A stretch of 35,381 nucleotides of DNA from the NCBI GenBank assembly GCA_021604005.1, contig BQIV01000044.1, forward strand, positions 1-35,381, read 5' to 3'. Positions 1-35,381 of this stretch are shown one piece after another. Each line of letters begins with the position of its first letter. Position 1 is the stretch's first letter. The stretch comes from Nitrospirales bacterium. Its GTDB lineage: Bacteria; Nitrospirota; Nitrospiria; Nitrospirales; UBA8639. The position numbers were made by a program, and so were the translations under genes. A model generated the notes under the pieces. That model ran no database searches, was not told where the DNA came from, and saw only the letters and a list, made by a program, of their open reading frames with translations.

Positions 1-1
1 G

Positions 2-136
2 GTGATGCCGGGGGACAATGTCTCGTTTACGGGGGAGTTGATCGCGCCGATTGCGATGGAGCAGGGGTTGCGGTTTGCCGTGCGGGAAGGTGGCCGGACG
101 GTTGGGGCCGGTGTGGTGACGGAAATCTTAGCCTGA
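2..136 (+). CDS. tuf: Elongation factor Tu, C-terminal fragment
   Basis: Only the last 44 codons and the TGA stop are in the window. The peptide begins [20 protein letters not shown] and ends [10 protein letters not shown], the typical end of EF-Tu domain III. EF-Tu delivers aminoacyl-tRNA to the ribosomal A site as a GTP complex. Its place just ahead of rpsJ is the classic str-S10 arrangement. The fragment is about 63% G+C with mostly G-ending codons (26 of 45), clearly richer than the ribosomal protein genes that follow. That could reflect a second tuf copy, gene conversion or strong codon selection. Confidence 0.95.
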
Positions 137-161
137 GGCTGGAAAGAGGGGTTTTGACACG

Positions 162-473
162 GTGAATGGAGAGCGAAGAATTAGGATTCGGTTAAAAGGG
201 TTCGACTATCGCATTTTGGATCAGTCCGTGCGTGAAATTGTTGATACGGTGATGCGGAGTGGTGCCAGGATTGCCGGTCCGGTTCCGTTACCAACGCGTA
301 TTGAGAAGTTTACCATTCAACGTGCGACTCATTGCGATAAGAAATCTCGTGAGCAATTTGAAATTCGGACTCATAAAAGATTGTTGGATATTATGGAGCC
401 GACGCCAGAAACGATGGATGCATTAATGAAGCTGAATTTGGCCGCGGGGGTTGACGTTGAAATTAAATTGTAA
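162..473 (+). CDS. rpsJ: 30S ribosomal protein S10
   Basis: The 103-residue product matches the normal S10 length, with the family signatures [13 protein letters not shown] near the N-terminus and a central [18 protein letters not shown] stretch. S10 sits in the head of the 30S subunit and, as NusE, also joins NusB in transcription antitermination complexes. The start is GTG at 162, about 10 bases after a GGAAAGAGGGG ribosome binding site at 141-151. It lies 25 bp after tuf and is the first gene of the S10 cluster; no separate promoter is obvious, so it is probably read through from tuf. Confidence 0.97.
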
Positions 474-544
474 GATCGTGCGCTGTGCTATTCCCGCTGC
501 ATGAATTTTATTTGAACGAGAATAGAGAAACTCAGGGTTGTCAT

Positions 545-1174
545 ATGATTGCTGGTTTGATGGGCAGAAAGTTAGGGATGATTCAAGTCTTTGACGCGCA
601 GCGTAAGTTGTTGCCGGTTACGGTTGTTGAGGCCGGCCCATGTGGTGTCGCGCAAATTAAGACGAAGGATCGTGATGGATATGATGCCGTTCAGGTTGGG
701 TTTGAGGAAATTCAGGAAAAGAAGCTTGCTAAGCCGAACGTAGGACATTTCCGTGCGCGCGAGTCTCGTCTTTGGCGCTATCTTCGTGAGTTTTCTGCGT
801 CTGGTGAGTGTAAGGTTGGTGACCTATTCAAGGTTGATATTTTTTCAGAAGGCGAAGGCGTTGATGTGCAGGGTGTGTCAAAGGGTAAGGGGTTTCAGGG
901 GGTTATGAAACGCCATAATTATTCCGGTGGTCCTGCCACGCACGGGTCAATGTTTCATCGCGCGCCTGGGTCAATTGGTAATGCGTCCTATCCGGCGCGT
1001 GTCTGGAAAAATAAGGCGTTACCTGGTCAGATGGGTAACAAGCGAATCACGGTTCAGGGGTTACGCGTTGTAGAGGTCAGACCTGAAGAAAATTTACTGT
1101 TTATATCTGGGTCGGTTCCTGGCAGTATTGGTTCGCTTGTGATTATCAGAAAATTACAGGGTAAGGAAGCGTAG
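545..1174 (+). CDS. rplC: 50S ribosomal protein L3
   Basis: L3 is an early-assembly protein near the peptidyl transferase centre. The open frame extends upstream to 485, but family alignment favours ATG at 545 (MIAGLMGRKLGM), with AGGG at 534-537 seven bases before it; this gives 209 residues, the usual size. The conserved GVSKGKGFQGVMKRHNYSGG extension and the APGSIGNASYPARVWK and LPGQMGNKR segments are intact. It is followed 5 bp later by rplD. Confidence 0.96.
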   Translation: MIAGLMGRKLGMIQVFDAQRKLLPVTVVEAGPCGVAQIKTKDRDGYDAVQVGFEEIQEKKLAKPNVGHFRARESRLWRYLREFSASGECKVGDLFKVDIFSEGEGVDVQGVSKGKGFQGVMKRHNYSGGPATHGSMFHRAPGSIGNASYPARVWKNKALPGQMGNKRITVQGLRVVEVRPEENLLFISGSVPGSIGSLVIIRKLQGKEA

Positions 1175-1179
1175 AGGAA

Positions 1180-1803
1180 ATGCCAACATACAAGGTCACA
1201 AACGCAGATGGCAGTCAAGCTGAGTCTTTGGAGTTGGGTGAACGCGTATTTGGTGCTCCCGTGGATCGTTCTCTTCTCCATGCTGCTGTAAACATGCAGA
1301 GAGCCTCATTTCGCCAAGGGACTTCATCTACAAAAGGGAGAGGTGAAGTTGCCGGTTCCGGCAAGAAACCGTGGAAGCAAAAACATACGGGGCGTGCTCG
1401 TTCTGGATCAGTTCGCTCCCCTATCTGGCGTCACGGTGGTATTGTGTTTGGTCCGCAACCAAGAGATTACAGCTATCGTATGCCAAGAAAGATGTATCGA
1501 TTAGCGCTTCGTTCGGCCTTGTCTTCAAGGGTGAATGACGGTGATGTGGTGATTCTTGCTGGTATTGCGTTGCCTGAACAGAAGACGCGTCATTTGGCAA
1601 CGGTACTGTCTGATGCCGGGGTATCTGGTGGGGCATTGATTGTAGTTGGTGAGCATTATCTTGCCTTAGAGCGTGCCTCTCGAAATTTGAGCGGTGTGAA
1701 GTTGACGAAGATTGAAAATTTAAATGTGTATGACATTTTACGGTATGAAAAGATAGTGCTTATTCAAGGGGAAGTCGAAAAGATTCAGGAGTTTTGGTCG
1801 TGA
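1180..1803 (+). CDS. rplD: 50S ribosomal protein L4
   Basis: 207 residues, normal for L4. The long internal loop (about residues 45-95) that reaches into the exit tunnel is recognisable by GTSSTKGRGEVAGSGKKPWK and RARSGSVRSPIWRHGG. L4 binds 23S rRNA and in some bacteria represses its own S10 operon; no such leader is visible here. It starts 5 bp after rplC, and its TGA stop overlaps the GTG start of rplW, indicating translational coupling. Confidence 0.97.
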   Translation: MPTYKVTNADGSQAESLELGERVFGAPVDRSLLHAAVNMQRASFRQGTSSTKGRGEVAGSGKKPWKQKHTGRARSGSVRSPIWRHGGIVFGPQPRDYSYRMPRKMYRLALRSALSSRVNDGDVVILAGIALPEQKTRHLATVLSDAGVSGGALIVVGEHYLALERASRNLSGVKLTKIENLNVYDILRYEKIVLIQGEVEKIQEFWS

Positions 1804-2093
1804 CATTGAATCCATATGATATTTTAATCCGCCCTCTCTTGACGGAAAAAATTACGAATATACGTGATAGTAAAAATTGTGTGTCATTTATCGTAAGCCG
1901 CAAGGCATCGAGAATTGATATTGGCCTAGCAGTTGAGGCAATTTTAAAGGTTAAGGTTGAAGCCGTTAACGTGATGAATGTGAAGGGTAAGCCAAAGCGT
2001 CAGGGGCGATTTATTGGTCGTAGGCCTCATTGGAAGAAAGCTATTGTGACACTTAAGGAAGGTGAAAAGGTTGATTTGTACGAAAGTGCGTAA
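1800..2093 (+). CDS. rplW: 50S ribosomal protein L23
   Basis: L23 lies at the tunnel exit and is a docking site for SRP and trigger factor. I place the start at GTG 1800, which overlaps the rplD stop as GTGA and lies 8 bases after AGGAG at 1787-1791. An in-frame TTG at 1794 would be only 2 bases from that site. The 97-residue protein has NPYDILIRPLLTEK at its N-terminus and ends with the basic GKPKRQGRFIGRRPHWKKA segment. Normal length for bacterial L23. Confidence 0.95.
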   Translation: MTLNPYDILIRPLLTEKITNIRDSKNCVSFIVSRKASRIDIGLAVEAILKVKVEAVNVMNVKGKPKRQGRFIGRRPHWKKAIVTLKEGEKVDLYESA

Positions 2094-2138
2094 GTCGATC
2101 CAGAATCTTCTTATTTTGAACTGCTGCGAGTAAAAGAC

Positions 2139-2981
2139 ATGCCAATTAAGGAATATAAACCGACATCGCCTGGCCGTAGGGGCATGTCCTCATTGTCAAG
2201 TGCCGGACTGTCCAAAAATCGTCCAGATAAAGGACTCACTGAAAGTTTATCCAAGTCTGGTGGTCGAAATAATCGAGGTCGCGTCACTTCTCGTTTTCGT
2301 GGAGGCGGGCATAAGAGGCTGTATCGTAAAATCGACTTTAAACGAGACAAGGTGGGGATTGAAGCAAGGGTGACAAGTATAGAGTACGACCCAAACCGCA
2401 CGGCTAGGATTGCGCTCCTCTCTTACAGGGATGGAGAGAGGCGATATATTTTGGCTCCTGATGGGTTAAACGTTGGGGACCGTGTGTATGCAGGGTCGGA
2501 GTCTGATATCCGTATTGGTAATGCCTTGCCGCTCATGTCCATGCCCCTCGGTTCCGTCGTTCATAATATTGAGCTGCGTCCTGGAAAGGGTGCGCAGCTT
2601 GTGCGGAGTGCAGGGTCATCTGCTCAAGTGATGGGGCGAGATGGTGCATATGTTCAGGTCCGTTTGGTGTCTGGCGAAATGCGTCGCATTTTAGGTACGT
2701 GTATGGCCACGATTGGGCAGGTCGGTAATAGTGATCATGGGAATATCACCGTTGGAAAGGCCGGGCGTTCACGTTGGAAGGGGCGACGTCCTCATGTGCG
2801 TGGCGTTGTGATGAATCCAGTAGATCATCCGCATGGAGGTGGAGAGGGAAAGTCTGGTCAGGGTAATCCTCATCCAGTTTCACCGTGGGGTGTTCCTACG
2901 AAAGGCTATAAGACACGAAAGAAGAAGAATCCGTCATCAAAGTTCATTATTTCACGGCGGAAGTCCAAAAAAGGTAAGTGA
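2139..2981 (+). CDS. rplB: 50S ribosomal protein L2
   Basis: 280 residues, within the usual 273-280. L2 is needed for subunit association and peptidyl transferase activity. Seen here are the RNA-binding [19 protein letters not shown] segment, the [20 protein letters not shown] stretch whose histidine lies near the catalytic centre, and the very basic C-terminus [10 protein letters not shown]. It is separated from rplW by 45 bp and is followed 9 bp later by rpsS. Confidence 0.98.
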
Positions 2982-2990
2982 GGATCTTAC

Positions 2991-3278
2991 ATGCCTAGAT
3001 CAGTGAAAAAAGGTCCGTTTGTCGATGATCATCTTTTGGGAAAAGTTGAAAAGATGAATGATTCGCGTGAGTCGAAATTAATTAAAACATGGTCGCGTCG
3101 GTCGACAATTGTCCCAGAAATGATTGGCCATACCTTTGGTGTGCATAACGGGAGAAAATTTATTCCCGTGTACGTTACGGAGAATATGGTCGGCCACAAG
3201 CTTGGAGAGTTTTCTCCTACTCGGTTTTTTAAGGGGCATGGCGCAGCAAAAACGGAAAAAGGAGCTGCTTTAAAGTAG
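2991..3278 (+). CDS. rpsS: 30S ribosomal protein S19
   Basis: 95 residues. [16 protein letters not shown] and [20 protein letters not shown] are diagnostic of S19, which pairs with S13 in the 30S head close to the A-site tRNA. The ATG is preceded by GAGGATCTTAC, and the gene is 9 bp downstream of rplB. The 59 bp following it before rplV contain no visible gene. Confidence 0.97.
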
Positions 3279-3337
3279 TTGATAAGCTGTTAAGGACGAT
3301 TATATTTAATGCGACGTTGTGAATAGAGGTAATTGTT

Positions 3338-3676
3338 GTGTCTGAAGCTCGTGCTCTTTTACGTCATGTAAGAATTACCCCTAGAAAAGCTAGGGAGGTT
3401 GTTGACATGGTTCGAGGTCGGCAAGCTCAAGAGGCATTGCATCTCTTGCGGTATACGCCACGTTCGGCAGCCAGGGTTGTTGAGCAGGTCTTGCAGTCCG
3501 CTGTTGCAAATGCCGGACAAAAGGAGTTGGGCGAACCCGATTCGCTTAAGATTATTCGAGCCTATGTGGATGGTGGTCCGGTGTTGAAGCGGTTTCGTGC
3601 TCGATCCATGGGAAGGGCTAATCCTATCGTGAAACGGACAAGTCATATCACGCTCGTTGTTGGTCCGATGTCTTGA
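3338..3676 (+). CDS. rplV: 50S ribosomal protein L22
   Basis: 112 residues, starting at GTG 3338 with AGAGGT at 3325-3330, spacing 7. The family core is seen in RHVRITPRKAREVVDMVRGR and RFRARSMGRANPIVKRTSHI; the latter forms the beta-hairpin that lines the nascent-chain tunnel and affects macrolide sensitivity. Normal length and intact, with rpsC following after 43 bp. Confidence 0.97.
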   Translation: MSEARALLRHVRITPRKAREVVDMVRGRQAQEALHLLRYTPRSAARVVEQVLQSAVANAGQKELGEPDSLKIIRAYVDGGPVLKRFRARSMGRANPIVKRTSHITLVVGPMS

Positions 3677-3719
3677 GGGTCAGTCTATTGTTTACGTTTA
3701 AGAATGTTGTGAGGTAAAG

Positions 3720-4385
3720 ATGGGTCAAAAAACCCACCCATTCGGTTTTCGTCTTGGTTATACACGAACGTGGAATTCCCGTTGGTATGCGAAGAAAGAT
3801 TTTACCAAGCTTTTACATCAAGATTTAGCGATTCGAGGTCTTGTGAAAAAGCGACTCTATCATGCGGGTATTTCCCGTGTTGAAATCGAGCGATCTGGCA
3901 ATCAAGTGAAGGTGATCATTCATACGGCTCGCCCTGGTATTATTATTGGTCGAAAAGGGGCAGAGGTTGATAAGTTAAAGGCTTCCCTAGAACGTGAATA
4001 TGGCAATGAGGTTTATGTCACGGTAAAGGAAATCAAAAAGCCAGAGTTAGATGCCCAGCTTGTGGCGGAAAATATTGCCACCCAACTTGAAAAGCGCGTG
4101 TCTTTTCGTCGCGCATTAAAGAGAAGCGTCGCGTCGGCTTTACGCCTCGGGGCTCTTGGGGTGCGTGTGTATTGCGCCGGAAGATTGGGCGGTAACGAGA
4201 TTGCGCGCACGGAATGGTATCGCGAGGGACGCGTCCCGCTTCATACTCTTCGTGCAGATGTTGAGTATGGTTTTGCGGAGGCGAAAACGGCTATGGGGCA
4301 AATTGGCGTGAAAGCATGGATTTTTAAAGGAGAAGCCACAATTCCTTCTGTTGAAAAGGCGGACTCGACGTTGGGTTTTCTCTAA
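3720..4385 (+). CDS. rpsC: 30S ribosomal protein S3
   Basis: 221 residues. [20 protein letters not shown] is the S3 N-terminus, and a KH domain follows with the GxxG loop GRKG at residues 77-80. The C-terminal domain contains [20 protein letters not shown] and [18 protein letters not shown]3 forms part of the mRNA entry channel with S4 and S5 and has mRNA-unwinding activity. ATG start preceded by GTGAGGTAAAG. Confidence 0.98.
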
Positions 4386-4442
4386 GGCGTACATAGAGCA
4401 ATCGTATTGTAGACCTTCATCGGTGGGTTAAGGGAAGAGCGA

Positions 4443-4862
4443 ATGTTAGCACCAAAACGAATAAAATTCCGTAAAGTCCAAAAAGGTCGAATGCGGGGTA
4501 AGGCTTATAAGGGTGGAAATATCACGCTGGGCCAGTTTGGGTTGAAGGCATTGGAGCCTGGCCGTATTACGGCTCGTCAGCTTGAGGCTGCGCGAATAGC
4601 CATGACCCGTCATGTGAAGCGTGGTGGGCGAATATGGACAAGAGTATTCCCTGATAAACCCGTTACGAAGAAACCCGCAGAGGTTCGAATGGGGAAGGGG
4701 AAGGGGAATCCTGAATTTTGGGTAGCGGTTGTCAAGCCTGGACGTATTCTGTATGAAATGGATGATGTGTCCAAGCCTGTAGCGGAAGAAGCCCTGCGGT
4801 TGGCTGGCCACAAGCTTCCAATTGCGACAAAGTTTGTCGTTCGTGGTGAAATTAATTTGTGA
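4443..4862 (+). CDS. rplP: 50S ribosomal protein L16
   Basis: 139 residues. L16 binds near the A site and helps position t[22 protein letters not shown] opens the protein; [20 protein letters not shown] and the central [20 protein letters not shown] follow, and the Arg in the latter region is the site hydroxylated in some bacteria. ATG start with GGGAAGAGCG just upstream. Placed between rpsC and rpmC as usual. Confidence 0.98.
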
Positions 4863-4878
4863 TTAAGGGGTCATTTCA

Positions 4879-5094
4879 GTGAATGTGAGTGAATTACGAG
4901 ATATGGAAGAGTCTGAACTGCTTGAAAAGGTTCGGCAGTTGAAGGAGGAGTTATTTCATTTCCGTTGCCAGCTTGCGATGGGAAGAATTGAAAACCCAAT
5001 GCGTATTAGGCAGACCAAGCACGATGTAGCCAGGGTGATGACAGTCATCCGGCAACGTGCGTTGGCTCACGGCCATGACGCGGCAAGTCGTTAG
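4879..5094 (+). CDS. rpmC: 50S ribosomal protein L29
   Basis: 71-residue helical protein near the tunnel exit, neighbour of L23. The start is GTG at 4879 with AAGGGG at 4865-4870, spacing 8. ELRDMEESELLEKVRQLKEE and NPMRIRQTKHDVARVMTVIR match the two-helix hairpin of L29. It follows rplP by 16 bp and precedes rpsQ by 18 bp. Confidence 0.94.
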   Translation: MNVSELRDMEESELLEKVRQLKEELFHFRCQLAMGRIENPMRIRQTKHDVARVMTVIRQRALAHGHDAASR

Positions 5095-5112
5095 GATAGG
5101 CTGAATAACAAC

Positions 5113-5382
5113 ATGATGACTACGAGGCGAAAGAAACCCAAGTATTTTTATGGAAGTGTGATTAGCAATAAAATGGCTAAGACTGTTGTTGTGGCAGTGA
5201 CTCGGCAAGTGGCCCATCCACTTTACGGGAAGATCATGAAAAGAATTACAAAGTTGAAAGCGCATGATGAGGGTGATCGTTGTCAGGTTGGTGATCGTGT
5301 TCGGCTGTCCCCTTCTAGGCCATTAAGTAAGGAAAAGCATTGGCGAGTTGCTGAAATTCTATCGAAGGGTGGGAGCATATAA
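5113..5382 (+). CDS. rpsQ: 30S ribosomal protein S17
   Basis: 89 residues with an OB fold. The core [20 protein letters not shown] and [20 protein letters not shown] are typical of S17, a primary 16S rRNA binder needed for early 30S assembly. A short basic leader ([10 protein letters not shown]) precedes the core; the start could equally be the second ATG at 5116. Confidence 0.96.
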
Positions 5383-5420
5383 GCTGGATGACGTAGTCAT
5401 CTCTCTTATTGAAACTCATT

Positions 5421-5789
5421 ATGATTCAAAATTATACATATCTTGATGTTGCGGATAATTCAGGCGCGAAAAGTGTTCGGTGTTTTCATGTGCTTGGTGG
5501 AACAAAGCGTCGGTACGGTTCATTGGGAGATTTGATTGTCGTCTCTGTGAGGGAGGCAATTCCAAAGGCTTCGGTAAAAAAGGGTGATGTGGTCAAGGCT
5601 GTCATTGTGAGGACAAAAAAGGGACGACGTCGTGTTGATGGTTCTCATATTAAATTTGACCGGAATGCCTGTGTGTTGGTGAATGCACAAGGCGATCCAA
5701 TTGGAACTCGAATATTTGGTCCTGTTGCCCGAGAGCTACGTATGAAAAAGTATATGAAAATTATTTCACTAGCCCCTGAAGTTATTTAG
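5421..5789 (+). CDS. rplN: 50S ribosomal protein L14
   Basis: L14 forms an intersubunit bridge and is the binding site of the silencing factor RsfS. The frame is open from TTG 5409, but ATG 5421 gives [17 protein letters not shown] and 122 residues, the standard L14 start and length. No strong Shine-Dalgarno sequence lies before either start. [20 protein letters not shown] and [10 protein letters not shown] are conserved family segments. Confidence 0.95.
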
Positions 5790-5807
5790 CGTGGTGGAGG
5801 TTCAGTT

Positions 5808-6158
5808 GTGAGTCAAGGCGTGCGGGATCGAGGAAAGTGTCGAATAAAAAAGGGTGATACCGTAATGGTTATCGCTGGTCGAGACCGTGGGAAAATCGGG
5901 AAGGTCCTCTCTGTTTCGATACGAGCCGGTCGAGTAATGGTTGAAAAAATTAACATAGTGAAACGCCATACAAAACCTACTCAAAAAAACAAGCAAGGCG
6001 GAATATTAGAAAAAGAGGCCTCAATGGCCATTTCGAATGTTATGCCCTACTGCGAAGCCCTTAAAAAGCCATCTCGTACCAGAATGAAAATTCTTGAAGA
6101 TGGACGGAAAATACGTGTGTATCAGAAGGCTCCTGATGAGCCATTGGATAAAAATTAA
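5808..6158 (+). CDS. rplX: 50S ribosomal protein L24
   Basis: 116 residues; starts at GTG 5808 with GGAGG at 5796-5800, spacing 7. A KOW motif is visible in [20 protein letters not shown], followed by [21 protein letters not shown]24 initiates 50S assembly and sits at the tunnel exit. The protein is about ten residues longer than many homologues, the excess being at both ends. Its TAA stop shares one base with the ATG of rplE. Confidence 0.96.
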
Positions 6159-6766
6159 TGAAAAACGGACAAAACTCTGAAAAGCAGAATGAGAGTGCGG
6201 TTTCGTCGGCTGGCCAGTCCTACACGCCGAGATTAAAAGCTGTGTATCATGAACGGGTAGTGCCGGCTATGCTGAAAGACTATGCGTATGCAAATGCGAT
6301 GCAGGTCCCGAGACTTGATCGTGTAGTCTTAAATGTGGGAATGGGGGAAGCTGTTCAAAATGTCAAACTTTTAGAAGGTGCCTTGCTTGAGCTTAAACAA
6401 ATTACGGGTCAAAAACCTGTTATGACGCGCGCCAAGAAAGCCATCGCAGGATTCAAGCTTCGAGAGGGAATGCCCATCGGCGCAAAGGTTACTCTGCGAG
6501 GCAATAGGATGCATGAGTTTTTAGATCGTTTAATGAATATTGCGCTTCCAAGAATTCGTGACTTTCGTGGGGTATCCACGAAAGCATTTGATGGAAACGG
6601 AAATTATACGTTGGGATTAAAGGAGCAGCTAACGTTTCCTGAAATTAAGTACGATGAGGTGACATCTATTCATGGAATGGACATTACAATTGTAACGACA
6701 GCCAAGCGAAATGATGAGGCTCGGTCGTTATTGGCGCACTTGGGTATGCCATTTAGAACTTCATGA
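6158..6766 (+). CDS. rplE: 50S ribosomal protein L5, N-terminally extended
   Basis: L5 binds 5S rRNA and contacts P-site tRNA. The conserved protein begins around residue 23 ([20 protein letters not shown]), so the 202-residue product has about 20 extra hydrophilic residues compared with the usual 179. The ATG at 6158 overlaps the rplX stop, but only a weak GGAT lies upstream. No later ATG falls before the conserved part except one in PAMLKDYA, which is too late. [12 protein letters not shown] and [20 protein letters not shown] are family signatures. Confidence 0.96.
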
Positions 6767-6790
6767 TTCTCGAAATAAGGGGCCAGATAA

Positions 6791-6976
6791 ATGTCAAGAC
6801 TCGCTTTACGCAATAAAGCCGCAAAAAAACCAAAGTTTGAAGTTCGATGTTATAATCGATGTCCCTTATGTGGGAGGGTGAGGGGGTTCCTTCGCCGGTT
6901 TAGCATGTGCCGAATTTGTTTTCGGCTGTTAAGTCTTAAGGGAGATATTCCTGGAGTAACCAAGTCAAGTTGGTAG
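6791..6976 (+). CDS. rpsN: 30S ribosomal protein S14, zinc-binding type
   Basis: 61-residue short form of S14 (rpsZ type). Cysteines at residues 24, 27, 40 and 43 (CPLC and CRIC) make the zinc ribbon of the C+ form; the ~100-residue C- form lacks them. [20 protein letters not shown] is highly characteristic. S14 completes late 30S head assembly. ATG at 6791 after AAGGGGCCAG. A 104-bp spacer separates it from rpsH. Confidence 0.97.
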
Positions 6977-7080
6977 GAGTTTTGTCGTGAGTAGGTTGTT
7001 GTGAAATTATTGATCGCGATATACAGAAAATAAAGACAATGAATAGAGTAAAAATTAAGACAGGACGGTGGGAGTAGCCA

Positions 7081-7485
7081 ATGTCGATGACTGATCCAAT
7101 TTCTGATCTTTTTGTTCGTATTCTCAATGCGGGAGCAAGGGGCCATGAAAAGGTTCGTATTCCCGCATCGCGCGTCAAGACGGAAATTCTGAAAATTTTT
7201 CAAGCAGAAGGTTTTATTAAGCAATATCAGTCAATTACCAGTGATGGGCATGAGGTGTTAGAAGTCGAGCTTCGGTATTTCCCAACCCGTCAAAAAAAAT
7301 CATATATCACAGGTATTAAGAGAATCAGTAAGCCAGGGCGGCGAGTTTATGTCGGGAAAAAAGATATTCCCCGAGTTATGAATGGACTTGGTGTTGCCAT
7401 TTTAACGACCCCAAGCGGGGTGCTCAGTGATTATCAGTCACGACAACAGGGGGTTGGGGGAGAGGTTCTCTGTCATATTTGGTAG
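7081..7485 (+). CDS. rpsH: 30S ribosomal protein S8
   Basis: 134 residues. MTDPISDLFVRILNAGARGH and the C-terminal LTTPSGVLSDYQSRQQGVGG are diagnostic; the latter contacts helix 21 of 16S rRNA. In E. coli S8 represses the spc operon at the rplE region; no clear equivalent is seen here. ATG at 7081 follows GGTGGGAG. A 12-codon mini-ORF at 7039-7077 ends 3 bp before this start and contains that ribosome binding site. Confidence 0.97.
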   Translation: MSMTDPISDLFVRILNAGARGHEKVRIPASRVKTEILKIFQAEGFIKQYQSITSDGHEVLEVELRYFPTRQKKSYITGIKRISKPGRRVYVGKKDIPRVMNGLGVAILTTPSGVLSDYQSRQQGVGGEVLCHIW

Positions 7486-7549
7486 AAGGCGATTTTACTT
7501 TCCGGTATCGCTGTGCAAGGTGTTGGTGATTTAATGGATAAGGTGCAAC

Positions 7550-8089
7550 ATGTCTAGGATAGGTAGGAAGCCCATCGTTATTCCACCGAAGGTGGATGTA
7601 AAGATAGATGAACATGAAGTTGCCGTGAAGGGTCCTCTTGGTCAACTGACCTGGCCATTACCGCCCGGAGTTACGGCTCATGTTGAGGATGGCCATTTGA
7701 ATGTGTCCCGCAAAGGTGGTGGAGCGGAGCTTCGTGCTTTACATGGATTAACTCGTGCGGAACTATCGAATCAAATAGAAGGTGTGCTTAATGGATATGA
7801 GCGGACGCTTGAGCTGACTGGCGTGGGCTACCGGGCTCAAATTCAAGGGCAGTCTCTCACATTTAACGTTGGGTTTTCGCATCCTGTTTTGCTTGATTTG
7901 CCTGAAGGCGTGAAGGCCACTGTTGATAAACAGACCGTGGTTTCGCTCAAAGGAATTGATAAACGGCTTGTCACTCAAGTGGCGGCAAAGATACGAATGG
8001 TTAAGTCTCCTGACGTGTATAAACAAAAAGGGATTAAGTATTCCGGGGAGGCGTTGAGAAAGAAAGCCGGTAAGGCAGGGAAGAAATAG
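7550..8089 (+). CDS. rplF: 50S ribosomal protein L6
   Basis: 179 residues, standard length. [20 protein letters not shown] opens the first of two similar RNA-binding folds; [20 protein letters not shown] starts the second, and [20 protein letters not shown] is the conserved C-terminal signature that binds near the sarcin-ricin loop. The gene sits between rpsH and rplR as in most spc operons. Confidence 0.98.
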
Positions 8090-8097
8090 GGTATAAC

Positions 8098-8463
8098 ATG
8101 AATCCAATGGTGAAACGACAGGGGCTTGCAAGGCGACGCGCACGTGTTAGGCAGCGGGTGGTTGGAACGTCGACACGTCCACGATTGAGTGTCTATCGTA
8201 GTAATAATCATATTTATGCTCAGATTATTGACGATGAGTCAGGGCGAACCTTGGTCTCGGCTTCAACATGTGATCCTGGCTTGCGCAAAGACATACAGTC
8301 TGGTGGAAATATTCAGGCTGCTGAAAAGGTTGGTCTCTTGTTGGTTGAGAGAGCAAAAGCTATACCGATACAGAAAGTTGTTTTTGATCGTGCAGGGAGG
8401 ATGTATCATGGGCGGGTCAAGGCTTTAGCTGATGCTGCACGGTCAGGTGGGTTGGAGTTTTAA
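8098..8463 (+). CDS. rplR: 50S ribosomal protein L18
   Basis: 121 residues. L18 binds 5S rRNA with L5 in the central protuberance. [40 protein letters not shown] and [20 protein letters not shown] are typical. ATG at 8098; a second ATG lies three codons on (MVKRQGL) and is an equally plausible start. It begins 8 bp after rplF. Confidence 0.97.
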
Positions 8464-8524
8464 ATTTTCCATGTATGATTTTATTAGCTGGGAATTAGGC
8501 TGTAGTGGAGAGGAGTGTCGCTGA

Positions 8525-9037
8525 GTGCGTGTAAATATTGACGAACTAAATTTACGAGACAAGCCGGTTGTCATTAATCGAGTGGCCAAGGTTGTGAAGG
8601 GTGGAAAGCGATTTTCATTTTCCGCCTTAGTCGTAGTCGGTGACGGCGAAGGGTGGGTTGGCGTCGGAAAGGGAAAGGCCACCGAGGTTCCCTCGGCCAT
8701 TGCGAAAGCTGTCGAGCATGCGAAAAAACATATGATTCGAATACCGCTGAAAAATGAAACGATCCCGCATGAAGTGCATGGGCACTTTGGTGCGGAACAC
8801 GTATTATTAAAGCCCGCCAAAAAAGGAACAGGTATTATTGCTGGTGGTGCAGTCAGGGCGTTGCTCGAGGTTGCCGGCACACATAATATTGTCGCCAAAA
8901 CATTGGGACGAGGAAATCCATTTAATGCGGTTCGTGCAGCCTTAGAAGGGTTAACGCAATTACGTGACCCGCAGCAAGTTCGGCACATACGTCAGCAAGA
9001 GGGTGAGCACGAAGAGTCACTTCCGAAGGTAGGGTGA
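8525..9037 (+). CDS. rpsE: 30S ribosomal protein S5
   Basis: 170 residues, GTG start at 8525. The N-terminal double-stranded RNA-binding-like domain has [20 protein letters not shown] and [20 protein letters not shown], the loop where spectinomycin and ram mutations map in E. coli. The C-terminal domain has [21 protein letters not shown]5 works with S3 and S4 at the mRNA entrance and in decoding accuracy. Its stop overlaps the first candidate start of rpmD (GTGA). Confidence 0.97.
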
Positions 9038-9249
9038 ACGTAATGGGAACTACTGATCAAGAAAACTCTACAGCAACACTCGTTATTCAGCTCAAAAAAA
9101 GTCCTATCGGCAGCCCAAGGAACATCAGGCGAAACTTGATGGGGCTTGGATTGCGTCGAATACACCAAGTTGTTCACCGTCCTGATACGAACCAAGTGCG
9201 TGGGCTCGTTAATAAAGTTAAGCATCTAGTCGAGGTAACACATCCATGA
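9034..9249 (+). CDS. rpmD: 50S ribosomal protein L30
   Basis: The conserved part [31 protein letters not shown] and [14 protein letters not shown] identify L30. With GTG 9034 (overlapping the rpsE stop) the protein has 71 residues, about ten more than usual at the N-terminus. ATG 9043, with AGGGTGA at 9031-9037 spaced 5 bases ahead, gives 68 residues and is a reasonable alternative. Its own TGA overlaps the rplO ATG, so translation is coupled on both sides. Confidence 0.93.
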
Positions 9250-9695
9250 GGCTGCATGAACTCGGGCCATCGCCTGGCTCTAAGAAGAAAAGAAAGCGGC
9301 TCGGTCGAGGGCCTGGGTCAGGTCGTGGTAAGACGTCAGGGAAAGGTCATAAGGGGCTGTTGGCGCGATCTGGCTTGAAAAATCAAGCGGGATTTGAAGG
9401 TGGCCAAACACCGTTGGCGAGACGTTTGCCAAAGCGTGGCTTCACGAACATATTTCGCATCCCCTATGTCATCATTAATCTTAAGGCTTTATCGGCTTTT
9501 ACAGAAGGGGCAACCGTTTCTCCTGACGCCATGCGTGAGGCTGGGTTGGTCAAGGGGCGAGGATCTCAGATAAAGATTCTTGGCGACGGCGAGTTGGGTT
9601 ATCCTTTAGTTGTCGAAGCTCACAAATTTAGTGAAGCGGCAAAGCAGAAGATCGAGAAGGTCGGTGGGCAAGTAAAGGTGATCAGCCGTGCTTGA
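9246..9695 (+). CDS. rplO: 50S ribosomal protein L15
   Basis: 149 residues. [20 protein letters not shown] and the glycine/lysine-rich [14 protein letters not shown] tail that penetrates the large subunit are diagnostic, as is the globular C-terminal region [20 protein letters not shown]. The ATG overlaps the rpmD stop (ATGA at 9246-9249), and the end overlaps secY by 8 bp. Confidence 0.97.
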
Positions 9696-11001
9696 ACGGC
9701 TCATCACGAGCCTCCAAAACATCTTTAAAATTCCAGAGCTACGAAGCCGCGTATTGTTTACGTTGGCGATGTTGGCTGTGTATAGGATGGGAGCACATAT
9801 TCCCACCCCTGGAATTAATAATGAAGAACTCTTTAGTTTCTTGCAGGATCGAGGGGGAGCTCTTATGGGCTTCCTCGATATTTTTTCTGGAGGAGCATTA
9901 TCGAGGCTAACTATTTTTGCATTGGGTATTATGCCCTATATCAGTGCCTCGATTATTATTCAACTCCTCACTGTTGTTGTTCCTCATTTATCCAAGCTGG
10001 CGAAGGAGGGTGAGCGAGGTCGAAAAGCCATCATTCAATACACGAGATACGGAACCATTGGCATAGCGCTTATTCAAGGTTTCGGTATTTCATTGGGTCT
10101 TGAAGGAATGAATCAAGGTGCATTTGTCTTGGAGCCAGGGTGGTCTTTTCGATTTATGACCGTCATTACATTAACGGCAGGCACAGCATTTCTCATGTGG
10201 CTTGGCGAGCAAATCACGGAGCGTGGAGTAGGAAACGGGATTTCACTCATTATTTTTGCCGGAATTGTTGCAAGCCTACCAAGTGCAGTCGTTCAAACGT
10301 TTGATTTATATCAGATTGGACAGATAAGCCTGCCATTGTTACTCTTGCTCGTCGTTGTCATGCTCGCGGTTGTTGCGGCTATTGTCTTTTTGGAGAGCGG
10401 GAGAAGGAAGGTTGCGGTTCAATATGCAAAGCGTGTTGTTGGAAGAAAAGTGTATGGTGGGCAAAGTACGCATATTCCGTTGAAAATCAATACGGCAGGA
10501 GTGATTCCTCCTATTTTTGCATCATCCATCATTGCGTTTCCCGCGACAATTGCCGGGTTTATCCAAGTCCCGTGGGTGCAGTCAATTGGGGCGCAATTAG
10601 CCCCTGGATCTCTTTTGTATACCTTGCTGTATGTCGGTCTCATCTTGTTTTTCTGCTTTTTCTATACCGCCGTAGTCCTAAACCCTGTGGATATGGCTGA
10701 TAATATGAAAAAGCATGGTGGCTTCATTCCTGGTATTCGTCCGGGGCAGCGTACGGCGGATTATATTTACAAGGTACTGACAAGAATTACGTTTGCCGGG
10801 GCCATATATTTGGCCATCGTCTGCGTTATTCCTGAATTACTCATATATAAGTTGAATATGCCGTTTTACTTTGGTGGGACATCTCTCTTGATTGTAATTG
10901 GTGTGGGATTAGACACTGCACAGCAGATTGAGTCGCATATGTTGATGCGTAATTATGATGGCTTTTTATCTAAAGGGCCCTTGCGTGGGAGGAGTTCATA
11001 G
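9688..11001 (+). CDS. secY: Preprotein translocase channel SecY
   Basis: 437 residues with the ten hydrophobic segments expected of the SecYEG channel. [15 protein letters not shown] follows the first helix, the plug region is around [20 protein letters not shown], and the cytosolic loop with [20 protein letters not shown] is highly conserved. It moves unfolded preproteins across or into the inner membrane with SecE, SecG and SecA. GTG start at 9688, overlapping rplO by 8 bp. Its usual spc-operon place next to adk and map is kept. Confidence 0.98.
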
Positions 11002-11003
11002 CA

Positions 11004-11651
11004 ATGCGTGTCATCTTTCTCGGTCCGCCTGGGGTAGGTAAGGGCACACAAGCTGATGCAATTGCGAGCAGGTTTGCCATTGCAAAAATTTCCACAGGTG
11101 ACCTCCTTCGTGATGGAGTGGCCAATGGAACGGCGCTGGGTTTAAAAGCCAAAGAATACATGGATAGTGGAGGCTTGGTGCCAGACGAAGTGGTCATTGG
11201 ACTCATTGAGGAAAAGCTCATAGCGCCAGAAAGTCGAACGGGGTTTTTGTTAGATGGCTTCCCTCGCACTGTGGCACAGGCCAATACATTATCGGAAATC
11301 TTGGAAGAGAAGAACCAATCCTTAGATAAAGTCGTCTATTTTGTGCTACCTCGAGAGGAAATTGTACGTCGACTGAGTGGGAGACGAAGCTGCCCTAAAT
11401 GCCGCGCAGTCTTTCATGTTGAATCGATTCCACCGAAAAAAGAAGGAATATGTGATAACTGTGCTACAACGCTTGTGCAACGGAGTGATGATCAGCCGGA
11501 CACGATTCAAGCCAGGCTTTCGGTGTATGAAGAGCAAACCGCACCGCTCATTGAATATTATCGAGATAAAAATAATCTGTGTGAGCTGGATGGTTCAGGG
11601 GCTGTGACTGATGTTCAGGAACGATTGCTCGCAGCGTTATCTGGTTCCTGA
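11004..11651 (+). CDS. adk: Adenylate kinase, zinc-lid type
   Basis: Catalyses ATP + AMP to 2 ADP. 215 residues: P-loop [10 protein letters not shown] at 7-16, AMP-binding region STGDLLRDG near 30, and [14 protein letters not shown] near 80-93. The lid carries four cysteines, C130, C133 (CPKC) and C150, C153 (CDNC), so this is the structural-zinc form common in Gram-positives and scattered elsewhere rather than the E. coli Cys-less lid. It starts 2 bp after secY. Confidence 0.98.
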
Positions 11652-11655
11652 ACGA

Positions 11656-12411
11656 ATGATTGTTCTCAAAACTTCTGAAGAAATTGAGCTGATTGCCAGT
11701 GCATCACAGATCGTGGCGAAATCGCATAGACGAATACTTGCAGAAGTTAAGCCGGGGGTGACGACATTAGAGCTTGACCGGTTAGCTGACGAATGTATAC
11801 GTGAGTATGGGGCTATCCCGGCATTTAAAGGTTACCGTGGCTATCCCAAGACATTATGTGCCTCTGTGAATGAGGAAGTCGTCCATGGCATTCCTTCAGG
11901 GCGAGTTTTAAAAAACGGGGATATTATCGGTCTGGACCTTGGAGCGATTGTCGATGGATTTTACGGAGATGGGGCCATCACCGTATCTGTAGGGGAAATT
12001 TCTCCTGAGATCAAAAAACTTATTATGGTGACGGAAGAGTCATTGCAACGAGGAATTGCACAGGCGATTGTCGGAAATCGTTTATCAGACATTTCTCATG
12101 CAGTCCAATCATACGTCGAGTCTCAAGGGTATTCCGTTGTAAGGGACTTCGTGGGACATGGTATCGGTCGCCAATTACATGAGGAACCACAGGTTCCGAA
12201 TTATGGAAGGCCTGGTCAAGGTCCGCGTCTCAAGGCTGGTATGGTGTTGGCTATTGAGCCCATGGTAAATGTAGGGGGAGCTTCTGTAAAAGTATTGGAC
12301 GATGGGTGGACGGCCGTTACGCGTGATCGATCACTATCGGCGCATTTTGAGCATACAATTTCGATTCAGCCAGAAGGCCCTGCGAGGATTTTGACTGCAC
12401 TGAAACATTAA
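11656..12411 (+). CDS. map: Methionine aminopeptidase, type I
   Basis: Removes N-terminal Met from nascent proteins. From ATG 11656 the protein has 251 residues, the usual type I size; an in-frame ATG at 11611 would overlap adk by 41 bp and add 15 unconserved residues. Metal ligands are visible: D94 (GLDLGA), D105 (GDGA), H168 (GHGIG), E201 (IEPMV) and E232 (FEHT); H77 (VHGIP) is the catalytic His. No clear ribosome binding site precedes 11656, so coupling to adk is likely (4-bp gap). Confidence 0.96.
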   Translation: MIVLKTSEEIELIASASQIVAKSHRRILAEVKPGVTTLELDRLADECIREYGAIPAFKGYRGYPKTLCASVNEEVVHGIPSGRVLKNGDIIGLDLGAIVDGFYGDGAITVSVGEISPEIKKLIMVTEESLQRGIAQAIVGNRLSDISHAVQSYVESQGYSVVRDFVGHGIGRQLHEEPQVPNYGRPGQGPRLKAGMVLAIEPMVNVGGASVKVLDDGWTAVTRDRSLSAHFEHTISIQPEGPARILTALKH

Positions 12412-12438
12412 GAATGTAGTGTGTTGGATGTAGAGTCA

Positions 12439-12642
12439 GTGTTATTCATAGGTGCACTCGAGCAGGATGGGTGAGTGTGTCGTGGCTGTTAAAGCTGAAT
12501 TTTTCTCCAGATTGTTTTACCTTTAAGAGTGAAATGGTAGGTGCTCTCGAGCACGATAGTTGAGATTGTTCTGGCGGTTGAGGATCCTTTATATGTTGAA
12601 GTTGTCTAGGTATTGCGATTGTTATTATAGGTGCTCGAGTGG
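12439..12642 (+). repeat. Degenerate ~89-bp repeat leading into infA
   Basis: In the 227-bp map-infA spacer the motif AGGTGC..TCGAG occurs at 12450, 12539 and 12629, intervals of 89 and 90 bp. Copies A and B match at roughly three quarters of positions over about 45 bp, and copies A and C share GTTATT(C)ATAGGTGC. A and B contain mini-ORFs (12439-12474, 12534-12563) whose peptides end GALEQDG and GALEHDS; in C a 2-base loss brings the same DNA into the infA Shine-Dalgarno sequence and GTG start. Copy B can also fold as GTGCTC-TC-GAGCAC. No known leader was recognised. Confidence 0.6.
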
Positions 12643-12857
12643 CTAAAGAAGATGTTATAGAGGTACAGGGGGCGGTCCAAGAGACCTTACCCAATGCCAT
12701 GTTTCGTGTTAAATTGGACAATGGCCATGTAATCCTCGCACATATTTCAGGGAAAATGAGAATGCATTTTATTAGAATTTTGCCAGGCGATAAGGTCACG
12801 GTTGAACTCTCTCCCTATGACCTGACAAGGGGCAGAATTACCTATCGTTTTAAGTAA
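12639..12857 (+). CDS. infA: Translation initiation factor IF-1
   Basis: 72 residues, the exact IF-1 length, with an S1-like OB fold: [39 protein letters not shown] and [19 protein letters not shown]-1 occupies the ribosomal A site during initiation. The start is GTG 12639, five bases after AGGTG at 12629-12633, which is part of a repeated element (see 12439-12642). rpmJ follows 12 bp later. Confidence 0.98.
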
Positions 12858-12869
12858 GGGAGATGAACT

Positions 12870-12983
12870 GTGAAGGTTAAGTCATCGGTGAAACCTATTT
12901 GCGTGAAATGTCAGGTCATTCGCCGCAAGGGAATTGTCCGGGTGCTCTGTTCGAATCCGAGACACAAGCAACGCCAAGGATAA
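12870..12983 (+). CDS. rpmJ: 50S ribosomal protein L36, zinc-binding
   Basis: Small gene of 37 codons plus stop. The product starts [20 protein letters not shown] and ends [10 protein letters not shown]. Zinc ligands C11, C14, C27 and H32 are all present, so it is the C+ form. GTG start at 12870 with AAGGGAG at 12856-12862, spacing 7. It lies between infA and rpsM, the standard place. Confidence 0.97.
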
Positions 12984-13032
12984 GCAAAGGGTCTCGCATT
13001 GTATAGTCTTTTTATTCTAGCGAAGTGTGAGG

Positions 13033-13061
13033 CGTTAGCTCAGAGCGCATAAGAGCTAACG
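13033..13061 (+). promoter_or_regulatory. Hairpin upstream of the rpsM ribosome binding site
   Basis: CGTTAGCTC (13033-13041) pairs perfectly with GAGCTAACG (13053-13061) around an 11-base loop. The 3' arm abuts AAAGGAG (13062-13068), the ribosome binding site of rpsM at 13074. There is no T-run, so it is not a terminator. S4 represses the alpha operon at the rpsM start in E. coli, so a ribosomal protein binding site is a reasonable inference, not shown. Confidence 0.55.
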
Positions 13062-13073
13062 AAAGGAGCGTGT

Positions 13074-13445
13074 ATGGCAAGAATTGCAGGGGTTGATTTA
13101 CCGGTCGGGAAACGTATTGATATCGGGTTGCGGTATATATATGGAATCGGGCCTATTCGGGCGAGGGACATTCTTAAAAAAACTGGGGTACCTGGTGAGA
13201 CTCGCGTGAAAGATCTTCAAGAGGAAGATATTGTCAAGCTTCGTGAGGTTATTGATCAGGATTACAATGTCGAAGGTGATCTCCGGAAAGAAGTCACCAT
13301 GAGTATTAAACGACTCATGGATGCCGGTTCTTACCGCGGACTTCGACATCGTAGAGGTCTTCCTGTACGGGGACAACGAAGTAAAACGAATGCAAGAACG
13401 CGGAAAGGTAAGCGGGCAGCTATCGGAGGAAAGGGGCGGAAATAG
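13074..13445 (+). CDS. rpsM: 30S ribosomal protein S13
   Basis: 123 residues. [34 protein letters not shown] and the basic tail [20 protein letters not shown] are diagnostic. S13 contacts P-site tRNA and 50S bridge elements. ATG at 13074 follows a strong AAAGGAG. First gene of the alpha-operon segment; a stable hairpin lies just before its ribosome binding site. Confidence 0.98.
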
Positions 13446-13491
13446 CGCGCGCTCTGATCAACGACGGTAAACGGACAAGGAATATACGAGT

Positions 13492-13875
13492 ATGAGTGTA
13501 AAAAAAGGGAAGAAAAAGGAGCGGAAAGTTGTTCAAGCTGGGATCGTTCATATTCAGGCTTCTTTTAATAATACCATTGTCACGATAACCGATATGACCG
13601 GTGGGGCTGTGTCTTGGGCAAGCTCTGGGAGCCAAGGGTTTAAGGGGTCACGAAAAAGTACGCCATTTGCTGCGACTCGTGCAGGTGAAGCTGCGGCGAG
13701 AAAGGCAATGGAACATGGTATGCGACAGGTGGATGTCTATGTGAATGGACCAGGATCTGGTCGTGAGTCTGCTGTTCGAGCGCTACAATCAGCTGGGTTA
13801 CGTGTCACGTTGATTCGGGATGTTACGCCTATTCCTCATAATGGATGCCGACCACCCAAACGCAGACGGGTATAA
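13492..13875 (+). CDS. rpsK: 30S ribosomal protein S11
   Basis: 127 residues. [39 protein letters not shown] and the C-terminal [18 protein letters not shown] are diagnostic of S11, which lines the mRNA exit channel on the platform. The N-terminus [14 protein letters not shown] is lysine-rich. ATG at 13492; 46 bp after rpsM. Confidence 0.98.
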
Positions 13876-13941
13876 TACAGATTACTTTATCAAATACGAC
13901 TCATTGAGCAATAGGGTTGCATCATCGAAGGGAGGTAGCGT

Positions 13942-14571
13942 GTGGCAAAATATTCAGGGCCAGTTTGCCGCCTATGTAGACGGGAAGGGGTGAAGTTGTT
14001 CTTAAAAGGTACACGATGTATGACGGAGAAGTGTGCCATTGAACGGAGGAGCTATGCTCCTGGTCAACATGGTCAGTCCCGACGGGCGAGAGTCACCGAA
14101 TACGGGGTTCAGCTGAGGGAGAAGCAAAAACTCAGACGAGTCTATGGGATGCAGGAGCGACAATTTCTTGGAACGTTTCGATCCGCAGAACGTCAAGAGG
14201 GTATTACAGGAGAGCTGCTGCTCAGTCTGCTGGAACGGCGACTTGATAACGTGGTCTACCGCCTTGGATTTGCTACATCAAGAAGTCAAGCAAGGCAATT
14301 AGTAAACCATGGCCATGTCATGGTCAATGGGAGAAAGACCGACATTGCCTCCTTTACGGTAAAAGTTGACGATATTGTGGAAATTCGGGAAAAAAGCCGG
14401 AAAATTCCAACAATTCAAGGCGCGCTTGAGACGGTAGAGGGTAGAGGGGTCCCCAATTGGTTAGACTTGGAAAGTGGGGCATTTAAAGGAAGTATTCGTG
14501 CGCTTCCTTCAAAGCAAGACATTGATGTTCTTGTGAATGAACAAGTTGTAGTTGAACTCTATTCACGGTAG
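13942..14571 (+). CDS. rpsD: 30S ribosomal protein S4, zinc type
   Basis: 209 residues, GTG start at 13942 with GGGAGGT at 13930-13936. The N-terminus carries C9, C12, C26 and C31, the zinc knuckle of the C+ form. RRLDNVVYRLGFATSRSQAR and LVNHGHVMVNGRKTDI form the S4 RNA-binding domain. S4 nucleates 30S assembly and commonly autoregulates its operon, which makes the hairpin at 13033 relevant. Confidence 0.98.
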   Translation: MAKYSGPVCRLCRREGVKLFLKGTRCMTEKCAIERRSYAPGQHGQSRRARVTEYGVQLREKQKLRRVYGMQERQFLGTFRSAERQEGITGELLLSLLERRLDNVVYRLGFATSRSQARQLVNHGHVMVNGRKTDIASFTVKVDDIVEIREKSRKIPTIQGALETVEGRGVPNWLDLESGAFKGSIRALPSKQDIDVLVNEQVVVELYSR

Positions 14572-14648
14572 TCCAGAAGGAAAGTAATATCTTAAAGAGT
14601 TGGCCGCTACTCACAACTTATTAAACGAGAACAACGGAAGGGGAAGGT

Positions 14649-15650
14649 ATGATTAAAGGGATGAAGGATTTCCAGCTGCCAATGAGGCTTGAACTGGAAA
14701 AAGAGACCGCCTCTCCCACATATGGCCGGTTTACCGCAGAGCCGTTTGAACGCGGGTTTGGAACCACAGTCGGGAATTCACTGCGTCGGGTGCTGCTCTC
14801 GTCGCTTCCAGGTTCGGCGGTGACATCTGTGAAAATCGAGGGCGTCTTTCACGAGTTCTCCACCATTCCAGGTGTCACGGAAGATGTGACCGTCATTATC
14901 TTAAATGTGAAAGCACTTCGGGTGAATTTACTTTCGGAACGGGCCAAAGCCATTCGATTGAAGAAAAACGGTCCAGGCGAGGTGAGGGCGTCTGATATTA
15001 TGGAGGATCCCGATGTGGTAATTCTCAATCCAGATTTACACATCGCCACTCTTGATAAAGACGGGACGCTTGATATGGAATTAATCGTCAAGCCGGGGCG
15101 TGGATATGTTCCTGCCGAACGAAATAAAGAAGAAGGATTGCCCATTGGCGTCATCCCTGTGGATTCGATATTTTCGCCGATTAAACGGGTCAACTTTCAT
15201 GTGGAAAGCGCTCGGGTTGGGCGCGTCACGGATTATGATAAACTCAATCTGGAAGTGTGGACAGATGGGAGTGTGACTCCGCAAGATAGTGTCGCTTCTG
15301 CAGCCTTGATCTTGCGTGAGCACCTTGATATTTGCATTCCGAATGAAGAAGGTGTTGATGCGAAGCGTGAAGTGTCTGCTGATGAGAGTAGCGAAGAAGT
15401 TAATGTGAATTTGTTTAAAAGCGTTAATGAACTGGAGCTTTCGGTCAGGGCTGCCAATTGCTTGAAAAATGCGAATATTAAGACCATTGCCGATCTCGTT
15501 CAGAAGACGGAAAATGAAATGCTCAAGACGAAAAATTTTGGGAAAAAGTCTCTGAACGAAATCAAGGAAGTTTTAGCAGAAATGGGGTTGGAGCTCGGGA
15601 TCAAGGTCAATGATATGGCCGCAGCCGGGGCCGGAGCCGAATCCAACTAA
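14649..15650 (+). CDS. rpoA: RNA polymerase alpha subunit
   Basis: 333 residues. The N-terminal dimerisation domain has FERGFGTTVGNSLRRVLLSS and VKIEGVFHEFSTIPGVTEDV; the C-terminal domain (about 255-320) has SVRAANCLKNANIKTIADLV and KNFGKKSLNEIKEVLAEMG, the UP-element and activator-binding surface. A short acidic linker (DADESSEEV-like) joins the domains. ATG at 14649 follows GGAAGGGGAAGG, a strong ribosome binding site. Confidence 0.98.
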   Translation: MIKGMKDFQLPMRLELEKETASPTYGRFTAEPFERGFGTTVGNSLRRVLLSSLPGSAVTSVKIEGVFHEFSTIPGVTEDVTVIILNVKALRVNLLSERAKAIRLKKNGPGEVRASDIMEDPDVVILNPDLHIATLDKDGTLDMELIVKPGRGYVPAERNKEEGLPIGVIPVDSIFSPIKRVNFHVESARVGRVTDYDKLNLEVWTDGSVTPQDSVASAALILREHLDICIPNEEGVDAKREVSADESSEEVNVNLFKSVNELELSVRAANCLKNANIKTIADLVQKTENEMLKTKNFGKKSLNEIKEVLAEMGLELGIKVNDMAAAGAGAESN

Positions 15651-15697
15651 CATCATTCGCTTGATTACAGACATTTACGGAAAAAGAGGGACTAGCC

Positions 15698-16111
15698 GTG
15701 CGACATCGAAAAAAAGGCAGGCAGTTAGGGCGGAATACCAAACATCGCAGGGCATTGTATCGTAACCTTGTTACGTCGTTGTTGGAACATGAACGAATTG
15801 AGACAACGGAAGCGAAGGCAAAAGAGTTACGTGGCCTGACGGATAAAATGATTACACTTGGAAAGCTCGGTACTCTCCATGCTAGACGACGTGCATTGAC
15901 GGTGTTGCAAACAAAAGAGACGGTTGAGAAACTCTTTAATGATGTGGCCCCTCGTTTTCATAGCCGACCAGGTGGGTATACTCGAATCATCAAAACTCGG
16001 CGTAGGCCTGGAGATGCAGCCGAACTCGTCGCCATTGAACTTGTTGAAAAACAGGGCGAAGCAGCAGCCACAGCCCCAACCCCATCTTCTTCTGCCGACG
16101 AAGGTAGTTGA
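15698..16111 (+). CDS. rplQ: 50S ribosomal protein L17
   Basis: 137 residues, GTG start at 15698 after [28 protein letters not shown] and [20 protein letters not shown] are diagnostic, as is [21 protein letters not shown] low-complexity Ala/Ser/Pro tail of about 20 residues is lineage-specific and probably disordered. Last gene of the alpha-operon segment; a candidate terminator stem follows at 16148. Confidence 0.97.
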
Positions 16112-16147
16112 TCCTCGCTCTTCTTTAGGTTGTCTACAGTATCTGAT

Positions 16148-16188
16148 CTGACAGATATCTTTACATAGTGCGGTGAGATATCTGTCAG
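16148..16188 (+). terminator. Perfect 13-bp inverted repeat after rplQ
   Basis: CTGACAGATATCT (16148-16160) and AGATATCTGTCAG (16176-16188) are exact reverse complements around a 15-base loop. A pyrimidine run TTTCTTTTT begins about 8 bases later, at 16197, further from the stem than in a classical intrinsic terminator. It probably ends the ribosomal operon; an operator for a dimeric regulator is the alternative. The rest of 16112-16412 holds no gene. Confidence 0.45.
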
Positions 16189-16250
16189 GACCGACCTTTC
16201 TTTTTCGTACAGATTACAGTAAAAGTCTGTGCCGAGCCGTACTGCATTTG

Positions 16251-16279
16251 TTTACTTGCAATAGGTCGTATGCTATCAT
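16251..16279 (+). promoter_or_regulatory. Candidate sigma-70-type promoter for lptCAB
   Basis: TTTACT (16251-16256) and TATCAT (16274-16279) are separated by exactly 17 bases and match the -35 and -10 consensus at 4/6 and 5/6 positions. It lies after the rplQ inverted repeat and about 135 bp before lptC, which would otherwise have no promoter. Predicted by eye only. Confidence 0.4.
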
Positions 16280-16412
16280 TTTTTAAGGGGTTTTTCCCAA
16301 TTTATACGTATATTTTCATATAGCCGATTCAATGAATTTCCGTATCCTTAAAGCGTGTATCCCGCATTGAAATCCCTTATGGTTCAACAGGATACTTATT
16401 TGGATTCGCTAT

Positions 16413-16985
16413 ATGGGACATAATTGGGTCAGATGGATCCTGACCGGCATTGTATTAGTCATGGGCATGTTTATTGTCCATCGTGTTGTGACGCATATGG
16501 AAGAACGAGCAAGTCAATCATCGGTTCAATCTTCAGCTGCGACACCGGCCGATGCCTGGATAGATGGATTTACGTATAGGCAAACGCAGTCTGGCAAGAC
16601 AAAATGGAAAGTTGCAGCAGAGCGCGCGCAGGTTTTTGAGTCCGAGCATCGAGCGAATTTGGAGACCGTGTTTGTCGAACTTCTTGGAAATGAAACCGCT
16701 ACGCGAGAAATGACTGTCGAAGCTGAAACGGGTACGATTGACACCGTCACCAATAACTTCGCGTTAGATAATGAAAAGGAAATGATGGAGGTCCACCTTG
16801 CTAGCGGATATACGATTTTTTCAACGCATCTCACATGGATTGAAGCATCCAGAAAGTTTACAACACAAACGCCAGTGGTGATTCGAGGGCATGGTCTCAC
16901 CATCACAGGGATCGGTCTTGTGGGAACCATAGATAATGAAGAGTTTAAAGTCTTACGAGATGTGCAGGTGGAGGTGTCGTCATAG
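16413..16985 (+). CDS. lptC: LPS export protein LptC
   Basis: 190 residues. One N-terminal transmembrane helix (about 7-24, WILTGIVLVMGMFIVHRV) anchors a periplasmic beta-jellyroll domain. The segment DGFTYRQTQSGKTKWKVAAE is the usual LptC opening, and later strands include MTVEAETGTIDTVTNNFALD. LptC hands LPS from LptB2FG to LptA. The call rests on this fold pattern plus the following lptA and lptB. No strong ribosome binding site precedes ATG 16413. Confidence 0.85.
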   Translation: MGHNWVRWILTGIVLVMGMFIVHRVVTHMEERASQSSVQSSAATPADAWIDGFTYRQTQSGKTKWKVAAERAQVFESEHRANLETVFVELLGNETATREMTVEAETGTIDTVTNNFALDNEKEMMEVHLASGYTIFSTHLTWIEASRKFTTQTPVVIRGHGLTITGIGLVGTIDNEEFKVLRDVQVEVSS

Positions 16986-17506
16986 CAAAGCTAGGGGTTT
17001 GCTGTTGCTGTCTGTTCCTCATTCTTTGGACGGGCACGGTAATCCCGGACCCCCTGTTGGGGCAAGAAAGTGAGGAGACACATATTCAATCTGATACGAT
17101 GACCGCGCAGAGTAAGGAGCGACGGGCCATCTTCAGAGGGAATGTCGTATTGACTCAAGGCGAATTAGTGGTGCATTCAGATCTGATGATCGTGTGGTGG
17201 AAGCCAACACCGGAAGCAACCGAACAACTGCAGGCAGAGGAATCCCAGGAGACAACAAGCCGAAATAAAATTGAGAAAATTGTGGCCAAGGGGAAGGTGG
17301 TCATTATCAAACCCACAGGGCGAGCTACAAGCCGACAAGCCGTCTACTTTAAGGATGAAGAAAAAATCATCTTAACGGGGTCTCCTGTTGCGTGGCAAGA
17401 TGGGACGCGAGTGAGTGGTTCTAAAATGACGATGTATTTGAAGGAAGATCGAAGCGAAGTGGAAGGTGGTACTCGTGTAATTATGTCAGATGAGGAAGGT
17501 GCATAG
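16982..17506 (+). CDS. lptA: LPS transport protein LptA, probable ATA start
   Basis: Periplasmic OstA/LptA-type protein: [20 protein letters not shown] and [20 protein letters not shown] are the repeated beta-taco strands. The first canonical start in frame is TTG 17057, which would delete the export signal. Upstream, from the in-frame stop at 16946-16948 to 17057, there is no ATG, GTG or TTG, yet codons 16982 onward encode [19 protein letters not shown], a good signal peptide. GGAGGTG at 16970-16976 lies five bases before ATA 16982. From there the protein has 174 residues, normal for LptA. The ATA overlaps the lptC stop. Confidence 0.8.
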
Positions 17507-17532
17507 ATGGATACGAGAGCGATTCGTTCCTG

Positions 17533-18282
17533 ATGTCGACAGAGACACAGCAAGAGCGCCGGCATCGAATATTCGCGGAAGGACTTCGGAAAAGTTTTAA
17601 GGGGCGGGAAGTTGTCCAGGGTGTCAGTCTTGATCTGGAGGCTGGAGAAATCGTCGGATTGTTAGGCCCAAATGGCGCTGGGAAAACAACCATCTTTGAT
17701 ATGGTCGTGGGGTTATGCCAGCCGGATCACGGGGCCATCTATCTGAATCGTCAAGTTATCACCCATCTGCCCATGTATCAGCGGGCGCGTCGTGGAGTTG
17801 GGTATTTACCGCAGGAGGCATCAATTTTTCGGCGGCTATCTGTTGAAGAAAATATTCTCGCCGTCTTAGAAACATTGAGTTTTAACAAACAGGAACGGTA
17901 TCAACGGTTAGAAGAGTTGCTGAATGAGCTCTCGCTTTTACCACTGAGAAAAAGTAGCGCCTATGCGCTTTCGGGGGGAGAGCGACGACGTTTGGAGATT
18001 ACTCGAGCACTAGCGATGGAGCCTCGCTTCCTGTTATTGGATGAACCTTTTGCTGGAATCGATCCCATTGCTGTCGGGGACATTCAAGACATCATCATCG
18101 CACTCAAGAAGAAACATATTGGAATACTCATTACCGATCACAATGTTCAAGAAACACTCTCAATAACGGATCGTGCCTATATCATTAATGAGGGAACGAT
18201 TCTAGAAGCCGGAGCACCTGAAACGATTGTCTCGAGCGAAAAAGCCAGGGCTGTGTATCTTGGAGAGCGCTTTAGACTGTAA
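17533..18282 (+). CDS. lptB: LPS export ABC transporter ATPase LptB
   Basis: 249 residues. Walker A GPNGAGKT at 45-52, signature [11 protein letters not shown], Walker [15 protein letters not shown] and the switch histidine in [11 protein letters not shown] are all present. The LptB-typical [20 protein letters not shown] follows the Q-loop. LptB drives LPS extraction from the inner membrane with LptF and LptG, which are not in this window. 26 bp after lptA; same operon by orientation and spacing. Confidence 0.95.
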
Positions 18283-18787
18283 TGTTTAATTATCTTTTCA
18301 ATGCGAATGTTTGTCAGGTAGTATCGTGCTATGGTACTCGAATGAACGTCGTGCCAGTATTGTCGAGGAGGAGTGATTAGGGTGAAGGATCATGAAGAAT
18401 GTGTGGGAGACGCATGTAATATTTGATGCGAGCGTGTAGGGCTCTAGTAAATCCACAGACGTTTCAATCGATCAAATATGACTAAAGATGACTAAAGCCG
18501 ATTCACGTCATTTCCGCTCGTTGAAACATGGTACCGCGTGGAGTTAGTCGTATATTCCTGCATGGGACGCATGTGGATTTGTTCTAGTCCCGCGCGCCAT
18601 GACTCACTTCAAACATAAGGAAGTGACTGCTGCTCCTTTGACCTTGTGTTTGTTCGGCATGTGTGGTTTCGCTGTGTCTATGATGTTAATTCGGCTTAGA
18701 GTTGTACGGTCACGCTATAATTGAAACGGCTATAGTCACTCAATCTTTACGATGTAGTCTTGCTGTATTTAGTAAAGGCGAATCTTT
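18283..18787 (+). other. 505-bp lptB-rpoN spacer with inverted and direct repeats
   Basis: No convincing gene. AAATCCACA (18449-18457) is complementary to TGTGGATTT (18572-18580), with CTAG on the outer side of both; inside lie GTTTCAA (18461) / TTGAAAC (18521) and a tandem ATGACTAAAG duplication (18478-18497). GGGAC/GTCCC (18564, 18587) could compete. A perfect -10 hexamer TATAAT at 18715-18720 may belong to an rpoN promoter but has no good -35. A 17-codon mini-ORF after GAGGAGG near 18367 is too short to call. Confidence 0.35.
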
Positions 18788-20302
18788 ATGGATCTTCGAT
18801 TAGATCTTCGGCTCAGTCAGAAGTTGGTGATGACGCCCCAGCTTCAGCAGGCCATTAAGCTCTTACAGCTGTCTCGTTTAGAACTCCAGCAAACACTGTC
18901 ACAGCATTTAGTTGAAAATCCCTTACTCGAAGACTTGACGAATGAAGTGCAAGATGAAGAAATTGCTCAGAGTGAAGAAGGTACGCTTGAGGTCAAAGAG
19001 GTTGGGGCGGATGGCGAGCCCGTCGCCGAAGGCAGTGAGCCTGAGCCAGAGAAAGACGTCGAACCACTGACATCCGAAGAGTGGGATAGCGTGTTAGACG
19101 GTGATTGGCGTTCGGGGCCGATGGAGCAAGCCGCTGCGTCTGATGATGACTTTCCCTCATATGAGCAGACGCTTGCCAAACCAACGTCCCTTGAAGAGCA
19201 TTTGGAATGGCAGTTACGGCTCTCTTCACTTGAAGGGAAGGATCGAGTTATTGGCCGGACGATTGTAGGAAACCTGAATGATAATGGATACCTGAGCGTT
19301 CCTATTCAAGAAATTGCCGAAGATAGTCATGCCACACTTGATGAAGTCGAGACGGTGCTTCGTCAAGTGCAAGCCTTCGATCCTCCGGGTGTCGCGGCTC
19401 GAGATTTACGGGAATGTTTGTTGATTCAGTTGGGATACTTGGCCTGCGACCCTATTGGTATCGGGAGCTACCTCCACTCTCATAGCAAAACCGATCTGGT
19501 GGCTGCCGTTGTGTCTGAACATTTGTCAGATTTACAAAAGAAACGCTATACCAATATTTCAAAAGCCTTGGGTGTTCCGGTTGAAGATATCTATGAAGCC
19601 GTTCGAGTCATTGAATGTTTAGAGCCGAAGCCAGGGCGTCCCTTTTCGACCGATAGCAATTCCACCATTATTCCAGATGTGTATGTCATGAAACATGAGG
19701 GAGAGTGGGTGGTATTGTTGAACGAAGATGGTCTTCCGCGCTTACGTGTCAGTCCGTATTATCGACGGTTGATGACCGACCAATCGGAGGGCCAAGAGTC
19801 GACAAAAACCTATCTGGAAGAAAAATTACGGGGGGCGCAGTGGATTATTCGCAGTATTGATCAGCGAAATAAAACAATTGTGAAAGTGGTCACCAGCCTG
19901 GTGAAGTTCCAGGAAGCGTTTCTGGAAAAAGGCATTCAACATTTGCGTCCCCTTGTGCTCAAGCAGGTTGCGGAAGATGTCGGAATGCATGAGTCCACGA
20001 TTAGTCGTGTGACGACAAATAAGTATATGCACTGTCCACAAGGCATTCTCGAATTAAAGTACTTTTTTAATGCTGGGATTCAACGCACTGACATGCATGG
20101 GGAAGAAATGTCTTCCGTCACGGTGCGAGAAATGATTCGAGAAATGGTAGCCCAAGAAGATCCGACCCGTCCGCTAAAAGATCAGGAAATCGTGACGCGG
20201 TTACGGACAAAAGATATTATTATCGCCAGGCGTACCGTAGCCAAATACCGTGCTGAGTTGCATATCGCTTCGGCGAGTCAACGGAAACGGATTCCGTCTT
20301 AA
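18788..20302 (+). CDS. rpoN: RNA polymerase sigma-54 factor
   Basis: 504 residues. Region I (about 1-50) has DLRLSQKLVMTPQLQQAIKL and LVENPLLED, the activator-interacting and inhibitory part; an acidic region II (53-95) follows; the core-binding domain has FDPPGVAARDLRECLLIQL; the C-terminal helix-turn-helix includes VAEDVGMHESTISRVTTNKY; and the RpoN box ARRTVAKYR is at 480-488. It directs transcription from -24/-12 promoters, usually of nitrogen, motility and pilus genes. The lptB-rpoN neighbourhood is common in Gram-negatives; the hpf gene that often follows rpoN is absent here. Confidence 0.97.
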   Translation: MDLRLDLRLSQKLVMTPQLQQAIKLLQLSRLELQQTLSQHLVENPLLEDLTNEVQDEEIAQSEEGTLEVKEVGADGEPVAEGSEPEPEKDVEPLTSEEWDSVLDGDWRSGPMEQAAASDDDFPSYEQTLAKPTSLEEHLEWQLRLSSLEGKDRVIGRTIVGNLNDNGYLSVPIQEIAEDSHATLDEVETVLRQVQAFDPPGVAARDLRECLLIQLGYLACDPIGIGSYLHSHSKTDLVAAVVSEHLSDLQKKRYTNISKALGVPVEDIYEAVRVIECLEPKPGRPFSTDSNSTIIPDVYVMKHEGEWVVLLNEDGLPRLRVSPYYRRLMTDQSEGQESTKTYLEEKLRGAQWIIRSIDQRNKTIVKVVTSLVKFQEAFLEKGIQHLRPLVLKQVAEDVGMHESTISRVTTNKYMHCPQGILELKYFFNAGIQRTDMHGEEMSSVTVREMIREMVAQEDPTRPLKDQEIVTRLRTKDIIIARRTVAKYRAELHIASASQRKRIPS

Positions 20303-20456
20303 GCCTTCGAGCGACGCCTATAGCGAGGCTTGTGATACGATTATTCTAGTGATACGAGAAGGGGCTTTATGCTCTCACGTGTCAGAGCCAAATACTCTGG
20401 TCCCATCAACGAATGAATCTGACGACCCATTCACGTGATTCATAGCGAAATACTCT

Positions 20457-21383
20457 ATGCCGAATGACGATAAACTGGATAGTCATCGTGATGAGTTAGC
20501 CAATCTTCGACTCGTAATCGTAACGGGGTCGTCTGGTTCAGGAAAAACTCAAGCGCTGAAATGTCTTGAAGATATCGGGTTTTTCTGTGTTGATAATCTT
20601 CCGCCGGCCTTGTTTCAAAAATTCATCGAACTCTGTATTGAACGAGGCGGGGACGTCAAGAATATTGGGCTCGGGATTGATATCCGGGAACGAGGGTTTT
20701 TTGCCGATTTTTCCAGCAACCTTGAGCGCTTGAAAAACCACGGCTATCAACTTGAGTTGTTGTTTCTCGAGGCGCAAAATGAGATTCTTGTTCGCCGTTT
20801 TTCAGAGTCTCGAAGACCTCACCCCCTACTCCCACAGCAACCAGTGATTGAAGGTATCCTGCTTGAGCAAGAACGTCTTAAGGCGCTGCGCCAACAAGCG
20901 GACCGAATCGTCGATACGTCAGATTTTTCCATACACGATTTAAAACAATGGATTGGCCGTCAATATCAAGAACGCAGTCACGCGGAGAAAATGAAGGTGA
21001 CACTGCAAACATTTGGGTACAAACATGGTGTCCCCTATAATGTGGATATGGTGTTTGACGTTCGCTTTTTACGAAATCCGTACTTTGTTCCCAGTTTGCA
21101 ATCGCTCACTGGAGAGGAAAAGGAAGTGCAAAAGTATGTGTTGGAAACCAGTGAAGCGCAATCGTTTTTACAACATTTGCAGGGTTTATTTGCGTTTTTG
21201 CTCCCGCTCTTTGAACGTGAACAGCGGAGTTATTTAACGATTGCCATTGGCTGCACCGGCGGCAGGCATCGATCAGTCGTGATGGCGATCCAGTTAGGTG
21301 AGATATTGGACGCATTGGGCTATAAAGCCCTGTTACGCCATCGGGAGATTGTGAGTTCGTCAACCGAAACAGAAAAAGTGTAA
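20457..21383 (+). CDS. rapZ: RNase adapter RapZ, nucleotide-binding
   Basis: 308 residues. P-loop GSSGSGKT at 24-31, then LEDIGFFCVDNLPPALFQKF, and a C-terminal domain with AIGCTGGRHRSVVMA, the metabolite- and RNA-binding part. In E. coli RapZ binds GlcN6P and guides RNase E to GlmZ; outside enterics the partner is unknown. It follows rpoN by 154 bp, a frequent association. No evident ribosome binding site precedes ATG 20457; the spacer has GTGATACGA twice, 17 bp apart (20332, 20349). Confidence 0.93.
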   Translation: MPNDDKLDSHRDELANLRLVIVTGSSGSGKTQALKCLEDIGFFCVDNLPPALFQKFIELCIERGGDVKNIGLGIDIRERGFFADFSSNLERLKNHGYQLELLFLEAQNEILVRRFSESRRPHPLLPQQPVIEGILLEQERLKALRQQADRIVDTSDFSIHDLKQWIGRQYQERSHAEKMKVTLQTFGYKHGVPYNVDMVFDVRFLRNPYFVPSLQSLTGEEKEVQKYVLETSEAQSFLQHLQGLFAFLLPLFEREQRSYLTIAIGCTGGRHRSVVMAIQLGEILDALGYKALLRHREIVSSSTETEKV

Positions 21384-21770
21384 ACGTCGGACTTTATGCG
21401 TACTCGTTCCCGCTTCTCCTCTCTAGAATGCATGCTCACGCGATGACTTTTCCGCTTTCGTTTTTGAGTCCACCTTTCTGGTCCCACGCTCGTTGACTTC
21501 TCATTTTTTTTTGAATCTGCCTTGACTCTCGAACTCCATTCTGGCTATTTCTGAATTCCGAATAACGCATGAATCGCATCGTGAGCACCGTTTCTATTCA
21601 TTGCTGATTCTTCTGGTATTTTACTCTGAGATGCTAACGAAGAAGGGTACGTGAGTGAGAAGCTTCATATATCTGGTGCTTTGTAATGGAACGTTTTGGC
21701 GTTGTCTGTTACGCACTCGTCGCAAGAAGAAACGATGAAATATTTTCCTCAATGGATATAGGTCACAAGG
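21384..21770 (+). other. 387-bp rapZ-pilM spacer
   Basis: No gene seen. The first ~230 bp are strongly pyrimidine-rich on the + strand. GCTCACG-CG-ATG (21434-21445) is complementary to CATCGTGAGC (21577-21586) with a 2-base bulge. TTGACT near 21521 with TATTTC 18 bases on is a weak promoter candidate for pilM. No -24/-12 element with correct spacing was found by eye, although pil genes are often sigma-54 dependent. Confidence 0.3.
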
Positions 21771-22883
21771 ATGCAAGGTTTTTTGACAGAAAAGCTTATG
21801 AAGAGTAAACAGCCTCTTTGGTCAAGGATCTCCAAAGCCATTCGACCGTCTTCACGGCACATCGGGTTGGATATTGGATCTCGGATGATCAAAATCGTGC
21901 AGCTACAACATGACCTCGATGGATGGCAACTAACCGATGTTCGGGTGAAGGCAATCTCGTTTGATACGGATGACCCGAGAACCAAGAACAACGAATCGTG
22001 CCCTCCTGAAATGCTCAGACAAGTGATTCGGGATATGGGGTTAGAGGGCGCATCTGTTGCTATTGCTATTTCAGGCCCTTCGGTCATCATGAAACCTCTC
22101 GATATGCCTTGGATGTCTGACGACGAACTGGCTGGTCATCTTGAATGGGAAGTGGAACGATATCTTCCCTATGAACGAGAGGATGTGTATTGGGATTACT
22201 TTGTTCCGGAAAGACCTCAACGTGACCGTTCATCGGCAATGCGGGTCTATCTCGTGGCAGCCAAAAAGGACATGGTTGATCAACGCGTTGGATTGGTCAA
22301 GGAGGCAGGCTTCGTCCCGGTTGTCGTTGATCTCGACTGTGTTGCACTTGCGAATATGCACGCATTGAATGTCTCTGGCTTCGTCGAGGCTCCAGAGCTT
22401 GTGATCAATGTCGGACCCAGTGGCCTGAATATCATCACCGTCGGAGGGGGTGAGTATTTTGCCATGCGAGATGCGACGCTCGGTGGAGATTGGTCTCTGG
22501 ACCTGCTCAAAGAAAGCGTGCCCTATCTGAAAAATGGAGAGGCCGGAGTCAATGGACGGTATTTCGAGACTGCGGGTGACAATGTAGAGTTGGAGGATGT
22601 GTGTCGCGAGATACTCTACGAAGTCCGGCGAGCTATAGACGACTGTCATTCATGTGAGGGGGGGCAGATGGTTCAACAGGTATGGATATCTGGCGGGTAT
22701 GCACACCTTCCAGGCTTAGTGGCGTCCCTGTCTTCGCATTTGCATGTCCCGGTCAATATTATCGATCCGTTTCGCAATATCAATTGTACTGCCATGGAGG
22801 GGAAAGAGGACAAGCGTTCCGCTCTCTCTTCTGTCGCGGCCGTAGCGGTAGGATTAGCCTTACGATGCAATCACGGTCAATGA
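21771..22883 (+). CDS. pilM: Type IV pilus inner-membrane platform protein PilM
   Basis: Actin/FtsA-like ATPase fold: HIGLDIGSRMIKIVQLQHD is the phosphate-1 segment, VAIAISGPSVIMKPLDMPWM and HLEWEVERYLPYEREDVYWD are PilM-specific, and QVWISGGYAHLPGLVASL is the adenosine region. PilM sits in the cytoplasm and binds the N-terminal tail of PilN. 370 residues from ATG 21771 (AGGT at 21760); ATG 21798 would give 361 and is also possible. Its TGA overlaps the pilN start. Confidence 0.92.
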   Translation: MQGFLTEKLMKSKQPLWSRISKAIRPSSRHIGLDIGSRMIKIVQLQHDLDGWQLTDVRVKAISFDTDDPRTKNNESCPPEMLRQVIRDMGLEGASVAIAISGPSVIMKPLDMPWMSDDELAGHLEWEVERYLPYEREDVYWDYFVPERPQRDRSSAMRVYLVAAKKDMVDQRVGLVKEAGFVPVVVDLDCVALANMHALNVSGFVEAPELVINVGPSGLNIITVGGGEYFAMRDATLGGDWSLDLLKESVPYLKNGEAGVNGRYFETAGDNVELEDVCREILYEVRRAIDDCHSCEGGQMVQQVWISGGYAHLPGLVASLSSHLHVPVNIIDPFRNINCTAMEGKEDKRSALSSVAAVAVGLALRCNHGQ

Positions 22884-23455
22884 TTATCATCAATTTACTT
22901 CCTCATCGCACTCCGAAAACACCCCGTGAATCCGTAGATGCGAATAGGCAATTTATGCTCGGGATTGTGCTTGTTCTATTGAGTGGCACAGTAAGCTGGG
23001 GCTGGGGGAACTCGTTGCTTGAACAGCGAGACATGGTACGCCAAGAAAAACATGCGACTGAACAGAAGCTTGCCCTGTTGGTCGCGAATGTTGAAGACAG
23101 TGCACAGTTGGTGGAGAAGCAAGACCCCTCAGGGCGATTCACGGCGTATGAGCAATTTTGGGGAAAGGCTCGTGAGCAACAACATATTCTCCCCATTCTT
23201 ATTTTGGATGAGTTGAGTCGGAGTCTCGAACCATTTGGGATATGGCTGATTGCGCTCTCGATTGAAGAAGACGATGTGGTGTTAGAGGGAGATGCGTTGT
23301 CGCACGGAGATGTTGGGCTATTTGTGCAAGCTCTGGAAGAATCAAGCATATTCAGGCAGTGGGTTCGAATGGAAACCCAACCTCATGTTAATCAGCACGA
23401 CAACATGATGCAGAAATTCTCTCTTCAATTTACCGCGCAGATGCCAAGATCATGA
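22880..23455 (+). CDS. pilN: Type IV pilus assembly protein PilN
   Basis: The frame is open much further upstream, but the overlapping ATGA at 22880-22883 gives MIIINLLPHRTPK, the canonical PilN start that binds PilM, and 191 residues. A transmembrane helix follows (about 30-46, MLGIVLVLLSGTVSWGWG), then a coiled region and a ferredoxin-like periplasmic domain (DELSRSLEPFGIWLIALSIE). It forms the inner-membrane alignment complex with PilO and PilP. It overlaps pilO by 4 bp. Confidence 0.9.
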   Translation: MIIINLLPHRTPKTPRESVDANRQFMLGIVLVLLSGTVSWGWGNSLLEQRDMVRQEKHATEQKLALLVANVEDSAQLVEKQDPSGRFTAYEQFWGKAREQQHILPILILDELSRSLEPFGIWLIALSIEEDDVVLEGDALSHGDVGLFVQALEESSIFRQWVRMETQPHVNQHDNMMQKFSLQFTAQMPRS

Positions 23456-24048
23456 TCTCGAATTGTCTCAACACCGTGCCTTCCGGTCAACGTCTCATGG
23501 TGTGCCTGGTAGCTATTGGAGTCATTTGGGCTGGATTTTATGCCCTGGTATGGCAGCCAACTACCAATGAAATTGAGGCACTAGACACGAATATTCGATA
23601 TCTAGAGGATGCCATTGTACGTCAAAAGGCCAAGGCTGCTCATGTCGATACGCATCGACAACATGGGGTTGGTCGGCAGAATCTGCAAGACGTGATACTG
23701 TATCCCCCTGTCCAACCGGTGCGTCCAAGAAAAGACGTGATGGAGATCGCAACACGTTTCGGATTGCCACTCACATTTTGGATGCCTGAACGCAGAGATA
23801 GCGGATTACCTGCTGAGGGACAACACGTGTCAATGAGAGGAAGGATTGAAGGAGGGTATCACCGAATTGCACAATGTCTGGCGTCTATTCTTGAGTTGCC
23901 TTGGGTTATCGGCATCAACGAATTACGTCTTCGTACGTCGGGTGATGCGCAGAATGGTGAAGGGATGGTGATGGCCGACTTTCAACTCCTGAGTGTCGGC
24001 AGTGCGCCACCATCGCGTTCAACCACTATCATTCAGAATCACATGTAA
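23452..24048 (+). CDS. pilO: Type IV pilus assembly protein PilO
   Basis: 198 residues; ATG overlaps the pilN stop. A transmembrane helix at about 17-33 (VCLVAIGVIWAGFYALVW) is followed by a coiled coil (IEALDTNIRYLEDAIVRQKA) and a small periplasmic fold containing SMRGRIEGGYHRIAQCLASI, the usual PilO strand-helix. Works as a PilN partner. Sequence conservation in this family is low; order and topology carry much of the call. Confidence 0.88.
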   Translation: MISNCLNTVPSGQRLMVCLVAIGVIWAGFYALVWQPTTNEIEALDTNIRYLEDAIVRQKAKAAHVDTHRQHGVGRQNLQDVILYPPVQPVRPRKDVMEIATRFGLPLTFWMPERRDSGLPAEGQHVSMRGRIEGGYHRIAQCLASILELPWVIGINELRLRTSGDAQNGEGMVMADFQLLSVGSAPPSRSTTIIQNHM

Positions 24049-24070
24049 GGGGATTTTTTTTAGGATTCCA

Positions 24071-24601
24071 ATGCAGAAGAACACGGATGCATATAGGGGG
24101 TATGGCGGTGATACAGGCTTATGGCGCACCGATTCTATCCAGGCAGTGTTACGGGTAGGTGTGGCGACAGGAGTATTCATACTTGGCGCTAGTTGGGCTC
24201 AGGTAGAAGCGCAAGATTTACGTAGGCAAGGGATGAGCGGATCGCAAGTCTACAACTATGTCTCAGAAGGCCGGCGCGATCCATTTCGATCCATCGTACA
24301 ACCCACCAGCGTGCCTCAGGTTCAAGAGACTGCTGTGCAGCCTTCCCCTTTGCCAATTGTGGATTGGACTCTGCTCGGCGTCATATCCGGCAGGACGGGG
24401 CATCATGCGATGCTTCAGCATGCAAATGGCAGTCGATATCTTGTGTCCCTTGGTGATATTCTCCACGGTGGACATATTCGAGTTGCAGGTCTGACTCCCG
24501 CGGGCGTGACGCTGGAATTGTTAGAGCAGAACGGTAATGGATTCTCGAATGGTGAACCCCAGTCACAGATCATGGAGTTGACTTTTCAGGGTGGTACGTA
24601 A
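24071..24601 (+). CDS. pilP: Type IV pilus assembly protein PilP, without lipobox
   Basis: Start placed at ATG 24071 with AGGA at 24062-24065; 176 residues. A hydrophobic signal (about 25-43, ending SWAQVEA) is followed by YVSEGRRDPFRSIV, the PilP signature, a Pro/Gln linker and the beta-sandwich domain DWTLLGVISGRTGHHAMLQH with SLGDILHGGHIRVAGLTP. PilP links PilNO to the PilQ secretin. Well-studied PilP proteins are lipoproteins; this one contains no cysteine at all, so it cannot be lipid-anchored. Confidence 0.87.
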   Translation: MQKNTDAYRGYGGDTGLWRTDSIQAVLRVGVATGVFILGASWAQVEAQDLRRQGMSGSQVYNYVSEGRRDPFRSIVQPTSVPQVQETAVQPSPLPIVDWTLLGVISGRTGHHAMLQHANGSRYLVSLGDILHGGHIRVAGLTPAGVTLELLEQNGNGFSNGEPQSQIMELTFQGGT

Positions 24602-24773
24602 AGATATTTGTTTCCATGCTGTGGGCTACGAGGAACTGTTTTGACAGGTATTCTCTTCACGCGACGGGTGAGCAGGGTTCACATACAACGAAATTGCAGA
24701 ACGTTCAGCCGAATTGCCAACATGTACAGACGTAACCATCCACGTTGCAAAAGCGAGCAATAAAGGAAACGGC

Positions 24774-24779
24774 TATAAT
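24774..24779 (+). promoter_or_regulatory. Consensus -10 hexamer ahead of the palindrome
   Basis: TATAAT at 24774-24779. No acceptable -35 at 16-18 bases; TTGCAA at 24745 is 23 bases away. If used, a transcript would begin near 24785 and run into the long hairpin at 24804-24919, giving an RNA of about 135 bases. Confidence 0.25.
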
Positions 24780-24803
24780 CCTAGAAACAGCTGTTGGATC
24801 ACG

Positions 24804-24919
24804 AAAGTCTGCACAACCTATTCATGCACCGAGCAAATGTAAAAATCTCTCATCACCCACAAGGTGACCACGAGATTTGAACATTTCCTCTGCACACAAA
24901 TAGGTTGCACAGCTTTTTT
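24804..24919. repeat. Long imperfect palindrome downstream of pilP
   Basis: Arms fold symmetrically around 24860: TCACC/GGTGA around the loop CACAA, AAATCTC (24843-24849)/GAGATTT (24872-24878), AAATGT (24835-24840)/ACATTT (24881-24886), CAACCTATT (24814-24822)/AATAGGTTG (24899-24907), then CTG/CAG and AAA/TTT, with internal loops of nearly equal size. The 3' arm ends in six Ts (24914-24919). It could be a hairpin RNA, a terminator for the pil operon or a MITE-like element. Confidence 0.6.
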
Positions 24920-25012
24920 GCGCCCAACTGCCATTTCTAGGATAATCGCAGCAAGATTACAATGACGGATGCACAGCAAGCCCGGCGGGGCGATCAACGA
25001 TCGTGTCCAAGC

Positions 25013-25042
25013 ACACTAGTGTATAGTGGGATTCGCTATAAT
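25013..25042 (+). promoter_or_regulatory. Palindrome ACACTAGTGT with downstream -10 box
   Basis: A perfect 10-bp palindrome ACACTAGTGT (25013-25022) ends 14 bases before a consensus TATAAT (25037-25042), where a -35 element would be expected; no standard -35 is present. It lies just before the AMIN-domain ORF and aroC, so a regulated promoter for these genes is possible. The stretch 24602-25062 otherwise has no gene I can support. Confidence 0.3.
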
Positions 25043-25062
25043 ACGTCCAACATTGAATTGAC

Positions 25063-25389
25063 ATGCGGGCAAGAAGCGGAAACCCCAGCTTGACATTGAC
25101 CGAGGTGGCGGTCCAACGTCAAAGGTCTTCTGTGACCGTGTTTCTACGAGGCCATGGGAACATTCACTATCAGCCGATCGCGATTCACGCATTGCGATTG
25201 GCCTTAGACTTTTCTGACAGCATTTCGTCATTGAGTTTTGCTACACTTCACGTTCATCATCATTTACTCGAAGCCATTCATATAGAGCAGTATTCTCAAA
25301 AACTCCGCCTTGTCTTTACCTTGGCGGTACGAGTCAAATATGCCATTACAGTGCGCAAAAACGTACTTGCCATTCAATTCAGGTTATAG
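25063..25389 (+). CDS. Stand-alone AMIN-domain protein, possible PilQ remnant
   Basis: 108 residues with an AMIN-type beta fold: LTLTEVAVQRQRSSVTVFLR, LRLALDFSDSISSLSF, HHHLLEAIHIEQYSQKLRLV and YAITVRKNVLAIQF follow the usual pattern of strands ending in a -VRKN-LAI-F motif. AMIN domains occur at the N-terminus of PilQ secretins and in AmiC. Here it has no signal peptide, no second AMIN, STN or secretin domain and no clear ribosome binding site; an in-frame stop at 25054 blocks extension. Its place between pilP and aroC is where pilQ is expected, so it is either a decayed pilQ or a small independent gene. Confidence 0.55.
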   Translation: MRARSGNPSLTLTEVAVQRQRSSVTVFLRGHGNIHYQPIAIHALRLALDFSDSISSLSFATLHVHHHLLEAIHIEQYSQKLRLVFTLAVRVKYAITVRKNVLAIQFRL

Positions 25390-25428
25390 TCAGTAGTTAC
25401 GAACATTTTACGCGGTAAGGTGAATGCT

Positions 25429-26589
25429 ATGTTGCGGTATTTGAATGCTGGAGAGTCACATGGACGATGTCTGATGGCGGTTCTGGAGGGGGTCCCGGCT
25501 GGGCTACCCTTAACGGCTGAGGATATTGATGCAGATCTCATCAGGCGGCAAGGTGGCTATGGACGTGGCGGTCGAATGCGGATTGAAAAGGATCGGATTG
25601 AGTTTTCTTGCGGGGTCCGCAAAGGAAAAACCCTTGGCAATCCTTTAGGCCTCACGATTGAAAATAAAGACTGGAAAAATTGGGAAAATATCATGGCGGC
25701 TGAGCCGGGTCCGCCGGTCACGGAACGCGTGGTAACGCGTCCTCGTCCGGGGCATGCCGATCTGGTCGGTGCGATTAAGTATGGACATCGAGATATTCGT
25801 AATGTCTTGGAAAAAGCCAGTGCGCGAGAAACAGCGATTCGAGTCGCGATTGGCGGGGTTGCGAAAGCGTTGCTTGCACAATTTGATATGAGAGTGGTGA
25901 GTTATACGACTGAAATTGGCAAGGTGAAGGCTCCAATCGCAGATGATCCCTTGCGTGCCTATGAACACGCGGAGCAATCACAAGTACGATGTCACGATTC
26001 TGCGGCTGGTGAAAAGATGATTGAACTGATCCGGTCGGCGAAACATAAAGGGGATTCGCTTGGCGGCGTGTTTGAGGTTGTGGTCACCAACCCTCCAATA
26101 GGGTTAGGGACCTATGCGCAATGGGATCGACGGCTCACGGCTCGCTTGGCGATGGCTGCCATGAGTATTCAAGCGATGAAAGGTGTGGAAATAGGCATGG
26201 GGTTTGAAGCAGCCAGAAGCTTTGGCTCGGAAGTACATGACGATATATACCCAGGCGGAGAAGGGAGTATGTTTCTTCGCAAGACGAACAATGCTGGTGG
26301 CCTGGAAGGCGGTATTACCAATGGACAACCAATCGTGCTCAGAGTCGCAATGAAACCGATTGCCACACTCTATACGCCCAAACATAGCGTCGATATTCAA
26401 ACAAAAGAACCTTTCGAGGCCACAGTCGAACGTTCTGATATTTGTACCGTGCCGGCGGCGGGAGTCGTGGGGGAAGCGGTGATCGCCTTTGAAATGGCCA
26501 ACGTGATGGTTGAAAAGTTCGGAGGTGACACGATAGAAGAAATGAAGCGAAACTTTGATGCCTATCAAGAATATGTCAAATCTTTTTAA
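25429..26589 (+). CDS. aroC: Chorismate synthase
   Basis: Converts 5-enolpyruvylshikimate-3-phosphate to chorismate using reduced FMN. ATG 25429 follows TAAGGTGA with good spacing and gives MLRYLNAGESHGRCLMAVLE, the standard start; GTG 25420 is the alternative. 386 residues with GGYGRGGRMRIEKDRIEFSC, RPRPGHADLVGAIKYGHRDI and NVLEKASARETAIRVAIGG. aroB follows 93 bp later. Confidence 0.97.
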   Translation: MLRYLNAGESHGRCLMAVLEGVPAGLPLTAEDIDADLIRRQGGYGRGGRMRIEKDRIEFSCGVRKGKTLGNPLGLTIENKDWKNWENIMAAEPGPPVTERVVTRPRPGHADLVGAIKYGHRDIRNVLEKASARETAIRVAIGGVAKALLAQFDMRVVSYTTEIGKVKAPIADDPLRAYEHAEQSQVRCHDSAAGEKMIELIRSAKHKGDSLGGVFEVVVTNPPIGLGTYAQWDRRLTARLAMAAMSIQAMKGVEIGMGFEAARSFGSEVHDDIYPGGEGSMFLRKTNNAGGLEGGITNGQPIVLRVAMKPIATLYTPKHSVDIQTKEPFEATVERSDICTVPAAGVVGEAVIAFEMANVMVEKFGGDTIEEMKRNFDAYQEYVKSF

Positions 26590-26682
26590 TGTTGACGCCT
26601 TGAGAATATATCAAGATTATTGTGTTGCGGTGTCTGTCGCCAGCGATACTGCATATTCATGAATTCTCGTTGATATGAATCA

Positions 26683-27822
26683 ATGAAACATGCTCATCAT
26701 CTCAAGACTTCTCGATTGACGGTCCCTGTTGCCTTAGGGCAACGCAGTTATGACATTCATATCCAGGAAGGCTTGCTTCACGATCTTGGTGAGTGTCTTC
26801 AGCAGACAGGACTTTCCGGTCGCGTGGCTATCGTGACCAATCCGCTTGTTCGTCGATTGTATGGAGGTACCGTCAATGCATCACTCAAGCGGAACGGGTT
26901 TCGCCCGCTCTTTATCGAAGTGCCGGATGGGGAACGCGCCAAGACGTTACACTGGGCATCCAAAATCATTAATCAGTTGGTGGCGCAACGCTTCGAACGA
27001 TCGGATATCCTTGTCGCGTTAGGTGGGGGAGTGGTCGGGGATATTGCAGGGTTTGCCGCATCGATGTATGTACGAGGCATTCCGTTTATCCAGGTCGCTA
27101 CAACATTGGTCGCGCAAGTTGATTCGAGTGTTGGAGGCAAAACGGGCGTCAACCACCGATTGGGGAAAAATCTCATTGGAGCATTTTATCAGCCCAAGAT
27201 GGTACTGATGGATACCCACACACTTCGCACACTATCGAAACGCGAATTGGTTGCAGGATTAGCCGAGGTGATTAAGTACGGAGTCATTTATGACCGTCAT
27301 TTTTTCCAGTATCTCGAAGATCACATGGAAGAAATTCTGAAATTACACACAGAACCGATTCAATATCTTGTCAAACGGTGTTGTGAAATTAAGGCAGAAG
27401 TTGTTGCGAAAGACGAGCGTGAGTCGGGATTGCGACGAATTTTAAACTATGGTCATACGGTTGGTCATGCGCTCGAATCCCTGTCTGGCTATCGTAAATT
27501 AATCCATGGGGAAGCCGTCGGTATTGGAATGGTACAAGAGGCTGATCTGGCGCATTCTCTCGGGCTCTGTTCCTCTGCGGTCGTGAAGCGGCAACGAGCA
27601 CTCGTTCAAAAAGCCGGGCTCTCGGATCAACTCCCCAAGATGACGTTTTCAGAATTTTGGACTGCTATGCAACATGACAAAAAAGTGGTCAAGGGGGATA
27701 TTCATTGTGTCGTTCCTAAGGCTATTGGGCGGGTTTCGGTCATTTCACTCGTGCAGCAGTCAGTGAAACAGTGGTTTGCTCAGAATCAATCGCGCCGCCA
27801 TCCATCTGGAGCAAAAACCTAA
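26683..27822 (+). CDS. aroB: 3-Dehydroquinate synthase
   Basis: 379 residues. Second enzyme of the shikimate pathway, DAHP to 3-dehydroquinate, using NAD+ and a divalent metal. VPDGERAKTLHWASKII, LVALGGGVVGDIAGFAASMY, TTLVAQVDSSVGGKTGVNH, ELVAGLAEVIKYGVI and LNYGHTVGHALESLSGY with HGEAVGIGM (metal ligands) are all intact. The pil-aroC-aroB order resembles the pilMNOPQ-aroK-aroB order of many proteobacteria. ATG 26683 was chosen by family length; the ribosome binding site is weak. Confidence 0.96.
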   Translation: MKHAHHLKTSRLTVPVALGQRSYDIHIQEGLLHDLGECLQQTGLSGRVAIVTNPLVRRLYGGTVNASLKRNGFRPLFIEVPDGERAKTLHWASKIINQLVAQRFERSDILVALGGGVVGDIAGFAASMYVRGIPFIQVATTLVAQVDSSVGGKTGVNHRLGKNLIGAFYQPKMVLMDTHTLRTLSKRELVAGLAEVIKYGVIYDRHFFQYLEDHMEEILKLHTEPIQYLVKRCCEIKAEVVAKDERESGLRRILNYGHTVGHALESLSGYRKLIHGEAVGIGMVQEADLAHSLGLCSSAVVKRQRALVQKAGLSDQLPKMTFSEFWTAMQHDKKVVKGDIHCVVPKAIGRVSVISLVQQSVKQWFAQNQSRRHPSGAKT

Positions 27823-27859
27823 GCAGGAACACGATGTGTCACAGAAGACTCAATTGTAT

Positions 27860-27934
27860 CTCGTCGTTCGTGAATCGTATCTCGTAAAACATTAAAAAGG
27901 CTCTTGACGCGAGATACGAAATACGAGCGACGAG
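27860..27934. repeat. 26-bp imperfect inverted repeat between aroB and the GAF-ANTAR gene
   Basis: The left arm 27860-27885 and the right arm 27909-27934 match as reverse complements at 21 of 26 positions around a 23-base AT-rich loop. The arms are built from short words: GTATCTCGT occurs twice on the left, and GAGCGAC is tandem on the right. The composition looks like an interspersed palindromic repeat rather than a unique terminator; there is no T-run next to the stem. Confidence 0.6.
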
Positions 27935-28021
27935 CGACGTCCCAGAAATGACGAACGCAGTGTCTGCCGTTAGTAGTTTAGAGGTGCCTTTTACTCAAGA
28001 TCCGCAAAGAGTGAGTACCTA

Positions 28022-29281
28022 ATGGGAAACAAACGATCACGAACCAGCGAAGATCTTAAGCAAAAATTGCGTGAGCGAACGCGGGAAGTCGACGTGTTGC
28101 ACCGAATCAGTAAGTCTATTAGCAGTACCTTGGATCTTCAAGCCGTGCTCAGGCATATTGTGGACGTTGTGGTGGAAGTGACGAAGGCCGATGCCTGTCT
28201 CCTCTATCTGTTGTCTGATCGTCGAGACGAATTAGTGTTGCGTGCCTCAAAAAACCCGCATCCGAAGTTGATTGGTCGCGTATCAATTGGGCTGGGTGAA
28301 GGTATTACTGGGTGGGTGGCACGAGAAAATATTCGTGTGGTGATACCGAAAAACGCTAGCGATGATCCACGATTCAAACTCTTTAATCGTCTACCGGAGG
28401 ATCGGTATCAGGCGTTTGTCTCTGTGCCGATTGAAAGCAAGGGTGTGGTTGTTGGCGTCATCAATGTGCAGCATAAACGCGCCAAACGTTATAGCGACGA
28501 ATCCTTAACCCTTCTCTCGACCATCGCCCATCAAGTTGGAGGGGCGATCGATAATGCCCGATTATACGAAGCAATGCAGTCGCGGGCCCTACAGCTCGAT
28601 ACCTTGTCCCAAGTGTCTGAAACGGTGGTGTCGAATCGGTTACTTGACGAGGTGCTTCAACTGATTGTGACGACGACGGCCCACATGACCAACTCAAAAA
28701 TATGCTCCATTATGCTGCTGGATGAACGGAAAGGGGAACTGCGGATCGAGGCCACACAAAGTTTGAGTGAACGCTATCGTCGCAAACCGGTCTTAACGAT
28801 TGGGAAAAGTATGAGTGGCCGTGCGATTAAAGAATTGCAGCCGATCTATGTTCCGGACGTCAAAACTGAAAAGGATTACTTCTATAAAGATCTCGCGAAA
28901 CAGGAGGGACTCTGTTCGTTAGTCTCGGTTCCGATGATCATGAAGGATACGGCCATTGGTGTGATTAATTGTTATACGTCGTCTGTGTACGAGTTTTCTG
29001 CTGAAGAAATCAAGTCGTTGCAAACTATCGCCAATCAAGCAGCTGTAGCCATTGCGCACACGAACGTGGTGGAAAAGTCTTTTGAAATGCAGGAGGCCTT
29101 AGAAGTTCGAAAGCTTGTGGATCGCGCGAAAGGCTATATCATGCAATCAAGAAAATTGTCAGAGCCCGAAGCGTTTCAACTCATTCAGCGACAAAGTATG
29201 AATTTGCGAAAATCCATGCGAGAAATAGCAGAGGCCATTATCCTTTCAGAAGAGCTGCAAGTTGCGACAAAAGGCTTATAA
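28022..29281 (+). CDS. GAF-GAF-ANTAR transcription antiterminator
   Basis: 419 residues. A short coiled lead (1-30), then two GAF sensor domains (about 35-185 with GLGEGITGWVARENIRVVIP and FVSVPIESKGVVVGVINVQH; about 205-350 with TIGKSMSGRAIKELQPIYVP and LVSVPMIMKDTAIGVINCY). The ANTAR domain is at about 359-412: VRKLVDRAKGYIMQSRKLSE, EAFQLIQRQSM, MREIAEAII. ANTAR proteins bind paired hexaloop hairpins in leader RNAs and prevent termination. The spacer before nadE contains exactly such a pair (29371-29427), so nadE is the likely target. The GAF ligand is unknown. Confidence 0.93.
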   Translation: MGNKRSRTSEDLKQKLRERTREVDVLHRISKSISSTLDLQAVLRHIVDVVVEVTKADACLLYLLSDRRDELVLRASKNPHPKLIGRVSIGLGEGITGWVARENIRVVIPKNASDDPRFKLFNRLPEDRYQAFVSVPIESKGVVVGVINVQHKRAKRYSDESLTLLSTIAHQVGGAIDNARLYEAMQSRALQLDTLSQVSETVVSNRLLDEVLQLIVTTTAHMTNSKICSIMLLDERKGELRIEATQSLSERYRRKPVLTIGKSMSGRAIKELQPIYVPDVKTEKDYFYKDLAKQEGLCSLVSVPMIMKDTAIGVINCYTSSVYEFSAEEIKSLQTIANQAAVAIAHTNVVEKSFEMQEALEVRKLVDRAKGYIMQSRKLSEPEAFQLIQRQSMNLRKSMREIAEAIILSEELQVATKGL

Positions 29282-29316
29282 ATTGACTTTCAGTGAATTC
29301 TAGAGGATTCTTGTGC

Positions 29317-29346
29317 TTGACACGTGAAGAGATTGATTGCTACTTC
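29317..29346 (+). promoter_or_regulatory. Weak candidate promoter for the nadE leader
   Basis: A perfect -35 TTGACA at 29317-29322 is followed 18 bases later by TACTTC (29341-29346), a poor -10. If used, the transcript would start near 29352 and carry both ANTAR hairpins and the terminator. Readthrough from the upstream gene is the alternative. Confidence 0.25.
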
Positions 29347-29370
29347 TAACGAACGGTAGTGAATGACGTG

Positions 29371-29427
29371 TGAGACAATGACGTCTCATCTCGAAACGAA
29401 TATGCGATAGTAGGACAAGGGCGTCCT
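29371..29427 (+). promoter_or_regulatory. Candidate ANTAR-binding tandem hairpins in the nadE leader
   Basis: Hairpin 1: TGAGAC (29371-29376) pairs with GTCTCA (29383-29388) around the hexaloop AATGAC. Hairpin 2: AGGAC (29412-29416) pairs with GTCCT (29423-29427) around the hexaloop AAGGGC. Both loops have six bases with A first and G fourth, the published ANTAR target rule. The 3' arm of hairpin 2 is also part of the 5' arm of the terminator at 29421, so the two structures exclude each other. The linker is 23 bases. Confidence 0.75.
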
Positions 29428-29458
29428 CACTCTGGGTGGAGTCGAGGGCGTTTTTTTT
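29421..29458 (+). terminator. Intrinsic terminator abutting the nadE start codon
   Basis: The 5' arm 29421-29432 (GCGTCCTCACTC) pairs with 29439-29451 through one bulged C (29443) around the loop TGGGTG; eight Ts (29451-29458) run directly into the nadE ATG at 29459. The 3' arm includes GAGGG (29444-29448), the only plausible ribosome binding site for nadE, so folding would also hide it. This is a regulated leader terminator rather than an end-of-gene terminator. Confidence 0.85.
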
Positions 29459-31246
29459 ATGCAGACATTTCGAATCGCCATGGTGCAAATGAATCCCATT
29501 CTAGGAGACTTGGACGGGAATGCCCAAGCGATTTGCCGGTGGCTAAAAGAGGCACGAAAAGCGAAGGCCGATGTGGTGGTGTTTCCCGAGTTGGCGGTGA
29601 CAGGATATCCTCCGGAGGATCTTCTGCTCAAGCCCAGGTTTCTGTATGACGCGAATCGCATGATGGAGCGTATTGTCAAGCAGAGCTATGGACTCAGTGC
29701 TGTCGTGGGTTGTCTTACCGGGAATTATCACAATGATGAGCCGCCGACACAGATTGTGCCGACCGCGCTCAGTCATCTCTACAATGCCGCGACGGTTATG
29801 GCTGACCGTCAGGTCTATGGAACGTACCGTAAACGATATCTGCCCAATTATGGCGTGTTTGATGAACGTCGCTATTTTCATCCTGGTCATAAAATTCCCG
29901 TCTTTGTGATGAATGGAATTGTTGTGGGCATTAATATTTGTGAAGATATTTGGTATCCGGATGGCCCTGCGCGTGTACAGGCCCTTGTCGGTGACGCCGA
30001 TCTGATTCTCAACATTAACGCGTCCCCGTATCAGTCCGGAAAGGGACAGAATCGTGAAAGAATGCTGGCCGTTCGTGCTCGTCAAAACGGCATCCCTGTG
30101 AGTTACACGAATATGGTAGGTGGGCAAGACGAACTTGTATTTGATGGGAATAGCATGATCGTCAGTGAAGAGGGGCAGGTCATAGCCCGCGGCAAGGCGT
30201 TTGAAGAAGATTTTCTCGTGACGGACCTTTGTCTTGGTCGCTCCACGCGCGCTCAGCCGTCAGTCAAGGCTAAAGCCCGTGCCACGAAAAAATTCGAGAA
30301 GCAGATCGAACGGGTGATCGTCTCAGCCGCTTCAGCTTTTCCCACACGGACGTGCATTACCTCACGATTAACCCCTGCGCTTGATTCGCCTGAGGATGTG
30401 TATCGAGCTCTGGTGCTCGGAGTGCATGATTATGTGAAAAAGAACCAGTTTACGAAAGTGCTCATTGGTATCAGTGGCGGGATCGATTCGGCGTTAACGG
30501 CGGTGATTGCGAGAGATGCGCTCGGTTCGAATAATGTGCTTGGGGTCCTGATGCCCTCGCCGTATACCTCTCGAGCAAGTCGAGAAGACGCCCGAGCTTT
30601 GGCCGATGAACTTGAAATGGAACTTCTCGAAATCCCGATTGGGCGTCTCCTTCGCTCGTACCTGCAATTGCTTGACGGTCCTTTCGATGGCCGGCCTCCG
30701 GATACGACGGAGGAAAATCTTCAAGCCAGAATTCGAGGGAATCTGTTGATGGCCCTGTCGAATAAGTTTGGATATTTAGTTTTGACGACCGGAAATAAAA
30801 GCGAAATGAGTGTGGGCTATGCCACGCTGTACGGGGATATGGCTGGAGGGTTTGCGGTCATCAAAGATGTGCCCAAGACGTTGGTCTTTGCATTGGCACG
30901 TTGGCGAAGTCTGTACCGGGGGGACGCATTTTCTAACTTGAAAATCCCGCAACGTATTCAAGAGCGGCCTCCATCGGCTGAGCTGAAGGATAATCAATTG
31001 GACCAAGATACCTTGCCGCCCTATGCTGTCTTAGATGAGATTTTACGAGCGTATGTGGAAGAGGATCGATCTCCGCAAGACATTGCGGCCCTTGGCTTCA
31101 AGCTGCCCCTCGTGAAAAAAGTCATTGCGATGGTCGATCGAAGCGAGTACAAGCGTCGGCAAGCCCCCATTGGGATAAAGATTACACCAAGGGCGCTCGG
31201 AAAAGACCGCCGCATGCCGATTACCAATCGATATCCGCATTCATGA
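29459..31246 (+). CDS. nadE: Glutamine-dependent NAD+ synthetase
   Basis: 595 residues. The N-terminal glutaminase (nitrilase) domain carries the E44 / K125 / C161 triad (VFPELAVTGYPPEDL, RKRYLPNYGVFDERRYF, GINICEDIWYP). The C-terminal synthetase domain has the PPi loop SGGIDS at 339-344, TTGNKSEMSVGYATLYGDMA and PQRIQERPPSAELKDNQ. It amidates deamido-NAD+ with ammonia drawn from glutamine, the last NAD+ step, so its flux follows nitrogen supply. The ATG lies immediately after a terminator T-run, with upstream ANTAR-type hairpins. Confidence 0.97.
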   Translation: MQTFRIAMVQMNPILGDLDGNAQAICRWLKEARKAKADVVVFPELAVTGYPPEDLLLKPRFLYDANRMMERIVKQSYGLSAVVGCLTGNYHNDEPPTQIVPTALSHLYNAATVMADRQVYGTYRKRYLPNYGVFDERRYFHPGHKIPVFVMNGIVVGINICEDIWYPDGPARVQALVGDADLILNINASPYQSGKGQNRERMLAVRARQNGIPVSYTNMVGGQDELVFDGNSMIVSEEGQVIARGKAFEEDFLVTDLCLGRSTRAQPSVKAKARATKKFEKQIERVIVSAASAFPTRTCITSRLTPALDSPEDVYRALVLGVHDYVKKNQFTKVLIGISGGIDSALTAVIARDALGSNNVLGVLMPSPYTSRASREDARALADELEMELLEIPIGRLLRSYLQLLDGPFDGRPPDTTEENLQARIRGNLLMALSNKFGYLVLTTGNKSEMSVGYATLYGDMAGGFAVIKDVPKTLVFALARWRSLYRGDAFSNLKIPQRIQERPPSAELKDNQLDQDTLPPYAVLDEILRAYVEEDRSPQDIAALGFKLPLVKKVIAMVDRSEYKRRQAPIGIKITPRALGKDRRMPITNRYPHS

Positions 31247-31296
31247 GTATCGGAATTCCTGTCGAGTAACGTTTTGCGTCGAGAGGGCTGTCTACG

Positions 31297-34002
31297 ATGA
31301 GTGATTCAATTCAGACTCATGACCCTGAACCGAATCATCCGGATTCCCCTACACGTTCAACTCAGACGATGCTTCACGCGCGCCGCGAAGATTTGCGTCG
31401 GCAACTTGTTCATGGTTCACCGGGCTCTGCGATTGTGGAGGCGCTTACCGACCTTGTCGATGAGGCGTTAATCAGTCAATATCGGCATCTTCTCCATCAA
31501 GCCAGTCAGGCCGCGGCTGCAGATGTCCAACGTTGCTGTCTGGTGGCGGTTGGCGGCTACGGCCGGCGAGAATTAGCTCCCTATTCGGATGTAGATGTGA
31601 TGCTGTTATCGGAAGCCTCCAGTGACTCTCACGCGGTCTCGGACTTATCAAAAGGGCTCTTTCATCATTTATGGGATTTGGGATTTCAAGTTGGACACAG
31701 TGTTCGCGCCATTTCAGAAGCTCTGGCACTGGCGGATGCCGACTTGCCAGCCAAAACCGCATTGATGGAGTCACGTTTCCTTGCGGGAAATCCTGAGGTA
31801 TTTCAAGATTTCCGGAACCGATTTGCCCGTCGAAATTTGGATAAACGTGTGCCTCAATTTATCCAGCAAAAACTCGAAGAACGTCAACGGGATTACGCGA
31901 AGTTTGGGGAAACCGTCTTTTTACTTGAACCCAATATTAAGAAAAGTCAAGGCGGGTTACGCGACCTTCATCTCTTGCAATGGGTTGGAATGGCGAAATA
32001 TCAAGCGTCTACTATTCAAGACTTAACCAATTGCGGAGTCATTGCACGGACAGACGCACTGGCCATACAGGAAGCTCGAGAGTTTTTATGGCGCATTCGA
32101 TGCCTGATGCATTTTGATGCAGGGAGAGCGCAAGATATTTTGACCTTTGAAGATCAGGAGCGGTTAGCGATGAATATGGGTTTGACCGATCAGCCGCATT
32201 TGCTGGCTGTCGAACAATTTATGCAGCAGTACTATCGCCATACCATGGGCCTCCATGATCGATGTATGCGTTTTATCGATAGGACAAGAGAGTTTCCATG
32301 GTGGAAGCGATTATGGCATTCCATCCCTTCATCCTTAATTGAAGGATCCTTCCTCAAGGTTGGAGATCGGCTGACCGTTCCCTCTGAGAAGTTGATCCAG
32401 GTATTAGGAAAACCGGAATTGCTCGTTCGCCTGTTTCGACTTAGCCAAGAGCGTGGATTGCCTGTTGATAGCCAAACGATAGAAGAACTGTATTATGCTG
32501 TGCATGATATTCCCAATGAACAATTTCATACACCGAACGTGAGTCGTATATTCCGGGCAATTCTTTCCGACACGGGGCGTGTGGCTCAGACCTTGACCGC
32601 GATGCATCGAGCCACGCTTTTGGAAAAACTCGTCCCGGCATTTGCCCGTGTTCGAGGATTGATGCAATTCAATCAATATCATAAATACACGGTTGATGAA
32701 CATAGCCTCCTGGCCGTTCGACAGGCCGAGTTGTTAGCCGCGAATCAGGGAACACTTGGAAAAGTCTATGCTGAAATTAAACAGAAAGATCTGCTGCATC
32801 TAGCCCTCTTGCTTCATGATCTCGGAAAAGGAAAGTCCGAAGACCACAGTGATGTTGGAAAGGTGATTGCGCATAAGACCTCAGAGCGTCTGGGCTTGAC
32901 ACATGACGAGAGTCAGATGTTGGAGTTTCTCGTGCATAAGCATCTCTTAATGGCGCATACCGCATTTCGTCGGGACATTCATGATGAGAAAGTTATTCAA
33001 ACATTCGCACGTGTGGTCAAGACTACAGAAATTTTGCGGCAGTTTTTAATCTTAACGGTTGCAGACATTGCCGCCGTTGGGCCTGATGTGATGAATAAAT
33101 GGAAAGAGACGCTCTTGATCGAATTATTTTCACACACACACGACACGCTTGCCGGTCATGGGGATTTACGGCTAGATGAACAAGAGAAGCAACAGCAAGT
33201 GCAGGACGTTTACCTACAGCTTTGTCAGGCTGAGCCAACACAAGATTCTGTCGCACATCATGCAGCGCCTGATAAACAGTGGGTCCAAGAACAATTATCT
33301 CAGTTTCCGGCCCGTTATCGGTCGAGTACATCTTTAGAGCGTATTGTGCTGCATCTAGCCGCTATCGAACGATTGTCCTCTGATGCTCCGTTGGTTGAAA
33401 CGCAGTATCATGCCGATTTGAACGTGACGGAATATACCTTGCTAGCCCGCGGGGGCAATAAGCCGGGCATTTTTATGAATATGACCGGAGTGTTGGCGGC
33501 GCTGGGTTTGGAAGTGCTTGATGCACAAATTCTGACCAGAAAAGATGGCATTGTTGTCGATTCGTTTTCGGTCAAAGACCCAGACTATGATGGGGCTCCT
33601 CCTCCCAGAAGGCTGGAGCGAGTCTGTCAGACCGTCATTTCGGTATTGAAAGGCGAAGACACGGTTGATCAAGTATTTGAACGAGGAAAACGAGTCGTCT
33701 TTGGTCGACTCTATCCCACGGGTCGGAATGAAACAGAAGTGCAAATTAATAATGATAGTTCAGATCAACATACGGTGATCGAGGTGTTTGCCGATGATAA
33801 GCAAGGACTGCTCTTTGTGATCGCCAGGGCGTTAGTTGGCTTGGGACTTTCCATTCACTCTGCGAGAATTGGTAAGCGATTGGATCAAGCTGCCGATGTT
33901 TTTTATGTTACAGCGGATGGTCAGAAAATCGAAGATCCACAGATCTGCACGCGTATTCAAGAAACCCTACGAAAAGAAGTGGACAAGTTTCTTGATGAGT
34001 AG
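31297..34002 (+). CDS. glnD: Bifunctional uridylyltransferase / UR enzyme of PII
   Basis: 901 residues in four parts: nucleotidyltransferase with GGYGRRELAPYSDVDVML (GGYGR 86-90, D98, D100), FLLEPNIKKSQGGLRDLHLL, an HD hydrolase domain with H507-D508 (LLLHDLGKGKSEDHSDVG), and two C-terminal ACT domains from about 712 (KPGIFMNMTGVLAALGLEVL) and 825 (DKQGLLFVIARALVGLGLSI). GlnD senses glutamine and uridylylates or deuridylylates PII proteins. It lies 50 bp after nadE in the same direction, so the two may be co-transcribed and share the ANTAR-controlled leader. Confidence 0.97.
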   Translation: MSDSIQTHDPEPNHPDSPTRSTQTMLHARREDLRRQLVHGSPGSAIVEALTDLVDEALISQYRHLLHQASQAAAADVQRCCLVAVGGYGRRELAPYSDVDVMLLSEASSDSHAVSDLSKGLFHHLWDLGFQVGHSVRAISEALALADADLPAKTALMESRFLAGNPEVFQDFRNRFARRNLDKRVPQFIQQKLEERQRDYAKFGETVFLLEPNIKKSQGGLRDLHLLQWVGMAKYQASTIQDLTNCGVIARTDALAIQEAREFLWRIRCLMHFDAGRAQDILTFEDQERLAMNMGLTDQPHLLAVEQFMQQYYRHTMGLHDRCMRFIDRTREFPWWKRLWHSIPSSLIEGSFLKVGDRLTVPSEKLIQVLGKPELLVRLFRLSQERGLPVDSQTIEELYYAVHDIPNEQFHTPNVSRIFRAILSDTGRVAQTLTAMHRATLLEKLVPAFARVRGLMQFNQYHKYTVDEHSLLAVRQAELLAANQGTLGKVYAEIKQKDLLHLALLLHDLGKGKSEDHSDVGKVIAHKTSERLGLTHDESQMLEFLVHKHLLMAHTAFRRDIHDEKVIQTFARVVKTTEILRQFLILTVADIAAVGPDVMNKWKETLLIELFSHTHDTLAGHGDLRLDEQEKQQQVQDVYLQLCQAEPTQDSVAHHAAPDKQWVQEQLSQFPARYRSSTSLERIVLHLAAIERLSSDAPLVETQYHADLNVTEYTLLARGGNKPGIFMNMTGVLAALGLEVLDAQILTRKDGIVVDSFSVKDPDYDGAPPPRRLERVCQTVISVLKGEDTVDQVFERGKRVVFGRLYPTGRNETEVQINNDSSDQHTVIEVFADDKQGLLFVIARALVGLGLSIHSARIGKRLDQAADVFYVTADGQKIEDPQICTRIQETLRKEVDKFLDE

Positions 34003-34025
34003 GGAGTAATTCCGCCATAGAGCCC

Positions 34026-34041
34026 ACCTCTCAGGAGAGGT
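34026..34041. terminator. Short hairpin between convergent glnD and higA
   Basis: ACCTCT (34026-34031) pairs with AGAGGT (34036-34041) around CAGG, 24 bp after glnD and overlapping the higA stop on the other strand. No T-run on either side, so its role as a bidirectional terminator is weakly supported. Confidence 0.3.
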
Positions 34042-34348
34042 CAGCGTAATTGGTGATGGTGACATCGCCATGTGAAAAATGCGCTTTAATCTCTAATGAC
34101 CCACCCATCGCTTCGATCATTTTCCGCAAGCTGCTAATGCGTATGTCCGCACGGCGTTCCATCTTGGCAATGGCGGGTTGCAGGACATCAAGTTGGTCAG
34201 CCAAAACTTCTTGCGAAGTCCCAATTGCCTGGCGAAGCTCATGCAAAGCCATTTCCTCACGTAGTTCGATCTTTCGTCCTTCAATTTTTGCCCGTCGTTC
34301 GGGAGAGAGATGCTTTGTCAGTTTGTTAAAATTTTGTCGGCCACTCAT
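34031..34348 (-). CDS. XRE-family antitoxin, HigA-like
   Basis: 105 residues. A helix-turn-helix is seen in LHELRQAIGTSQEVLADQLD and VLQPAIAKMERRADIRISSL, followed by RKMIEAMGGSLEIKAHF, typical of antitoxins paired with Gp49/HigB-type toxins. Its ATG overlaps the toxin stop (ATGA on the - strand, 34345-34348), the usual HigBA layout. It likely neutralises the toxin and represses the promoter at 34726-34754, where an ATTCCA-N4-TGGAAT palindrome lies. Confidence 0.88.
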   Translation of the reverse strand: MSGRQNFNKLTKHLSPERRAKIEGRKIELREEMALHELRQAIGTSQEVLADQLDVLQPAIAKMERRADIRISSLRKMIEAMGGSLEIKAHFSHGDVTITNYADLS

Positions 34349-34707
34349 GGGATCAGGCCCTCCTTTCGTAACTCCTCAAGATGTTCATCATAGAGCTTGT
34401 CTGCGACAGGGATATATTCGTGATAAAAGTGATCATTCCCCGTCTTATCCCCACCGATCAGTAAAATGACAGATCGTCTGGGGTCAAAGGCATAAAACAC
34501 CCTGATGGGATGGCCACCAGATTGAACCCTGAGTTCTCGCATGTAGCTATGTTTCGAGCCTTCAATCGATGAGGAATGTGGAAACCCCAGATGTGGACCA
34601 GACTCCATCAACAACTCGGTTGAGGATGTTACATCATCCTGCTGAGCCTCAGTTAACGTCTCTCATCACTTCTCGAACTCATTGGTATATTCTACATCCC
34701 AATCCAT
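34345..34707 (-). pseudogene. HigB/Gp49-like toxin with two consecutive in-frame TGA codons
   Basis: Read on the - strand from ATG 34707 the frame gives MDWDVEYTNEFEK, then TGA TGA (34668-34663), then ETLTEAQQDDVTSSTELLME and the conserved GPHLGFPHSS, MRELRVQ, RVFYAFDPRRSVILLIGGDK and YIPVADKLYDEHLEELRKEG. The total of 120 codons is the normal family length and the frame never shifts. Related toxins have Trp-Trp where the two TGA codons stand, so TGG TGG to TGA TGA is the simplest history. From TTG 34614 an 89-residue fragment could still be made. The upstream ribosome binding site (AGGGA) and promoter look intact. Confidence 0.82.
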
Positions 34708-34725
34708 TAATTATTCCCTAGAGTG

Positions 34726-34754
34726 AATATATTCCATATTTGGAATGCTGTCAA
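34726..34754 (-). promoter_or_regulatory. Promoter and operator of the toxin-antitoxin locus
   Basis: On the - strand TTGACA (34754-34749) and TATATT (34731-34726) are spaced 17 bases, a near-consensus sigma-70 promoter about 20 bp ahead of the toxin ATG. The palindrome ATTCCA-N4-TGGAAT (34731-34746) fills the spacer and GAATATATTC (34725-34734) covers the -10, sites where a HigA-type antitoxin would repress. Confidence 0.7.
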
Positions 34755-34837
34755 TGTAGGGCCACTTTTAGCTGGAAATAGGACATGACAAGGCTGTTTG
34801 GATAATTACAAGATTTATCTCACGGAATTTTTGAATA

Positions 34838-35082
34838 TCACCAGCTTTTCTCCGTGTCCCCTTCTGAAAAGTCTGTCTCTATGAACCCATTTCTGAGATC
34901 AGCAATCCCTTCCATTTCATCGGCGAGTTCATACACCTGTCGATTCAGGTCTTCGTCATCCTGGTAGTGAAAGGTCAGCTCGTACTCGCATCCGTTTGTA
35001 TCCAGCTTCTTGGCATCATAATGAGCAAGATACCCACAGAGTCTTCCAACCGTTTATCCGAGAAGTCATATTCGCCTAAGAG
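34838..35082 (-). pseudogene. Frameshifted, 5'-truncated hypothetical gene
   Basis: On the - strand, codons before about 35045 read RPLLGEYDFSDKRLED; one frame over, the sequence continues LCGYLAHYDAKKLDTNGCEY, ELTFHYQDDEDLNRQVYELA, DEMEGIADLRNGFIETDFSE to a TGA at 34838-34840. The acidic, coding-like composition on both sides suggests one gene with a single-base deletion near 35040. Its 5' end is cut by the IS remnant starting near 35083. I do not recognise the family. The 34755-34837 stretch holds nothing further. Confidence 0.55.
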
Positions 35083-35222
35083 GGGCCTGTAAGATTAAGT
35101 GTGTAACTGGTTATCATCATGGTTTTATTTCATAATGAGGAATGATGAGCAAACCAAACACAAAGACCGATGCGTTGTTAGATGATTTACTGAAATCTTT
35201 TGAGCAGGTGAATCGTTACGGT
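35083..35222 (+). mobile_element. IS256-like element, left-end remnant
   Basis: ATG 35142 (GAGG at 35137-35140) opens MMSKPNTKTDALLDDLLKSF, closely resembling the N-terminus of IS256-family (mutator) transposases, but the similarity ends after about 20 residues and the frame stops at TAG near 35230. The preceding ~60 bp beginning GGGGCCTGTAAGATTAAG look like the terminal inverted repeat and leader of such an element. Only the first ~140 bp remain; no second end is visible. Confidence 0.6.
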
Positions 35223-35227
35223 TTTGG

Positions 35228-35381
35228 TTAGCGCATGGGCAGCCAAGGTTCCAACTGCTGCAACAGTTCCTTCTTCTTTCCAATCCCGCCGATGAAGGTT
35301 TGAAATTCACCATTGACAAAGAGGGCAAGGGCCGGCAGGGACTGAATCTCAAGGTCGGCAGGAATGAGATGGTTTTCCTGC
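35228..35381 (-). CDS. Thioredoxin-like protein, C-terminal fragment
   Basis: On the - strand the last 50 codons read ENHLIPADLEIQSLPALALF, VNGEFQTFIGGIGKKKELLQ, QLEPWLPMR to TAA at 35230-35228. The SLPALALFVNGEF segment matches the cis-Pro strand of thioredoxin folds, and the following glycine-rich turn and helix fit the C-terminal half. The N-terminal part with any CxxC motif lies beyond the window, so redox activity cannot be judged. It ends exactly where the IS remnant begins to lose similarity. Confidence 0.7.
   Translation of the reverse strand, partial: QENHLIPADLEIQSLPALALFVNGEFQTFIGGIGKKKELLQQLEPWLPMR

Follow-up and report, generated by a model that had tools for sequence, protein, structure and literature searches.

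Known ANTAR systems and the present locus

Among the described ANTAR systems, the eutP leader of Enterococcus faecalis, on which EutV acts, carries two hairpins whose hexaloops have A at position 1 and G at position 4 and are closed by a C:G pair, and its second hairpin (P2) and an intrinsic terminator exclude each other (PMC3369931, PMC8934654). EutV is a phosphorylated response regulator of ethanolamine genes, and the hairpins of eut leaders are separated by a linker of 5-12 bases, the lengthening of which abolishes EutV action (PMC3369931, PMC8934654). In the NasR/nasF system of Klebsiella oxytoca, where the same loop rule has been obtained by SELEX, a one-component sensor combines an ANTAR domain with a NIT nitrate-sensing domain and acts on the nitrate assimilation operon (PMC7496416). 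Nitrogen regulons have also been predicted by Ramesh et al. (2012) in Desulfotomaculum and Pelobacter; according to the main text of that survey, several operons per genome stand behind dual-hexaloop terminators, with PII and ammonium transporters among the targets, and the same main text names no nadE, glnD or Nitrospira (PMC3369931). A biochemical link between NAD+ synthesis and PII/GlnD nitrogen signalling has been described as well, in which PII controls the activity of the NadE-Gln enzyme, and PII-nadE gene islands have been reported, Nitrospirae included (PMC7196632).

The locus presented here is a leader preceding nadE in a Nitrospirales bacterium, and the window, meaning the whole stretch of DNA that was analysed, comprises 35,381 nucleotides. 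In soils, seas and treatment plants, Nitrospira and its relatives oxidise nitrite, and some of them perform the whole of nitrification. It is very probable that this leader is an ANTAR-type transcription antitermination switch run by the neighbouring GAF-GAF-ANTAR protein. It resembles the eutP leader in its two hexaloop hairpins, its C:G closing pairs, the mutual exclusion of P2 and terminator, and an ANTAR domain that can be aligned with that of EutV and keeps most of the RNA contacts; it differs in the one-component GAF-GAF sensor, the nadE-glnD target and a linker of 22 bases. With NasR it shares the one-component architecture, a nitrogen target and the loop rule, but two GAF domains are present instead of a NIT domain. 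Whereas PII acts on the NadE-Gln enzyme, what these genes share here is a switch at the level of the RNA. The mode of antitermination is that already described for ANTAR proteins (PMC3369931, PMC8934654, PMC7496416).

A literature search for ANTAR together with Nitrospira or with NAD synthetase returned nothing relevant, and in the Nitrospira literature searched nitrogen-assimilation genes are described and no switch controlling them was found. Neither the nadE target nor the Nitrospirales regulon was found in the literature searched; priority is not certain, since 'Candidatus Nitrospira defluvii' was reportedly sequenced before the 2012 ANTAR survey, whose supplementary tables may cover it. 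The ANTAR nitrogen cascade known from Geobacter did not turn up in the literature searched and was not used as evidence. Anatomy, conservation, covariation, co-occurrence and regulon content of the switch were obtained by computation, and the features of the window are as follows.

26683..27822, + strand: aroB, upstream neighbour of the ANTAR gene, with a DHQ synthase domain; a synteny marker outside the switch
28022..29281, + strand: GAF-GAF-ANTAR regulator gene, 419 aa (Pfam GAF_2, 2.5e-44, in two stretches; ANTAR PF03861, 5.3e-20)
29087-29242, + strand: ANTAR domain, residues 356-407 (Pfam PF03861)
29317..29345, + strand: putative sigma-70 leader promoter (TTGACA, 17 bases, CTACTT), its -10 element weak here
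29370..29389, + strand: P1 (recruitment) hairpin, from the fold, 7 pairs, GTGAGAC-AATGAC-GTCTCAT, hexaloop AATGAC at 29377-29382
29390..29411, + strand: P1-P2 linker, 22 bases, unconserved in relatives (0.28 bits per column)
29412..29427, + strand: P2 (antiterminator) hairpin, 5 pairs, AGGAC-AAGGGC-GTCCT, hexaloop AAGGGC at 29417-29422
29422..29458, + strand: intrinsic terminator, stem 29422-29432 with 29439-29450, followed by T8 at 29451-29458
29459..31246, + strand: nadE, glutamine-dependent NAD+ synthetase, 595 aa (CN_hydrolase 6.5e-35, NAD_synthase 2e-73)
31297..34002, + strand: glnD, PII uridylyltransferase, 901 aa (GlnD_UR_UTase 6.8e-37), about 50 bases after nadE

Anatomy of the leader

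The two hexaloop hairpins, which a sequence-only reading had proposed, are present in both sequence and fold, although the start it assigned to them, 29371, lies one base inside P1. Both loops fit the ANTAR rule of A at position 1 and G at position 4, and their stems of 7 and 5 pairs compare with a required minimum of at least 3. Each loop is closed by a C:G pair (C29376-G29383 in P1, C29416-G29423 in P2) that is invariant in 41 sequences. The base stem of the terminator pairs CGTCCTC (29422-29428) with GAGGGCG (29444-29450) and is extended by 29429-29432/29439-29442. The overlap of P2 with the 5' arm of the terminator, and a T8 run touching the nadE ATG at 29459, had likewise been read from the sequence and are exact to the base. 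Since bases 29422-29427, comprising the last P2 loop base and the entire P2 3' arm, are used in both structures, P2 and the terminator are mutually exclusive folds. Computed folding energies are about -8.2 kcal/mol for P1, -5.6 for P2 and -16.0 for the terminator; therefore, termination would be the default and P2 would need help.

The arrangement of hexaloop hairpins and terminator matched once in the real window against 0.007 per shuffled window (one match in 150 dinucleotide shuffles, both strands), and for GGACAANGNCGTCCTC the window has a single occurrence where 0.02 would be expected. Taken alone, the folding energy of the whole leader is unremarkable (z = -1.1) and hence uninformative, so the case for the switch rests on arrangement and conservation. 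The 22-base linker exceeds the 5-12 bases of eut leaders, which counts against the switch in view of what lengthening does there; the published motif definition calls the linker 'variable', and the loop-to-loop distance is 35-52 in aligned relatives. At gathering thresholds Rfam gave zero matches within the window, with no ANTAR leader family above threshold. A simple terminator scan misses the terminator of the nadE leader, probably on account of a bulge in the stem, and the putative promoter falls below threshold in a simple consensus scan. Related leaders have promoter-like sequences upstream of P1, with TTGACA or TTGAAC, 17 bases, and TATAAT or a TACAAG-like element.

Conservation and covariation in relatives

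One scan of named genomes yielded 80 loci with orthologues 69-92% identical, nearly all titled Nitrospirota or Nitrospira, and the aroB-ANTAR order is found in all named loci whose sequence spans the site. In 35 loci nadE lies downstream of the ANTAR gene, within 600 bases, followed by glnD in most of those with enough contig. When these 35 nadE leaders were searched for hexaloop hairpins of any loop sequence that overlap a terminator, 26 were found to have P2 and terminator; position 4 of the P2 loop is G in 26/26, and position 1 is A in 23/26 and G in 3/26. Of the nine leaders missed by this search, five (L007, L017, L020, L073, L079) do carry the element, its stem being shorter, and at the remaining four loci (L018, L051, L070, L071) nadE lacks a leader of this kind.

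Covariation was assessed in alignment A1, which comprises 41 sequences. Its loop statistics were excluded as evidence because the pattern by which its sequences were selected fixed G at position 4, and the loop-blind search was used in their place. P1 has both-sided changes at 5 of its 7 pairs; P1 and P2 together show 42 double-change cells, all of them within P1, compared with 11 in shuffles; of their cells, 92% are paired against 40-58% when slid. The base stem of the terminator is 98% paired in relatives, with covariation present, and RNAalifold on this alignment recovers P1 and the terminator unaided. P2 is too conserved for covariation: per column its 5' arm carries 1.76 bits and its loop 1.52, compared with 0.28 for the linker. 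The GGAC of the P2 5' arm is near-invariant (one A-to-G in 41), though superfluous for the terminator. At tandem sites elsewhere P2 has a C-G pair in place of the usual A-U (ACGGAC...GTCCGT). Thus, the alignment of related leaders that had been suggested as a check retains the hexaloops and the terminator overlap and contains compensatory changes in P1, but P1 does not persist throughout: in one subclade (L017, L033, L054, L055, L059, L062) the nadE leaders keep P2 and the terminator and have lost the canonical P1. P2 alone may suffice there, or the switch may be decaying; these may be single-hexaloop ANTAR switches. Binding to a single hexaloop has been proposed for ANTAR proteins (PMC8934654), consistent with P2 alone sufficing.

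The conserved features also bear on whether the hairpin acts on translation instead of termination, hiding a Shine-Dalgarno-like GAGG that P2 formation would expose. GAGGGCG (29444-29450), in the 3' arm of the terminator, is the only such sequence ahead of nadE, the ATG abuts the U-tract in many relatives, and translation control by ANTAR RNAs has been proposed for some sites (PMC3369931). On the other hand, all kept leaders retain at least 5 T immediately 3' of the terminator stem, which translation control does not require, and in Nitrospira the U-tract lies 100-160 bases from nadE, so that the hairpin cannot hide the start site there. Control of translation instead of termination is accordingly very improbable; since the terminator fold hides the sole ribosome-binding-like sequence, translation may be gated in addition to antitermination.

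Co-occurrence of the ANTAR gene and the RNA

The same set of 118 genomes from the order was searched with the Pfam ANTAR model and with a covariance model (R1) built from related leaders; the training set of R1 includes the window, whose own score is not independent. Both the gene and the RNA were found in 90 genomes and neither in 24. The covariance model, a check proposed from the sequence alone, thus finds the element almost only where an ANTAR gene is present, with four discordant genomes, two of them having only the ANTAR gene (G197, G283) and two only the RNA (G167 and, with a weak match, G296). The Fisher p value for co-occurrence is 1.5e-20, a figure that ignores kinship among genomes. 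The genomes lacking gene and RNA belong to no fewer than two groups (a portion of genus g7, and family f40), which indicates at least two independent losses. In the Nitrospira of genus g7 that have no ANTAR gene, none of 9 readable nadE leaders has a U-tract terminator, a T-run of six or a hexaloop hairpin near the nadE start. R1 gave few matches in more distant families of the class. The RNA match in G167 (C17:157078-157173) is strong, and no ANTAR domain was found in that genome, which may reflect an assembly gap or recent gene loss.

These distributions are relevant to the reading in which an ordinary terminator closes the aroB-ANTAR transcript and the hexaloops arose by accident. A strong intrinsic terminator downstream of the ANTAR gene is what that reading would predict, but the T-run abuts the nadE ATG, so that no promoter fits between terminator and nadE, and promoter-like sequences lie upstream of P1. 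Moreover, termination needs neither the 5' arm nor the loop of P2, yet both are conserved, and the element is lost together with the ANTAR gene and is also found far from it. Such an origin is scarcely credible, and the accident and plain-terminator readings were rejected on P2 5' arm conservation and co-loss with ANTAR.

The GAF-GAF-ANTAR protein

The gene just upstream of the leader had been described as encoding a GAF-GAF-ANTAR protein, and Pfam agrees, with the GAF and ANTAR domains all above curated cut-offs and on one chain, which defines the one-component class. A search of the whole genome found exactly one ANTAR domain, the one next to the nadE leader, and every ANTAR-positive genome among the 118 likewise has exactly one ANTAR gene. 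Because this genome has a single ANTAR domain, the leader has no candidate ligand other than the neighbouring protein.

The ANTAR domain can be aligned with those of RNA-bound EutV, Rv1626, NasR and AmiR. Taking the list of ten EutV RNA contacts from the literature (PMC8934654), six are identical here (R142, K143, E160, M172, N173 and R175, corresponding to R363, K364, E381, M393, N394 and R396) and two are conservative replacements (K147 to R, Y164 to F), while two are changed (R168 to Q, R177 to S), a point against the antitermination reading. The solved structures nearest to GAF1 are a GAF protein (3e0y), PtsP GAF domains (3ci6, 3trc) and the NifA-like nlh1 GAF. As GAF1 resembles the PtsP GAF, which has been reported to bind glutamine (PMC4848567), glutamine or 2-oxoglutarate would be a reasonable guess, by analogy, for the signal perceived by the protein.

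nadE and glnD as probable targets

The nadE product consists of a CN-hydrolase (glutaminase) domain fused to NAD synthase, as in NadE-Gln. The sequence-only reading omitted glnD, which lies downstream and is probably on the same transcript: since glnD begins about 50 bases after nadE, the unit under control is probably the nadE-glnD operon, an order that most relatives in the family share. Joint control of the two genes would be sensible, because PII, GlnD and NadE-Gln are already known to be connected biochemically (PMC7196632). The proposal that the ANTAR protein controls nadE by antitermination thus receives support from the comparative tests, on sequence grounds, with the amendment that the unit is nadE-glnD and one site of a wider nitrogen regulon.

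Given its role in nitrogen signalling, glnD might be the target that matters, nadE being merely the first gene of the operon. The usual nadE-glnD order in the family would agree with this, as would the ANTAR leaders that precede glnD at other sites. In two genomes (G141, G155), however, nadE is separate from glnD: a leader of its own precedes it and a convergent gene comes next, while porin-amtB-PII-glnD is found elsewhere behind another leader; furthermore, four loci (L048, L073, L078, L080) retain the nadE leader with glnD at least 1.7 kb downstream. Since nadE has a switch to itself in G141 and G155, it is a target independently of glnD, and that glnD is the one that matters is unlikely. 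A 'glnD only' reading is weakened by the gene order in these two genomes.

A wider nitrogen regulon

The nadE switch is, as far as sequence comparison can tell, part of a Nitrospirales-wide nitrogen regulon. A second strong R1 site in this genome (C54:17376-17470, E 3.5e-6), which did not belong to the training set, precedes a sigma-54 activator-like gene, behind which come a formate/nitrite transporter (FNT) and NirA. The interval between activator and transporter (L145 5863-6016) contains a -24/-12-like TGGCAAAGGACTTGC and then a single hairpin with hexaloop AAAGGC that overlaps a second terminator, which suggests two-layer control and a possible feed-forward loop at the activator locus, from one site read by eye. 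In relatives, R1 sites precede porin-amtB-PII-glnD, the urea-transport gene urtA together with those that follow, a nitrate/cyanate-type ABC transporter, cyanase, FNT-cyanase-nirA, nadE and, at some sites, unknown outer-membrane proteins. AmtB (PF00909), an expected target, was sought in this genome and is absent; the genome is rated 100% complete, and 14/14 control genomes were positive.

Several leader variants have been observed in the order. Leaders of nitrite-assimilation genes have seven-base P2 loops instead of six (AATGGAC, AATGGGC, AATTGGC, AATGAAC), namely at L145 4377-4471, L149 4812-4899, L150 4484-4572, L151 649-745 and L153 371-466. Tandem pairs of complete ANTAR switches stand ahead of FNT transporter or cyanase genes in Nitrospira (L165 12517-12722, L175 5077-5282, L176 1013-1213, L182 326-533, L183 6106-6311). 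Putative outer-membrane proteins lead several controlled operons, mostly before transporter genes (L169, L170, L179, L180, L181), and one such protein has no Pfam match at all.

Proposed mechanism and significance

In the proposed mechanism, the leader RNA with P1 and P2 would start at a promoter just behind the ANTAR gene. By default, the 3' arm of P2 would pair with GAGGGCG and RNA polymerase would halt at the U-tract ahead of the nadE ATG. The activated GAF-GAF-ANTAR protein would bind P1, shift to P2 and keep it closed, and the polymerase would then continue into nadE and glnD. We infer binding, readthrough, signal and direction, the last being induction under nitrogen limitation. Nitrogen status is the likely signal, since nearly all targets of this protein that can be recognised across the order have to do with nitrogen supply or signalling. 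More broadly, and tentatively, one GAF-GAF-ANTAR protein could plausibly be the main nitrogen regulator of Nitrospirales, sensing glutamine or 2-oxoglutarate via GAF1 and opening switches for nadE, glnD/PII, the uptake of ammonium, urea, cyanate and nitrite, and a sigma-54 activator; as the operon targeted by this activator has another hexaloop-terminator, a feed-forward loop would result. If true, an RNA-level connection would couple NAD+ synthesis to nitrogen starvation.

A regulon with one protein and one motif offers a testable circuit for nitrite-oxidising bacteria. The P1-less, seven-base-loop and tandem leader variants provide natural material on the roles of P1 and of linker length, following the EutV-RNA structure. 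That nitrogen control would include NAD+ synthetase among its RNA-switch targets agrees with what is known biochemically of PII and NadE (PMC7196632). If the ANTAR protein opens the switch, as it very probably does, NAD synthesis would be part of the nitrogen-starvation circuit of these organisms.
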